Of a stretch of 52,717 nt of DNA, positions 1 to 52,717 are shown piece after piece. Source of the stretch: a virus. The stretch covers positions 1 to 52,717 of the IMG/VR virus record IMGVR_UViG_3300035701_000046, one strand, 5' to 3'. The notes under the pieces were generated by a model. That model was not told where the DNA came from and ran no database searches. It saw nothing but the letters and a program-made list of their open reading frames with translations. Position 1 is the stretch's first letter. Each line of letters opens with the position of its first letter. The translations under genes and the position numbers were made by a program.

Positions 1-133
1 CGTCCCAACCCTTGTCAAACAGCCAGCGCATTCCTCCGTATGGCTCGTCGCTCTCCAACAACCCCTCAAACGCCTCATCCTTCCCTTTGGACACGTTTTC
101 GGGACGTGTACCCGCCTCGGACTTGTCATTCAT
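1..133 (-). CDS. Small phage protein, C-terminus cut by window edge
   Basis: Reading leftward from ATG at 133 gives at least 44 codons beginning MNDKSEAG and containing EAFEGLLES and FDKGWD. The Glu-Ala-Phe-Glu ... Gly-Trp-Asp pattern is common in small phage proteins, and the protein at 5424-5741 has the same layout (RAFEEWW ... FDAGWDAH). A GAGAGG ribosome site lies 7 bases upstream. The frame continues upstream to an ATG at 202 that also has a good AGGAG site, so a 23-residue longer start is possible. No function is known. Confidence 0.6.
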   Translation of the reverse strand, partial: MNDKSEAGTRPENVSKGKDEAFEGLLESDEPYGGMRWLFDKGWD

Positions 134-216
134 CGTCCCGCCTCTCTCAAATGATCCTCTATGATCTCGGCCAACTTCTCCCTGATCTTTCTCTGACAGC
201 ATTTCAACTCCTGTCC

Positions 217-1578
217 TCAGACCGGTAATCCGTTATCGTTACTCGCCGATTCCTTCGCTTCCCGCGCCCAACAGTGGATTCGACCGATATCTCCACGGGG
301 ATAAAGAACCATCTGCTCATCCCCGGCTTCTCCGTCGCGATCCTTCGCGAATCCGAGGTTCAGCGTCTTGTCTTCGAAATCTTCCTCTGTCTGAGAGAGA
401 TAGAGAACGGCGGTACACCATTCGGTCGGCGCGCGTCCGTACTTGAAATCGTCCTGAGTGAGGTACTTGTCGAACTTCGTCTTTCCAGCGGCCTGCCCGA
501 ACGCGACGAGAGCGAGACCCTTCTCCTGTTTCCAACTTTTCGCCAGGAGCTGCATGCTCTCGGCGGCGAGCGCGATGTCTTTCCAGTCTAGGGTGGCAGC
601 GATGTCGGTCAACTGATCGATGATGACCAGGTCAGGATCGAATGGGAGCATCAGCAGCTCGGCTTCAATCGCGGCCATCGTGGGCTTTTTAGGGTATGAC
701 CGTACCTCGTATATCCTCTTTGCGTCTTTCCATTCCTCGGTGTCCTTCATGAAGTCTGTGAGCTGCTCCTGAGAGAGAAGCCACGGTTTTCTGAGAAGGA
801 CGTTTGTCGGGATCTCGGAGCGCCGGGCGTAGAAGCGAGCGATATCCTTCTCGGCCCGCATTTCGAGGCTGAATTTCACGACCTTGAAACCGGCAAGCGC
901 CGCCGCGTAGCCGATCTGCGTCCCGAACAGACTCTTGCCGCGTCCCGAGTATCCGAAGAGAAGGTAGTTCTCCCCTCGATACCAGCCCCCACCGAGCCTT
1001 TCGTCGAGCCAGGGGATTCCTGTCGTTATCGCGTTGGTCCCCGTGTCTCCTGCTTCAACCCGCGCGAGCAGAGTACGCAGATAGCTGTCCGCGTCTCGCG
1101 TAATCGGGTCCACACGAACCACCCGGTCACCTTCGGTCGCGAGCCGCTGCACGATCGTCATCATCGAGGTCGAGAACGCGGCGAAATTCTGCCTGTCGAG
1201 ATGTTCGAGACTCTCGCCGATGCCCTGGTGAGCAACGTGGACTTTGTGCTTGATCTTTAGCTGATCCCGGAGGAAGTCGAATCCCTCGGGTTCGGTGGTG
1301 CCGTAAATCTCATCGAGAAGGTTATCCAGTAGACCGATGTCCGTAAGGGCGAGCTTGGGATTGTCCGATTTGATCGATTGGATAAGGATCTCGCGGGAGG
1401 GCGGGATATCGTTGTACGTCTTGAGATAGGTGAAGATTGCTCTGCCGACAATCTTCGTGTAGGGATTCAGAAAGTAATCGAGCTTGAGGCCAGACTCGCG
1501 ACGGCGTAGACGCTCCCGCGTGTCGGGTTGGTGTATGAGACAGGCGAGTACCTTCGCCTCGATCGCCCGTGCATCCAT
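217..1578 (-). CDS. Replicative DNA helicase, DnaB-like
   Basis: This 453-residue protein has the DnaB layout. Residues 1-100 are a helical N-terminal domain. A RecA-like ATPase core follows, with Walker A GYSGRGKS at about 209-216, preceded by GGGWYRGENY, and Walker B LVIIDQ at about 317-322. DnaB-family enzymes are hexameric and unwind DNA ahead of the replication fork in the cytoplasm. The DnaC-like loader is encoded just upstream in the same leftward operon, which supports the assignment. No strong ribosome site precedes ATG 1578. Some phage DnaB-like proteins act in recombination instead, but the paired loader favours replication. Confidence 0.9.
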   Translation of the reverse strand: MDARAIEAKVLACLIHQPDTRERLRRRESGLKLDYFLNPYTKIVGRAIFTYLKTYNDIPPSREILIQSIKSDNPKLALTDIGLLDNLLDEIYGTTEPEGFDFLRDQLKIKHKVHVAHQGIGESLEHLDRQNFAAFSTSMMTIVQRLATEGDRVVRVDPITRDADSYLRTLLARVEAGDTGTNAITTGIPWLDERLGGGWYRGENYLLFGYSGRGKSLFGTQIGYAAALAGFKVVKFSLEMRAEKDIARFYARRSEIPTNVLLRKPWLLSQEQLTDFMKDTEEWKDAKRIYEVRSYPKKPTMAAIEAELLMLPFDPDLVIIDQLTDIAATLDWKDIALAAESMQLLAKSWKQEKGLALVAFGQAAGKTKFDKYLTQDDFKYGRAPTEWCTAVLYLSQTEEDFEDKTLNLGFAKDRDGEAGDEQMVLYPRGDIGRIHCWAREAKESASNDNGLPV

Positions 1579-1758
1579 TGTTCAGCTATATGTAAACGGT
1601 TGCAGTGTTGTCGTTGAAAAGAGAGATTTGAGGGTACTACTTTCACGGCTTGATCTGCAAGAGAATCAGAGACCCGGCTCCGTTTTTCTGTGGAAAACAT
1701 GTGGCCCTGCGAGAAACGACGGAGCCACAATATCTTGAGCAAGTCTAGGCGATCGATA
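1579..1758. other. Intergenic stretch with inverted repeat and DnaA-box-like site
   Basis: This 180-base gap separates the loader gene from the helicase gene. It holds a perfect 8-base inverted repeat, GGCTCCGT at 1676-1683 and ACGGAGCC at 1719-1726, with a 35-base loop. Inside the loop TGTGGAAAA (1689-1697) is, on the other strand, TTTTCCACA, which fits the DnaA-box consensus TTWTNCACA. I see no convincing gene. It may be an attenuator or a protein-binding region. Confidence 0.5.
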
Positions 1759-2673
1759 CTACTGGTTCGGTTTCTCCGAGACGGTCGCTCCGAGCGGTTT
1801 CCATTTGTTCATGAACCTCAGCTCGCATAGGTAAACCCGCGTGCTATACACGCACCGGGCACAAGGAAACAACGAGGTCTGACTGCCCCCGGTCTTTTCG
1901 AAAGGGAGCCGTTTCATACAGGGAGGCTCCCCGGTCAGAGTAGCCCTGTGGGCAATTACACGGTCAATATCGGCTTTATTCTCTCGGAAATCGGGAGATT
2001 CACGAGTGATCTTCATCGTGGAGAAAGCGAATGCCCTCGAAACGATTGACCATCCGGCTCTCTTGGAGAAGGCGGCATGCCCCATGTTCGTGTTCATCAC
2101 AACACATCGCTTCCGCCGTCCACCGGCAGTGACCCGATCGATCAGATCGAAAAGGTCCTCAGCGTCCCACCATTTCTTCTCGCCCTCAGAGGAGAGATTA
2201 TCGATGATCACCAGCCGGGCTGCGTTGAGCATCTCCAGAAGTTCCACGTAGAGAGCCGGGTTGTGCATGATGAATTTTTTCTTGTCCACCCACTCACGGA
2301 TCGACACACAGAGCGTTGGGATCTTGTGGACTTCAATCGCCTCGCTGGCAATCATGTAACTGAGAAAACTCTTCCCTCGCCCAGACTCACCGATGATCAG
2401 CAAACCGGTTCCCGCGTGGATGTGGAATCGAATCTGTCTCGCGAATTCCATCGCTTTTCTAAGAGGTTCCCGATTAGGGACCTGGTAATCCTCCCACTGG
2501 CTAAACAAGTAGTCGAACGGCACGCCGCTCTTGAAGGCCCGCTCGACAAAATGGAGCGCCTCCCTATCCACCGGCCCGCGCATGACCTGGGGGAAGCTCT
2601 CTTTGAGAATCTCCCGGAGCTGCGTTGGGTAGGACGAGCGCAGATCGAAATCGCGGAGGCTTCTGTCTTGCAT
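1759..2673 (-). CDS. DnaC-like helicase loader (AAA+ ATPase)
   Basis: This 304-residue protein has Walker A GESGRGKS at about 95-102, Walker B LVIIDNL at about 154-160 and a TNM segment near 195, as in DnaC/IstB-type ATPases. DnaC proteins deliver DnaB helicase to single-stranded DNA, and the helicase is the next gene downstream. ATG 2673 is chosen because GAGGTG lies just before it and an earlier start would overrun the small gene upstream. The last 55 residues carry cysteines at about 252, 271, 274 and 283, a possible zinc site not typical of the family. Confidence 0.85.
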   Translation of the reverse strand: MQDRSLRDFDLRSSYPTQLREILKESFPQVMRGPVDREALHFVERAFKSGVPFDYLFSQWEDYQVPNREPLRKAMEFARQIRFHIHAGTGLLIIGESGRGKSFLSYMIASEAIEVHKIPTLCVSIREWVDKKKFIMHNPALYVELLEMLNAARLVIIDNLSSEGEKKWWDAEDLFDLIDRVTAGGRRKRCVVMNTNMGHAAFSKRAGWSIVSRAFAFSTMKITRESPDFRENKADIDRVIAHRATLTGEPPCMKRLPFEKTGGSQTSLFPCARCVYSTRVYLCELRFMNKWKPLGATVSEKPNQ

Positions 2674-2680
2674 GTTCACC

Positions 2681-2866
2681 TCATTCCGGCATCGGCGGAT
2701 CTGATTTGTTCCCGAGAATCCAATCGATTGCCGCGACAACGCCATCCTCGTATGTCCCCATTTCGGGACGTTCCCTTCCCGCTTCGCGGTCATCGATACT
2801 ATCCATCGCCTTCTGCGCCTGGTCGTCGATCTCCGCTTTGGTCCGTTCTGTTATTAAGTTCTCCAT
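2681..2866 (-). CDS. Small acidic hypothetical protein
   Basis: A 61-residue protein, MENLITERTKAEIDD..., rich in Asp and Glu. GAGGAAAG precedes the start, and its stop lies 8 bases before the loader start, within the loader's ribosome-site region. Translation of the two is therefore probably coupled. No family is recognised. It could be an accessory to the replication proteins purely by position. Confidence 0.7.
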   Translation of the reverse strand: MENLITERTKAEIDDQAQKAMDSIDDREAGRERPEMGTYEDGVVAAIDWILGNKSDPPMPE

Positions 2867-2911
2867 TCTTTCCTCACATTCTGTTAGTGGGCCTTTCGAC
2901 GACGCCGGGCT

Positions 2912-3835
2912 TTACTCGTGCTCTGGCGGTTTTATGGCATATTCCTTCTCGACGAATCCGGGCAGACGGCCATGTACCATAGTGTGCCGTACCCAAATCC
3001 GTCGGCCATCCCAGAGCCGACGAATATGACCACGTCTGAAATGAGAACGGAATCCAGGACCAGTGCCTGTCGAAGTATGTGGTGAGTCCCAAACTTCTGA
3101 ATCAACGACTAAAACCTTGTACGAATATAGTGGAGTTCTATCTCTTCGTTTTCTCGCGCGTACCAGCTTTTCAGGGGGGGCTATATCCCTCGTTTTGACG
3201 TTATGAAGTGAGAGCATTACCATGAGGTTCAGTGCCGCGCCGAAATCGGTAAGGTACTCATTAACTACTTTCGCAGGATCCAATCCCCCTGCTCGTAGCT
3301 TTTCCTGCATGCTTGGAGAAAGCGCCGAAGTTGCTTGGAACCCTGGGCCGTGATCAGGAAGGAACATGACTGCCGCTGTCCCCTCTGTCATCCATCTCGG
3401 ATATTCAGACTTGAAATACGATGTACTAAAAACGTAGAAAGCGCGTCCTGGACCGTCTTCTTTGAAACGTTCTTCTACGAATCTTTTCCCGACAGCGCCT
3501 GCGTTTGAAAAGACAAGCGTGATTTTCCATCCTCGGCAGATGATCTTAAATTCTGATCCCGTCTCTGGCGTGTCTTCTCTCAGAAATTCTTCGGTGAGAA
3601 TAATCGTAGGCTCGGCTGGCAGCCTTATCGTTGCCTTCAAATCTTCTGTGATCACATTTGTCTCACCAAGAATCATGGCAGCATCGGGCAAGTAGAAACG
3701 TTGCCCGAATTTCAAACCTCTCGCCAATAACACGAGATTGGTAGCGACACTGGGATCTGAACTGCGATCATTGACACACCGTGTAGCCAATTCTCGGATA
3801 TCTTTCTCGGCTTGTGTGAACTTGGACCAGTGCAT
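2912..3835 (-). CDS. Conserved phage/plasmid protein with C-terminal HFRRGHIRRL motif
   Basis: This 307-residue protein ends with a motif I recognise from many unassigned phage and plasmid proteins: SHFRRGHIRRLWDGRRIWVR followed by a short basic tail (about residues 267-286). The N-terminal two thirds resembles a compact alpha/beta domain, with FYLPDAAMIL and TIILTEEFLRE. The function of the family is unknown. It lies at the head of the loader-helicase part of the leftward operon. ATG 3835 has only a weak GGAG ribosome site. Confidence 0.75.
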   Translation of the reverse strand: MHWSKFTQAEKDIRELATRCVNDRSSDPSVATNLVLLARGLKFGQRFYLPDAAMILGETNVITEDLKATIRLPAEPTIILTEEFLREDTPETGSEFKIICRGWKITLVFSNAGAVGKRFVEERFKEDGPGRAFYVFSTSYFKSEYPRWMTEGTAAVMFLPDHGPGFQATSALSPSMQEKLRAGGLDPAKVVNEYLTDFGAALNLMVMLSLHNVKTRDIAPPEKLVRARKRRDRTPLYSYKVLVVDSEVWDSPHTSTGTGPGFRSHFRRGHIRRLWDGRRIWVRHTMVHGRLPGFVEKEYAIKPPEHE

Positions 3836-3944
3836 ATTGCTCCATCAATTCCCGCGTGTCGGTTGGTCTGGTGCTGTCAGGGAGAATTGCAAAGCCCTTT
3901 TGCCCATTTGCCGTTATTTCCGACTTTGCAGGGCGCGACCTCAC
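3768..3944 (-). CDS. Possible small ORF overlapping the next gene
   Basis: A GTG-started frame of 58 codons reads VRSRPAKSEITANGQKG ... RELMEQYALVQVHT and fills an otherwise empty 154-base gap. Its amino acid make-up looks protein-like, but it overlaps the downstream gene by 68 bases and its ribosome site is poor. It may be a relic or simply chance. Confidence 0.25.
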   Translation of the reverse strand: MRSRPAKSEITANGQKGFAILPDSTRPTDTRELMEQYALVQVHTSRERYPRIGYTVCQ

Positions 3945-3989
3945 CGCTACTAGCGTAACGTTCGCGGACGCGGGAACTCGTTATGACCC

Positions 3990-4169
3990 CTAGACCCCGA
4001 GGTCCGGCGCTGCGCTTTTCTCGATGAGGTCTCGAACCCGTGCGATCTCGCCTTCGACTTGCTCCGCCATGACGGCGGCGTCTTTGGCTTCGGCGAGGAA
4101 CTTGTCCCGCCTCTTTTCGAGACGCTTGATCTCGCTCTCCAACGACTTCTTCGCTCTGGTACTCAGCAT
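3990..4169 (-). CDS. Short coiled-coil protein
   Basis: A 59-residue frame begins MLSTRAKKSLESEIKRLEKR and contains a heptad-like run of Leu, Ile, Val and Ala with many charged residues, so it is probably a single coiled coil. AAGGAG lies 5 bases before ATG 4169, an excellent ribosome site. It sits in the leftward small-gene operon. No family is recognised. Confidence 0.7.
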   Translation of the reverse strand: MLSTRAKKSLESEIKRLEKRRDKFLAEAKDAAVMAEQVEGEIARVRDLIEKSAAPDLGV

Positions 4170-4192
4170 CGTTGCTCCTTCCGTGGTTTTGG

Positions 4193-4381
4193 TTACTCTC
4201 CTCTGGTCAGGATCGCAATCTCTCCTGCCAACTCCTGATGATAGCGACGGCTGACCGGCGTCGAGGCCGGTTTCGCCTGGGATTTATGGTGATAGTAGAG
4301 CTTCAGCAGTAACGCTCGTTGTCGTTTCTCGATTTCTAACAGCCTGTTGAGCTGCGAAGCAAAGTCTTCAAGATTTTCCAT
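4193..4381 (-). CDS. Small helical hypothetical protein
   Basis: A 62-residue protein, MENLEDFASQLNRLLEIEKRQ..., mostly helical and positively charged at its C-terminus. GAGAGAGG precedes ATG 4381. The gene overlaps the end of the upstream gene by 14 bases. An in-frame start at 4432 would lengthen the overlap and lacks a ribosome site. Confidence 0.65.
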   Translation of the reverse strand: MENLEDFASQLNRLLEIEKRQRALLLKLYYHHKSQAKPASTPVSRRYHQELAGEIAILTRGE

Positions 4382-4904
4382 CGGGCCTCTCTCGTGAGCG
4401 ATCACCACAGAACTTCTCTTCCAGAAGGTCAATGCGCGCTCTCTCTATCTGGATGTCTCCTGGGTCGCATTCGTCCGCGCAGAGATCAACCCAACCTCTC
4501 CAGGCCCCATACGCCTCTTTGAGCGCGGTCTTCATCTCATCGAAAGTAGTAATGACCCACTCACCCGAACCGCCGGATCTCACATGGCGGAGTTCTATCT
4601 GTAGACGTTCTTCAAGTGAAAAAGCCATCTCCACCTCCCTCTGACCGATTGGACATAGGTCAAAGGGATGCTGTCGGCATCTGGCGCATTCGTCAAGATG
4701 CTTATGGAACTGGTCGGGATTCGCTGTCGGCACATCTCCGTCTGGCCTTGTGCCGTGCATACGGTCCGTGACATTCGGGAAGTACCTCTTGAGCATCTCG
4801 CCTGGCGTCATTCCCTTCTCCGGGAATCTCTGACTGAGGCTCTTACACTGCTCACACGTCTCTTCGGGTCCTTCCCAGTAGTTGCACCAGATGTGATGAC
4901 CCAT
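4368..4904 (-). CDS. Cysteine-rich zinc-binding hypothetical protein
   Basis: This 178-residue protein has two cysteine clusters: CEQC near residue 18, and HLDECARCRQHPFDLCPIG near residues 69-87. The second has the His-x3-Cys-x2-Cys spacing of small zinc-binding modules. A charged helical C-terminal half starts near MAFSLEERLQ. GGAGGGAAGAG precedes ATG 4904. The sequence suggests a zinc-stabilised protein, perhaps nucleic-acid binding. The two halves could once have been separate genes. Confidence 0.7.
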   Translation of the reverse strand: MGHHIWCNYWEGPEETCEQCKSLSQRFPEKGMTPGEMLKRYFPNVTDRMHGTRPDGDVPTANPDQFHKHLDECARCRQHPFDLCPIGQREVEMAFSLEERLQIELRHVRSGGSGEWVITTFDEMKTALKEAYGAWRGWVDLCADECDPGDIQIERARIDLLEEKFCGDRSRERPDGKS

Positions 4905-4917
4905 CTCTTCCCTCCGT

Positions 4918-5046
4918 TTACCCGCCGACGCTTCGAGCGACGAGAATCACGATCCCGACGAAAAGCCCTGCTAAGGCGGCGATTGTTGCGATTACGATGA
5001 CGATCGCCACTACGAGCACGAACAAATCTCGAATCGCCGAGAACAA
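4918..5046 (-). CDS. Single-pass membrane micropeptide
   Basis: From TTG 5046 the frame encodes 42 residues, nearly all one hydrophobic segment (FVLVVAIVIVIATIAALAG). TTG is preferred because AAAGGA lies 5-6 bases before it and it starts 19 bases after the upstream stop. An ATG at 5148 would give 76 residues with a basic cytoplasmic tail but overlaps the upstream gene by 83 bases and lacks a ribosome site. It is probably an inner-membrane protein of unknown role. Confidence 0.5.
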   Translation of the reverse strand: MFSAIRDLFVLVVAIVIVIATIAALAGLFVGIVILVARSVGG

Positions 5047-5065
5047 TTTCGTCCTTTCGGTTTCC

Positions 5066-5407
5066 TCACGGCTCTGCTTGATACTCGGCTGTCGTCCGCC
5101 AATCTCGCTTCGTCCATATCCGCGCTGCTCGCGCCTTCCTCTCCTCATGAGCGAGTTTCCATGCTTCCTCAGAGAGTTGACACCAGCAGGGGGACTGCGT
5201 TAGATGTCCGATTCGCTTCGCTATCTTTTTCAGGTCTTCAGAGCAGATTCGTCCGAACTGGATGAACCCGCTTTGGTGCCATTTCTCCGCGATCTCGAAA
5301 TCCTCGCGATTCATGTGGGCCGTCTTAACCCGTCCGGCGTCCACTACCTGTGTCTCCAGAAAGAGGAGAAGGCTTCTCTCCTCTTTCGTCATTTCTGCGA
5401 GCGTCAT
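5066..5407 (-). CDS. Hypothetical protein, 113 residues
   Basis: The protein starts MTLAEMTKEERSLLLFLET and reads as a small winged-helix-like or helical domain, with HMNREDFEIAEKWHQSGFI and a CWC pair near residue 79. AGGAGAG precedes ATG 5407. The LLxFLET ... VxxxHMxxxDxExxxxW pattern is seen in unassigned phage proteins. No function can be given. Confidence 0.7.
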   Translation of the reverse strand: MTLAEMTKEERSLLLFLETQVVDAGRVKTAHMNREDFEIAEKWHQSGFIQFGRICSEDLKKIAKRIGHLTQSPCWCQLSEEAWKLAHEERKARAARIWTKRDWRTTAEYQAEP

Positions 5408-5423
5408 GTCTACTCTCCTGGTG

Positions 5424-5741
5424 CTAAGCTGATGGCTTACGATAACGGGGTTCTCCGTGTAACGGACAGAACGCCGTTCCCTCTGTCGGGTTGCACTCAC
5501 AAGCGCGGTCTCCGATATTAGGCGGGGCATCGAAGGCGGCAATGGCGGCGCAAACTTCCGCGTCGGCAACGGTGTGCTCTTCAAGTGTTGACGCATCTAT
5601 TTTCTTTCTCGCCGCCTCGATGAGCGGCTTGACTCGCTCCGCGTGGGCGTCCCAACCGGCATCGAACGCCGTTGGTGTCATCGGTTGCAGCGGTGCGCTT
5701 GTTGTCCACCACTCCTCAAACGCCCTATCCTTGTCGGTCAT
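5424..5741 (-). CDS. Small phage protein with FDAGWDAH motif and C-terminal cysteines
   Basis: A 105-residue protein with RAFEEWW near the start and FDAGWDAHAERV near residue 26, typical of unassigned phage proteins that end in helices. The C-terminal CECNPTEGTAFCPLHG could bind zinc. The protein cut by the left window edge shares the layout. The first four bases of the start overlap the stop of the preceding gene (ATGA), indicating coupled translation. Confidence 0.75.
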   Translation of the reverse strand: MTDKDRAFEEWWTTSAPLQPMTPTAFDAGWDAHAERVKPLIEAARKKIDASTLEEHTVADAEVCAAIAAFDAPPNIGDRACECNPTEGTAFCPLHGEPRYRKPSA

Positions 5742-5938
5742 TCGGCCACCCCCTTGCTCTTCAAAATGATCTGCTCAAAGTGCTGGATGTAGTGGATCGA
5801 TCCACTCTCGTGCCGCACACGCCAACAATCGCCCGTCGCCTGGGGTACGTAGAGCACCAGGCAGTTGTGCATAGAGGCATCGTCGCCAAAGTAGATGTTT
5901 ACCAGATCGCCCTCTTGAATCTTGTCCTTGTCGATCAT
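5738..5938 (-). CDS. Small beta-rich hypothetical protein
   Basis: A 66-residue protein, MIDKDKIQEGDLVNIYFGDD..., predicted beta-rich like an SH3 barrel (GDLVNIYFG, NCLVLYVPQ, CWRVRHESG). The start overlaps the upstream stop and the stop overlaps the next start, so it sits in the middle of a translationally coupled set. Function unknown. Confidence 0.75.
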   Translation of the reverse strand: MIDKDKIQEGDLVNIYFGDDASMHNCLVLYVPQATGDCWRVRHESGSIHYIQHFEQIILKSKGVAE

Positions 5939-6123
5939 GGCTTGGCCTCCTCAATCTCGCATTTGCACGGCCACGACCCGCTACCCCACCCGCATATAGG
6001 ACATATCCATCGAGCGCCACACGCGCAATTACCCTCGCCGGTCCACGGCTCCGGCTTTGGTTGATTCCATTTGTACGGGCGTAGGTCTGGATGGTGGCAA
6101 ATATGCTGCTCTTTCCCACTCAT
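5935..6123 (-). CDS. Small zinc-ribbon protein
   Basis: From ATG 6123 the 62-residue product MSGKEQHICHHPDLRPY... carries CACG, CPICG and CKCE, enough cysteines for a treble-clef or ribbon fold. GGGAGGGG precedes the start, which overlaps the upstream stop by four bases (ATGA). An upstream in-frame start at 6150 is less likely. It is one of a series of small zinc proteins in this block. Confidence 0.7.
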   Translation of the reverse strand: MSGKEQHICHHPDLRPYKWNQPKPEPWTGEGNCACGARWICPICGWGSGSWPCKCEIEEAKP

Positions 6124-6329
6124 TTCCCCTCCCTTGCAATCCGTTGGCACACGCGGGAGGCGGCAATAGCGTCGGAAAGCGCCATCTGTTTGTCGGACAC
6201 CTCAAACTCCTCGCACGCCTCGTAGTCCACCGCCGCCCTCAACACCGGCTCCACGTCGGCGCGGTAGGTGGTGAAGTCGTCCGGCTGATCTCTTATCGGC
6301 TCACCAGGATCGCTGTATTTCTCGCTCAC
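6120..6329 (-). CDS. Small hypothetical protein
   Basis: A 69-residue acidic protein, MSEKYSDPGEPIRDQPDDF..., with a helical C-terminal half (LSDAIAASRVCQRIAREG). It is coupled to the next gene by an ATGA overlap. The layout resembles single-strand or ribosome-associated phage accessory proteins only superficially, so no function is assigned. Confidence 0.65.
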   Translation of the reverse strand: MSEKYSDPGEPIRDQPDDFTTYRADVEPVLRAAVDYEACEEFEVSDKQMALSDAIAASRVCQRIAREGK

Positions 6330-6345
6330 TTCTTTCCTCCCTTGA

Positions 6346-6834
6346 CTACCCGGAAACAGGGGATCGTTTGGCCCATTTCTGGCAAAGCATCATGTGGCCT
6401 CGGGCCGCGTCCCACGCCTTGTTGTATCCAGTGAAATCAAGTTCTAGCCCCGATATTTGTGGAAGCCCGCAACCGCAGTCTTTCGATACACACGGATCTC
6501 CCGCCCTGAATACCATCGTCTCGTATTTGCGATCATAGCCGATGTACGCGAATCCAAACTCTTTCATGTAGGCGTGGTCAAAATCGTCGCCGCGAAGTTG
6601 CTGGTTAGCAACTAGCCAAGCTGGTTTGTAGACCTTCGCGTGTATTTCTCTGCTCCCGCGCTCCGGCCAGTACTCTCCGACCGTCGATATGAGCCACGGG
6701 CCAACCTTCGTGCAAAGATGAAAACGGCACCACTGGGCGCAGATGAAGTGCCCGGCGTGCCCGAACCACTTCCACCGCTGTTTTGGAATCGGCCTATCCC
6801 TCGTGACCCAGACCCTCATGGTTTTCTTCGGCAT
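6346..6834 (-). CDS. Hypothetical protein, 162 residues
   Basis: The frame from ATG 6834 (MPKKTMRVWVTRDRP) is aromatic-rich (KQRWKWFGHAGHF, CAQWCRFHLC) and has a later CVSKDCGCG cluster. The Cys/His density suggests zinc binding. An upstream start at 6879 overlaps the methyltransferase gene, and ATG 6819 is another option. No start has a strong ribosome site. No family is recognised. Confidence 0.6.
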   Translation of the reverse strand: MPKKTMRVWVTRDRPIPKQRWKWFGHAGHFICAQWCRFHLCTKVGPWLISTVGEYWPERGSREIHAKVYKPAWLVANQQLRGDDFDHAYMKEFGFAYIGYDRKYETMVFRAGDPCVSKDCGCGLPQISGLELDFTGYNKAWDAARGHMMLCQKWAKRSPVSG

Positions 6835-6853
6835 GGCTTCGTATATCGGATTC

Positions 6854-7405
6854 TTACTCAATCGGCAATGCCTGAACATCCCACTGGAGCAAACCGTCCA
6901 GGGGCCTTTCGTCTTTCACGGGCCGACGCACTCGGACAAACACGCCGCTACTCTGAGGATCCGGGTCTATGCGCTCAATCTCCATATCCGCAAACGCAAG
7001 TCGCATTATTTCTGCCGTGAAACGCCAGTGATCTCCGGGATAGTCGTGTCGTCCAAAACCAGGCCCGCGAGTCGTAAGCATCAACACTCCACCAGGCTTG
7101 AGCGTCTGTTTCATCGCCACCACAGCCTCTTTCCAACGCTCGGCGTGTTCCAGCATTTCTGTACTGACAACCAAGTCGAATTGTGATGGCATTTCCTTGC
7201 CGACGTCGCAAACGTCCATCACTTTATCCACCCCTAACCCGGCCTGTAGATCGATGCCCAAGTAGTAAAGCGGCTTGAAAGCCTTCAGCAACCCGCGCCA
7301 AGATCCATTCACGTCTAACGAACCCGCTTCCAGAACGGTCTTTCCCTTGACATCTTCTTCCTTGATGTTTTCCTGTCCCCACCGCAACACTGATTGATGA
7401 CACAT
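6854..7405 (-). CDS. Class I SAM-dependent methyltransferase
   Basis: This 183-residue protein shows the Rossmann methyltransferase motifs in order: VLEAGSLDVNGS (SAM binding, residues 24-35), YLGIDLQAG (acidic residue for the ribose), FDLVVSTEMLEH (motif IV-like) and LKPGGVLMLTTRGPG (motif VI). The set resembles UbiE/ubiquinone-type small-molecule or sugar methyltransferases rather than DNA methylases, since no DPPY is present. The target may be a nucleotide, sugar or protein. It lies in the leftward block with 5 bases to the next gene. Confidence 0.85.
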   Translation of the reverse strand: MCHQSVLRWGQENIKEEDVKGKTVLEAGSLDVNGSWRGLLKAFKPLYYLGIDLQAGLGVDKVMDVCDVGKEMPSQFDLVVSTEMLEHAERWKEAVVAMKQTLKPGGVLMLTTRGPGFGRHDYPGDHWRFTAEIMRLAFADMEIERIDPDPQSSGVFVRVRRPVKDERPLDGLLQWDVQALPIE

Positions 7406-7410
7406 CGCCG

Positions 7411-7632
7411 CTAACTCTTTTCCAGCAGATCCGCTAGCTGTGCATCTGTGAGATCCAACAAAACCCGTAGCACGATTTCCTCATTCACCAAACCACCGCA
7501 GAGGACGTGGGGAATATCATGCCGCTCGTTTTCTTCTTCAAACGCCAGGTTCTTTACCGTAAGCGGAAGACCACAACTAGGACATTGCTCCACTGAGTTC
7601 GTCCTCTCGACCTTATACCTTTTTAGTTTCAC
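7411..7632 (-). CDS. Small zinc-binding protein
   Basis: The frame from GTG 7632 encodes 73 residues with CPSCG at about 18-22 and a later VLCGG, then a helical tail (LRVLLDLTDAQLADLLEKS). No ribosome site is obvious. The frame is open upstream as far as the stop of the previous gene and reads KRIWLDELG, which looks coding, so the true start may be an unusual codon further upstream. Confidence 0.6.
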   Translation of the reverse strand: MKLKRYKVERTNSVEQCPSCGLPLTVKNLAFEEENERHDIPHVLCGGLVNEEIVLRVLLDLTDAQLADLLEKS

Positions 7633-7683
7633 GCCAAGTTCGTCTAGCCAGATTCGCTTCCCAAGGCAACATCTGCAGATTTG

Positions 7684-7983
7684 CTAGCCCTCCACCGGAT
7701 CGTATGTCGCCGCGAAGATGTCCGGCTTGCAGGGATAGAGTTCGCCCTTGACGCCGCGTATGATGTAGTCTCCCCACGACACAGATAACGTGCCCTCTTT
7801 TGTGCCAATCAACAGCCGATGGCGGGCTGTATCTGTTGGATCAATAAACAGCGCACCTTCTCCGATCGGCTCATTCCACGCGAGATTCAGCCAGTTCGGC
7901 CACTCGCTGTTGTCCGACCGCCTAGCCTCCGTCATTTGGAAAGCCTCAATCACAACCGGCTTTTTCCTGAACTTGTAGTTCAT
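7684..7983 (-). CDS. Conserved phage protein with GDYIIRGVKGE motif
   Basis: This 99-residue protein begins MNYKFRKKPVVIEAFQM and ends WGDYIIRGVKGELYPCKPDIFAATYDPV. That is a widespread phage family of unknown function, and both ends match what I know of it. GGAAGGAG precedes ATG 7983. The length is normal for the family, so the TAG stop is the natural end even though the frame stays open beyond it. Confidence 0.85.
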   Translation of the reverse strand: MNYKFRKKPVVIEAFQMTEARRSDNSEWPNWLNLAWNEPIGEGALFIDPTDTARHRLLIGTKEGTLSVSWGDYIIRGVKGELYPCKPDIFAATYDPVEG

Positions 7984-8012
7984 CTCGTCTCCTTCCGCCC
8001 GCCGTAGCGGGG

Positions 8013-8294
8013 TTACTTCCCCTCTTGTCCGAACACCTCGGCGCGGATCGCGGCCTTGTGACAGGAGAACGCGCACGGCGTTTCTTCGCATTCACAGAGG
8101 CTATCGTGAAATGCATCCGACAAAGCCAGAATCTCTCTCAACCTCTCTCGCAGCGTGGCGATCTCCTCCCGCTGTGCCGCGTCGTGGGAATCAATAAAAT
8201 CTTGCGCCGCGTTTCGTTCTGATGGAGTTGGGCTGTTTAGCGAGCGCATCTGATATTCAAATACTTCCCTCGTCAACGCCCTGCTATCGGTCAT
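8013..8294 (-). CDS. Hypothetical protein with central coiled coil
   Basis: A 93-residue protein, MTDSRALTREVFEYQMRSL..., with a helical REEIATLRERLREILALSDAF stretch and a C-terminal cysteine cluster (CECEETPCAFSCH). ATG 8294 overlaps the upstream stop by four bases and has GGAGGGAGA before it. Function unknown. Confidence 0.7.
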   Translation of the reverse strand: MTDSRALTREVFEYQMRSLNSPTPSERNAAQDFIDSHDAAQREEIATLRERLREILALSDAFHDSLCECEETPCAFSCHKAAIRAEVFGQEGK

Positions 8295-8647
8295 TCTCTC
8301 CCTCCTTTCCATTCTTCCCAGTCTTCACCATCGGATAACACAGCAAACTTCCATACCCAAGAAGACCCGTCTACGTAGAGCCTAGGAAAATCCCAAATGT
8401 TCTGCTCATCGGACGTATACCGAACACGCTCCAGGGGAAGTCCTGGCATCTGTATTTCGTGGCAACGCTGCCCGCGCCACACTAGGAACGCATACCGGCC
8501 CTCCCCGTAGTCCAGCCCCGGCACCCTCACCCATGACAGATCCAACTTGTCGCAATCAGTGACGAAGTGCTTGATGTTGTTTATGGCGTTCTCCTCGGTG
8601 GCTCCGTCAACCGGCCCCGCCCCGGGATTAATTATTACCATGCTCAT
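8291..8647 (-). CDS. Conserved phage hypothetical protein (INPGAGPV family)
   Basis: This 118-residue protein starts MSMVIINPGAGPVDGATEENA and contains LPLERVRYTSDEQNIWDFPR and LYVDGSSWVWKFA. I recognise this combination from a phage family of unknown function. The family is usually about this length. It is followed by a coupled small gene. Confidence 0.8.
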   Translation of the reverse strand: MSMVIINPGAGPVDGATEENAINNIKHFVTDCDKLDLSWVRVPGLDYGEGRYAFLVWRGQRCHEIQMPGLPLERVRYTSDEQNIWDFPRLYVDGSSWVWKFAVLSDGEDWEEWKGGRE

Positions 8648-8667
8648 TTCCCTCTCCCTCCGTTAGT

Positions 8668-8732
8668 GGGGCGCTGGCCGCGTGGTCCCGAATTGGACAT
8701 TTGCGGAACTCCCACACAGTCACCAGCGCCCC
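8668..8732. other. Long-loop inverted repeat between genes
   Basis: GGGGCGCTGG (8668-8677) and CCAGCGCCCC (8723-8732) form a perfect 10-base GC-rich stem closing a 45-base loop. It lies between two leftward genes, about 20 bases before the start of the downstream one. No T-run follows, so it is not a classical terminator. The element at 42282-42349 is similar in design. Confidence 0.5.
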
Positions 8733-8759
8733 GTATCTTGCCCCGCGTGTCGGTTGAAC

Positions 8760-9107
8760 CTAGACGGGGAGCTTCCCCTGTCGATCTTCCGGGGGGATCG
8801 AGGTCTCTCGCACGAGCGCGCCGTTATCCTTGCGGAACCACATTTTCTTGTCGTCGGTGAAGTTGAGAACGACCTTGCACGAGACATTCCTGTATTCCCG
8901 ACCGGTTGAGATCTTCATCGCCGCGATCGTCGCATCGGCTTTGGCAAGTGCGATCTGCGCTCCGATCTCTTTCGCGAGGGAAGCCTTTTGCTCTTCGAGC
9001 GTTTCGATTCTTTGGGTCCGTTCCGCGAGGATGGACCCGGCTTCCTTGATTTCTTCGGGCGTCAATTCGCAGGCGACGTACAAGGTTTCGGTGATATCCT
9101 CGGCCAT
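8760..9107 (-). CDS. Conserved phage coiled-coil protein
   Basis: This 115-residue protein has a helical N-terminal two thirds (EEIKEAGSILAERTQRIETLEEQKASL) and a C-terminal strand region with STGREYRNVSCKVVLNF. The GREYR-x-V-x-C-x-V-x-L-x-F pattern occurs in unassigned phage proteins placed near single-strand-binding or recombination genes. Its biochemical role is unknown. Confidence 0.75.
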   Translation of the reverse strand: MAEDITETLYVACELTPEEIKEAGSILAERTQRIETLEEQKASLAKEIGAQIALAKADATIAAMKISTGREYRNVSCKVVLNFTDDKKMWFRKDNGALVRETSIPPEDRQGKLPV

Positions 9108-9108
9108 A

Positions 9109-9393
9109 TTAGCTCCCTTCGCTTTTCTGTGAGTGGCCTTTTTCGTAACTCCCGTTCTTCAAGGCTTTCCAGTCTTCGTCTTTCATGCGGCGGTAACGAC
9201 CTTTGAGGATGCGGCGGCATTCGTAGCAAAGGCATCGCGGCACAAAATCCCAAATGCCATCTTCGAAGATCTTATACGGACCCCCCAAATCCCAGCTCGA
9301 TGAATCACAATATCCGCATCGGGCTTCTGGACTCCTGGCAGGGCCGTCATCCAATCCCTCTTCGCCGTTATCGTCACGTTCTCTTTGCCTCAT
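9109..9393 (-). CDS. Zinc-finger protein, paralogue of 9713-9925
   Basis: From ATG 9393 the 94-residue product contains CGYCDSSSWDLGG and RCLCYECRR with a basic tail, a four-cysteine zinc module. The pattern CGYC, DG-x-WD, V-x-R-x-LC-x2-CR, G-x2-R is shared with the protein at 9713-9925, so the two arose by duplication. The start overlaps the upstream stop (ATGA). Confidence 0.7.
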   Translation of the reverse strand: MRQRERDDNGEEGLDDGPARSPEARCGYCDSSSWDLGGPYKIFEDGIWDFVPRCLCYECRRILKGRYRRMKDEDWKALKNGSYEKGHSQKSEGS

Positions 9394-9728
9394 TCGAACT
9401 TCCACTTTTCCTTCATCCGGGCGATGAGATCCCGCTCCTCGCCTTTTTTGGACCGCTGCGATGCGTCCATCCACCGTTCCCAATAGCGAACCGCTTTCTT
9501 GAGATCCCGGCGCATCGCGTCCTTCTCGCGGATGAGTTCCTGAGTTTGCTCGAAGACGTTCTTATTCCTGAGTACCGCTATCTCAAAAGCCTGGGTGGTG
9601 ATCACCATCGAGCGGTTCAGCTCGCGGAGCGCACGCTTCCGGCGATCAGACTTCCTCTTGGTTTGTTCTAGCTGCTCCTGGAGATTTCCTACCAATTCTC
9701 CCGCCGCTCTTTCTATTTGGTCTGACAT
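9390..9728 (-). CDS. Coiled-coil hypothetical protein
   Basis: A 112-residue, strongly charged, almost entirely helical protein (MSDQIERAAGELVGNLQ..., TKRKSDRRKRALRELNRSM). GAGGGAAAC precedes ATG 9728. It is sandwiched between the two paralogous zinc-finger genes. No family is recognised. Confidence 0.7.
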   Translation of the reverse strand: MSDQIERAAGELVGNLQEQLEQTKRKSDRRKRALRELNRSMVITTQAFEIAVLRNKNVFEQTQELIREKDAMRRDLKKAVRYWERWMDASQRSKKGEERDLIARMKEKWKFE

Positions 9729-9925
9729 GTTTCCCTCACGTATCTGAAGTTCCCTCGGAAATACTTCCGGCACGTACCGCATAGTCTTCGTGCGACTGGG
9801 TCCCAACTGCCGTCTTCACATCGAAGCTGCGCGGGGCGACTTACGTCGTCGCTTGGGGAGCAGCAGTATCCGCACTTTTCCCTTGGGATCTCCCGAGTAT
9901 CTCTTTCGTCATCATCTCGTCGCAT
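9713..9925 (-). CDS. Zinc-finger protein, paralogue of 9109-9393
   Basis: A 70-residue protein, MRRDDDERDTREIPREKCGYC..., with CGYC and CGTCR pairs spaced as in the neighbouring paralogue and with the same DGSWDPVARRLC core. ATG 9925 lies inside the 3' end of the upstream gene (85-base overlap) and lacks a good ribosome site, so the start is uncertain. The paralogy makes the gene itself credible. Confidence 0.6.
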   Translation of the reverse strand: MRRDDDERDTREIPREKCGYCCSPSDDVSRPAQLRCEDGSWDPVARRLCGTCRKYFRGNFRYVRETCQTK

Positions 9926-10089
9926 TTTGAGCACCGATAGAGAATCGTTGTGACGCCAAACGACAAGCGTTCGAGCGTCTTCATTGTGCCGTCAGTGTCG
10001 TCGGAGGAACCTTCGCCGCTGACTTGTGCCGCAGCCGGAGAAGCGTAGAATCTCTCGACCTCTTTGTAGTCGTGTTCACATTCGCTCAT
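9841..10089 (-). CDS. Small zinc-ribbon protein with CSKCDEMMTKEILG motif
   Basis: An 82-residue protein starting MSECEHDYKEVERFYASP. It carries the CxxC pair YRCSKCDEMMTKEILG, the usual ending of a family of small phage zinc proteins, followed by a 15-residue extension that overlaps the next gene. GAGAGGTG precedes ATG 10089. It is the first gene after the promoter at 10119-10148. Confidence 0.7.
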   Translation of the reverse strand: MSECEHDYKEVERFYASPAAAQVSGEGSSDDTDGTMKTLERLSFGVTTILYRCSKCDEMMTKEILGRSQGKSADTAAPQATT

Positions 10090-10118
10090 GTGACGCACCT
10101 CTCTTCACAGGAGGAACG

Positions 10119-10148
10119 ATCATCCCACAGAGGCGATGCCTTTGTCAA
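10119..10148 (-). promoter_or_regulatory. Leftward promoter, TTGACA type
   Basis: On the minus strand TTGACA (10148-10143) is followed 18 bases later by GATGAT (10124-10119) and then CG. The flanks AATAATTCTTGACAA and GTG-x-GA-x2-ATCG are shared with the sites at 12634 and 37375. It would drive the small-gene block starting at 10089. Confidence 0.6.
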
Positions 10149-10182
10149 GAATTATTGTAGTTTACAAGCAGGAGATCGACAG

Positions 10183-10704
10183 TCAATCGGGCCAGGAATC
10201 CGTGCAATCCGTCTCGGGCCGTAAAGGCTTGTCCCACGAGTCTGTCACCGGGGCCTCGGCTTCTCGCGCTCGGGCGAGCGCCTTACAATACTCCGAGGTC
10301 CAGTATTCACTCGCGAGGTCTCCGATGCTCAGGCGGGAAAAATGGTGGGCAAGAAGCCAATCGACGAAGCCGGTCCCGATCTGGATGCGCTCGCGGTAGA
10401 GTGGCCCCCACTCGGCTTCTCGGGAGAATGGCGGCAACTCCCGCCACCTCGCATTGTGCTCCGGGAACATTTCCTGGCGTAGGTGCGCCATCATCCGGTG
10501 GACACGCTCGAAGTATCGAGGGGAACTGATCTGTGGCGCTGAGACCCCGTTCGACTTCTTGAACGCTTTTCGGAAATGCTCTATGATCTCCTGGAGTGCC
10601 CGGCGATCAAGCGTGATCGGATCGAGGGGATTGTCGCCGCGCGGGCGCAGCGGGGGACCTACAACGAAGGAAAGCTCAGGCTCGTGGCAACGCTTTGTCG
10701 TCAT
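10183..10704 (-). CDS. Hypothetical protein, 173 residues
   Basis: The protein MTTKRCHEPELSFVVGPPL... has a helical middle (LQEIIEHFRKAF, ERVHRMMAHLRQEMFP) and an aromatic-rich C-terminal half. It is the first leftward gene after the divergent control region. AGGTAGGT lies upstream of ATG 10704, and a TTG at 10722 is an alternative. No family is recognised. Confidence 0.65.
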   Translation of the reverse strand: MTTKRCHEPELSFVVGPPLRPRGDNPLDPITLDRRALQEIIEHFRKAFKKSNGVSAPQISSPRYFERVHRMMAHLRQEMFPEHNARWRELPPFSREAEWGPLYRERIQIGTGFVDWLLAHHFSRLSIGDLASEYWTSEYCKALARAREAEAPVTDSWDKPLRPETDCTDSWPD

Positions 10705-10833
10705 CGTCGGACCTACCTTCAACGGAATGTGGAGCGGAAAGGCGAGACCAACGGATACGCTCCAATTCTACAGAGACCCTGCCTCATGGCAAGGCCGTTT
10801 TCCGCGAGCGGGGGACAAACCTGTGGGAAAAAG

Positions 10834-10842
10834 TTATCCACA
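10834..10842 (+). promoter_or_regulatory. DnaA-box match
   Basis: TTATCCACA is the consensus DnaA box. It is followed by TTTTTTTTCGAG. The copy at 44310 has the same 21-base frame, TTATCCACA-N8-CGAG. A near-inverted TGTGGGAAA lies 4 bases upstream. Confidence 0.5.
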
Positions 10843-11121
10843 TTTTTTTTCGAGCCAGGGCAAAAAAGACTTGCGGTATAAGCTAAGTCGGCGTTTATAG
10901 TCTTGACTCGTGTGATACCCTGCGACGGGGTGGGCGGGGAATAAGCATGTACAAGCATCTGTGGTAACCCGGTCGAAGACCGACTGCCGGAGTGGAACCT
11001 CTCCAAAACCATCTTTCTACACAAGTTCCAATCCGCCAGGAACCCCCCGAGAACGGTGTGGGGTAGCAGGAAACCCCTACAGCCTCCGCCTTCCGTTCAG
11101 GCACAAGGATCCCTGGCTTGG

Positions 11122-11171
11122 ACAAAACGATACCGATGGCTTGGGAGGGTAAACAAAACGGTATCGCTGGC
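11122..11171. repeat. Pair of 19-base operator-like sites
   Basis: Copies at 11122-11140 and 11153-11171 fit ACAAAACGRTAYCGNTGGC and differ at three positions. Their starts are 31 bases apart, about three helical turns. The CGATACCG and CGGTATCG cores are also mutual inverted repeats. They sit 129 bases before the vWA gene start, as expected for paired repressor or initiator sites. Confidence 0.5.
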
Positions 11172-11299
11172 ACCACCCAACCCCACCGAGCGGCTCGCGA
11201 GCCAGCTCGCTCGCGAATCCGAATAGCAGTCGGTCCCCCCGTCAAAGAGAGTCGCCCCCAAGAGGCCCGGATTCTGTGTCCAGTTGTAAGGAGGTTTCC

Positions 11300-11920
11300 A
11301 TGATAGAAATCATCTGTATTCTTGACCGAAGTGGGTCAATGACGAGGATAAAGAACGATGCGATCGGATCCTTCAACACGTTCCTGACCGAGCAGCAGAA
11401 GGTCCCCGGTGACGCGGTCGTGACGGTGGTGCTTTTCAACGACGAGTACCGGGCGCTCTATGAGCAGAAACCGCTCGCGGAGGTCCCGCTCTTGACCGAA
11501 GAGACGTATCAGACGACTGGGTCCACGGCGCTCCTCCACGCGATCTGCCGGACCCTCGAAGCTCCCGACAAGCCGGAGCGCGGTATCGTCGTGATCCTCA
11601 CGGATGGCGAGGAGAACGCTTCCCCGGTGGAGTACACCAAGGAACGCGCGGCGAAGGCCGTGAAGGCGCTGGAGGACAAGGGCTGGCAGGTCCACTATCT
11701 GGCGGCGAACCAGGATGCGTTCGCGGAAGGGGCGGCCCTCGGGATCACCCATACGTTGAACTATGCCGCGACGCCCGATGGAATCCGGCACGCTTATGCG
11801 GTGGCCGGTCAATCGACGATGTGCTATCGTACCGGATTCCCGCCGCATGTGACGTTGCCCGATGGGACGACGGCGGATCCGATCGCGTTCCAGAGCACGA
11901 CGACCGATGGAAAAGACTGA
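11300..11920 (+). CDS. von Willebrand factor type A domain protein
   Basis: This 206-residue protein is a single vWA domain. The metal-binding DxSxS motif is ILDRSGSM at residues 7-14, a TGSTALLHAI segment gives the conserved threonine, and VVILTDGEENAS gives the conserved Asp. vWA domains bind partner proteins through a metal ion, and free-standing phage versions are known but their role is not settled. AAGGAGG lies 7 bases before ATG 11300. It overlaps the DNA methyltransferase gene by 14 bases, so the two are probably co-translated. Confidence 0.85.
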   Translation: MIEIICILDRSGSMTRIKNDAIGSFNTFLTEQQKVPGDAVVTVVLFNDEYRALYEQKPLAEVPLLTEETYQTTGSTALLHAICRTLEAPDKPERGIVVILTDGEENASPVEYTKERAAKAVKALEDKGWQVHYLAANQDAFAEGAALGITHTLNYAATPDGIRHAYAVAGQSTMCYRTGFPPHVTLPDGTTADPIAFQSTTTDGKD

Positions 11921-12626
11921 CCGGATTCTCACTGGGGATGCCCTGACCGTTCTCGGGACGCTTGATTCGGAGAGCGTCCAATGCTGTGTCACGTCGCCCC
12001 CGTATTGGGGGCTACGTGACTACGGCACGGCGACGTGGGAAGGTGGGGACGCGGCGTGCGACCACAGGGTAGGTGGGCAGGTGCCGGACAACAAAGCTCC
12101 GGGCGCAATAGTAACCGGCCAACGACCGGGCGTTGACGCGAGCGTGTGCCGCAAGTGCGGTGCTTGTCGAATCGACGACCAACTCGGCCTTGAATCCACG
12201 CCGGAGGAGTATGTCGCCCACATGGAGGCGATCAAGGAACCAATGGCCGAGGCGTCTGCGGCAAGGTATGAATACTCGTTCGGCGGGGAAAAGAACATCC
12301 GACTAAAGGCAACAGATAAGCCAACCGCTCTTGTCGGAAACAGAGATGTCACCGATGGCCGTAACCGCCGCTCGGTCTGGACGATCACGACGAAGCCTTA
12401 CAAAGAGGCCCACTTCGCCACGTTCCCCCCGGAAATCCCCAAGCTGTGCATCCTCGCGGCAACGAGGCCGGGCGATGTCGTCCTCGACCCCTTCTTGGGG
12501 AGCGGGACGACGGCTGCGGTTGCCCTGGAATTCGGCAGGCGCTACATCGGGATCGAGCTGAAGGCGGAGTACGTCGAACTCGCGAGGATGCGGTTGAAAC
12601 AGACTAACGTCGGTCTCGGGATTTGA
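11907..12626 (+). CDS. DNA methyltransferase (N6-adenine or N4-cytosine), apparently shortened
   Basis: This 239-residue protein has catalytic motif TSPPYWGLRDYG near residue 30 and C-terminal SAM motif DPFLGSGTT near residue 200, the order of beta-class DNA methylases. A four-cysteine knuckle includes CRKCGAC. RNRRSVWTITTKPYKEAHFATFPPE matches the family in two pieces. The run EEYVAHMEAIKEPMAE joins two motifs that, in relatives I know, are separated by about 100 residues including an LGDSY segment. The protein may be inactive or of altered specificity. Confidence 0.85.
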   Translation: MEKTDRILTGDALTVLGTLDSESVQCCVTSPPYWGLRDYGTATWEGGDAACDHRVGGQVPDNKAPGAIVTGQRPGVDASVCRKCGACRIDDQLGLESTPEEYVAHMEAIKEPMAEASAARYEYSFGGEKNIRLKATDKPTALVGNRDVTDGRNRRSVWTITTKPYKEAHFATFPPEIPKLCILAATRPGDVVLDPFLGSGTTAAVALEFGRRYIGIELKAEYVELARMRLKQTNVGLGI

Positions 12627-12633
12627 ATAATTC

Positions 12634-12662
12634 TTGACAACCCCATCGGGACGTGAGAAGAT
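12634..12662 (+). promoter_or_regulatory. Rightward promoter, TTGACA type
   Basis: TTGACA (12634-12639), a 17-base spacer and GAAGAT (12657-12662). It shares AATAATTCTTGACAA and GTGAGA-x2-ATCG with the sites at 10119 and 37375. The start of the next gene lies 145 bases downstream, leaving a long 5' leader. Confidence 0.6.
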
Positions 12663-12806
12663 CGCCCGGCTAAGTTGTCGTTGTCCGAATTCCCCGTGTC
12701 CGCGAAAGCGGTGAGGAGCAAAGGCCCGGAACACTGTCTGTTCGCGGGCGATGGAATCCAAAGACAGCGCGGGGCAATTCGGTATCTCAAGGAAGGAAGG
12801 TTGACG

Positions 12807-13328
12807 GTGAAACTCATCGAGGCGATGAAGCGGATCAAAGAGCTTCAGCAGAAGGCGGACGATATCAAGAAGAAGGTCGCGGATAACTGCGCCCTTCTCT
12901 CGATCGAGACGCCGGTGTACGGGAAGGATCAGATCACGCAGATCACCGGCTGGCTCCAGTCGTGTTCGGACATCAGGAAAGAGATTCTGAGACTCCGAGT
13001 CGCGATTCAGCGGACGAATCTGGAGACCAAGGTCGAGGTCGATTTCGGCGAGCCTACGGGCCGCGTGACGAAGACGCTTGCCGAATGGATCCACCGGCGG
13101 CGCGATCTGGCGAAAGCGGATGAGACTCTCTGGATGTCTCTCACTGACCGGAATCTGAAAGAGCAGAGGGTTTCCTCGGGTCCGGCCCAGCCGGGTACGG
13201 ATATCACGATCATTCGGTTCTTCAACCCGGTACAGCGGGATCAGATGATCGCGCTTTACCGGGCGGAGCCGGGGATCATCGACCGGACGCTTGAAGTGAC
13301 GAATGCGATCACCGATCTGATCGAGTAG
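12807..13328 (+). CDS. DIP1984-like conserved protein
   Basis: This 173-residue helical protein starts VKLIEAMKRIKELQQKADD and has IQRTNLETKVEV, TKTLAEWIHRRRDLA and a C-terminal IIDRTLEVTNAITDL. The combination of a helical start, a RTNL segment and a tLxE-x2-xRRDxL segment resembles the DIP1984 family of unknown function. GTG 12807 is chosen because AAGG sits 6 bases upstream and the family begins MKL. A TTG at 12801 is an alternative. A longer upstream frame is open but reads poorly. Confidence 0.75.
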   Translation: MKLIEAMKRIKELQQKADDIKKKVADNCALLSIETPVYGKDQITQITGWLQSCSDIRKEILRLRVAIQRTNLETKVEVDFGEPTGRVTKTLAEWIHRRRDLAKADETLWMSLTDRNLKEQRVSSGPAQPGTDITIIRFFNPVQRDQMIALYRAEPGIIDRTLEVTNAITDLIE

Positions 13329-13359
13329 GTTTTTGTCGCAGCTTACGTGAGGAGATAAA

Positions 13360-13662
13360 AACCGGCAGTAGTGTAGCGACTCGACTACAGTTGAAACCCG
13401 TAGTCACGCCTGAAAGGGCACAGGTTTATGGAACCTGCAATTAAAAACCTCGTCGGACTTGAAATCCGATGCGATCCTTCAAGGATGCAAGGTTCAAGAC
13501 CCAAGGCAGTAAGGCTCAAGTCGAGTAAGGCAGCAAGACGCAAGAGAGTAAGGATGGAACGCTGAGGCCGCAAGGCGAGTAGGCGAATGTCCTCGGACAA
13601 GTTATCGTACTACACTCCGGCCCGGATACTTCTGAGGCTTCCCTCCTGGGAAGCTGCGATTT
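13360..13662 (+). ncRNA. Candidate structured non-coding RNA
   Basis: No credible gene fits here, but hairpins follow one another: GACTAC/GTAGTC (13383-13405), CAGGTT/AACCTG (13421-13437), CGTCGGA/TCCGATG with loop CTTGAAA (13451-13471), TGC-ATCC/GGAT-GCA (13470-13489), GGT/ACC (13491-13501), a GCC-GCAA-GGC GNRA hairpin (13567-13576) and GCTTCCC-TCCT-GGGAAGC (13637-13654), the last followed by GCGATTT like a weak terminator. TTGTCG and TAAAAA, 17 bases apart near 13336-13364, could be its promoter. The middle is purine-rich with repeated GTAAGG. It matches no RNA family I recognise. Confidence 0.5.
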
Positions 13663-13702
13663 AAGACGATTGTTGACGTTGAACAAGAAAGGGGAACGGA
13701 TA

Positions 13703-13867
13703 ATGGCTTTCAATCAAAACGAACTCGCGAAGAGAATCGCGGCGAAAGGCGAGATAAAGGCGGTTCAGGCCAAGGAAGCGATCCGCGAGACTCTTTACGA
13801 GTTGGCGCGGCTGAGCGACAAAGACCTAGCGCGGGTTCTCAAGAAGTATCAGGCCATTAGTTTCTGA
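13703..13867 (+). CDS. Small helical hypothetical protein
   Basis: A 54-residue basic, helical protein, MAFNQNELAKRIAAKGEIK..., ending LARVLKKYQAISF. GAAAGGGG lies 8-10 bases upstream of ATG 13703. Size and charge would suit a small DNA- or protein-binding factor, but there is no recognisable family. Confidence 0.65.
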   Translation: MAFNQNELAKRIAAKGEIKAVQAKEAIRETLYELARLSDKDLARVLKKYQAISF

Positions 13868-14078
13868 TCGAGGGAGCGCGGGTGCGTTCGACGACGAAAC
13901 CACGAGCAGCGAGAGCGATTCTTTCTGATGGGCTGTGGCCTGATCATCCTCCGGCTCTCTTGTGGCGGATGTCGTGAGGTGGTTCAGAAGCGGATAACAA
14001 GTTGGTGCGCTGGGTAGCTGATCGGCTCTCCCAATATCCCTGCCAATCCGCGACGCGCCTTTTCTTAGATTGTTCGAA

Positions 14079-14402
14079 ATGGAAGACAACAAACGCTGGA
14101 ATCGCACCGATCTCCCCGATGTGATGTTCGATCACGTTGTCACGATCGAGATTAATCATCCTTTACAGAGATTTCGCATCTTCTTTTCTGAGCAGTTCAC
14201 GAAGGATTTGACCGATTTCTGGGAGGCGACGGGACTCGGCCCACAGAAGGTGGAACCCGTCCCAGATGGCCCGCTGATGTTCCGTGGCGAATATAAATTG
14301 ATAGAAGGGAAATCTCTTTTTGAGTCTGTCAACGAGACTCTTTGTCAGATGCAGAAGACAAAGGCGTATCCGATGACACCGTCGAAGAAGTCGGTTCAAT
14401 GA
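14079..14402 (+). CDS. Hypothetical protein, 107 residues
   Basis: The frame MEDNKRWNRTDLPDVMF... has a protein-like composition and a beta-rich middle (VTIEINHPLQRFRIFFSEQ, LMFRGEYKLIEG). There is no clear ribosome site, and a TTG at 14070 is possible. It converges on the leftward helicase operon with 18 bases between. The opposite strand also has open frames, but they are rich in Arg and Leu like shadows. About 200 bases upstream (13868-14069) show nothing I can interpret. Confidence 0.5.
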   Translation: MEDNKRWNRTDLPDVMFDHVVTIEINHPLQRFRIFFSEQFTKDLTDFWEATGLGPQKVEPVPDGPLMFRGEYKLIEGKSLFESVNETLCQMQKTKAYPMTPSKKSVQ

Positions 14403-14420
14403 GGATCGCGCGGTAACAAG

Positions 14421-14696
14421 CTACGATACGCTCCTTTTCGTGTTGCAATTCTGCAAGGTCAGCGGAGCATCTGCGGGCGGTGGCCCTGATCGGAGCAGAT
14501 CGAGGGCAAGGGATAAGAGAGTTTGTGCATCTTCTGAAGCAACCGTTGCGCTCCACCATTCTTCCTCTATCTTGACCCAAAATCCGAATCGTATACCTAT
14601 CGCGGTATTGGCCCACCCCATTCGGAGTTCGCCATAGTCTGAAACGGGGTACCTGTTGAGAAGTTCTGAGATTTCTGTGTCGCATTTCATGAACAT
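14421..14696 (-). CDS. Hypothetical protein, 91 residues
   Basis: The protein MFMKCDTEISELLNRYP... contains VKIEEEWWSATVASEDAQTLLSLALDLLR, an alpha/beta mix. GGAGAG lies about 9 bases before ATG 14696, and a second Met two codons later is equally possible. It is the last gene of the leftward helicase operon. Confidence 0.65.
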   Translation of the reverse strand: MFMKCDTEISELLNRYPVSDYGELRMGWANTAIGIRFGFWVKIEEEWWSATVASEDAQTLLSLALDLLRSGPPPADAPLTLQNCNTKRSVS

Positions 14697-14717
14697 GACT
14701 CGTTCTCTCCAATCGCT

Positions 14718-14924
14718 TTATCCACGGTGAATTTGTAGGTCGTGCGCTTTCAGATAGTCGATGATCTTGTTGATCGCATCCCGGTTCTCGATCACGTACC
14801 GGATCATTTCTTGAGCCGGTTTCGTGGAAACTGGTTCGGGGTCAAGCGTGATATCGAGAATCTCAGGTAACGGTCGTGGGACCTCTGGATGGTCTTTCTC
14901 CTTGCTGGAATCCGTCTTTGTCAT
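14718..14924 (-). CDS. Small hypothetical protein
   Basis: A 68-residue protein, MTKTDSSKEKDHPEVPRPL..., with a proline-rich acidic first half and a helical second half (MIRYVIENRDAINKIIDYLKAH). Its start overlaps the helicase stop by four bases (ATGA), so it is translated together with the helicase. Confidence 0.7.
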   Translation of the reverse strand: MTKTDSSKEKDHPEVPRPLPEILDITLDPEPVSTKPAQEMIRYVIENRDAINKIIDYLKAHDLQIHRG

Positions 14925-16774
14925 CCTCTGTACCTCCTGACGATATCGCGGATGCTCTCCCGTGTAACCGCTTTCCCTTCATCCCCGTCGTCCATGAAGT
15001 CGATCATGACCTGTCGTTTAGGTTCCAGGATGTTGTTGAAGATGTACTCCTCAACCGTGCGTTCCGTGAAAAGCGTGCAGATGATCACCTGGTCGAACTT
15101 GGACGTAAACCGGCGGACGCGCCCGGCTCGTTGCTGCATGTGTGCGGGATTCCACAAGAGATCGTAATTGACGAGCCATCGCGCGGCCTGAAGATCGCGG
15201 CCTTTCTGCCAGACATCACTCGTGACGAGAATCTTGACATCGGGGTTCTCCTGGAACTCGGTCTGGATCGCCTCGCGGTCAAGGTCCATCCCCCCGTGGA
15301 GACCGATCGTGCGCCAGTACCGATCGAGCTTGTCGATGAGTTTCTCAACGACCTTCTGGAAGTAGGCGAAGACGACGAATTTCGCCTCCGGCTCGGCGGA
15401 CTCGATCACTTCGAGGAGCAGGTCGAATTTCGGGTTTTCCGTGACGTTCGGATCGACGATCTCGGGGAAGCAGCAGACTTGCCGCTCTCGGTTCATCCTC
15501 CAGAGGCTATCCGTCGGGGCGATGAATCCCCGGTCGCGGATGACTTCCTCGCGTTTCTTCTCTTCCTCGTCCAGAACCTGCCGGTAGAGTGCCCGCTGAT
15601 TGGCCGTTAAAATAATTCTACGATCGATAAAGTGCATCTTTGGAAGGACATCCTCGGCTCCCTCAAGCTGGTCGATCCGGCGGCGAACCACGTAGGGTCG
15701 GGCTTTCCTCTTGACCTCCGGGATCCGGCGGTACTTCTCGACCTCGCTGTAGGCTTCCGCGTTGATGTAGCGGAGATCGAATCCGTAGAAGCTCCCGAAG
15801 ACCTCGGGCCGAACGACCCGGAAAACGCTGTGAAGTTCCTCCAGGCGGCCCTCGATGTACGTCGCTGACATGGCGTAGACGTGCTCAGCTTGGTTCGCGA
15901 GATGGCGAACCCCGATTGTCTGAAGCGAACTCGGGTGCTTGCAGTGCTGGACCTCGTCGATCACCATCGCGTATTTCCCGGCGGCTTGGCGGATAAGCAT
16001 GCAGTCTGCCTCGGCGGTGATGACGGCGGGCGGAGTTCGCTGACCGGGCAGCTTCGGGGGGCGCTTGATCCCAGATCGGAGCGTCGTGTACCCGATCACG
16101 AGGTAGCAAGGTCCGGGGTCGGCGGCGAAAGCCTCGTAGAGCTTCCTGCGGCGTTTCGGGTTGCCAGAGATCACGTAGGCGGGCCAGGGGACGAACTTCT
16201 GCACCTCGCCCGGCTTTTTGGCTGTCCCGCCCCATTTCTCCCGGAGATCCGTCTCGCAGATGATGATGACCTTGCCGTAGGTGTTCTTGAGGAACCCGAG
16301 CGCCGTCGCCGCCAGCGCCTCGACGCTCTTCCCAGAGCCGGTTGGGTCCCCGGAGAGTGCCCGACGGCTCCTGAAAAGGAAGTATGCGGCAACCTGCTGG
16401 AATCGGGGGAAGTTCTCGGCCTTGAAGTACCCGTCGAGACCGAGTCGATCCGGGATCGTCTCGGGGAGCTGCTGCTGGAGTCCCCGGCGGCGTGCGATGC
16501 TCCCGCGCCACAGGTCGATCAGTTGGCGCGCGGCGACCGTATAGCTGAGCGCGATCGGTTGCGGATACTTGGTCGAGAGCTGGGTGGCATCGTCGATCAA
16601 GTCATCCAGGCAGTTGAGCGGGATGAACCAGAGCTTGGTTTTATCGTCATACTTCCGGCTTGCGAGGTTGCGGACCAGGGAGAGCATACTGGCCCAGTCC
16701 GCAGACCCGTTACCGGATCGGCGAATCTGGACGGTCAGATTCTTACCATCTCGTGCGTCGTCGATGATGAACAT
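14921..16774 (-). CDS. SNF2-like superfamily 2 helicase/ATPase
   Basis: This 617-residue protein has a strand-rich N-terminal domain (residues 1-80) resembling the HARP-type domain of some SNF2-like helicases. Walker A GDPTGSGKS follows at about 142-150, then the DEAH-type box MVIDEVQHCKHP near 267. The C-terminal helicase lobe has motif V/VI LLWNPAHMQQRAGRVRRF near 555-573. SNF2-like phage helicases remodel nucleoprotein or help recombination-dependent replication. It is co-transcribed with a small upstream gene from the divergent promoter at 17331-17361. Confidence 0.9.
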   Translation of the reverse strand: MFIIDDARDGKNLTVQIRRSGNGSADWASMLSLVRNLASRKYDDKTKLWFIPLNCLDDLIDDATQLSTKYPQPIALSYTVAARQLIDLWRGSIARRRGLQQQLPETIPDRLGLDGYFKAENFPRFQQVAAYFLFRSRRALSGDPTGSGKSVEALAATALGFLKNTYGKVIIICETDLREKWGGTAKKPGEVQKFVPWPAYVISGNPKRRRKLYEAFAADPGPCYLVIGYTTLRSGIKRPPKLPGQRTPPAVITAEADCMLIRQAAGKYAMVIDEVQHCKHPSSLQTIGVRHLANQAEHVYAMSATYIEGRLEELHSVFRVVRPEVFGSFYGFDLRYINAEAYSEVEKYRRIPEVKRKARPYVVRRRIDQLEGAEDVLPKMHFIDRRIILTANQRALYRQVLDEEEKKREEVIRDRGFIAPTDSLWRMNRERQVCCFPEIVDPNVTENPKFDLLLEVIESAEPEAKFVVFAYFQKVVEKLIDKLDRYWRTIGLHGGMDLDREAIQTEFQENPDVKILVTSDVWQKGRDLQAARWLVNYDLLWNPAHMQQRAGRVRRFTSKFDQVIICTLFTERTVEEYIFNNILEPKRQVMIDFMDDGDEGKAVTRESIRDIVRRYRG

Positions 16775-16795
16775 CGATCGGGTCTTCCCCGGCGC

Positions 16796-17134
16796 TTACG
16801 TGTTGACGGGTGTCGATAGCCTGATCTGGATAGAGATCACGACGGGGGCGGATTTCGCGTTATCCCTCGACAGGATCTCGCGAGACTGAATCCACCCTTG
16901 ACAGCGGAGATCGTCGATGATCCTGACGATGACTTCATCCTCCCAGGTGGTGGTCGTCTTCAACGTCTCGATGAATTTCGAACGCTCGATCCAGAAGGTG
17001 CTCTCCTGGGATGTCTGCCCAGGCATCTCTTTGACCATCCGGTTGATCCGCTGGAGATGCCCGAGAACGCATTCCCACTCCTGCTTAGATGCTTCCTGTT
17101 CGAGCTTGTGAAGAAGGTCTTCGCCGATAGTCAT
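16796..17134 (-). CDS. Hypothetical helical protein upstream of the helicase
   Basis: This 112-residue protein, MTIGEDLLHKLEQEASKQE..., is helical with a C-terminal WEDEVIVRIIDDLRCQGWIQSRE segment of winged-helix flavour. GAGGTG precedes ATG 17134. It is the first gene of the leftward operon, so it may be a partner or regulator of the helicase, which is inference from position. Confidence 0.7.
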   Translation of the reverse strand: MTIGEDLLHKLEQEASKQEWECVLGHLQRINRMVKEMPGQTSQESTFWIERSKFIETLKTTTTWEDEVIVRIIDDLRCQGWIQSREILSRDNAKSAPVVISIQIRLSTPVNT

Positions 17135-17330
17135 CTTTGTTCACCTCGGGGTGCAATCACGTCCCGGTTTGCCCCCGCCGGGCTACCCTGCTCTTCATCG
17201 CGCTCAGCGCGCCGGAGGCCGCTCTCCCTTGTGGGGGTCATCGCAGCCGGTCTCCCCAGGTAAAGGCAGGGGGCGACCTATTGAGCATCTTCAGGACGCT
17301 GCCCGCGTCGCCGTGATTGCGGTCACTCAT

Positions 17331-17361
17331 AGTATACAAGAAAATAAGGATTTCAGGTCAA
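17331..17361 (-). promoter_or_regulatory. Leftward sigma-70-like promoter
   Basis: On the minus strand TTGACC (17361-17356) is followed by TGTATACT (17338-17331), giving TGTATA at 17 or TATACT at 19 bases. It faces the helicase operon. The rest of the 390-base gap (17135-17524) to its left is GC-rich and shows no gene. Confidence 0.55.
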
Positions 17362-17389
17362 GGACGATTTTTAGGATACCGGAAAATCC

Positions 17390-17441
17390 TGTGGAAAAGG
17401 CAACTTTATCGCAAAACATCGTCTAAGATTTCTGTGGAAAA
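17390..17441 (-). promoter_or_regulatory. Two DnaA-box-like sites
   Basis: TGTGGAAAA occurs at 17390-17398 and 17433-17441. On the minus strand these read TTTTCCACA, which fits TTWTNCACA. The second lies 17 bases before the 42-base element at 17459. Confidence 0.4.
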
Positions 17442-17458
17442 CTCGTAAATTCCCCTCA

Positions 17459-17500
17459 AAAACCCGAATTGTAGGTTTATACCAGCCCATAGTATGGAGG
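17459..17500 (+). repeat. 42-base element, copy 1 (probable late promoter)
   Basis: The element begins AAAACCCGAATTGTAGG and ends CCCATAGTATGGAGG. It is identical to 44341-44382, apart from neighbouring bases. TTGTAG and TAGTAT, 15 bases apart, are candidate -35 and -10 boxes. It lies 24 bases before the first gene of the packaging block. Confidence 0.7.
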
Positions 17501-17524
17501 TCGTGTATTCGACGAGGGGGCGTA

Positions 17525-18349
17525 ATGTCCGAACGTCCGAAGACCCCCGAGCTGTCCATTGTGGATGGCGGCAAGCCAGAGGGACAGGCGGGCCAATCCC
17601 GTCCCGAGGGTTTACCGGGGCAGAAATGCTTGGCGCGGCGTCGTGTTTGCGCATGCACTCACCGCTTCGTCAAGGATGAGCGGATCGTCGATCGTGATCT
17701 ATCTGTGCGTATGCGGCCAGATTACGACCGGCGAAAGCTAGGGGTTTGCCCTAGCTGTGGGCTGGTCCGCGAACTCTGCGGCCAGCCTGCGGTAGAAGGC
17801 CGTTATGTTTGCCGCTTCCACGGCGGTAAAGCAGGCCGGAAGCCGATGGTCCCTGTTATTCACGCTCTCAGGGACGAAGACCGCGATGCTGTCGTCGCTT
17901 CGATCGAAGCGAAGGACGAAAACCTCACCGTCGAATTCCACGTCGTCAAGCACATCCTCGATTCCGTCCTCACCCAGTACGACCCCGAACTCGCTGACCT
18001 AGATTTCGCTGAACGCGCTGTCGCGCTGCTCGATCGTGTTTCTTCGATCGGCGAGCGTCGGGCGCGTCTACGTCTGCTTGTCCCGCCAGACCTAGAGAAG
18101 CTCAAGCTCGACTTCGGGGATCCTCGTGTTTCGCTCGCCATCAAAGAAAAGATGCGAGACAACTACGAGAAGGCTATCCGGGGAACCGTTCAACTGATGA
18201 TCGAAGCGGTGAGGCGGGATCCCAAATTACTCGAAGGCGTTATCAAGCTCCTGCCTGAGCGGCTTCGGAACTACATCGAAGTCGTTTCGGCTCGACCCGC
18301 ACAATTCCAGATCACTCTACCAAATGCCCAAGAAACCCCGGAGCAGTAG
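17525..18349 (+). CDS. Putative terminase small subunit
   Basis: This 274-residue protein lies directly before the large terminase gene and overlaps it by 26 bases, the usual place for the DNA-recognition subunit. Residues 38-110 hold cysteine clusters CACTH, CPSCG and CGQPAVEGRYVCRFHGG, the CRxHGG zinc motif often found in phage small terminases. A helical C-terminal half follows. GAGGGGG precedes ATG 17525. Sequence alone does not prove DNA binding, so the name rests on motif and position. Confidence 0.6.
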   Translation: MSERPKTPELSIVDGGKPEGQAGQSRPEGLPGQKCLARRRVCACTHRFVKDERIVDRDLSVRMRPDYDRRKLGVCPSCGLVRELCGQPAVEGRYVCRFHGGKAGRKPMVPVIHALRDEDRDAVVASIEAKDENLTVEFHVVKHILDSVLTQYDPELADLDFAERAVALLDRVSSIGERRARLRLLVPPDLEKLKLDFGDPRVSLAIKEKMRDNYEKAIRGTVQLMIEAVRRDPKLLEGVIKLLPERLRNYIEVVSARPAQFQITLPNAQETPEQ

Positions 18350-20450
18350 CCCCGGTAACGGCAAGCCCAAGAAGAATGCCGATATCGACTCGCTACTCGA
18401 CGAGATACAGAATAACGCCCTGCGCGAGCTGTCGTTGCAGCTCCCCGAGGTCCACCAGATCGCGGCCCGATCCGGCGTGGGAAGCCCGGTCTCTGACATC
18501 GCGTGGGTCGAACAACCCGTTACGTTTCACGAGTTTGTAAACGATCCGTGGCACATGGATCAGCCGCCTTTGGGAGATCGGCAGCGCCAGGATATCGAGA
18601 CCTTTCTCGGCGAAGAACCGACGCAGATTTTCTCCCGGCTGGCATCCCATCTCGAAGGGGCCTTCCGCGAGGCGGTGCTTGTGTGGGGAAAGGGGGGCGG
18701 AAAAGACTGGATCTGCACGATGGTTCAGTGCTATCTGGTCTACCTGCTCCTGTGCATCAAGGACCCCCGGCATGTTCTCGGTCTTGCCCCTCACGAAGCG
18801 GTAGACATTCTCAATGTCTCCTATTCGGCGAAACAGGCTAACGAGGTCTATTTCACGAAGTTCCTCCAGCGTATCCTGCACTGGCGCTGGCTCCGGCATA
18901 ACTATCCGATTGAGTTCCAGAGAAAAGTCATCAACCGGGAAGATCACCCTCATGCTCAGCTTCAGCCAGATGGGCAAAATTACGTTCATATTGGGGCTGA
19001 TCAGGTGCGCTTCCCCCACTTGATCCGCGCCATCAGCGAGCACAGTGAGAACGAGAGCTACGAAGGGTACAACATCCTTTTTTGGGTCATGGATGAAGCG
19101 GCAGCCTTCCGTAACGCCGGGAAAAAGGCGAACGCCCACAAGGTCTACTCTACCCTTCGGACCTCGGCGGTAAGCCGGTTCCCGCAGCTATGGCGGGGGA
19201 TGATGATCAGCTACCCCCGGAGTGCCGACGATTTCATCATGACCAAGTACGCCCAAGGCCAGGCGGACTCGGAGTGTTTCACCTCGCTCGCGTACACCTG
19301 GCAGGTAAATCCGACCAAACAAGAGTCCGATTTCGAGAAAGACCGGGAGAAGAACCCGGTCGAGTACGAGGCCAAGTACCGTTGTAATCCGCCCCCGCGT
19401 TTCGGGTCGGCATTCGACCCTCTAAACGTCGATGCCTGCGTGGATTACAGCCGGAAATCCTTGGTGAAGACAAAGCCCGCGATCATTTCCGCACGGGTAG
19501 AGGAACCCGGTACGGGAGTGGTATATCAGAGGCAGTTCGTTGGGAAATCGTTGACTGACGTGAACGTACACGATCTCGGAGAAAAGGCCCGCCCCCGTGT
19601 GTTTCACGTCGATGGCGGCCTGACGAACTGCCCTGCCGGGCTTGTCGTGGCTCATGGGGAACCAGTCATGGTTCAGGGTCAAGTCCTGAACAAAGTCGTG
19701 GTCGATGTCCTCTTGCAGTGGAAACCGCTGCCCTCGAAGCGGCTCCAGGTCTCGCTCAACAACATCGCGGCTTTCATCGAGACGCTTTCGCATCACATCA
19801 CGATCGTCCGGGGGAGTTACGATCAGTGGAACTCTCAGTCGGCTCTGGAAGCCCTTTTCTTGGCGAATATCCCGGTCGAGAAGCACGATATCACGGCGGA
19901 CGACTATGGATGCCTGGAGGGCCTCATTAACCTCGGCTGCATCGCTATTCCAGGGGATGACGAGACTGAGTGGGAGATCATTACCGCCGAGTTGAAGAAT
20001 CTCGTCCGGTACAATGTCGGTAGCAGGATCCGATACGACATCCCGCGCGAAGAGGGGGAGACCACACGGGACGATTGGGGAGGGCCTCGGTACACCAAGG
20101 ACATCGCGGACTGCCTCGCCGGGGTCTCGCGTCTCCTGAACGATCCCCTTATCCGGGCCGATGTCTCCGGGACTCGCGCGCCTGGCCTTATTGCTGGCCC
20201 GAGTATGAGTTCGCAGGGTCGGGGGCAGCCGATCAGCGCCCGGCGGGATCTCGCCAACCGGGGATACCTCCCCGAGAAACTTCCTGCCTCGACGTTCCCG
20301 ACGGAAGCCGGGTTCATGGGGGCGCAGATGAATCAATCGTCGCGAGCCGCGAATCAGCATGTGCTCCTCACGGAGATCGCGGGGAAGATGCGTCTACGTG
20401 GCATCAACGAGCCGACGACCCGTAGACCGCCGAAACCGATTATCAAGTAA
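18324..20450 (+). CDS. terL: Terminase large subunit (packaging ATPase/nuclease)
   Basis: This 708-residue protein has an N-terminal ATPase with Walker A VWGKGGGKDW at about 120-129 and Walker B ILFWVMDEAA at about 251-260. An RNase H-like nuclease follows, with VFHVDGGLTNC near 426-435 (first acidic residue) and KDIADCLAG near 605-613. It pumps DNA into the prohead and cuts the concatemer. It is longer than many TerL proteins (usually 450-600 residues), with an extra tail after the nuclease. It follows the putative small subunit with a short overlap. Confidence 0.92.
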   Translation: MPKKPRSSSPGNGKPKKNADIDSLLDEIQNNALRELSLQLPEVHQIAARSGVGSPVSDIAWVEQPVTFHEFVNDPWHMDQPPLGDRQRQDIETFLGEEPTQIFSRLASHLEGAFREAVLVWGKGGGKDWICTMVQCYLVYLLLCIKDPRHVLGLAPHEAVDILNVSYSAKQANEVYFTKFLQRILHWRWLRHNYPIEFQRKVINREDHPHAQLQPDGQNYVHIGADQVRFPHLIRAISEHSENESYEGYNILFWVMDEAAAFRNAGKKANAHKVYSTLRTSAVSRFPQLWRGMMISYPRSADDFIMTKYAQGQADSECFTSLAYTWQVNPTKQESDFEKDREKNPVEYEAKYRCNPPPRFGSAFDPLNVDACVDYSRKSLVKTKPAIISARVEEPGTGVVYQRQFVGKSLTDVNVHDLGEKARPRVFHVDGGLTNCPAGLVVAHGEPVMVQGQVLNKVVVDVLLQWKPLPSKRLQVSLNNIAAFIETLSHHITIVRGSYDQWNSQSALEALFLANIPVEKHDITADDYGCLEGLINLGCIAIPGDDETEWEIITAELKNLVRYNVGSRIRYDIPREEGETTRDDWGGPRYTKDIADCLAGVSRLLNDPLIRADVSGTRAPGLIAGPSMSSQGRGQPISARRDLANRGYLPEKLPASTFPTEAGFMGAQMNQSSRAANQHVLLTEIAGKMRLRGINEPTTRRPPKPIIK

Positions 20451-20463
20451 AGAAAGGCTGTGG

Positions 20464-21069
20464 TTGTCGTTGAATTGCGAGAACATAGAGGTCTGGCGTG
20501 CCTCGACGATTGGTGAGTTCTTTGATCGTCTGCTGCGAAAAGAGCAGGTGCTGCGCGCGACCGGAGCTGATCACCGATACCATTTCCAACTGAACTCAGT
20601 CTTCGAGCGTCATCCCTCGGTTGCCGTCTTTCTCGAAGAGGGGGAAGGAATCACGTCTGTCGTCATTCTGCCGATCCGTGCGGTCTTCGAGGATGAGGAC
20701 CGGATGATCGATTGGGAGCATCGACGTTGGTTCTTCCCGATCTGGCGGCGGATGATCCACGACGGGAGTTTGGCGAAGGCGCTCGATCAGTTTTTCAACC
20801 GATGGGGAGCGGATTTCCAGGAGCTTCCCATCTTGCTTGCAGGGTACCGAAGGGAGCTGCTGAGAGTTACCGGGGGGCTGATGTCCGAGGCGGAGGGCCT
20901 TCATCTGTCCACCGGTGAATGGGAGCTAGAGAAGACCCAGGCCCGGATTCGCTCGATCACGGAAGGGGCTTCTCACCAGGCGACTAAGATGTTGTGGTGC
21001 AAGTTGTTCCATGTCATTCAGGGGTACATAGAGTATGAGCACGCCAAGAACGCTGACCACGGCGATTGA
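20464..21069 (+). CDS. Hypothetical protein after terminase
   Basis: The frame from TTG 20464 encodes 201 residues, LSLNCENIEVWRASTIGEFF..., with an alpha/beta beginning and a helical end. GAAAGG lies 6 bases before TTG 20464, and a second TTG at 20470 is possible. An earlier in-frame start would lie inside the terminase gene. Position suggests a head- or packaging-related protein, with no recognisable family. Confidence 0.65.
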   Translation: MSLNCENIEVWRASTIGEFFDRLLRKEQVLRATGADHRYHFQLNSVFERHPSVAVFLEEGEGITSVVILPIRAVFEDEDRMIDWEHRRWFFPIWRRMIHDGSLAKALDQFFNRWGADFQELPILLAGYRRELLRVTGGLMSEAEGLHLSTGEWELEKTQARIRSITEGASHQATKMLWCKLFHVIQGYIEYEHAKNADHGD

Positions 21070-21289
21070 GAAGACCGACGTGGATCAGCACTTCAACGAG
21101 TTGAAACGACAGGTCTACAACATCATCGAGGCCAGTGTCCCACAGGGTCAGCAGAGGGCATCAATTCAGTTGGCGCGGACTGCGATCAACGACACGAGAA
21201 TCACGATGCTTCGGTGGCTCGGCCTTGAGGCGGAAGGAGAGTATCGACATGCTGCCAGACGAAATCGGGACCCGCGACCCACTGAGTGA
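21035..21289 (+). CDS. Small helical protein, possibly Acb2/Tad1-like
   Basis: This 84-residue protein has two long helices joined by EASVPQGQQ. The second, SIQLARTAINDTRITMLRWLG, resembles the (I/L)ART-x-L-x3-x-M-x-L-x-R helix of Acb2/Tad1 proteins that bind cyclic nucleotides and block CBASS or Thoeris defence. The similarity is from memory and short. It overlaps both neighbours by about 35-40 bases. It may equally be a small head protein. Confidence 0.55.
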   Translation: MSTPRTLTTAIEKTDVDQHFNELKRQVYNIIEASVPQGQQRASIQLARTAINDTRITMLRWLGLEAEGEYRHAARRNRDPRPTE

Positions 21290-22349
21290 GAAACTGGGTG
21301 GATACGCGCCGAACGAGGAAACCCCAACCCATTTCTTGGGGCGAGAGGCGACGACCGGGGTGGCTCGGCAGCGCCTTGCCGCGAGGCTTCGGCACCGGGC
21401 GAAGGTGGCTGGCGTTCAGCCAGCCCCCCGTAAGAAAATGATCATCCGGGAGAAGGTTGCCCCTTTCGTGACGATCGCCTATGAGGTCGATAGCGAGAAC
21501 GTCAACCTGACGCAGACCGAGCGGCCCGACGATGGCCCCGAGTCCTCGATCAGCGACATTCGCACGACGAGTCAGGTGGATCCCAGCGCGCCGATGTCTC
21601 CGGGACAAAAAAGCATGGAGAAGGGCAATCTCCCCTCGGGGGGAGACCTCTCGTCTCCGACGACCAAGCTCCCGAAGGGCAGCCAGCCGAAGCAGGAAGA
21701 GGCCCAGGAGCATGCGATGAGCGGCGGGCCACAGACCAAGCAGATGCCCCCGACGGGCCGGGCGGGATACTCGTCTCGGAGGCAAGCGAACGGCGAGAGC
21801 GGAGAGACCAATACCGGCGCTCCGATGAGCCACAGGGAATACTCGGAGAAGGTGTTGGGCGAAACCCCACCCACGCCGTGCTCGGCCAACACGATGACCT
21901 TCGGCGGGCGGTGCCTGAACTGTGGTTACGACCCCGAGATTCACGGGCCGAAGCAGGCGTCTCGGAAGCGTGCGACGATCGGCGAGGACAAGGAAGACGA
22001 GAAGGAAGAGCAAATGCCGATTGACCCGGACGAGTCAGTTGCGATAGGAAAACTGGCAGCGGCGGGTCCGGGACGGATCGCCAGGGAGGTCCTCAACCAG
22101 ACCCCGATCAATTTCGAGGAACTTGCCTACGCGGTGGATCATGCCGGGGGTCTCGGCGTCATTGACTTCGAGATGTGGGGCGATCTGAATGACGCGGTCC
22201 AGGCGAAGGACGAGGAAGCGGCGCGAAAAGCCCTGGAAGCGATTTCCTCCGCATTCCCCGGAGATGAGAGCTACGAAGACATTTCGGAGAACAAGCAAAT
22301 GGGTTCTCTGAAACGCGGGAGCGAAGAAGATGGCTTCTATCGTGCGTGA
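21249..22349 (+). CDS. Low-complexity hypothetical protein, scaffold-like
   Basis: This 366-residue protein has a long Pro/Ser/Gly/Gln-rich, probably disordered middle (residues 90-230), then CLNCGYDPEIHG (a possible zinc knuckle) and a helical C-terminus (REVLNQTPINFEELAYAV). GGAAGGAG lies upstream of ATG 21249. Disorder, charge and position after terminase would suit a scaffolding or portal-adaptor role, but that is inference. Confidence 0.65.
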   Translation: MLPDEIGTRDPLSEKLGGYAPNEETPTHFLGREATTGVARQRLAARLRHRAKVAGVQPAPRKKMIIREKVAPFVTIAYEVDSENVNLTQTERPDDGPESSISDIRTTSQVDPSAPMSPGQKSMEKGNLPSGGDLSSPTTKLPKGSQPKQEEAQEHAMSGGPQTKQMPPTGRAGYSSRRQANGESGETNTGAPMSHREYSEKVLGETPPTPCSANTMTFGGRCLNCGYDPEIHGPKQASRKRATIGEDKEDEKEEQMPIDPDESVAIGKLAAAGPGRIAREVLNQTPINFEELAYAVDHAGGLGVIDFEMWGDLNDAVQAKDEEAARKALEAISSAFPGDESYEDISENKQMGSLKRGSEEDGFYRA

Positions 22350-22539
22350 TGGTCCGTCGAAACGGGCCGAAGAGTATCCATTCGATGAGTACCGGACGTG
22401 GATCGTTCGGGATAACGTTCTTTCTCGCCTCGAAGACGGCGAGGGTGAGGATGATTCGCCAGTCATCGAGCAAGTCCCGCGTCATCCGACAATCGAAGAG
22501 GCGATGCGACACGGACCGATGTACATGGTGATCATCTAG
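22330..22539 (+). CDS. Small acidic hypothetical protein
   Basis: A 69-residue protein, MASIVRDGPSKRAEEYPFDEY..., overlapping the previous gene by 20 bases. GAAGAAG precedes the start. No family or motif is recognised. Confidence 0.6.
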   Translation: MASIVRDGPSKRAEEYPFDEYRTWIVRDNVLSRLEDGEGEDDSPVIEQVPRHPTIEEAMRHGPMYMVII

Positions 22540-22570
22540 GTTGTTCGTTGCCCAAAAGGAGTGTGATTTG

Positions 22571-22924
22571 ATGGCCGCAGCAGACCCGATTCGTCAGGAA
22601 ATCGACACTATCGTCGAGGAGGTCATGAAGATCGTCAAAGCGTGGAACGGGAAACCGGACCTCACGTTTATCTTCCAGATGGCGGGAAGCCTCCCGCTGA
22701 TCCTCTCGACCGGCGTCTACTTCCAGGCGGCTCCCGCGAAAGACAAGGCGACCTACATTGGGGAAGCGTTCGACGCCTTGACGGGAACCGATGAGCACTC
22801 GCTACTCAAGAACATCCCCTACCTGACCCCGCAGACGACCGAAGACCTCGCCGATTCGCTGAAGCTCGCGATCATCGAGGCGATCGAGAACCGTTACGGG
22901 CCTCCGCCCGTGACGCCTGCGTAG
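22571..22924 (+). CDS. Hypothetical protein, 117 residues
   Basis: The protein MAAADPIRQEIDTIVEEVMK... is mostly helical with GSLPLILSTGVYFQAA in the middle. AAAGGAG lies 9 bases before ATG 22571, and an upstream in-frame start at 22541 has no ribosome site. It is part of the structural-type gene run between terminase and portal. Confidence 0.7.
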   Translation: MAAADPIRQEIDTIVEEVMKIVKAWNGKPDLTFIFQMAGSLPLILSTGVYFQAAPAKDKATYIGEAFDALTGTDEHSLLKNIPYLTPQTTEDLADSLKLAIIEAIENRYGPPPVTPA

Positions 22925-22928
22925 CGTC

Positions 22929-23630
22929 ATGGAAGAGCGCGAAGTTCAAAGAGAGGGCGGGGCCGATTCGGCCCCGCTCCTCGATCTCGGTGCTACCTTC
23001 GGGACCGGTGAACAGATCGTTGATGAGCCGGAAAAGCCGGGGCAGGTGCAGAAGCGAAAACCCGGTGAGGAGCTTCCCCGGAAGGTAGTAGATACGCAGT
23101 CTGGAAAGGTCCTCGACCTGGATACGGGAGAAGTCTCAACGCCTGAGCTAATCGAAATCTCCGGTGTTCAGATCGATGCCTCTGAATTCGGGCCTGGGGG
23201 CATGTACTGGCTCCAGACGATGTACGAGCAGTGGCTTGCGGCTGTCCAGGAAGATCGAGAATCTACCTTCAGCATCGAAGATGAAGGAGGAGTCGATTCT
23301 TCGAGGATCATTGACAAACTCAAAATCCATTACCCGCGTCCTGAGTATCTGAAGCTCTTGAAGCACCGGCGCGTTCAGAACCCGAGTGCCAAGGGCACGA
23401 TGTCGCAGGCGTACATCATTTGGAACCGCCATACGACGTTGGAACAGTGGCTCGCATGGACTGCTGCCACTCTACGTTGGCGAATTGATTACGAGATCGA
23501 TCGTCGGCGGATTACCCTGGCGTTGAAAGAGTTGGATGTCTCGAACGCGAAGACGGCATGTGAGAACTGCCTGATCGCTGCCGAGAAATTCTTGTCGTTG
23601 AGTGAGCGAAGGAGATTGATATCGATATGA
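22929..23630 (+). CDS. Hypothetical protein, 233 residues
   Basis: The N-terminal 80 residues are charged and probably disordered (KPGQVQKRKPGEELPRKVVD, with a DLDTGEV repeat-like turn). The rest is alpha-helical and aromatic-rich (MYWLQTMYEQWLAAVQ, LEQWLAWTAATLRWRIDYE). Its stop overlaps the next start by four bases, linking it to the first glycosyltransferase. Function unknown. Confidence 0.65.
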   Translation: MEEREVQREGGADSAPLLDLGATFGTGEQIVDEPEKPGQVQKRKPGEELPRKVVDTQSGKVLDLDTGEVSTPELIEISGVQIDASEFGPGGMYWLQTMYEQWLAAVQEDRESTFSIEDEGGVDSSRIIDKLKIHYPRPEYLKLLKHRRVQNPSAKGTMSQAYIIWNRHTTLEQWLAWTAATLRWRIDYEIDRRRITLALKELDVSNAKTACENCLIAAEKFLSLSERRRLISI

Positions 23631-24439
23631 GCATGACATTCGTGATCCCGTCACGCTCGACACCGGAGTCTGAAGAAAAAGTCAAAGTCGCCATGTCATC
23701 GATCCGCAAAGTCCGTGGGGCCGATGATGAAATCGTCGTGGTCCGTGATTGCCCGTCTATGGCTTTCGCGTACAACGAGGGGACCCGCCGGGCGGCCAAT
23801 GAGCGGATCGTTTTCATGCACGATGATGTCGAGTTGCGACCGAGCGAATACTGGTCGGATGCAGTCCTCGATGCGATCTTCCAAAAATGGCCCGTGGGAT
23901 TCTTGGGGGTTGCCGGTTCGAAAGACATGTTCCCGGATGGCCGGTGGTATATCGACGGGAATAGAATGTGCGGGGCGTGCTTCCACGCGCAGATATTCGC
24001 CCCAAACCAAGCTGCCCCGGAGGGATCCACGAGACTCCCAGACGGTAGGCAATACCAAGAATGGTATACGGCCTACGGGGATTTCGGTCGGGTCGTTGTC
24101 CTCGATGGGGTGCTTCTCATCTCGACGAAAACTGTCCTTTCGAAGATCGGCGGCTTCGATGAGGAAACTTTCAAAGACACGTGGCATTACTACGATCTCG
24201 ATGTGACGCTCCGGGCGCATCTCGCCGGGTTCCATAACATAACGGTCCCGCTTTTTATCTGTCATCTTAGTCCCGGAAGTTACAACGATAAATGGGCGCA
24301 GACCAAGGATGCTTTCCTTCGAAAGTGGTTCCCCCAACTTCCCGTTCTTCTCGATTTCGAACATGACTACACCGTCCAAGCCCTTAGACACATTCAGCTC
24401 GGACAAGCTGGACCTCCAGGACCCGAAATGGCGGGATAA
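23627..24439 (+). CDS. Glycosyltransferase, GT-A fold (GT2-like)
   Basis: This 270-residue protein shows the GT2 order: TFVIPSRS start, EIVVVRDCPSMAFAYNEGTR, the metal-binding acidic motif FMHDDVEL near residues 62-69, and GGFDEETFKDTWHYYDLDVTLRA near 183-205. GT2 enzymes transfer sugar from a nucleotide donor to an acceptor. It is the first of six glycosyltransferase-type genes in 9 kb. The start overlaps the previous stop (ATGA). The C-terminal PPGPEMAG tail overlaps the next gene by 77 bases. Confidence 0.85.
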   Translation: MSMTFVIPSRSTPESEEKVKVAMSSIRKVRGADDEIVVVRDCPSMAFAYNEGTRRAANERIVFMHDDVELRPSEYWSDAVLDAIFQKWPVGFLGVAGSKDMFPDGRWYIDGNRMCGACFHAQIFAPNQAAPEGSTRLPDGRQYQEWYTAYGDFGRVVVLDGVLLISTKTVLSKIGGFDEETFKDTWHYYDLDVTLRAHLAGFHNITVPLFICHLSPGSYNDKWAQTKDAFLRKWFPQLPVLLDFEHDYTVQALRHIQLGQAGPPGPEMAG

Positions 24440-24713
24440 GGAGGGGACAGCGCCCGAGGCCCCCGATGATAAGGGGGATTCTTCCCCGGAAGAAATACCG
24501 GAAAACTCACCCAAGGTGGAGTTACAGGGAGGATTCCGCCCGCCGTCGATTGTGACGGAGACGAGGATTCGGAACGTGATCGACCGCCAGGCCCCTGCGG
24601 ACAGTTACACGGTTATCGTTGTCCAGGGGGACGATCCTTCGGTCGTCGCCAGCCAGATTGCCGCGTTGCGAAAGCTGTTATGCGAGGAGGAAACCAATGC
24701 CAAAACACAGTGA
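24363..24713 (+). CDS. Acidic, partly disordered protein
   Basis: A 116-residue protein, MTTPSKPLDTFSSDKLDLQ..., Pro/Glu/Asp-rich for the first 65 residues, then a compact end (TETRIRNVIDRQAP, YTVIVVQGDDPSVVASQ). It overlaps the glycosyltransferase gene before it and the gene after it. No ribosome site precedes ATG 24363, so the start is uncertain. Confidence 0.6.
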   Translation: MTTPSKPLDTFSSDKLDLQDPKWRDKEGTAPEAPDDKGDSSPEEIPENSPKVELQGGFRPPSIVTETRIRNVIDRQAPADSYTVIVVQGDDPSVVASQIAALRKLLCEEETNAKTQ

Positions 24714-25302
24714 CCAGGAGCAATTCATCCCGGCGAGCAAGATCGCGCGGACAGCCAATTACCGAAACGCGCAGGGGGAAAGAATCGGCATCCCACCTTC
24801 TCGCGTCCCGGAGACCGACGATCTTTTCGAGTTCTCGCTTGCCATCAGCGAGGGACTCCGCGAGGAAGGACCGCCCACCGGTTTCTACCGGTACGTGCTG
24901 GAACAACCGAACGGGCCACAGCAAGTGGCGAACCTCGGCCATGTAACGGCGCAGGCGGACGACTATTGGGAGCCGCCGATCGATGTCGCCCAGGAAGACC
25001 GCGAAGAGACCTCTGGGCGCGGTGCCGGGACGCCGGGCCGTGGGGTACCCGTGACGGATCGATACGGATACGAGAAGGAAGTAGGGGTAACGAGAGCGAA
25101 GCGGGCAGCTCTGATGCAATCGCAGCTTCGGTATCTGTGCAAGCAGGCCGAGGACTGTGTGAATCGTGCGCAGATCGCCGAGAATTCGGGGAAACAGGAG
25201 CTTGCTCGCCTCTTCGATGCGAAGGCCGAGAAGTTCCTCTCTTTGGCTGAGCAGAAGCGTCAGGAAATCGCTCTCCGCGAGGACTTCGAGACGAGAGGCT
25301 AA
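24697..25302 (+). CDS. Hypothetical structural-type protein, 201 residues
   Basis: The protein MPKHSDQEQFIPASKIART... has a Gly/Arg linker near residue 112 (RGAGTPGRGVP) and a helical C-terminus (LMQSQLRYLCKQAEDCVNRAQ). A GAGGAGG site lies 6 bases upstream of ATG 24697. It stands directly before the four tandem beta-rich paralogues. Function unknown. Confidence 0.7.
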   Translation: MPKHSDQEQFIPASKIARTANYRNAQGERIGIPPSRVPETDDLFEFSLAISEGLREEGPPTGFYRYVLEQPNGPQQVANLGHVTAQADDYWEPPIDVAQEDREETSGRGAGTPGRGVPVTDRYGYEKEVGVTRAKRAALMQSQLRYLCKQAEDCVNRAQIAENSGKQELARLFDAKAEKFLSLAEQKRQEIALREDFETRG

Positions 25303-25305
25303 GCG

Positions 25306-25587
25306 ATGTCGTTCTATGCTCACGCAAAAAAGGTGGGATTCGTCCAGGTCTCTCTCGCCAACGGAAAGTGGGTTCCAGGTTTTCGGACCATTCAGAATAT
25401 GGGAGCCGCCCCCGTTTTCCTTGGACCGACCGGGGTGACTGTGAATACCGGTTGGCGTCTTTGCCCTGGCGAGGAGATCCAGTGGGATAATCTCAGCGTT
25501 GCCCCGGCAGATGAGGCGTTGTACGCCATCGCTGAACGGGGTCCTGTCTCGGGTGAACTCAGAATCCTAGATGCGAAAACTCCGTAG
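25306..25587 (+). CDS. Beta-rich decoration-like protein, paralogue 1
   Basis: The 93 residues contain IQNMGAAPVFLGPTGVTVNTGWRL and end LYAIAERGPVSGELRILDA. The N-x-GAxPVxxG-x-TGVT-x2-xGxxL ... ALYAI pattern recurs in the next three genes and is typical of small phage virion-surface or decoration proteins. Position among glycosyltransferases suggests a glycosylated surface protein, which is inference. Confidence 0.7.
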   Translation: MSFYAHAKKVGFVQVSLANGKWVPGFRTIQNMGAAPVFLGPTGVTVNTGWRLCPGEEIQWDNLSVAPADEALYAIAERGPVSGELRILDAKTP

Positions 25588-25593
25588 GCTGCT

Positions 25594-25947
25594 ATGACAC
25601 TCAAGATTTTCCAGAAAACGGTTCTTCCCCGTCGAACTTGTCTCTCCGGGGTCGGAGGGATCGGCCCGGCGACCCGCACAAGTTTCATGGTCGCGAATGT
25701 CGGTGCGGGATGTATCTGGTGTGGTGCGAGCGGCGTTAGCCCGCAGACTGGATACCGCTTACTCCCCGGAACCTATCTTGCGGTTCGGGAAGGGGACGGG
25801 AATTTCGTTCGCGACCCGTCCAGTTTTAGCTATGCGTATATCTATCGCTCGGGCGGATCCGGCGGTGGCGGCTTTCACAAGAATAATGTCTATGCAATCT
25901 GCTGTCCTGCGGTCACGGGGCAGATCGCGTTCCTTGAGTGTGATTAG
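25594..25947 (+). CDS. Beta-rich decoration-like protein, paralogue 2
   Basis: This 117-residue copy has FMVANVGAGCIWCGASGVSPQTGYRLLPGT and YAICCPAVTGQIAFLE, matching the shared pattern. It carries a longer middle with YRSGGSGGGGFH. The extra cysteines are unique to this copy. Confidence 0.65.
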   Translation: MTLKIFQKTVLPRRTCLSGVGGIGPATRTSFMVANVGAGCIWCGASGVSPQTGYRLLPGTYLAVREGDGNFVRDPSSFSYAYIYRSGGSGGGGFHKNNVYAICCPAVTGQIAFLECD

Positions 25948-25965
25948 GCGAGGAGGTTTTACGCG

Positions 25966-26241
25966 ATGGCACTTTCGACGGCAAGAGTCTCGGTAACAAC
26001 GACACAAGCTCTGTTGCAAGCAGGAATCACGCATACGACGCGGACCTTTATCCAACTCACGAATCTTGGCCCGCATACCGCGTGGCTTGGCCCGACCGGA
26101 GTGACAACGGCCAATGGGTTCCCCCTCTATGTGGGGCGGACGATTCGCTCGAACAACCTTCAGGGCCTCCAGAACGAGCAAATTTATGCGATCTCTGGCC
26201 CCACGGAGACCGCGTCTATCTGCGTTTTGGAGGCGTCATAA
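25966..26241 (+). CDS. Beta-rich decoration-like protein, paralogue 3
   Basis: The 91 residues include IQLTNLGPHTAWLGPTGVTTANG and QIYAISGPTETASICVLEA. A GAGGAGG ribosome site precedes ATG 25966. It ends one base into the start of the next copy, so the last two copies are translationally coupled. Confidence 0.7.
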   Translation: MALSTARVSVTTTQALLQAGITHTTRTFIQLTNLGPHTAWLGPTGVTTANGFPLYVGRTIRSNNLQGLQNEQIYAISGPTETASICVLEAS

Positions 26242-26519
26242 TGGCTTTCGTCTCAAAGAGATATTTCGTGAAGCCTACCGCGACCCCGAACATTTTAACG
26301 GGCTATGTCACGGTTTACGGGGCATGGGTTGCTAATGTCGGGGCAACCCCCGTCTACTGCGGAACAACCGGGGTAACGGACGCGATCGGGATCCGACTCG
26401 CTCCAAGGTCCGTAACGCATTTTGAGATTCTTGATAATGCCACCAACGATATCGTGCGATTCATCTCTCCTACGGCTGTGACCGGGGAGATACGGGTACT
26501 TCTCGCCGACTCCGGCTAA
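26241..26519 (+). CDS. Beta-rich decoration-like protein, paralogue 4
   Basis: The 92-residue product MAFVSKRYFVKPTATPNIL... has AWVANVGATPVYCGTTGVTDAIG and SPTAVTGEIRVLLADSG. It follows the previous copy directly, with TTTGGAGG before ATG 26241. A longer in-frame start lies inside the previous gene. Confidence 0.65.
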   Translation: MAFVSKRYFVKPTATPNILTGYVTVYGAWVANVGATPVYCGTTGVTDAIGIRLAPRSVTHFEILDNATNDIVRFISPTAVTGEIRVLLADSG

Positions 26520-26533
26520 CAGGAGGTATAAAA

Positions 26534-26908
26534 ATGTCAGATGCTCATGACAGTTACACGATTCCCGAAGGGGGAGTCTGTGGAGCGTTCAACACTCAGA
26601 CGATTGCCGAACGGGATCGGCCTATGGCGCGGAAAACAGCAGGCCACACGAAGCTGGCCGCAATCGACTGGCAGAAGGCCCCGGACGACCCGTGGCAGAA
26701 GGTTGCGGAGGTTGTTGAGAACATCAACGACAGCTCGTATGTCCCGACTCAGGTTCTGAGGGATACGCTGGAGAAGATCAAGCAGCGGCATCATGGGGAC
26801 GAGCCGACCGATGAGCAGAAAGCGAATGTCTCGCTCATCGAGAAGGAACTGAAGATGCGGGATACCGATCCTGACTATGCCGCTCGGCGCGAGGGCAGAA
26901 TCAAGTAG
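26534..26908 (+). CDS. Hypothetical protein, 124 residues
   Basis: The protein MSDAHDSYTIPEGGVCGAF... becomes helical and charged (WQKVAEVVENINDSS, LEKIKQRHHGDEPTDEQ). AGGAGGT lies 6 bases upstream of the start. An internal Met at residue 31 could be an alternative start. No family is recognised. Confidence 0.65.
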   Translation: MSDAHDSYTIPEGGVCGAFNTQTIAERDRPMARKTAGHTKLAAIDWQKAPDDPWQKVAEVVENINDSSYVPTQVLRDTLEKIKQRHHGDEPTDEQKANVSLIEKELKMRDTDPDYAARREGRIK

Positions 26909-26916
26909 GAGAAATC

Positions 26917-27543
26917 ATGGAATACATCGCAGCTACTCCCGAGAGCATAGACGACTGGGAAAACGAACTTATCGTCCGGGATGATGGTGAGGACGGTTTC
27001 GAGAAACGTAGTCCTGACGAGGTCTTGGGATCGGTTTTCGTGGAAGGACACGACGAGCTTTACCATCCTCCCGAGCGTTTCCGGCCCAGCCTATTCGATA
27101 TCCAGATCGGGTCCGTTGCCCTGGCGGCGAATGCCCTGTGGGAAGAGCTTCACACCGTCACCGGGGCGGTTCTCATCCGGCACATTCAGCTTGAACGTAT
27201 CGATGTCGCGAAGTATTCTGCCCTGGACCCGTCTGTTATCGAGGAAGGGACGATTACTTTTCGCTGTGAAGTCGAGGCGACCTACCCGCAGTATCGGCGG
27301 GCTTCGATTACGGTCCCTGTCAGGATCGTTGATGGAGCGGCTTCTCGCGGGCTTTTCTTCTTGGGAGCCGGGGAGAGAAAACGGGTTCTCTCAAAGGAAG
27401 GTCTGGAACAGTATATGACGGTGAAGCCGTGGTTCACGATCAGCCGCCCCCCGGATGTGGGCTTGGCGGAGATCGACCGAGTCGTTCATACCGACTATCC
27501 GTCGTACATGCGCTCTCGATATACGTGGGACATCGGTTTCTAA
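26917..27543 (+). CDS. Hypothetical beta-rich protein, 208 residues
   Basis: The acidic start (MEYIAATPESIDDWENELIV) leads into a beta-rich body with RHIQLERIDVAKYSALDPS and SITVPVRIVDGAA, and a C-terminal HTDYPSYMRSRYTWDIGF. It reads like a phage structural protein, but no family is recognised. Confidence 0.65.
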   Translation: MEYIAATPESIDDWENELIVRDDGEDGFEKRSPDEVLGSVFVEGHDELYHPPERFRPSLFDIQIGSVALAANALWEELHTVTGAVLIRHIQLERIDVAKYSALDPSVIEEGTITFRCEVEATYPQYRRASITVPVRIVDGAASRGLFFLGAGERKRVLSKEGLEQYMTVKPWFTISRPPDVGLAEIDRVVHTDYPSYMRSRYTWDIGF

Positions 27544-27558
27544 CCACAGAGGGGCATC

Positions 27559-27753
27559 GTGGATCGGATCGTCCGAGGGCTTCCGTGGGACGGGTTTCGA
27601 GAGAACAGGCCGAAACCCGACAAATTCCTTGCCATGCGTAATTGGAAGACAGTATCCTGCCCTAAATGTAGATGGGAGTGGCGTGTGTTGAGTCGATGCC
27701 GGTTCTGTTGTTGCCCGAGATGCTCGCAGGATTTCATTTCTGAAGAGCGTTGA
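27559..27753 (+). CDS. Small zinc-ribbon protein before a glycosyltransferase
   Basis: From GTG 27559, 64 residues with CPKCRWEWRVLSRCRFCCCPRC, a four-or-more cysteine zinc ribbon. AGAGGGG precedes GTG. The stop TGA shares its last base with the next ATG (TGATG), so the two are coupled. Confidence 0.65.
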   Translation: MDRIVRGLPWDGFRENRPKPDKFLAMRNWKTVSCPKCRWEWRVLSRCRFCCCPRCSQDFISEER

Positions 27754-28631
27754 TGTTGAAAATTCTGCTAACCAACAATCATCTCTATCGACGGGGCGGG
27801 TCGGAGACCTTCACTTACGCGCTGGCCGAGGAGTTTGCCCGGCGCGGTCATGCCGTCTCTATCTTCACAATCGAGCCAGGGGTTCTCTCTCTACAGATAC
27901 CGGCGACTGTTGTCGAAGAGCCAAAGGGAGATTACGATCTTATCCTTGTCTCTCACAATACCTGTCTCCCGCGAGTAAGCCGATGTGGAGGTCCGAAAGT
28001 CCTCACTTGCCACGGCATATTCCCGTCGCCGGAGCAGCCGACCAAGGGCGCTGATCACTACGTCGGTATCTCTGAGGAAGTTTGCACCCATCTCTCGCGA
28101 AAGGGATATCCGAGTACGCTCATCAGGAATGGGATCAACTGCCGGGAATTCGCTTCTCTCCATCCGATTCGGCAGAAGCTGAAATCTGTCCTCTGCCTGG
28201 CGCAGAGCGACAAAGCTCGTTCGAAAGTCTATCTCGCCTGTAAGAAGCTCGGTCTTGAACTCGCGATGGGCGACAACGAACCCAACGTGGTCCAGTGGAT
28301 GAATCGAGCCGATATCGTTGTTTCTCTGGGCCGAGGAGCCTACGAGGCGATGGCGTGTGGTCGGGCCGTGTTGATCTTCGATGAACGATGGTATATGCCG
28401 AATCCTGGCGTAGGCGACGGGCTTGTTACGCGGGACAACTGGAAGAAACTTGCTGAGTGTAATTTCTCGGGGCGGGCTACGGGGAAAGTCTTCGAAGTAG
28501 AGGACCTTGAGAAAGAGTTCTCCCGTTATGAACCCTCGATGGGAACGGTCAATCGGGAGATCGCGGTTGAGAATTTCAACGTCGAGGGTCAGGTAGACAA
28601 GTATCTGGCCCTTGTTGGTATTCGGGAATGA
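27753..28631 (+). CDS. Glycosyltransferase, GT-B fold (GT4-like)
   Basis: This 292-residue protein begins MLKILLTNNHLYRRGGSETF, the GT4 N-terminal start with its glycine-rich donor loop, and has a C-terminal GRGAYEAMACGRAVLIFDE, the EX7E-type donor-binding segment. GT4 enzymes use nucleotide sugars without a metal. It is shorter than typical GT4 (350-400 residues). The ATG overlaps the previous stop. Confidence 0.85.
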   Translation: MLKILLTNNHLYRRGGSETFTYALAEEFARRGHAVSIFTIEPGVLSLQIPATVVEEPKGDYDLILVSHNTCLPRVSRCGGPKVLTCHGIFPSPEQPTKGADHYVGISEEVCTHLSRKGYPSTLIRNGINCREFASLHPIRQKLKSVLCLAQSDKARSKVYLACKKLGLELAMGDNEPNVVQWMNRADIVVSLGRGAYEAMACGRAVLIFDERWYMPNPGVGDGLVTRDNWKKLAECNFSGRATGKVFEVEDLEKEFSRYEPSMGTVNREIAVENFNVEGQVDKYLALVGIRE

Positions 28632-28671
28632 GCTGACCAAGTTCGCGTTGTTGTTGACTGGGGGTGCCTCG

Positions 28672-29439
28672 ATGATTACGACAAAAGGGTCTCATGATAC
28701 GCTCGCCCGAATCGCCGAATTAATGCAATTAGGCCCGAGAATGTATTATCTCCGGCACGGCGGGGATTTCGCGATGATGATGGGCCACAACGATATGATG
28801 CACCACCACAGCCCCGCTTTAGCGAAAGAGATTCTGGAGTCTGTTCAAATAGATCATCCCGAGTGCATTCATTCTATTCCCATTTGCGCCCCTGACGAGC
28901 CGGGGATGGAGCGGATTGGGATTAGCGGTCAAAACCCTCCCAAAGGCCCCTACATTGGGATGATGAACAAAATCGAAGAGACGATGGTGCAGCGAGAATT
29001 TTATCAAGCGAACGCGATGACGTATCTCGCCGCTTGTGATCCGGCTTGTTTGCGCGCTTTCCTGGATCAGCATGTTGTCCGTGCCCCGAAAGTGTTCCTC
29101 GGGTCTCTCCAGCAGGAGCACATGGAGAAGCTGTTCGGGCCGATCAAGCACCACGTCTTGATCCCGCCCTGGGACGCTTACTATAGCATGGACGAATGGT
29201 GGCCGCTTTTCTCGGGAAAGTGTTTGGACCCGGAAGTCACGCTGATCCTAATCGCTGCGGGTTTAGCGGGTCGAGTCGTCGAGAAGAGACTCTGGTACGC
29301 CGGAGTGCATAAACACATCCTTGATATTGGGTCTTGGACGGACGCTTTTGTCGGGAATCAGACCCGTAGCTGGATTCGGACGGCCTACGCGAACAATGCC
29401 TTTCAGGCCGATAAGCTCCTTTATCAGCCGGTAGACTGA
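28672..29439 (+). CDS. Glycosyltransferase-like, GT-D fold
   Basis: This 255-residue protein has YYLRHGGDFAMMMG near the start and a Rossmann-like C-terminus CLDPEVTLILIAAGLAGRVVEK and HILDIGSWTDAFVG. This two-part layout resembles GT-D enzymes (the SP_1767-type), which keep an Asp/Glu-Gly motif near the N-terminus. The match is partial. GGGGGTG precedes ATG 28672. It sits among known glycosyltransferases. Confidence 0.6.
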   Translation: MITTKGSHDTLARIAELMQLGPRMYYLRHGGDFAMMMGHNDMMHHHSPALAKEILESVQIDHPECIHSIPICAPDEPGMERIGISGQNPPKGPYIGMMNKIEETMVQREFYQANAMTYLAACDPACLRAFLDQHVVRAPKVFLGSLQQEHMEKLFGPIKHHVLIPPWDAYYSMDEWWPLFSGKCLDPEVTLILIAAGLAGRVVEKRLWYAGVHKHILDIGSWTDAFVGNQTRSWIRTAYANNAFQADKLLYQPVD

Positions 29440-29440
29440 T

Positions 29441-30148
29441 ATGGCGTTGAAGACGGAAATCGTCATCGTGAAATACAACGTCCCGGACTACGAAGCGAGG
29501 ACGATTGAAGCCGTTGCACGGCATACTCCTGGCCGCTATACGTTGACGGCGTATCAGAATGAAAAGGGTGTCGGACTCGCGAAATGCTGGAATCGGTTGA
29601 TCGCTTGTTCAGACGCTGACTATATCTGTCTCCTGAACTCTGATACGGTCCCGGCGAAGAATTGGCTCGACTTGCTTCTCGAAACGTTCGATCTTCTCCC
29701 GAACGTCGGATGCGTATTCCCTTCGTCGAACAACTGCGCTGTGGGGATGATAAATGTCCCGTTCTCAATCGACGAGAAAAGTCTCGGGGCCATAAATGAT
29801 TTCGCGGTCGGGTTACGGGATCGAGATGGAACCCGGATATCGACCGTCGAGGTGGGTTCGGCGACATGCTTGCTTTTCCCGAGATGGGTGTGGGAAAAAG
29901 CTGGCCGATTCGATGAAGAGTTTTTCCTCTACGGAGAAGATAGTGAGTTCACGCACCGGGTGAGGACTAAACTTGGCTTGAGCCTTTGCTGGCGGCATGC
30001 GGCGTATGTCCATCATTACAAGGCGAAGTCTGTCGGAAAGGCCATAGAAGCATTCGAGTTCGACTACAAAGAAGTTCGCAAGGAGGCAACCAGGCTGTGG
30101 AGAATAAAGACCGGAAAGGACCCGGAGACAGGGCATCAAATCCTGTGA
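29441..30148 (+). CDS. Glycosyltransferase, GT2 family
   Basis: This 235-residue GT-A enzyme begins IVIVKYNVPDYEARTIEAV, has ICLLNSDTVPAKNW (metal/donor-binding DxD-like, residues 62-75) and ends with GRFDEEFFLYGEDSEFTHRVRTKLG, a classic GT2 ED motif. The stop overlaps the next start (GTGA). It is the third glycosyltransferase-type gene in a row here. Confidence 0.9.
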   Translation: MALKTEIVIVKYNVPDYEARTIEAVARHTPGRYTLTAYQNEKGVGLAKCWNRLIACSDADYICLLNSDTVPAKNWLDLLLETFDLLPNVGCVFPSSNNCAVGMINVPFSIDEKSLGAINDFAVGLRDRDGTRISTVEVGSATCLLFPRWVWEKAGRFDEEFFLYGEDSEFTHRVRTKLGLSLCWRHAAYVHHYKAKSVGKAIEAFEFDYKEVRKEATRLWRIKTGKDPETGHQIL

Positions 30149-30459
30149 TTCGACCAGAGCCATTTCGCGAAAGCGTTCAGGAGATTCGGAGAAGAAATAA
30201 AGAGCTTGGAGAATTGGTGGCGGCACTGATCGGGGAATGGAATCGTCTCAAGAGAGCGAACCGACCCCTCGAAGACCCGCTTGTGCTCCTGATCGAGCGT
30301 TCTGCGGCGCGGGATTTTCTCGATTATCAACGTCGCGTTGAGGAGATCGAAGACCGTGGGGGAGATGCTGCTACGTTAGTGTGCGATCGGGAACTCATGG
30401 ACATGATCCAGGAAGAGTTCCCTTGTCTTGAACATCGATCTGAAGGGCTTGTGCATTGA
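30145..30459 (+). CDS. Small helical protein between glycosyltransferases
   Basis: A GTG-started frame of 104 residues, VIRPEPFRESVQEIRRRNKE..., helical and charged (LGELVAALIGEWNRLKRANR). GTG overlaps the upstream stop and the stop overlaps the next TTG start, so it is embedded in a coupled set. No family is recognised. Confidence 0.6.
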   Translation: MIRPEPFRESVQEIRRRNKELGELVAALIGEWNRLKRANRPLEDPLVLLIERSAARDFLDYQRRVEEIEDRGGDAATLVCDRELMDMIQEEFPCLEHRSEGLVH

Positions 30460-31256
30460 AGATTATCGGTATCACACGGGTCAGAAATGAGCAACCGATT
30501 ATTCGTGAAACGCTCGATCACGTTGCAAAGCTCGTTGACGGAATCGTTGTCTATGATGACTGTTCTACCGATCTAACGTCGGCAATCTGTGCTGGACATT
30601 GGGCTGTCAAGAGGGTGATCCGGGGGGAAAGATGGGAAAGCCAGCCGTGGGAGCGTGCGCAAGCAGAGGGAAAACTTCGTCAAATCCCGTATGAAGCTGC
30701 TGTCGAGCTGGGCGCGGATTGGGTCTACTACTTTGACGGGGACGAATTCCTAGAGCCAGCGTTCCCCGGATCTCTAAGTAATCTGATCGAGGAATATCCG
30801 AGCGCGAAGGCTTTTCGTTTCCGGCTCTTCGATTTCTACATTACTCAAGAGGATATCGGCCTTCCGTGGCACCAGCGGCGGTTTATTGGGCCAGAGTATC
30901 GGGATATCTTGATGCTGTTCCGCGTTCATCCCGCGATCATCTTTCTCAACCGAGAGCCAAGTTGCGTTCTTCCGCCTATTCAAGTCGGTGGGGATGTCCG
31001 TCATTATGGCAAAGCGATCTCCGTCTCTCATTGGGAAGAGACGTGCGACTATTACATCAATCACCGTGGCGGCGATCTGCTCCCTCAATTCTCGGTCAAA
31101 TGGAGAAACCGTCGTGGCCGGGCGGTTCATACAGAAAGCGATTTCGGTAATCCACTAATACGATGGGAGGAGCGGGCCGAGAAGGGTTTCCCGCTTCACG
31201 ACCCGCCCGAGCAGTATGCGAAAGAGGTGGCTCTTGAGCGTATCAGGCTGCTGTAA
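30456..31256 (+). CDS. Glycosyltransferase, GT2-like
   Basis: This 266-residue protein begins LKIIGITRVRNEQPIIRETL, has VVYDDCSTDLTSAIC near residues 32-46, and the donor-metal motif YYFDGDEFLEP near 91-101. These are GT2 hallmarks. The start codon TTG overlaps the preceding stop. The C-terminal half is His/Arg-rich (NRRGRAVHTESDFGN). Confidence 0.85.
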   Translation: MKIIGITRVRNEQPIIRETLDHVAKLVDGIVVYDDCSTDLTSAICAGHWAVKRVIRGERWESQPWERAQAEGKLRQIPYEAAVELGADWVYYFDGDEFLEPAFPGSLSNLIEEYPSAKAFRFRLFDFYITQEDIGLPWHQRRFIGPEYRDILMLFRVHPAIIFLNREPSCVLPPIQVGGDVRHYGKAISVSHWEETCDYYINHRGGDLLPQFSVKWRNRRGRAVHTESDFGNPLIRWEERAEKGFPLHDPPEQYAKEVALERIRLL

Positions 31257-31263
31257 CGCAAGA

Positions 31264-31515
31264 ATGATCGTACCGCACATCCGTTATGCCGGTAGCGAGA
31301 ACAGCATCGTTCACACACCGGTCAATTTCGCTGCTATCGGCGCAAACGATCTCAGAACGACGCGAGAGGTGACCGTGTGCGGGCCTCTCGTTGACAAGAG
31401 AGAGAACAAAGTGATCGCCTCGAAAGCGATCGTATTCGGCTCTGACTTCAAGATGACTCATGACGACCTCCTTTTCCGAAATTGTAGATGCAAGATGGGT
31501 ACCGTGTCGGGATAG
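31264..31515 (+). CDS. Small hypothetical protein
   Basis: An 83-residue frame, MIVPHIRYAGSENSIVHTP..., with a strand-rich start and CRCKMGTVSG end. There is no clear ribosome site. The gene lies between two glycosyltransferase genes. After it, 70 bases (31516-31585) contain the GTTGTCGTTG motif and the ribosome site of the next gene. Confidence 0.5.
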   Translation: MIVPHIRYAGSENSIVHTPVNFAAIGANDLRTTREVTVCGPLVDKRENKVIASKAIVFGSDFKMTHDDLLFRNCRCKMGTVSG

Positions 31516-31585
31516 GGAATCGTGAGGAACAACCGGGAATCATTGAGGACGTTGTCGTTGCAAAAAGAGGGATTGAGGAGGAAAT

Positions 31586-32899
31586 ATGCCAGTGTCGCCG
31601 TATGTTCTGGAGAGGCTTCAGACCTCGCTTTCGCAGGACCAGTTCGAGAAAGTCTTGGCGGCGACGAAGGTCAGTAAAACGCGGCCCAAGATCACGTTTA
31701 TGGTCAGCCCGCAGCTTAACGCCTGCGACTATTATCGGGGCTACATGATCGCTCGCGAGTTGGAGAAGCACGATCTCTTCGATCTCCAGTTTGTCCACGG
31801 AATCGGGCCGAACGAAGCCTATGACTCGAACCTAATGGTCGTGTACCGGCCCAAAGACCCGTCGCTCATGAACTATACGAACAACCCGGCGGCGCAGAAC
31901 GCATACCTCATGGCGGATTACGACGATGATGTTTTCAGCGTCCCTCGGGCGAATTTCCTGGCACCGAATTTCACGCCGCAAGAGAAGAACTTCTCGATGC
32001 AGATTACGTCCCGCGTCACCCAGTTGACCGTCTCCACGCGGCGGCTCCGTGATGTCCTGAAGTCGAATCAGCCACGGGTTTCCGTGATCCCGAACATGGT
32101 GGATTTCGATGCGTATTCGAAACTCTTGATGCACTTCCCGAAAACGCCGAATCCGCGTTTCCGCGTCGGATGGGCCGGGACCTACACGCACACCGAAGAT
32201 TTGATGGGTGGGGGGCAGGTGTTTCTCAGAGCACTCAGCGAGTTTATGCGAAAGCGTAGAGACGTTGAGATGGTGTTCTTCGGGTTCTGCCCGGAGAATT
32301 TCATGAATGAGCACTGGGGACGAGTCGCATCAATCGACCCGGTGCATCTTTACCAGTATATGTCTCGACTGGCGCAGTTGAATCTTGACCTGATGCTGTA
32401 TCCGCTGATGGATCATCAGTTCAACTACTCCAAGTCGAACATTCGCTGGCTAGAATCAAGCATGATCCATGTCCCGGTGATATCCAGCCCGATTCATAGT
32501 TACCGGGATATTGGCGAAGACCTTTGCATGACGGTGCCGTTGACCTATGAGGCTTGGTTCAATGCCCTGGAGCATGCCTATCTCAATCGTGATGATATGC
32601 GCGCTCGGGCAGAGAAATCACGAGAATGGGCGAGAGCACATTGGTCAATCCAGGCTGGATGGCCAGCCTGGGCGGCGGTCCTTGCGGCGGCAGCGACCGG
32701 CGAATTCGTCGCCCAAGATTTTACACCCCCGCCGTATCCTTCAAAGCAGAAGGGGGACAGTCATGCAACTCGATTGGACGTTTCTGATCAACATGGGAGT
32801 GGGCTTCGTCCTGAAGCACACGAAGATCGGGCCGAAAAAGATCACTTTCCCGAACTGGGCGATCCCCATAGCGAACCTCGTGGGGACGTTTGCGTTTGA
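31586..32899 (+). CDS. Glycosyltransferase, GT-B fold
   Basis: This 437-residue protein has a GT-B layout with a DYDDDVFSVPRANF stretch, a donor-side RFRVGWAGTYTHTEDLMGG near residues 190-210, FNYSKSNIRWLESSMIHVPVISS near 287-309, and a helical closing segment. It is the sixth glycosyltransferase-type gene. GAGGAGG precedes ATG 31586. The last 45 residues overlap the next gene by 137 bases and read as low-complexity, which is odd and suggests a frameshift or a lost stop near 32765. Confidence 0.85.
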   Translation: MPVSPYVLERLQTSLSQDQFEKVLAATKVSKTRPKITFMVSPQLNACDYYRGYMIARELEKHDLFDLQFVHGIGPNEAYDSNLMVVYRPKDPSLMNYTNNPAAQNAYLMADYDDDVFSVPRANFLAPNFTPQEKNFSMQITSRVTQLTVSTRRLRDVLKSNQPRVSVIPNMVDFDAYSKLLMHFPKTPNPRFRVGWAGTYTHTEDLMGGGQVFLRALSEFMRKRRDVEMVFFGFCPENFMNEHWGRVASIDPVHLYQYMSRLAQLNLDLMLYPLMDHQFNYSKSNIRWLESSMIHVPVISSPIHSYRDIGEDLCMTVPLTYEAWFNALEHAYLNRDDMRARAEKSREWARAHWSIQAGWPAWAAVLAAAATGEFVAQDFTPPPYPSKQKGDSHATRLDVSDQHGSGLRPEAHEDRAEKDHFPELGDPHSEPRGDVCV

Positions 32900-33026
32900 G
32901 ATTCTTGTGAACGCACAGACCGTCGAAGCTGCAATCGCCAAGGCCCTGACGAACACCCTGGCAGCTACCGGTCTCCATTCCGCGATCAAGAACCCCGTCA
33001 AGGTCGCGACTGGCAAGAATATCTAG
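32763..33026 (+). CDS. Small membrane-associated or holin-like protein
   Basis: An 87-residue protein, MQLDWTFLINMGVGFVLKHTK..., with two hydrophobic segments (FLINMGVGFVL and IPIANLVGTFAFEIL) and a helical end (LAATGLHSAIKN). Similar small proteins near phage portals are annotated as membrane or holin-like. GGGGGA precedes ATG 32763. Function is unproven. Confidence 0.65.
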   Translation: MQLDWTFLINMGVGFVLKHTKIGPKKITFPNWAIPIANLVGTFAFEILVNAQTVEAAIAKALTNTLAATGLHSAIKNPVKVATGKNI

Positions 33027-33081
33027 TCCAGATTCCCCGAACAGACTACCAGCGAGTGCTTTCCTCCGGTGAGGGAAGCGC

Positions 33082-35040
33082 ATGAGGACGATTGTCATGG
33101 CAAGTCGTTATGAGATCGTACCGGCGAGTTCTCTCCAAACGAACAAGCTGGACGAAGGTTTCCGCGAACTGACGCGGGGACGCCCGTTCAATCGTGTCAT
33201 CAAGACTTCGGCACAAGGCGGGCAGAGAAGCCTGATGCGGGTCCCAACACAGGGAATGTCGCAGGGGATGCCCCGGTCGTTGCAGAAGTATTCGGCGATG
33301 GCAGGCGGATCGTCGTGGCGGCATACGAGGACCGAGTTCCTGGAGCCGCAGGTCCGCGATCCCTTGCTCTCTGCCAGCAACTTCTATCTGCCGACGGATC
33401 GGGTGATGATGAATGCCTGGATCCGCTACTTCGATCGTTTCCACCCGATTGTCGGGAACGCGATCGACATGCACGCGACGGTGCCGTTCTCGAAGTTCCA
33501 GTTAAAGGACATCGACGACCCTGCCATCCGGCTGTTCTACGAGGACATGACGACCGAGGTCAACCTCTTCCGCCGTATCCTGGAGATCAGCCGCGAGTAC
33601 GAGCTGATCGGCGAAGTCTTCCCGTTTGCGTACTGGGACGACGAGATGAACGCTTTCAGCGAAATCGTCATCCTCAACCCCGATACCGTGGAAGTCATTG
33701 GTATCTACATCGCTGGTGAACGAACCTGGCGCTACGAGCTTGTGCCGGACCCGACCGTTGTGGCTTTCTTGCGGTCGGATAACCCCCTCGATTGGGAGAT
33801 CGTGCAGGAGATCGATCCGGCGATCATCCGGGCCGCACAGACGGATACGAATGCCCCCCTTGACCCGTTCAACCTCTCGCACCTCGCGCGTAAGCAAAGT
33901 CCTTACGATGATCGCGGGGTCAGCATCATCATGGGCTGTCTCAAGGACCTGCTCTACGAGGAGCAGCTTTTGGAAGCTCAGTATGCGATCACCGGGGGTA
34001 TCGTCCGCCCTCGTGAAATCTGGAAGCTCGGTATCCCCGGCGAGTACATGCCGACCGATGAGGACCTCATGGACCTCAGAAATTTGCTCGCCGCTTCCGA
34101 GTTCGACCCCAACTTCGCTCTGATCAGTCACCACGGCCTCACCGTGGAATTCGTCGGCGCAGACCGGCGGATCCTGCCGATCATCCCCGAACGGCAGCAG
34201 ATTGAGGACCGTCTTCTTACCCGCCTCTACACGAACAAGGCCATCACACACGGGGAAGGCCCAACCTACGCGAATGCCTCGGTGGCGATGCAATTTATCG
34301 CTGCGCGATACGCGACGAAACGTGACTACATCACCGAGTGGATTCGAGACAAGGTCTTCCTGCCGACCTCGTTGGCCAATGAGTTCTACCACCCGCTTGC
34401 CCCCCACATGACCTCCGGCCAAGGGCCGTGGATGAGGACCTCGGGGCAACGCGAGCTTGTCATCCCCGATTTCCAGTGGCTTTCCCTCGTCGATCTCACC
34501 GACAAGGGCCAGAAACTTCAGTACGCGATGCAGCTTGCAACGCAGGCGCGTCTGCCGATGAAGACGATCCTCGATCTTCTCCAGATCGATTCGAGCGAGG
34601 TCGAGTTCTGGCTTGAAGAAGAAGAAGGGACCCGACTCGACGCGATTTACCAGTCTACCCGGAAGATGGTCCAGGAAGCCCGAGCGCGGGTTGAGGAAAC
34701 GAAGAAACTCGCTCCCGGCGCTCCGGGTGCTGGTGGACAACAGCCTGGCGGAGCCGGTGGGGAAAAGAACACTCCCGAGGGGATCGCTGATGATCTCCGG
34801 CAGAAGTCTGAGAAGGACGAAAAGGCCCAGGAAAAAGTGCCCCCCCCGGTCAAACCGGCAGCGGAGCAGGCTCAACCGACGGAGCCAAAGACAGAGCCAG
34901 CGGTGCGCCAGGGCGCAGTGGTGTTCGGCCCTTTCGATCTGAAGCCAGGGGAGAACATCTTTGCCGGTGCGGAAACCCTGGAAGGCTCTCTCTTGGACAT
35001 ATTCCGCATGGGGCCGCCCGACAAACCGCCCAAGACCTAG
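33082..35040 (+). CDS. Portal protein
   Basis: This 652-residue protein lies before the Mu F gene, the usual order. A core (residues 100-500) has HPIVGNAIDMHATVPF, DTVEVIGIYIAGERTW, SPYDDRGVSIIMGCLKDLLYEE and TDEDLMDLRNLLAASEFD, typical of HK97-type portals that form the dodecameric DNA channel at one head vertex. The last 110 residues are a Pro/Glu/Gln-rich extension that may be cleaved or disordered. GAGGGAAG precedes ATG 33082. Confidence 0.85.
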   Translation: MRTIVMASRYEIVPASSLQTNKLDEGFRELTRGRPFNRVIKTSAQGGQRSLMRVPTQGMSQGMPRSLQKYSAMAGGSSWRHTRTEFLEPQVRDPLLSASNFYLPTDRVMMNAWIRYFDRFHPIVGNAIDMHATVPFSKFQLKDIDDPAIRLFYEDMTTEVNLFRRILEISREYELIGEVFPFAYWDDEMNAFSEIVILNPDTVEVIGIYIAGERTWRYELVPDPTVVAFLRSDNPLDWEIVQEIDPAIIRAAQTDTNAPLDPFNLSHLARKQSPYDDRGVSIIMGCLKDLLYEEQLLEAQYAITGGIVRPREIWKLGIPGEYMPTDEDLMDLRNLLAASEFDPNFALISHHGLTVEFVGADRRILPIIPERQQIEDRLLTRLYTNKAITHGEGPTYANASVAMQFIAARYATKRDYITEWIRDKVFLPTSLANEFYHPLAPHMTSGQGPWMRTSGQRELVIPDFQWLSLVDLTDKGQKLQYAMQLATQARLPMKTILDLLQIDSSEVEFWLEEEEGTRLDAIYQSTRKMVQEARARVEETKKLAPGAPGAGGQQPGGAGGEKNTPEGIADDLRQKSEKDEKAQEKVPPPVKPAAEQAQPTEPKTEPAVRQGAVVFGPFDLKPGENIFAGAETLEGSLLDIFRMGPPDKPPKT

Positions 35041-35180
35041 ATGCCATCTCCCGAGAGAGCTGGCAGAGGCGTCTTTGGTTCACGAACATCGGCAACTCGT
35101 CTCGGAAAGTCATCATCGACCTGGAAAATCGGTTCCTTGACCTCCACGCGGTCAAGGCAGAGGACTTCGTCTCGAACCTG

Positions 35181-37355
35181 GTGTCGGACTACGAGGCGCG
35201 GGGCAGAATCGATCCTGAAGCGATTTCCAGGGCACTCACCACGCACCTTGAGGGCCTATCCGTCTCCGGGTCCGATTTCCTTCAGAAAAGCCTAGAAAGT
35301 TTACATCATAATTCACTCATCGATGCCCTGAACCGGGCGGGATTCCGGCGCGAGGTCCGCCGGATGTCGAAGCAGGCCCAGACAGCGGGGGAACGCGATG
35401 AGCAGCTCCGGCGTTCGTTCGATATGGCCTTCCGCAGTGTCACGTCGCTGCCGGATGAAATCGTCGAGCGGATCCGGTCCAGGATTCTCAAGAATCTCGA
35501 AGAGGGCCGGGGTAGCACCGAGAAGGTACTCCGGGCGATTATCCAAGAGGAAATCGAGGGCCTCGGGGAGATGGACCCGGTCTCCCTGCGCAAGGCGATT
35601 CGGAAAATCTGGGACGAGACCAAACGAGACCTTCAGCGCGTAATCCGGTCCGAATCGATCAACGCCTACTCGCGGGTGCAACTCAAGGAATGGGCCGATC
35701 GCGGCATCAAGCGTGTCCGCCGGAAGAGCATCGACGATGATCGAACGTGTGCGATCTGCCGCGAGCTTTCTCGTCCGGGGACGAACATCTACGACATCGA
35801 GGCGCTCCTGCGTCTCGACTACCCTGTCAGTCAGGACCCCGACACCGGCGAGTGGATGACGCATCCGAACTGTTTCTTGCCAGGCACGTTAGTCAGAGGG
35901 GATTTTGTGGCTGGAAGCCGGGCCATCTATAATGGCCCTGCTCGGGAGATACGGACGGCGAGGGGTGAATGTCTTCGCGTCACGCCCAATCATCCGATAC
36001 TTACCAAGAAAGGATTCGTCCCCGCGAAGGATCTCGGGCCAGGCGATAATCTCGTTTGCTACAACGCTCCAGAGAACAGGCCCGCTTCCGTTGGCCTGAG
36101 TACAAACAATCAGCAAGAACCAACCCGAATCGAGGATGTATTCCATACGATCCGAGAGATGGCGAAGGCGGCCCATCGCCGCCTTGATATTACTGCCAAG
36201 GATTTCCACGGCGACGCGAGTTTCTTCGTGGGCGAAGTCGAGATTGTATCGCTCAATGGGGAGCTGAGAAACGAATCCCTTTCCTTTGAGCCAGTCACCG
36301 AGGAAGATTTCGTCTTGGGATCGGTTGCTCTGAAGTCGGAAGCGAGTGATCGCACGCTGCCGATAAACGTCGTCGGTGTGGCACCCAGCGATTTGACGTG
36401 CTCGAACTGTGGGCGTCATCTTCGACCACTTCAATCTCTCTGCATCGGACTGCCCACGGAGATCAACGCCTTGTTCCTGGAATCGGTGGGCCAGGGCAAA
36501 GCGTCCAATGCCCGTAATCTTCGAGAGGGTATTGAGAGATTCCCCGGCGTGGTAACGAGTGATCAGGTTGTCGAGATCCTGGATTTCAATTTTTCTGGTG
36601 ATGTTTATGACCTCCAATCTACGTCGGGTTACATTGTAGCACAGACTGTCGTTGCTGGAAATTGCCGCTGTTGGTTCGAACCCTTGATTGACGATGTCTG
36701 GTCGGAGCTTGAGGGGATGGAGGCGCAACTCCTCGCAGATATCACACGGGGTGAAGCTACTGCCCGAGATGTTCCGATCGATTCTCAGAGGACGGTGGAG
36801 AAGGCGCTTCGAGAACACAAGAAGGTTGAGATGGACGTGCGCTTCGTCCCGAGGATTGTTGACCTTCCCGAGTGGCAAGCTGTCCGGCGTGAAGAGTTGG
36901 CCAGCGATGTCGGATCGGAAAAGGCAAAGGTTCTCTTGCAGGGCGAGATTTTCGCAAACGAAGTCGTTGAGTGGACAGACTCCGATACGGGTACCCATTA
37001 TGTCGCTTCCCAGGCTCAAGAAATCGAGCACGTGAGTACGCCGATCGCGCGTGCCGCAGCCGAGAAGCTGTGGGATGGCGGGGTCGTGCCTCATGCTTGG
37101 GTCGCGACTCGATACCGCGAGAAAAAGGCATCTCTCAACGCGACTCTCGAAGTCGAGGGCTACAAAATCTACGGTGGGCAGCCTTTCCCGAACGAAATCG
37201 CTGCGCAGAGTGTCCGCGACTATTTCGTTGAAAGTTATAGTCTTTACGTCGTCCAACCTTATATCCTGGAGACCGCCGACCCCGAGATGTACGAATGGCT
37301 CCGCGTTGAGGTCTTTGGCGGGCGGGAGTTCATGCAAAGGGGTGGGATAAAGTAG
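35181..37355 (+). CDS. Mu F-like head morphogenesis protein with an intein
   Basis: This 724-residue precursor contains a Mu F/SPP1 gp7-type domain (residues 130-230, IRSESINAYSRVQLKEWADRG, DDRTCAICRELS) interrupted at the conserved HPNCRC motif by a 264-residue intein (231-494). After splicing the extein junction would read HPN-CRCWFEP. GTG 35181 is the first ordinary start, but the frame is open and coding-like upstream to about 35003, so the true N-terminus is probably longer, made by an unusual start or by frameshift from the portal gene. Mu F proteins act inside the prohead. Confidence 0.85.
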   Translation: MSDYEARGRIDPEAISRALTTHLEGLSVSGSDFLQKSLESLHHNSLIDALNRAGFRREVRRMSKQAQTAGERDEQLRRSFDMAFRSVTSLPDEIVERIRSRILKNLEEGRGSTEKVLRAIIQEEIEGLGEMDPVSLRKAIRKIWDETKRDLQRVIRSESINAYSRVQLKEWADRGIKRVRRKSIDDDRTCAICRELSRPGTNIYDIEALLRLDYPVSQDPDTGEWMTHPNCFLPGTLVRGDFVAGSRAIYNGPAREIRTARGECLRVTPNHPILTKKGFVPAKDLGPGDNLVCYNAPENRPASVGLSTNNQQEPTRIEDVFHTIREMAKAAHRRLDITAKDFHGDASFFVGEVEIVSLNGELRNESLSFEPVTEEDFVLGSVALKSEASDRTLPINVVGVAPSDLTCSNCGRHLRPLQSLCIGLPTEINALFLESVGQGKASNARNLREGIERFPGVVTSDQVVEILDFNFSGDVYDLQSTSGYIVAQTVVAGNCRCWFEPLIDDVWSELEGMEAQLLADITRGEATARDVPIDSQRTVEKALREHKKVEMDVRFVPRIVDLPEWQAVRREELASDVGSEKAKVLLQGEIFANEVVEWTDSDTGTHYVASQAQEIEHVSTPIARAAAEKLWDGGVVPHAWVATRYREKKASLNATLEVEGYKIYGGQPFPNEIAAQSVRDYFVESYSLYVVQPYILETADPEMYEWLRVEVFGGREFMQRGGIK
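35871..36662 (+). mobile_element. Intein within the Mu F gene
   Basis: The in-frame insertion starts with Cys1 (CFLPGTLV, block A), has RVTPNHPILT (block B) and ends VYDLQSTSGYIVA and VVAGN before Cys+1 (blocks F and G). The penultimate residue is Gly rather than the usual His. Sense-strand blocks C-E of an ordinary LAGLIDADG endonuclease are missing. The middle is occupied instead by a reading frame on the opposite strand (35889-36617). Confidence 0.85.
35889..36617 (-). CDS. Homing endonuclease, EDxHD/Vsr-like, antisense within the intein
   Basis: This 242-codon frame reads against the Mu F gene and fits inside the intein. It has a helix-turn-helix-like start (LITRYHAGESLNTLSKITGI), then IERYNLDFAHEETRVAVEIL, DRMEYILDSGWFLLIV and GKYRMIGRDAK, matching the order of Vsr-fold homing enzymes: YN-x-D, VAVEI-x-G, R-x2-YIL-x-GW, YR-x-I-x-D. 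It ends 18 bases from the intein's left edge. The start is uncertain: TTG 36617, or ATC 36602 which has GGAGGT seven bases upstream. Beyond the intein the same frame is a non-coding shadow. Confidence 0.7.
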   Translation of the reverse strand: MEVINITRKIEIQDLDNLITRYHAGESLNTLSKITGIGRFALAHRFQEQGVDLRGQSDAERLKWSKMTPTVRARQIAGCHTDDVYRQRAITRFRLQSNRSQDEIFLGDWLKGKGFVSQLPIERYNLDFAHEETRVAVEILGSNIKAAMGRLRHLSDRMEYILDSGWFLLIVCTQANGSGPVLWSVVANEIIAWPEILRGDESFLGKYRMIGRDAKTFTPRRPYLPSRAIIDGPASSHKIPSD

Positions 37356-37374
37356 TCGGGAACTATAATAAATC

Positions 37375-37403
37375 TTGACAAATCCAGAGCAGTGTGGGAA
37401 AAT
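37375..37403 (+). promoter_or_regulatory. Rightward promoter, TTGACA type
   Basis: TTGACA (37375-37380), a 17-base spacer and GAAAAT (37398-37403), with AATAAATCTTGACAA and GTGGGA-x2-ATCG shared with 10119 and 12634. It lies in the 90-base gap before the regulator gene. Confidence 0.6.
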
Positions 37404-37445
37404 CGTTCTCGTGTCGTATACCAGAGGCGGTAACGTAAGAGGCCA

Positions 37446-37697
37446 ATGATGGCGAAAGTCTCGAAGACGAATAGTCGGCTCCGTCGTGAACTTCAGCCTG
37501 TCTGCCGTGAGCTTGTTCGCGAGTGGGAACAGCAGGGATGGACGATTCGGGAGCTTTCGCGGGCCGCTGGAGTTAGCCACGTAACCCTTCACAACATCAA
37601 GCGAGGCGGGTTACCAACGCTGATTATACTGAGGCGTATCGCAATCGCCCTGGAAATCCACCCGAGCGTGTTCTTTCGAGAGGTGGAAACGAGATGA
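37446..37697 (+). CDS. XRE-family helix-turn-helix regulator
   Basis: This 83-residue protein has the HTH core TIRELSRAAGVSHVTLHNIKRGG (about residues 32-54), with a LEIHPSVFF end typical of Cro/CI-type repressors. It would bind DNA as a dimer. It follows its own TTGACA-type promoter, and its stop overlaps the next start by four bases, so it could autoregulate this small operon. ATG 37446 and 37449 are adjacent alternatives. Confidence 0.85.
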   Translation: MMAKVSKTNSRLRRELQPVCRELVREWEQQGWTIRELSRAAGVSHVTLHNIKRGGLPTLIILRRIAIALEIHPSVFFREVETR

Positions 37698-38338
37698 CTC
37701 GCGGCTTGATGAACGCCATCCTGCTCTGCTCATTGAGTCTCGCCTTTCCGCAGAAGGTTTCTGGAGGCGAAAAGCACAAGCCTATCTATGTCGATCCTGC
37801 GGGATGGAGTATTACCCGCGCGAAGCGGGCGGATACCTACGTCGAGCCATACGTTAATGCGAAGATGGATGGTGGCCTGATCTGGAAGCTGTTCGATTCC
37901 GTTGACGGATTCGCAGTGATGGAGTACCTCTACTCGCATGACCCTTCACAGTACGTTCTCTTCGCCATCTCAATACCTGACGATATCGTCCTCGATTGGC
38001 AGGAGAATGCTGTGATCGAGATCGACGCTATTTGTAACGGGGACACCACGACCTTTCTTTCTACGCAATTCATCTTCGCGAATTCTAAGACTATTCTCGG
38101 CCCGACCGGGACGCTGAATCTCCCTGGCGATAAGGTCTGGCTGAGCCGGAAGCTCTATCCGAATGACGATGGGGAAGAAAAGCTAACGCAATTTGTGGGG
38201 AACAATCATGGCTACCTTGCCACCGAGAGTGGGGAAGTGATGATGTTTACCCGTTTCGAGTTTGGGAAATCTTACCCGAAGCGGATCGCGTCGTGCCGCG
38301 TGAGCGGCATTACCCCTATCAAAAGGAGGGTAGAATGA
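37694..38338 (+). CDS. Secreted hypothetical protein
   Basis: This 214-residue protein has a probable signal peptide (NAILLCSLSLAFPQKVSGGE, cleavage near residue 25) and a beta-rich body (QYVLFAISIPDDIVLDW, FLSTQFIFANSKTIL). Secreted phage proteins are rare, and some alter the host envelope. It overlaps both neighbours by four bases. Function unknown. Confidence 0.65.
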   Translation: MTRGLMNAILLCSLSLAFPQKVSGGEKHKPIYVDPAGWSITRAKRADTYVEPYVNAKMDGGLIWKLFDSVDGFAVMEYLYSHDPSQYVLFAISIPDDIVLDWQENAVIEIDAICNGDTTTFLSTQFIFANSKTILGPTGTLNLPGDKVWLSRKLYPNDDGEEKLTQFVGNNHGYLATESGEVMMFTRFEFGKSYPKRIASCRVSGITPIKRRVE

Positions 38339-38541
38339 GAAAATCCATTCTACTCGTCGTCCTGCTCGCCCTCGCGCTGTCTGTGACCGCGACGATCGCT
38401 GCGGGACCGACCGATGGCCCGAACTGCCGCGCGTGGCTCGCCAGTGGCGGATACGCTGTATGGGCGGCTCCTGGCTGCATGATGGAAATTTTCTTTTACT
38501 ACAGCGGATGGCCCGGAGACGGCGACGATCTCGGCGGATAG
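38335..38541 (+). CDS. Small secreted peptide
   Basis: A 68-residue protein with a clear signal peptide (MRKSILLVVLLALALSVTA, cut near AAG) and a short Gly/Trp-rich mature part (GYAVWAAPGCMMEIFFYYSGW). AAAAGGAGGG lies 4 bases before ATG 38335. No family is recognised. Confidence 0.65.
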   Translation: MRKSILLVVLLALALSVTATIAAGPTDGPNCRAWLASGGYAVWAAPGCMMEIFFYYSGWPGDGDDLGG

Positions 38542-38828
38542 ACGAGCAAATCGGCCCGATTGCGTGGGCAGAGGGCGTTGAGAAGGTCCCTCCTTATCAA
38601 CCCCCTGTAACGCGACACCCCTCTGCCCACATATTTATCATGGCTGTAGTCTTGACGATCCTGTTCGCTTTTCTCTTGCTCCATCCGGTAGAGAATTGCG
38701 GGAATCAACGGGGGTGGCCAGATCACAAGAAAATGTGGGTGTGGATGAATTTGGTTTTTCTTCTCCTGGTGGTACCCAAATTCGTCTGCTTGCTGCTCGT
38801 ATCTCTGAAGTGGTGGGTCCCAAGATGA
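38508..38828 (+). CDS. Two-pass membrane protein
   Basis: From ATG 38508, 106 residues start with an Arg-rich MARRRRRSRR and include two membrane spans (HIFIMAVVLTILFAFLLL and VWMNLVFLLLVVPKFVCLLLV). A longer in-frame start at 38433 overlaps the upstream gene. Its ATG shares bases with the previous gene. Topology and charge would suit a lysis accessory or membrane anchor. Confidence 0.55.
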   Translation: MARRRRRSRRIDEQIGPIAWAEGVEKVPPYQPPVTRHPSAHIFIMAVVLTILFAFLLLHPVENCGNQRGWPDHKKMWVWMNLVFLLLVVPKFVCLLLVSLKWWVPR

Positions 38829-39142
38829 ACGACGGGATGAACACGCAAGATGGATTCAGAATTGTCCACCTGATCGGTGGGCCGAGTAACGGGGAAGAAT
38901 ACGCGATCCCGGAGGATGTCATCGTCTTCGAAGTCCTTGAAGGGCAGCCGTCACCTGACCAGATTCAGGCGATGATGCGAGGGACTCCCGTTGAGTGGCG
39001 TCATAAAAACTCTCATTATGAAATCGTGCCTTCTCCGTTCTCCGGGGGGAAGTGTGTCGGTCTGTATACGGAGAGCGCAGAGGAGAAATTAGCCAAGCAA
39101 ATCGTGGAAGACGGGGCCGCTGGTAGCCGCGATGACTTGTGA
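38825..39142 (+). CDS. Conserved small phage protein, 105 residues
   Basis: The protein MNDGMNTQDGFRIVHLIGGPS... has the pattern F-R-IVHLIGGPSNGEEYAIPE. A similar LVGGPCSGW segment occurs in the gene at 41345, so the two may be distantly related. ATG 38825 overlaps the previous stop by four bases. Function unknown. Confidence 0.65.
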   Translation: MNDGMNTQDGFRIVHLIGGPSNGEEYAIPEDVIVFEVLEGQPSPDQIQAMMRGTPVEWRHKNSHYEIVPSPFSGGKCVGLYTESAEEKLAKQIVEDGAAGSRDDL

Positions 39143-39606
39143 GAGCAGAAGACACTCGATTGGTCATCTGGTGGCCCCGTTACTGCCCCGAGTATACCAT
39201 GACTTTCTACCTGATCGAAAACATAGATGACAAGGTTCTGGTCGGCGTCCTGATTGAGTCGAAAGAGGGCGTCGTCCATGCCCGGTTGGCCGGTGATGAG
39301 GGCACTGATGATTCCGCGAGGATTCTCCCGTCGTTGCTGAGACGGATGCCCAAGCATGGGTTTCCGGTCGAGAAAAAGAGGGGAACGGGTCGGGTCATTA
39401 GCTTCGTGAGGCCCGGCCAAACCGGGTTCGTCAATGCCTGGCTGTCGTTGCTGCGGCCCCCGCTTCGGCTGCAAGCATGGGGGACGGCTGGCACTACACC
39501 TCGGGGAGAGTCTTTGGGCGCACCTGATGCAATCACTGCGGATATCTGGCGTGCCTTCGGGAAAGGTAGCGAAATGCCCGAGCACAAACTGTTGCCCTTG
39601 TCGTGA
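39139..39606 (+). CDS. Hypothetical protein, 155 residues
   Basis: GTG 39139 overlaps the previous stop (GTGA). ATG 39199 (MTFYLIENIDDKVL) is an alternative beginning. The first third is beta-rich, and the C-terminal part (GTGRVISFVRPGQTGFVNAWL) is followed by a less protein-like tail. No family is recognised. Confidence 0.5.
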   Translation: MRAEDTRLVIWWPRYCPEYTMTFYLIENIDDKVLVGVLIESKEGVVHARLAGDEGTDDSARILPSLLRRMPKHGFPVEKKRGTGRVISFVRPGQTGFVNAWLSLLRPPLRLQAWGTAGTTPRGESLGAPDAITADIWRAFGKGSEMPEHKLLPLS

Positions 39607-39617
39607 AAGGTGTATTC

Positions 39618-39902
39618 ATGGAAAAAAGAGAGGCTCGAACTGTGGACGAGGCGGTTGCACAGGAAAAGCTCGCTCAGGAGAAACGCGATCAAGAGATTTC
39701 CGATGTTTCCGATGAGATTTTTGAACACAGAGTAAGGAATCCTGATGGGCATCTTGACTATTACCGTGCGGAGATTCTTTGGGAATTGCGGGAGATACGT
39801 CATCTCCTGGTCGGAATGATTCGCGTGACTCGGGGGATTTTGGACGTTGCCGAGGACGTGGATCCGGGAAGCGAATTCACTGACGACGAACTGGGGATAT
39901 AG
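39618..39902 (+). CDS. Small helical protein
   Basis: A 94-residue protein, MEKREARTVDEAVAQEKLA..., predicted coiled coil for the first 40 residues, then ILWELREIRHLLVGMIRVTRG. AAAGGTG lies 5 bases before ATG 39618. Function unknown. Confidence 0.65.
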   Translation: MEKREARTVDEAVAQEKLAQEKRDQEISDVSDEIFEHRVRNPDGHLDYYRAEILWELREIRHLLVGMIRVTRGILDVAEDVDPGSEFTDDELGI

Positions 39903-40619
39903 ATGGAAGAACTCCCGAGTGGAGTGTTGATTGTTGGGCATCGCTACGCACGACTCGACGTTGTTCATGGCGTTCTCAAGGCGATCGGGTTGGAGGTTGG
40001 GCTGGGCCATCTCTTGATTGATGGAGGAGTCGGGTCGGATTACGCGATTGAGAGCAGTGAGACCAGGTCTCACGAGGAACACGGGAAGCCAATCGAGTTG
40101 TTCAAGTTCGTTGGGCATGCCGTCTCAGACCCACTTGCCGCACTCAATAGCATGTCCTTTAGTCCCTTGCCCGTTGATTCGCTTCAACGCAGAGCCAATC
40201 AATCTGAAATCATCCGTGAATATGCTGATGTGGTCTGCGACTCTGCCGAGATTTCCGCGATGGTATCCTGGTACGGATGGAACAAGAAGTGCGAAGCACG
40301 TCTGGCCCAGGTCGCGAAAAAGGGGATTCTTATCCGCCGGTTCCAGGTGGAGGAGCTGCTGTGGGCGCAAGAGGTCGCGCTCGTTCTCGGCCTTCCTTGG
40401 GATGCCCGAGTGCGGACCCGAGTGTTTCACGGCTTCAACGAGACGATGAAGAACGAGTCCCCCATTACGCGCGATCACGATTGGGAATATTTCTACAACT
40501 GTGCGAGGGAACTTGGTCAGGTCCGCATCTTCAGAAATGTCGTCGAGATGGCGCAGAATTACGGTTACACGGATTGCCCGATTTCGTTGGATCAGATCGC
40601 GAACCCGGACAAGGGATGA
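39903..40619 (+). CDS. Sulfotransferase-like fold protein with a degraded P-loop
   Basis: This 238-residue protein has the family order VLIVGHRYARLDVVHGVLKAIGLEVGLGH, an early strand-loop-helix followed by LEVG, as in sulfotransferase-like proteins. The P-loop normally reads RSGTT, but here it is HRYARLD, so phosphate binding is doubtful. A helical C-terminus follows. Other readings are possible. Confidence 0.5.
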   Translation: MEELPSGVLIVGHRYARLDVVHGVLKAIGLEVGLGHLLIDGGVGSDYAIESSETRSHEEHGKPIELFKFVGHAVSDPLAALNSMSFSPLPVDSLQRRANQSEIIREYADVVCDSAEISAMVSWYGWNKKCEARLAQVAKKGILIRRFQVEELLWAQEVALVLGLPWDARVRTRVFHGFNETMKNESPITRDHDWEYFYNCARELGQVRIFRNVVEMAQNYGYTDCPISLDQIANPDKG

Positions 40620-40951
40620 AGACATCGAATCCGATCCTTTTTTACGCGGAGTATGGCGATATGCGAAAGATCGTCGCTAATCGCCTCGGGAATTATCGAG
40701 ATGACCCAGAACATCGCAAGCAGTATGAAAAGTGGGAAGACAGGATCCGGTTCGAAAGGCCCACTGTCTATCGCCACATGCTCCTCTTGTGGATCATGAA
40801 ACCGGGCGAATTCCCGACTCCGGTTTTTTCCCGTCATGTGGGTCTCGCGACCAAGGCTAAGATCGAAAAAATGCGGATGAGGGAAGAGCAACTGACCAGA
40901 TATCTTGGCTATAACTCTGCCCCTCTCCTGCGAGGACCCCGATGGAGATAG
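40616..40951 (+). CDS. Hypothetical protein, 111 residues
   Basis: The protein MKTSNPILFYAEYGDMRKI... is mainly helical and basic (VYRHMLLLWIMKPGEFPTP). ATG 40616 overlaps the previous stop by four bases, so the two are coupled. The 3' end overlaps the next start by 10 bases. No family is recognised. Confidence 0.65.
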   Translation: MKTSNPILFYAEYGDMRKIVANRLGNYRDDPEHRKQYEKWEDRIRFERPTVYRHMLLLWIMKPGEFPTPVFSRHVGLATKAKIEKMRMREEQLTRYLGYNSAPLLRGPRWR

Positions 40952-41280
40952 AGATGCCGATGGATTCTGTGATCATCTTCTACGCGACGTTCAAGGATGT
41001 CGCTGATCTCCTGCTGAAAACGTTTGTGGAGGATGGGCCGGATGAGAAGACCGCATGTGCTCGCCACCTGTCGTGGAAGGCTCTCGTGTATCGCGCCGGG
41101 GGGAAATCGGTCGCGATGCTCTCCGCGCCTTCCAGGGGAAAGATCCCGTGGTATCTGAGACCAGGAAGACTCCCTATGCCCTGCTCGTTTATCCCGGAGT
41201 CGATTCCGGTCATAACTTCGACTCAGAGCCGCGAATCTTTTGCTGGAGGTTTCCCGATACAGTGGGTACGGCACGGGTAG
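40942..41280 (+). CDS. Hypothetical protein, 112 residues
   Basis: The protein MEIEMPMDSVIIFYATFKD... is alpha/beta with a Pro-rich C-terminal half (PGRLPMPCSFIPESIPVI). It overlaps the previous gene by 10 bases. After it, 64 bases contain a GC-rich stretch without a gene. Confidence 0.55.
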   Translation: MEIEMPMDSVIIFYATFKDVADLLLKTFVEDGPDEKTACARHLSWKALVYRAGGKSVAMLSAPSRGKIPWYLRPGRLPMPCSFIPESIPVITSTQSRESFAGGFPIQWVRHG

Positions 41281-41344
41281 CCCCCCCGGCTCCCCGAAGT
41301 GAGCTTGAGCTTCTCCCCCGATTGGACTCGGGTGCGTTTAGAAA

Positions 41345-41647
41345 ATGGATACCGTGGATACCCACCAGAGGAAATTGACGGACCCGGATAACCCCCTCCG
41401 AATGAAACTGGTCGGGGGGCCATGTAGCGGGTGGATGATCTCTCTCGTGACTGATGTCAGCCGGGGGGAAACGATCTTCGTCCGATCGTCCACCGCGTGT
41501 TCGGAATACCGTGTTTCCCCGCTTGCCTCGTGCAGCGAGAGTGAAGTCGTGCGTGTTGCGGTGTGGGTTCGCGACCTCGAACCCGGCGAACTAGAGATGC
41601 TCGTGCAGGAACAGAGGGCGGAAGATGCGGGGCAGAGGATCGAATAA
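41345..41647 (+). CDS. Hypothetical protein, 100 residues
   Basis: The protein MDTVDTHQRKLTDPDNPLRM... contains LVGGPCSGWMISLVTD, echoing LIGGPSNGEEYAI in the 38825 gene, then a helical end. Its stop TAA shares its last base with the next ATG. No function is known. Confidence 0.65.
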   Translation: MDTVDTHQRKLTDPDNPLRMKLVGGPCSGWMISLVTDVSRGETIFVRSSTACSEYRVSPLASCSESEVVRVAVWVRDLEPGELEMLVQEQRAEDAGQRIE

Positions 41648-41862
41648 TGGGGTTTCAAGATGTCCTGGATATAGCGCGCGCCAACCGTGCCGCGACGACG
41701 ATCCCGAGCCGTGCATTCTCGGAACGGTGTCGCATTACGATGGCGTTCTGTTATACCTGTGAAGAGATGCTCTTCTATGCCGAGGATGTTGGCTGGCATC
41801 ATCGTCGTCATCCTGATCACGAGATACGAAACACCTTCAACGGGGCCTTGATCCTTCGGTAG
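41647..41862 (+). CDS. Small zinc-binding protein
   Basis: A 71-residue protein with CYTCEEMLF and a later HHRRHPDH, a CxxC...HxxxH-like module. ATG 41647 shares one base with the preceding stop. Position in a run of tiny genes suggests an accessory factor. Confidence 0.6.
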   Translation: MGFQDVLDIARANRAATTIPSRAFSERCRITMAFCYTCEEMLFYAEDVGWHHRRHPDHEIRNTFNGALILR

Positions 41863-41864
41863 TT

Positions 41865-42044
41865 ATGCTCGATAAAGGAATCAGAATTGTCGTCTCCAGG
41901 GACGGGGGTCACAATACGCGGATCACCGATATCGCGACCGGAGAAGAGATCAAATGGGTCCATTCTTATGAACTCAAAGAAAATGCTGGGGGGATATCCT
42001 GCCAAGTTAGTCCTTGTCTTTGTCCCACCGCAGATAATTGCTGA
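41865..42044 (+). CDS. Small hypothetical protein, 59 residues
   Basis: The frame MLDKGIRIVVSRDGGHNTR... reads like a compact beta protein (ITDIATGEEIKWVHSYEL) and resembles small phage proteins with a V-x-D-x-x-G-x-E core. It follows the previous gene by two bases. It overlaps the next candidate in another frame by 77 bases. Confidence 0.55.
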   Translation: MLDKGIRIVVSRDGGHNTRITDIATGEEIKWVHSYELKENAGGISCQVSPCLCPTADNC

Positions 42045-42117
42045 AGTACCACCGGATGTCGTGCGGACAATTATCGCGGGAGTACAGTCACCGACACCAG
42101 AGGAGGATCAGTCATGA
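41968..42117 (+). CDS. Possible small ORF overlapping the previous gene
   Basis: A 49-residue frame, MNSKKMLGGYPAKLVLVFV..., ends PPDVVRTIIAGVQSPTPEEDQ and its stop overlaps the next ATG (ATGA), which supports it. A start at 41983 is possible. The two overlapping frames cannot both be judged from sequence alone. Confidence 0.4.
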   Translation: MNSKKMLGGYPAKLVLVFVPPQIIAEVPPDVVRTIIAGVQSPTPEEDQS

Positions 42118-42272
42118 TGTTCGGAGCAATCAGTGCGAGCGGAGGTTTCGTGTACGGCGCGATTTTCGGGGCCGTCTTGGGCTTCATCGGGACGTATTTC
42201 TGGATGAAGACCAAGGTGGAAGCTGCCGCCGATAAGTCTGCTGCGGCGAAATCGACCAAGGGTACGAAGTAG
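42114..42272 (+). CDS. Single-pass membrane protein
   Basis: A 52-residue protein, MMFGAISASGGFVYGAIFG..., with one transmembrane span (VYGAIFGAVLGFIGTYFW) and a basic, Lys/Ala-rich cytoplasmic-type tail. AGGAGG lies 7 bases before ATG 42114. Size and topology would fit a small holin or holin-like protein, but no lysis enzyme is recognised nearby. Confidence 0.6.
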   Translation: MMFGAISASGGFVYGAIFGAVLGFIGTYFWMKTKVEAAADKSAAAKSTKGTK

Positions 42273-42281
42273 CAAGGAATC

Positions 42282-42349
42282 GCCCGCGCCGGGCCAAGCC
42301 TCAGCCCCCTGACGCATGTACCCAAAGGGCTGTCCTATCCGGCGCGGGC
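42282..42349. terminator. GC-rich hairpin after the membrane protein gene
   Basis: GCCCGCGCCGG (42282-42292) and CCGGCGCGGGC (42339-42349) form a perfect 11-base stem. The loop contains a nested AGCCC/GGGCT pair, and TACTTTTC follows. It could be a terminator or an attenuator, since the next start lies 11 bases beyond. Confidence 0.5.
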
Positions 42350-42360
42350 TACTTTTCGGC

Positions 42361-42927
42361 ATGGAGTCCCTGTTCAATTACCTGTTGGTCTTTTGCCTGT
42401 TTGGGATTGCAGTCGGCTTTTCCGTGCTCACGATATGGGAGCGCCACAAACGGTTCAGGCTGAACGATATCGATATACCGAATGTGGAGAAATGGACGCA
42501 TTACACCACGACGCAGTCCGAGGGCGCGATCGGGATGCCGAATCCCGATGAGTTGACCGGGATCCGGCAAGGGGAATTCGATTGGGCTTTACCTTTGAAC
42601 TCACCCCGCATAACGATCAGCACCGAAGAGATTATCGAAGCGCAGTCTCTAAGGCACCAACTAAGGGGAGAGATGGCGCAGGTTAGGGACCGTATAGGGA
42701 TGATGCAGGAACGAATCCGGCTGTTGACGGATTCCCCGCCCCCGCCCCTCTCTTTTCCCTCATTCAAAACGAGAACGGTTCTCTGCTTTGGCTCGACGTG
42801 CCCTCGCTGCGGATCGATTGCATGGATGCAGGGGCTTGAGCAAGGCCAGTCCGGGACGGTATGCACCCCCTGGACATGCCTTTCTTGTGGTGGCTTCTAT
42901 CCTGAGCCGGGGAAACGTGTTCAGTAA
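42361..42927 (+). CDS. Membrane-anchored zinc-ribbon protein
   Basis: From ATG 42361 the 188-residue product begins with a transmembrane helix (NYLLVFCLFGIAVGFSVLTIW), then a coiled region (LRHQLRGEMAQVRDRIGMMQ) and a C-terminal zinc ribbon (CPRCGSIAW ... CTPWTCLSCGG). A longer start at 42316 lies inside the hairpin. No ribosome site is clear. Confidence 0.6.
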   Translation: MESLFNYLLVFCLFGIAVGFSVLTIWERHKRFRLNDIDIPNVEKWTHYTTTQSEGAIGMPNPDELTGIRQGEFDWALPLNSPRITISTEEIIEAQSLRHQLRGEMAQVRDRIGMMQERIRLLTDSPPPPLSFPSFKTRTVLCFGSTCPRCGSIAWMQGLEQGQSGTVCTPWTCLSCGGFYPEPGKRVQ

Positions 42928-43351
42928 CCTTCCGTGGGATGCGTTTCCCGCGCGGTACCTTACGCAAGAGGTCGATGCTTTTCTGACAACGTTGCCACAT
43001 CCTGCGGTGACGATCATCGCTCACGGTCGGAGATGCCCTTCCTGCTCGGGAGAAATCTGGATTGGCGATGAATACTGCAAGCCTCGGAATTATCAGGTTT
43101 GGCGGATGAAATGGGTATGCGCTTACTGTCAGAATCCCCATCCCGATTATCAGATTGAAGCCTGGTCACAGAATCACGATCAGTGCGTGATTGCTGCGAT
43201 CAGCACCAAAGGAAAGGTCATTGGAGAGATCTCTGGCTCGTTTCTCAACGACTTCATCCACTATTGGGCCGCGCGAAGCCAGGCGCTTCGCTCGTATCCT
43301 TTCCCGACAAGATCCTCTACAGCGAATACGTCCTACTTCACTTTGGAGTAA
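42917..43351 (+). CDS. Zinc-binding hypothetical protein
   Basis: From GTG 42917 the product has 144 residues with CPSCSGEIWIG and CAYCQNPH, a four-cysteine ribbon, followed by an aromatic-rich helix. GGGG lies four bases before GTG. It overlaps the previous gene by 11 bases. Function unknown. Confidence 0.6.
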   Translation: MFSNLPWDAFPARYLTQEVDAFLTTLPHPAVTIIAHGRRCPSCSGEIWIGDEYCKPRNYQVWRMKWVCAYCQNPHPDYQIEAWSQNHDQCVIAAISTKGKVIGEISGSFLNDFIHYWAARSQALRSYPFPTRSSTANTSYFTLE

Positions 43352-43371
43352 AACAATAGGAGGTGGTTGCG

Positions 43372-44292
43372 ATGGCTGCTTCTGCCACGCAAAAGCTCAT
43401 CGCTATCCTGGCAGCCGCTGGTGTTCCTACTATTCTGATCGCCGCGCTGCTCGGAGGGTTTCTGACCGAACAATGCCCGCCCTCGGGGCCGATGACTTCC
43501 GCAGATTCGGTTCTGAGTCAGATGGTAACCCATTTCGAGGCGGATACCGCTTTCTCCATGAAGGCGTTCCCGGATGGTCAGGGTGTGTGGACTGCGATCC
43601 GCGCCTTCGATAAGGACGGATTCATGAGTGATCCCTCCGAGGCACAGTACGTCTTCAAAACTTCCTACCGGCTCTTTTTCGCCTCGGACTCGGATAGCCT
43701 ACTCTGGTGGTGGCCTTTCTTCGAAGGTGGCGGGACAACGCTGAAGGACATTAAAAGAGGTGTCCTCGGCACGATGGTCGGAGGCCCATTATGGACCAGC
43801 AGGAACGCGCCCAATGAATTCGCCATGATGTTCGATGGCGTGAACGACAAGATCGCTTTGCCGCCGATCGATGCGGAAGGCACGAAACTCAGGATCGAGC
43901 TGTGGGTCTGGCCCGACACCGCGCCGGACGGGGGTAGTGCATATCTCATCTTCAAGGGGACCGGGACCACGAGCCAATCGCAAATCATCTGGTGTCTGTC
44001 GCAGTCCAACAATACCTCGCTCAAGTGGCGGCTCAAGACCGGGACGACTACCGGCGAGGTCCTGGCCAACAATGTGCTTACCCTCCGTACTTGGCAGCAC
44101 GTGGTGGCGACCTATGACGGCAAGAAAATGCGCCTCTTCGTCAACGGGATCCTCAAAGGCTCGACTTTCAAGAATGGGAATGTCGTGATCGACAGGGCGG
44201 TTGCCGTGACCATCGGCGATGCGACAACTGGCGGTAAACGCTTCAAGGGGAAGCTGGACGACGTGAAAATTGGGAGAAAGCTCACGCCGTAA
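43372..44292 (+). CDS. LamG/concanavalin-like carbohydrate-binding protein
   Basis: This 306-residue protein starts with a hydrophobic, signal-like segment (LIAILAAAGVPTILIAALLGGFL). Its C-terminal domain carries MMFDGVNDKIALPP, KLRIELWVWPD and WQHVVATYDGKKMRLFVNG, the hallmarks of a LamG/ConA-like lectin fold (residues 155-300). Such domains bind sugars in tail fibres and other surface proteins. GGAGG precedes ATG 43372. It may recognise the host surface. Confidence 0.8.
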   Translation: MAASATQKLIAILAAAGVPTILIAALLGGFLTEQCPPSGPMTSADSVLSQMVTHFEADTAFSMKAFPDGQGVWTAIRAFDKDGFMSDPSEAQYVFKTSYRLFFASDSDSLLWWWPFFEGGGTTLKDIKRGVLGTMVGGPLWTSRNAPNEFAMMFDGVNDKIALPPIDAEGTKLRIELWVWPDTAPDGGSAYLIFKGTGTTSQSQIIWCLSQSNNTSLKWRLKTGTTTGEVLANNVLTLRTWQHVVATYDGKKMRLFVNGILKGSTFKNGNVVIDRAVAVTIGDATTGGKRFKGKLDDVKIGRKLTP

Positions 44293-44309
44293 GATAAAAT
44301 TCAATCGAG

Positions 44310-44318
44310 TTATCCACA
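44310..44318 (+). promoter_or_regulatory. DnaA-box match
   Basis: TTATCCACA followed by GCTTTTTTCGAG. It is the same 21-base frame as 10834, and it lies 22 bases before copy 2 of the 42-base element. Confidence 0.5.
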
Positions 44319-44340
44319 GCTTTTTTCGAGAAATGGGCTG

Positions 44341-44382
44341 AAAACCCGAATTGTAGGTTTATACCAGCCCATAGTATGGAGG
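44341..44382 (+). repeat. 42-base element, copy 2 (probable late promoter)
   Basis: Identical to 17459-17500. It follows the LamG gene and precedes the second late block (44453 onward). The neighbouring bases differ (GGAGGTCGTG in copy 1, GGAGGCGTG here), so only the element is conserved. Confidence 0.7.
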
Positions 44383-44452
44383 CGTGACCTTCATACCGCA
44401 TCTTGTGCCTTCAGCAAGCGCCCCCCCCCCTAACTCCTTGAAAGATTACGAG

Positions 44453-45028
44453 ATGAATCCAGAACAAGTCGAGGAACGCCGTCGCCAGGGGCAAGAACGC
44501 TGGGTCGATGAGTGGGTCGCTCCTCGGCTCTTTTCGGGGGCCAAGGTGCTCGATATCGGGTGCGGCGGCGGATGGACTCTCAGGAAGCTGCGTGAAATCT
44601 CCGATCAACGCCAATTATGCCTGGGCCTTGAGGGAATCGACTCCGATTTCGCGTCTCTCAATTCCAAGGCGGGCGGGCAGAATATCATGATCGGCGACAT
44701 GCACGACTTGCCTCTCACGTGGGAAGATACGTGGGATTTCATCGTCATTTCGCACACCCTGGAACATTCCCACATGCCCAACGTCGCCGTAGGAGAATGG
44801 CGGAGGGTGACCCGGCCCGGTGCCCTCGCGCTTGTCGTCCTTCCGTACCCGGATGTCTATCGGAACAACCCTCAGCACGTGGGGCGTTTTATCATCGGGA
44901 CATCCGTCGAGGATGAGGGACGAACGGTAGAAAAATTCTTCGAGTTCGCTGGATGGGAAGTCCTCAACAAACGCTTCGACGACTTCCGCGAGCCTGAAAT
45001 CTGGCTGGAGATGAAAAAGGCGATCTGA
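44453..45028 (+). CDS. Class I SAM-dependent methyltransferase
   Basis: The protein from ATG 44453 (191 residues) shows VLDIGCGGGWTLRKL (SAM binding), LEGIDSDFASL, DFIVISHTLEHSHMPN and RPGALALVVLPYPD, a small-molecule/UbiE-type methyltransferase. ATG 44453 is preferred because the probable promoter ends at 44382, so a GTG at 44384 would lie at the transcript start. That upstream frame crosses a run of ten C bases. Target unknown, but sugars of the glycosylation genes are plausible. Confidence 0.8.
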   Translation: MNPEQVEERRRQGQERWVDEWVAPRLFSGAKVLDIGCGGGWTLRKLREISDQRQLCLGLEGIDSDFASLNSKAGGQNIMIGDMHDLPLTWEDTWDFIVISHTLEHSHMPNVAVGEWRRVTRPGALALVVLPYPDVYRNNPQHVGRFIIGTSVEDEGRTVEKFFEFAGWEVLNKRFDDFREPEIWLEMKKAI

Positions 45029-45072
45029 GCCAGACACACTTGATCCCCCTGCACGCATAGTCGGAGGCCCCG

Positions 45073-45888
45073 ATGCCCTGGACGCCGAATCCCGAGAATG
45101 CCCGGCGCAATCGCCAGCGGTGGTTAGCGAAGCACTATCCCCGAGCGGCGGAAGCTCACCCCGTCCAATCTAGGGGCGGGATCGATGACTTCCTCCCCGC
45201 GCGCCAGGCGAGTTGGTATGCGAACGAACTCCTCCCCCTCCTCCAGGATCTCAAAGAGGAAGGCTATACGCTTGAATCCCGCGCCGATGTCGCGGAGCTA
45301 CTTGACCAACGTGCTGAGTACACGGCGGCGAGCTATGTCCGTGACCAGATCAAGGATCAGGAGTGGAGCGAGTTCCTCGACATGACCAGCCTTGCGGCTC
45401 GGGTCCCCACGACCCCGGTCCGGGAGATCGCCGAACGCGCCGAAGCCTTCGGCCTCAATGTCGCGAACCTATGGGATTCTGAGGACCGGCAAGGGGGCAA
45501 AGTCGAGTTCAACAACGATGTCGCCAAGGTGAACGAGTTCGTAGGTGTCCTCCGGCGAGAGTATCCAGGGCGCGTCTTCTCGGTCACCACTAGCCGATAC
45601 AACGTCCCGATCCTGTGGGTGTCGAATCAGGGGATGACAGCAACCGCAGCCAACGCCGACTGGCAGATGCAGACCGTCAAAGAGATGATGGATGCCAACG
45701 GCGCGAGCGACCTAGACCCCCGGCATGTGATGGCCTATGTGAACGTTGGCCTTGAGAACCGTCAGGATGGCCTGTTGCTCTCGGATATGAGCACCTCCCA
45801 GATCGAGGCCGAAGTCCTTGTGTCGATCGAGGCCGTCCGAGAAGACCCGGCGCAAGCCGAGAAGGTTGCGCAGAGTTATGGGTTGTGA
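45073..45888 (+). CDS. Hypothetical structural-type protein, 271 residues
   Basis: The protein MPWTPNPENARRNRQRWLAK... has a basic start, a helical middle (ELLPLLQDLKEEGYTLESRADVAE) and an alpha/beta C-terminal half (WQMQTVKEMMDANGASDLD). It is the second gene after the 42-base element. No family is recognised. Confidence 0.7.
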   Translation: MPWTPNPENARRNRQRWLAKHYPRAAEAHPVQSRGGIDDFLPARQASWYANELLPLLQDLKEEGYTLESRADVAELLDQRAEYTAASYVRDQIKDQEWSEFLDMTSLAARVPTTPVREIAERAEAFGLNVANLWDSEDRQGGKVEFNNDVAKVNEFVGVLRREYPGRVFSVTTSRYNVPILWVSNQGMTATAANADWQMQTVKEMMDANGASDLDPRHVMAYVNVGLENRQDGLLLSDMSTSQIEAEVLVSIEAVREDPAQAEKVAQSYGL

Positions 45889-45892
45889 TCCG

Positions 45893-46255
45893 ATGAAACC
45901 GTTGACTGGTGAGGAGATACAGAGCTTCCGTGACCGTTGGAAAGCGGTTCACCGGTTGCGGACCCGTGAACCGGAGGAATATCGCGCGCTCCAGGTCGAG
46001 GCGCTTACCCGCACCGCCGATGAAGAGGGCGAGTGGTACCCTTTTTTCGCCGCGAAGCTCTTGAACTGTAGCCCGGAAGTGATTGGCAATATGATACATG
46101 CCTACTATCCGTCGAAAGTGAAATTCTGCGTAAAGCGCGCTCACCGGTATGCGCCAGACATCGACCGCTTCGGCGTCGCCGCCGGGAAACAAGTCAAGTT
46201 ACTACACCCCGAGACGCTCGATCTCCGGGAGACCAAAAAGGGAGGGCCGAGATGA
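45893..46255 (+). CDS. Hypothetical protein, 120 residues
   Basis: The protein MKPLTGEEIQSFRDRWKAV... is helical and basic (REPEEYRALQVEALTRTAD, VKFCVKRAHRYAPD). ATG 45893 follows the previous gene closely. The stop overlaps the next ATG by four bases. Function unknown. Confidence 0.65.
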   Translation: MKPLTGEEIQSFRDRWKAVHRLRTREPEEYRALQVEALTRTADEEGEWYPFFAAKLLNCSPEVIGNMIHAYYPSKVKFCVKRAHRYAPDIDRFGVAAGKQVKLLHPETLDLRETKKGGPR

Positions 46256-46983
46256 CCGACGAACTCAGTCTCAACATGACGCGAAAATTCAAACCCATCC
46301 ACCTGCCGGTGGATAGCCTCGTGACCGGTACCCCCAAACAGTACCGCGTGCCGATCTTCCACGATCACGACAACACCACGACCAGTGGCGGACAATTCGT
46401 CCAGGCGATCTGCGACCGGGACCCTGCGGGTACCCTCGTGAGCGGCAAGGGCACCTTCATGTTCAACCTGCCCAACGCGATCTCCGGCTGGACCCGTATC
46501 CAGAAGCTCCAGATGTGCCTCTACACCAACCAGTTCTACACCAACACGGGCAGGACGCTCAGTGGCGAGCCATTCAGGATGCGCTATCACAAACGCCTTT
46601 CGACGCCCAAGTACAACCACCCCGTCACTGGCACCCCCGTCATCACCGGGTACACGCGGACTTGGATTCAGGATGTCGTCAGCCTCTCCCCGGAAGGCGA
46701 GGGCATCGGCGGGTTCGTCAACACCGGATGGCATCGGCTCTCCACGTACAACCGGGGCGTGCTCAACAGTTGCCTCTCCGGCGCGGTGGCAGGAAAGCGG
46801 AACATCTCCGTCAAGATGGGCGTCCCCAACCAGGCCCAAACCCACGTCATGTGGTGGAACGTCCGCTCGATGGAGTTCAAGAAAGACAGAGACACCGGCG
46901 GCGGGAAGAAACCCCACATGATGGCCGCCACGATGGATGCCGGGTGGGGCGCGTATCTCGTCCTTACCGCCGTCACCGGCTAA
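46252..46983 (+). CDS. Putative structural protein A, paralogue of the next gene
   Basis: This 243-residue protein shares with the next gene the start MTDEL, IxxPIFHDH, FxLPN, EGEG, ISVK, EFKKD and the end MDAGWGAYLVLTAVTG. It has the beta-rich, disorder-poor look of a virion structural protein. Two such paralogues in a row fit a duplicated capsid or tail component, but neither role is proven. Confidence 0.7.
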   Translation: MTDELSLNMTRKFKPIHLPVDSLVTGTPKQYRVPIFHDHDNTTTSGGQFVQAICDRDPAGTLVSGKGTFMFNLPNAISGWTRIQKLQMCLYTNQFYTNTGRTLSGEPFRMRYHKRLSTPKYNHPVTGTPVITGYTRTWIQDVVSLSPEGEGIGGFVNTGWHRLSTYNRGVLNSCLSGAVAGKRNISVKMGVPNQAQTHVMWWNVRSMEFKKDRDTGGGKKPHMMAATMDAGWGAYLVLTAVTG

Positions 46984-47017
46984 CCCCTATGTGCTCGTCA
47001 TTCACGGAGGAACAGAA

Positions 47018-47719
47018 ATGACCGATGAACTCAACGAAATGGTCAAGAAACGGATCAAACCCGTCAACTACCCGCCGGATGCGACGGATGTCGCCACCTC
47101 GCACCAGATTCGCATCCCGATCTTCCACGACCATACGCGCTACCAGGCCGGGACCCCCAACTACGCAAGCGGCGATATGTTCATGGAGTCCATCTACGCA
47201 AAGGACCTCGGCGGAAACGTCACCAGCGGCAGAGCGACCATGATCTACAAGCTGCCGAACAACTGCTCCGCCTGGGTCCAGATCACCAGGTTCCAGTGCT
47301 TCTGGTTCACCCAGTCCCTCAAGGACGATGGCGGTATGGGCCTCATCGCCCCTGCTATCTACGTCAACTACATGAAACGGACGCCCCCGGCCACGTTCAA
47401 TCCCTTCACCTCCCAAATACCGCCCGAGGGCGAAGGCGTCCCCGGCCTCGCCGTGATGGGATGGCACAACGGCTATACCACCGCCAAGACCATCACCAAC
47501 AACTTCATCACCGGTGCCGCCGCAGGCCACCGATACATCTCGGTCAAGCTCACAGGCATCTACCGGGTCGCCAACGGCCAAGAGTGCAAATGGGTCCAGC
47601 GTACCCAGGAGTTCAAAAAGGACTCCGACATCATCGGGAAAAGACCCCACCAGATGGCCGCTTCCCCGATGGATAGCGGTATGGCCCCCTACCTCGTCCT
47701 GACCGCTGTCACCGGATAA
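47018..47719 (+). CDS. Putative structural protein B, paralogue of the previous gene
   Basis: This 233-residue product has the same landmarks as the preceding gene (IRIPIFHDH, MIYKLPNNCS, EGEGVPGL, ISVK, QEFKKDSD, SGMAPYLVLTAVTG). The two proteins are clearly related but diverged. GGAGGAA lies 5 bases before ATG 47018. Codons here end mainly in C, as in the previous gene. Confidence 0.7.
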   Translation: MTDELNEMVKKRIKPVNYPPDATDVATSHQIRIPIFHDHTRYQAGTPNYASGDMFMESIYAKDLGGNVTSGRATMIYKLPNNCSAWVQITRFQCFWFTQSLKDDGGMGLIAPAIYVNYMKRTPPATFNPFTSQIPPEGEGVPGLAVMGWHNGYTTAKTITNNFITGAAAGHRYISVKLTGIYRVANGQECKWVQRTQEFKKDSDIIGKRPHQMAASPMDSGMAPYLVLTAVTG

Positions 47720-47746
47720 CCTAAAGCCACCTCAGTAAGTCGCGGC

Positions 47747-47776
47747 GATGGGCCAGCTCGATACCCCTGGCCCATC
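47747..47776. terminator. 10-base hairpin between structural gene and giant gene
   Basis: GATGGGCCAG (47747-47756) and CTGGCCCATC (47767-47776) form a perfect 10-base stem with a 10-base loop in the 107-base gap. No long T-run follows, so it may be a weak terminator, an attenuator or an mRNA processing site. Confidence 0.45.
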
Positions 47777-47826
47777 CCGCGCCGTGGCTCGCCCCTCTTG
47801 GGTTCGTTTCTCCCGGAGTATCTCCC

Positions 47827-50800
47827 ATGCCAAAACGAGACCCGTTCGATCGCCTTCATGCTGGAGCCGATGACTTCCTCGATCAAAACGATATCGATCG
47901 AGAAGTCACCGCTATCCGCCGCTCCCACATCGCCAAACGCTACATCTTCCAGGAGTGGGTCGGCGACAAGATCATGGGCGGCTACGACCCCACCAAAGTC
48001 AAAGACGGCGATGTCGTCGAGACCGTCCCCCACACCCAGCTCGGCCCATCCGTCCCCCGGCCCCCCAAGCACCTCACCTACATCAAGAATTCAGAAACAG
48101 GGGAACTTATCGGACTTATCTCATACGATTCCCTCAAAGAGGCCCGCAAACAATCACACGTCCTGCAACCGAGGAAAACAATCAGGGCCGGTTTGACCCG
48201 CACCGCCCAGGACTACCAGGGCCTCGAAAACCCGGCCCCCCAACTCATCCCCACCGATATCTGGAACAGCGTCGGCCCCCTCGTCGCCCGCATCGGCGAA
48301 CAGAACCGCTGGCTCCGTATCCACGCCAACTCCCTCGAAAAATTCGAGATCATTAACCACGAGATGATGACCTACGCGGCCATGACCACCGCCATGAAGT
48401 TCATCGAGCGCCTGGCTGCCGTCCACATCGAGGTCACCGGCGAGCAGGCCGACGAGGCCGAGCAGCGCCTGCGGAATGCGGGCCTGGCGGTCACCCGGTC
48501 GGCGGTCGGCGGCGAGACCGAGTACGAGCGGTTCGAGGTGGACACGATGGGCCTCGGGTCCGGCGCGGTCGGGAATGCGCTTCGCGGGATCCCGTGGGGG
48601 ATCGTCCGGCAGGCGGCGAGCGACGATTTCCAGACGCTCTACAACGAGTACAACAACAAGGCGTCGGGCATTGTCGGGCCGTATTGGGAAGGTTGGCCGG
48701 AAGACAATAAGATACCGAAGGTTATCGATCTCGCGATGGGGATTTGCGAGGCGGCAGGCGCGGATGAGATGGCGGACCTTCTACGGCAGGATGCGACAGG
48801 AGACGAAGCGGCTCGACAGCAAGGGCACGCGGCTGGCTGGGGACTCGATCCAGCGAAGGGCGCACTTCTCGCGTTTTGCGTGCTGCAAGACGTGAACGCG
48901 CACGAGGTTGCGAAGCCGCTCTTCGATTGGGCGCGAGCGCAGTTCGGGGTTACGGGGGCGAAGCAGGCCCGGCTCCTCCGTCTCGCGCAGGCCGACTACG
49001 ACGAAGTCTACAAGCGTATCGGTCATCTCTACAGCCAGATCGCGACGAAGCACGAGTGGGTAATCGACGAACTGATTTGGGTCGCGATTGGCATGGTCGA
49101 GCAGGCGGGAGTCACCGCACTCGGCAGCCATTTGCGTAATGCGATGCCGGTGATCGATGAGTCTGAGCCGTTCATCGAGGAAGGCAAGAAATACGCGAAG
49201 GGCCGGGAGCCTGTCGAGGCCGTGATGCTTGCATTCGAGACGCTTCAGGACGCGAACGCGCATACTGAGGCGGCTCCCCTGTACGAATGGCTTTTCGAGG
49301 AGGGTGGGTTGACGCGACCGGAGCCGATTCCGCCGATGGAGAGCGCGAAGCGGGTCCGGGGGCAAGATGACGACTTCCAGGACGCGGACAACCGCCCGTG
49401 CGAACACTGCGGCGGGCCGATGCAGTACATGGGTACGCTCGGGAACCGCATGCACTTCCGCTGCCGTGACTGCGGGATGGATGCCAGCGAAGGGATCCCG
49501 GCGGGTGACCGGAGTGCCGAGGGGTTCGAGCCGGAAGCGCGGCGGAAGGTCGCGATGAACGACGTGAACGGCGAGCCGGTGCGCGCGGGTGACCAGGTGC
49601 GGATCGTGAGCGACCAGCGAGGCCAGGAGTCGAGTGAGGGACCGCAATCCGTATCGGGCCAAGGCAAAGAGGGCCGGGTGGTCCGGGTGGACCAGGGCGA
49701 TTCGGGCGGCGTGCCCTTCGCCGTCGTGGACATCGGCACTTACGAAAGCATCAAGGCGACGAAGGTCGAGAAGATCGGCGGCGTCACGAAGGTTGCTCGG
49801 GAAGGCCAGTGCGCACAGTGCGGTTACCAGGGCGAGCCGATGGAGGACGGGACGTGTCCGGGGTGTGGCGCGAGCGATTGGGAATGGGGCGAGCAGCCGG
49901 AGTTCGCGCCGGAGAAGGATTGGGCCGGGCAAGAGGTAGGCCCGCAGTTCGAGTGGCACGGCAAGGACCGCATGCTCATGAACCCGAAGCGCGCGAGCAA
50001 GTATGAGGGCGTCCAGAATCCGAAGCCCGACTTTATCCCCGACGCGGCGTGGGGGCAAGTGGCGGACATCGCGGTGCGGGTTGCCGAGGAGTCCGGGATC
50101 ATGACTTACGACCCGGCGACTGGCGAGTGGCAGATCACCGACCAGGGCGCGTGGGAGTATGCCGCGATGCAGACCGCGCTCAAGTTCATGGAGGGCTTGC
50201 AGAAAGGCAAGAAGACGGCGCAGGACGATGACCCGCTGGCCCGGTTCGAGGCGGAGTTCCGCCCGGCGGCGGAGCAGTGGGCTTTGCAGTTTGGCGTGGG
50301 CGTCCAGGACATCGTCTTCGGGCACGGCGGAGCGAACGTTGTCCTCACGGGGACGATCGACGATCAGGCCGGTGCCCGCGATGCGGCGCGGCAGGCGTTC
50401 TCCGCGTTTGACTGGATGGCGGTCGAATTCCTTGGGCCGCTGAATGGGGCCGACCAATTCGATACGCTTGTTCTCAACTCGACGAACATCGCGCGCCGGA
50501 AGATGGCCAGCGGTGTATCGGGCCGCGAAGATGCCGTGATCCGTTGGCTTTGGAAGCAGGGTTTCGAAATCGACTACCCTGGCTTGCAGCCGGACGGGAA
50601 TGTGATGCTTTTCTCGCCTTACCATATCGGTACGGGCGATCCCGCAACGTCTGAAGAGTTACAGGACCTCGCGGGCCGGATCGAGTCTGAGGTTCCGGGT
50701 GTCCATGACATGTTCAGCGATTCCGTGCAAGGCACACTTTCTGTCGATATCTCGGACCCGAAAGAAGCCCGGAAGCTCGCGAGCAGGCGCAAGCGCGCGG

Positions 50801-52717
50801 CGGAGGAATCGGAAGAGTATCTGGAAGGCCAGGACGCCGCAAAGCGTTACTACGAGAAGGGATACTTCCCGGCGGACGGCACCTACGAGAGCCTTCAGGC
50901 GCTCATCAACCAGGGCGGCGACTGGGCACGCGGCTTCCAGGACTTCGATCCCGAGACGCACATGGGGGCGAAGACAGCGGCTCCGTATGTGCCCGAGTAC
51001 GACGCCGAGGGGAACGAGATCAAGAAGCTGCCATACTGGAGTCACGTGACGTACCAGGGCGAAGAAGACGATATCCCGACGATCATGCTCGGTGACGATC
51101 CCCAAGAGGCGGTTCGAAACTGGTTCGAGCAGAGGCGCATGGAAGAGGAGTTCAATCGGCAGCGCGGGACCACGTCGAAGCGGGCCGCGTTTTCTGACGA
51201 CTTCCAGGCAGGCTTCCAGTACGGGAGTGCGCCGGACGCCAGGGAGCTGAGCGCGCGGGAGATCGCCGGGAAGTTCCCCGAGGTGGAGGACACGGATGCC
51301 TTCACGCAGGGGATGCTGGACGGCCTGCTAGGCGACACGACCCGGTTCGACCAGATGATGGGCCAGGGGGACCTTTTCGCGGCGAAGACCGCGCGGGAAA
51401 ACGAGCCGGAGACGATCCCCTACTCGCCGGATTTGCAGATCACGAACCTCGATCAACTACCGGCGGGGACCGGGGCACGTTACTTGGAAGTCATGGACTC
51501 GCACGTGCCGGGAGAGTATATCGCGGTCCAGTGGCGCAGGAAGCCCGAGGCCGAGGCGGGCCACAAGATCATCGCGTTTTCGCGCCAGAAGTGGGCGGCG
51601 GGACTTTGGCCGGATGTCGAGGAGAAGTTCGTCTCATACCTGAAGGGGATTGGTGGCTCGGCTTCGTGGGATGAGATCAAGGGCTGGCAGAAGCGGGAGG
51701 GCGTGGATTGGGACCGGCTCAAGGAAACGATGGCTGACCTACGCAACCGGGGCGAGCTGGATGAGGACAACCATGAGATTCGATTACTGGCTCGCCGCGT
51801 GACGGCGGGCGTGAATCCGTCGGAAGAGAAGAGTCTATGGGAGCTTGCCGAGGAGACGGGCCAGCCTTACGAGGACCTGCAAGCGGACTACGAGGAGGCG
51901 ATCAGCCAGTCTCGGGCGATGGATGTCCCGATGAGTTGGGACGACTTCGCCCGGTCCGTGAAGCGTGGCGCGAAGTCGCAGGACTGGGAAGTTTCTGGGC
52001 CGGGCAATTCGAGCTATCGCCCGAAGAAGGCCCCGGACCCGTCGAAAGAGATGACGCAGGCCGAGGTCCCTTCAGGAGTGCCCATTCCTGACGCAGAGAA
52101 GCCCCAGGCTGAGGGCGAGGAGGACGACCTGACCGAAGAGGCGGGGGTAGGGGGAAGCTCGCCTTCCGGGGGCAATTGGACGCAGAAGACGCGGCTGTGG
52201 AGCTGCCGTCGGCAGGCGTGGGCGAAGGGTGGCGACCCGGAGGTGGGCGACGAGGTCGAGTATTTCCAGGGCATGTCGAGGAGCAAGGAGAAAGGCCGGG
52301 TCACGGCGATTGACTCCGAGAACGACCAGTACACGCTGGAGAACGGCGAGACCGTTCCGGGCCAGAACATCGTTCGGGTGAGCGCGAAGCGTGTTCGGAC
52401 GCTGCGCGACATGTTCGCCGAGTTCAACGAGGGGGATCATCCCCGAGGGGAGGGCGGGCAGTTTTCGAGCGGCGGCGAGGGCGGCGGCGGGAAGGCCGAA
52501 GAAGGGGAGCCGGAGTCCGGGTGGACGAATCCCGCGCTCGAAGAGAAGGCGAAAGAGAAACGCGGTCCGGGCTACACGGCTCCGTACACAGATAACGAGG
52601 GGGTGTATCACCCCGCCGTTGGAGAGCTTCCGCCGATGAATGAGGACAAAGATTTCAAGCGGAATCCCGAGAGTGACGACCCGATGGAGTGGCCGGTTGA
52701 GAAGCGCGTGGAGATCG
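47827..52717 (+). CDS. Giant multidomain protein, C-terminus beyond window
   Basis: From ATG 47827 the frame has no stop for at least 1630 codons. Two zinc ribbons lie at about residues 525-549 (CEHCGG, CRDCG) and 662-680 (CAQCG, CPGCG). Two SH3-like segments lie near 575-640 and 1470-1520. Near residue 1538 is EGDHPRGEGGQFSSGG, a motif common in phage virion and polyvalent proteins. Two unit pairs repeat: LAF-x2-LQD-x-NAH (about 347 and 466) and YAAM-x-TA-x-KF (about 183 and 778). No enzyme domain is recognised. It could be an ejected or virion-internal protein. Confidence 0.8.
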   Translation, partial: MPKRDPFDRLHAGADDFLDQNDIDREVTAIRRSHIAKRYIFQEWVGDKIMGGYDPTKVKDGDVVETVPHTQLGPSVPRPPKHLTYIKNSETGELIGLISYDSLKEARKQSHVLQPRKTIRAGLTRTAQDYQGLENPAPQLIPTDIWNSVGPLVARIGEQNRWLRIHANSLEKFEIINHEMMTYAAMTTAMKFIERLAAVHIEVTGEQADEAEQRLRNAGLAVTRSAVGGETEYERFEVDTMGLGSGAVGNALRGIPWGIVRQAASDDFQTLYNEYNNKASGIVGPYWEGWPEDNKIPKVIDLAMGICEAAGADEMADLLRQDATGDEAARQQGHAAGWGLDPAKGALLAFCVLQDVNAHEVAKPLFDWARAQFGVTGAKQARLLRLAQADYDEVYKRIGHLYSQIATKHEWVIDELIWVAIGMVEQAGVTALGSHLRNAMPVIDESEPFIEEGKKYAKGREPVEAVMLAFETLQDANAHTEAAPLYEWLFEEGGLTRPEPIPPMESAKRVRGQDDDFQDADNRPCEHCGGPMQYMGTLGNRMHFRCRDCGMDASEGIPAGDRSAEGFEPEARRKVAMNDVNGEPVRAGDQVRIVSDQRGQESSEGPQSVSGQGKEGRVVRVDQGDSGGVPFAVVDIGTYESIKATKVEKIGGVTKVAREGQCAQCGYQGEPMEDGTCPGCGASDWEWGEQPEFAPEKDWAGQEVGPQFEWHGKDRMLMNPKRASKYEGVQNPKPDFIPDAAWGQVADIAVRVAEESGIMTYDPATGEWQITDQGAWEYAAMQTALKFMEGLQKGKKTAQDDDPLARFEAEFRPAAEQWALQFGVGVQDIVFGHGGANVVLTGTIDDQAGARDAARQAFSAFDWMAVEFLGPLNGADQFDTLVLNSTNIARRKMASGVSGREDAVIRWLWKQGFEIDYPGLQPDGNVMLFSPYHIGTGDPATSEELQDLAGRIESEVPGVHDMFSDSVQGTLSVDISDPKEARKLASRRKRAAEESEEYLEGQDAAKRYYEKGYFPADGTYESLQALINQGGDWARGFQDFDPETHMGAKTAAPYVPEYDAEGNEIKKLPYWSHVTYQGEEDDIPTIMLGDDPQEAVRNWFEQRRMEEEFNRQRGTTSKRAAFSDDFQAGFQYGSAPDARELSAREIAGKFPEVEDTDAFTQGMLDGLLGDTTRFDQMMGQGDLFAAKTARENEPETIPYSPDLQITNLDQLPAGTGARYLEVMDSHVPGEYIAVQWRRKPEAEAGHKIIAFSRQKWAAGLWPDVEEKFVSYLKGIGGSASWDEIKGWQKREGVDWDRLKETMADLRNRGELDEDNHEIRLLARRVTAGVNPSEEKSLWELAEETGQPYEDLQADYEEAISQSRAMDVPMSWDDFARSVKRGAKSQDWEVSGPGNSSYRPKKAPDPSKEMTQAEVPSGVPIPDAEKPQAEGEEDDLTEEAGVGGSSPSGGNWTQKTRLWSCRRQAWAKGGDPEVGDEVEYFQGMSRSKEKGRVTAIDSENDQYTLENGETVPGQNIVRVSAKRVRTLRDMFAEFNEGDHPRGEGGQFSSGGEGGGGKAEEGEPESGWTNPALEEKAKEKRGPGYTAPYTDNEGVYHPAVGELPPMNEDKDFKRNPESDDPMEWPVEKRVEI

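Follow-up and report, generated by a model that had tools for sequence, protein, structure and literature searches.

Canonical inteins of the LAGLIDADG and HNH kinds consist of splicing halves with the conserved blocks A, B, F and G, and they carry between these halves an endonuclease that is read in frame and is part of the intein. Homing endonucleases of the EDxHD type, whose signature is defined by the residues E, D, H and D, are said, after work by Dassa in 2009 and Taylor in 2011, to be borne by introns or to lie between the halves of split genes ('fractured genes', split inteins). Endonuclease genes running antisense to the host gene within a self-splicing element are known from nuclear group I introns, e.g. 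that of I-DsqI, and have been found to be expressed and active (PMC9548176). Because such an element is an RNA intron, its sense strand need not encode protein. A phage insertion that is open in the frame of its host gene and hides an endonuclease in another frame has also been described; it is not an intein, no splicing domain was found in it, and its endonuclease, an HNH enzyme, is out of frame on the same strand (PMC11855218). The locus analysed here shares with the canonical inteins the four blocks, the position of the endonuclease between the splicing halves and the sporadic occurrence in a conserved gene. In contrast to them, its endonuclease is encoded by a separate gene on the opposite strand, which overlaps the splicing blocks too. 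It thus resembles the I-DsqI-type introns in the antisense orientation, with the difference that in an intein both strands must be open, and it differs from the phage insertion in being an intein with an antisense gene.

The window, i.e. the whole stretch of DNA that was analysed, is a virus record of 52,717 bases. Immediately downstream of a portal gene it contains an intein-interrupted MuF-like head/minor capsid gene (35181..37355, + strand), for which the GTG at 35181 was chosen as start, being the first of the ATG, GTG and TTG codons. The exteins (35181-35870 and 36663-37352, + strand) matched phrog_15127 (head protein, 1.4e-30) and phrog_115 (minor head protein, 6.4e-10). Since Pfam Phage_Mu_F was matched with 0.036 only, the MuF assignment leans on the PHROGs. 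Three other features of the window were recorded. A frame of 457 codons lies opposite the portal gene (33502-34875, - strand) and is probably a composition effect. A small HTH_3 (Cro/C1-type) protein is encoded just 3' of the MuF-like gene (37446-37697, + strand). The large terminase subunit (18324-20450, + strand, 708 aa) has about 200 extra residues, 567 of its residues aligning to 366 profile positions, and no intein match was found in it with Pfam.

By motifs and fold, the segment 35871..36662 (+ strand) is an intein; that it splices is inferred from these features. It encodes 264 amino acids and is inserted at HPN|CRC, the sense frame being open from Cys1 (35871-35873) through Asn264 (36660-36662) to Cys+1. 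The motifs C1, TPNH (block B), VYDL...AGN|C, N264 and C+1 are present. The penultimate residue is Gly, not His, and is Ser or His in other members of the family. The match to Pfam Intein_splicing had an E-value of 1.2e-6 and 28.9 bits, which is under the curated score of 35.8, and the sense family profile matched solved inteins with a best E of 9.1e-9. The AF2 model has the splicing fold, with the Mtu RecA intein as top Foldseek match, and the matches listed for it were inteins and hedgehog (best E 1.3e-3). Pfam match, motifs and PHROG-assigned extein together bear out the first-pass annotation, which had placed an intein with these borders in a Mu F gene. In the model the N-terminal splicing half (blocks A and B with TPNH, 35871..36068, + strand, residues 1-66) has a pLDDT of about 90, and the C-terminal half (blocks F and G, 36546..36662, + strand) 83-97 for most of residues 226-264; with values mostly above 80 in both halves, the Hint fold was accepted. 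The sense linker (36258..36545, + strand, residues 130-225) is predicted to be disordered (pLDDT about 30). A Pfam search of the linker gave no nuclease match, and the in-frame endonuclease of canonical inteins is absent.

On the opposite strand of this segment lies the antisense endonuclease gene (35889..36602, - strand), made up of 237 codons (36602-35892) and a TAA stop at 35891-35889, in exact codon register with the sense frame. The reverse complement of the N-terminal splicing half encodes the C-terminal part of the nuclease, the linker faces its helix-turn-helix (HTH) domain and first catalytic helix, and the reverse complement of the C-terminal splicing half holds the promoter-like, Shine-Dalgarno (SD) and start region. 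An antisense frame of 729 bases, which corresponds to counting from the TTG at 36617, had been described as starting and ending within the intein. The stop codon does lie inside. The start did not hold up, as the frame is open to 37592, well beyond the intein; it is the homologous gene in the family that starts inside. Because the frame runs this far, its length and openness are by themselves weak evidence, and together with the exact register, and with the frequency of such frames in GC-rich loci, they would fit an antisense frame that merely mirrors the conserved intein by chance. With the sense protein and the codon usage of the exteins taken as given, the probability of an open antisense frame was log10 P = -1.4 for the window and went down to -15.7, the lowest values coming from single AT-richer loci. 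Frequent antisense stops in homologous inteins, which would have spoken against the gene, were not encountered: both frames were open in all intein-borne loci examined, i.e. in 40 of 40 intein loci and the window, and in 22 more loci, and the loci examined included the ten that were collected by the sense intein (see below).

Recoding allowed the two strands to be separated. The antisense frame of the window scored 151.3 bits with an HMM built without the window. When the sense codons were permuted synonymously (500 times, intein protein kept), the antisense score fell to 40.9 ± 12.5 with a maximum of 83.5, so that about 110 of the 151 bits were lost, contrary to what a chance mirror would give. 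In the reciprocal test the sense HMM gave 158.6 bits for the window and, under antisense-synonymous permutation, 62.5 ± 10.5 (maximum 98.4). Since scores dropped in both tests, each strand holds information of its own and neither mirrors the other; since the sense and antisense scores were similar in the window pairs, neither strand is free. Ten loci (seven distinct sequences) were collected by the sense intein only, i.e. without selection by the antisense strand, and all ten contained the antisense gene (E ≤ 2.3e-68). The codon of the catalytic-motif Glu133 (VAVE, 36204..36206, - strand) faces a sense TTC within 'DFHGD'. The sense codon facing this Glu was TTC or CTC in 41 of 41 loci and never TTT, although TTT makes up 40% of the Phe codons of the exteins, a bias which is not expected of a chance mirror.

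The substitution patterns of the two strands, whose comparison among homologous inteins had been proposed by the first-pass annotation, pointed in the same direction. Between the phages Snoke and SGP009, substitutions at sense codon positions 1/2/3 numbered 65/34/148 for the N-extein; for the nuclease region they numbered 44/10/27, and those in its centre were nearly all at position 1. In the close pairs the fast-evolving position moved from sense position 3 in the exteins to sense position 1 in the middle of the intein, which is the opposite of what selection on the sense protein would produce, and a shift away from position 3 was seen in every such pair. When 13 pairs were pooled, the fractions at sense positions 1/2/3 were.27/.22/.51 for the N-extein,.47/.19/.33 for the intein middle, about.34/.16/.50 for the splicing halves (the N-terminal half having a mixed pattern,.35/.15/.50) and.22/.13/.65 for the C-extein. 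In the linker region (36258..36545) of relatives substitutions were likewise most frequent at sense position 1. Comparing the window with 15 relatives, identity by antisense codon position was.49/.63/.41 in the nuclease, and identity by sense codon position was.40/.50/.29 in the N-extein, so that the window displayed the shift too. Coding on both strands is therefore an observation, and the proposal that the same DNA encodes the intein and an opposite-strand enzyme is supported by the permutation tests and by the substitution patterns of the family. The recoding and substitution tests refute the chance-mirror explanation, to which we assign a negligible likelihood; it is also at odds with the fact that matches to known nucleases and a confidently predicted fold are features of the antisense proteins and not of the sense linker, and with the existence of a free-standing relative whose other strand is rich in stops (see below).

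The antisense frame encodes an HTH domain followed by a Vsr-like PD-(D/E)XK nuclease; nuclease activity was not shown. In the AF2 model of the window protein (mean pLDDT 85.6) the HTH domain (residues 10-43, 36474..36575, - strand) has helices at 10-18, 23-30 and 34-43, and it precedes the nuclease core (residues 96-193, 36024..36317, - strand), predicted in the order helix-strand-strand-strand-helix-strand-helix. The core contains E98, D122 and E133, which are invariant across the nuclease family. Alone, the window protein matched DUF559 with 0.0015 and 18.8 bits, under the Pfam curated cut-off of 20.6. REase_MTES_1575 was matched by seven of nine family members and Vsr by one, with DUF559 matched as well; members also matched HTH_7 and HTH_38 (best 7.3e-10). 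The family profile matched the HTH domains of transposases and resolvases and, with 1.3e-4, the structure of I-Bth0305I (PDB 3R3P), establishing homology with the catalytic domain of this enzyme. A fold search against predicted viral proteins gave nine matches with E ≤ 0.001, the best named ones being DUF559, endonuclease-like and Vsr-type, and among PDB folds no match of the window model reached this threshold. The predicted profile similarity to Vsr-like and EDxHD nucleases was thus found (DUF559, REase_MTES_1575, Vsr, 3R3P). Of the assignment to an EDxHD/Vsr type, the Vsr-like part stands, and the EDxHD part holds at most tentatively: of the signature, E and D are conserved, and the His is absent from the window protein and from most members, the window having Ile-Lys where some relatives have Trp-His. 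As the signature His is not conserved, which also sets the family apart from I-Bth0305I and the EDxHD homing endonucleases with their homologous core, 'Vsr-like, related to I-Bth0305I' is a safer description than 'EDxHD'.

Blocks F and G of the intein, read as reverse complement, were found to be enriched in putative expression signals of the nuclease, expression itself being inferred. In most loci the nuclease begins with ATG or GTG, which is the reverse complement of the His codon in block F (GHVYNL). In the window, which has Asp at this place, the start position (36600..36602, - strand) is ATC. Seven bases before it there is an SD-like GGAGGT (36610..36615, - strand), and further upstream a promoter-like TTTCCA-17-TGCTACAAT with an extended -10 (36633..36661, - strand), identified as a consensus match. 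GGAGGT-type SD sequences occur in the codons next to the block F start across most loci. An SD of at least 5 bases was present in 22 of 34 loci (mean 3.7, maximum 8 in synonymously resampled sense controls). The promoter-like score averaged 8.38 across loci as against 7.18 ± 0.23 in the controls, none of 300 controls reaching 8.38, and two loci had TTGACA-18-TATAAT. Because the loci are related, these counts are not independent, and the promoter evidence amounts to a consensus match that appears enriched but not universal.

With its ATC start the nuclease of the window may be poorly expressed or inactive. It can be argued that the antisense gene is real and once was a mobile endonuclease but is decaying in this virus, a reading we regard as possible though not the favoured one. 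The ATC at the family start position and the Ile-Lys in place of the Trp-His of some relatives, i.e. the loss of a standard start and of the catalytic His, agree with it, and no close relative was found in which recent selection could be tested. On the other hand, the whole frame, E98/D122/E133, the SD sequence and the extended -10 are intact, there is an in-frame TTG at 36617 upstream of the ATC, the frame has been kept in several relatives that likewise have no start at block F, and many of the members lacking the His are clearly conserved. The result for the family is independent of the state of the copy in the window.

The two-strand arrangement was present in more than 100 phage records and in about 60 fetched loci, where examined in MuF-like or unnamed head-region genes. 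Using tblastn, the antisense protein of the window detected 112 phage records, in which, where examined, the match was antisense to an annotated gene. The nuclease of Gordonia phage Malisha as query detected 130 records, from phages of Salmonella, Pseudomonas, Klebsiella, Escherichia, Vibrio, Acinetobacter, Haemophilus, Gordonia, Rhodococcus and others, and the sense intein 123, the organisms being largely those of the antisense searches. In viral contigs no relative was detected when the window nuclease was used as a single query. In the public record of Snoke (MK931441, 2183-4042) the intein is annotated as a separate mat_peptide (note: Cys244-Cys516), the first Cys of which fits the intein seen here, and there is no annotation opposite the intein. 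In Rhodococcus phage REQ3 (JN116824) the intein apparently starts with Ala rather than Cys and is faced by a shorter antisense frame (208 aa). In phage fEg-Eco06 (PQ141284) an intein of the family occupies a second site in MuF, TSTT|C...KN|CRARDG, which replaces HPN|CRST within one phage genus.

The sporadic distribution of the element was observed at two sites. Joined flanks of the Snoke site matched 482 phage records, and in 400 of these a single place covered 80% or more of the query, which was taken as the sign of an intein-free allele, since a record split by an intein should not give it; the matches listed were single contiguous pieces, up to 93% identical. With the joined flanks of the Gordonia site the same criterion was fulfilled by 137 of 160 records, with identities up to 97%. 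Judged by these alignments, most of the relatives searched appear to carry intein-free alleles. Conflicts between intein and extein were assessed by comparing pairwise identities, without a tree. The intein of vB_StyS-sam is 95.5% identical to that of Snoke and 89.3% to that of SGP009, whereas its extein is 65.2% identical to Snoke and 85.2% to SGP009; Affeca and Angelicage share 96.7% in the extein and 88.8% in the intein. Part of the high similarity of inteins may be owed to double coding, which would slow change, and not to transfer.

A free-standing relative of the nuclease is encoded in Acinetobacter phage IME285 (MH853786, 455-1348). The gene is convergent with an intein-free MuF gene, the end of which it overlaps; stops abound on its other strand, so that it serves as a natural control. 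BUCT629 and P1068, also Acinetobacter phages, encode the same protein; only IME285 was examined. A split intein in IME285 was considered and rejected, as this phage has a complete MuF gene without an intein, next to which the nuclease is encoded. A nuclease of the IME285 type is possibly the ancestor of the antisense gene, or an escapee from it. This copy, located beside MuF in the absence of an intein, is compatible with a role of the antisense nuclease other than homing of the intein, such as cutting competing phages or regulating the head gene. The HTH domain would also be compatible with regulation, and homing is backed by homology and distribution only. Such another role nevertheless appears improbable: the gene is nested in inteins of MuF-like genes of unrelated phages and at more than one MuF site, intein-free alleles are many, intein and extein similarities conflict, and among solved structures the nuclease part is best matched by I-Bth0305I, which is the homing endonuclease of an intron.

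Homing is proposed on the grounds of this homology, the intein-free alleles, the conflicting similarities and the free-standing relative beside MuF. In the mechanism envisaged, the capsid gene would be translated together with the intein, which would then splice itself out, while the nuclease would be made from a dedicated transcript by means of the promoter-like and ribosome-binding signals that lie opposite blocks G and F. This enzyme would probably cut intein-free MuF alleles in co-infecting phages, and repair of the cut allele would copy the intein and the antisense gene as a whole two-strand element. We thus interpret the locus (with a probability of roughly 0.9) as a mobile intein inserted in a MuF-like head gene, with two proteins encoded codon against codon by the two strands of the same DNA, the antisense nuclease being separately expressed and homing being probable; splicing, expression, cleavage and homing are inferred.

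The literature searched contained no description of an intein with an antisense endonuclease; priority is uncertain, a preprint on actinobacteriophage inteins (10.1101/2025.01.02.630785) and the EDxHD papers being outside the search. It seems fairly likely that these loci represent a class of mobile inteins that is widespread and has not been described before. In this class the endonuclease would have a gene of its own on the antisense strand, and the reverse complement of the splicing motifs would supply the promoter, the ribosome-binding site and the start codon of this gene. The class may stem from the reverse capture of a free-standing endonuclease adjacent to MuF.

Long antisense-overlapping protein genes are rare and disputed in prokaryotes. 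The present pair is conserved and repeatedly sampled, and selection of its own can be demonstrated for each strand. The term 'endonuclease-free' intein needs to be redefined, as a 'mini' or 'linker' intein may hide a mobility gene on the other strand. The findings also suggest that conserved intein residues, such as the His of GHVYNL and the FHGD motif, can be mere reflections of what the opposite strand encodes. They raise the questions how a gene lying antisense within the head region gets expressed and whether the entanglement shields a selfish endonuclease from loss.
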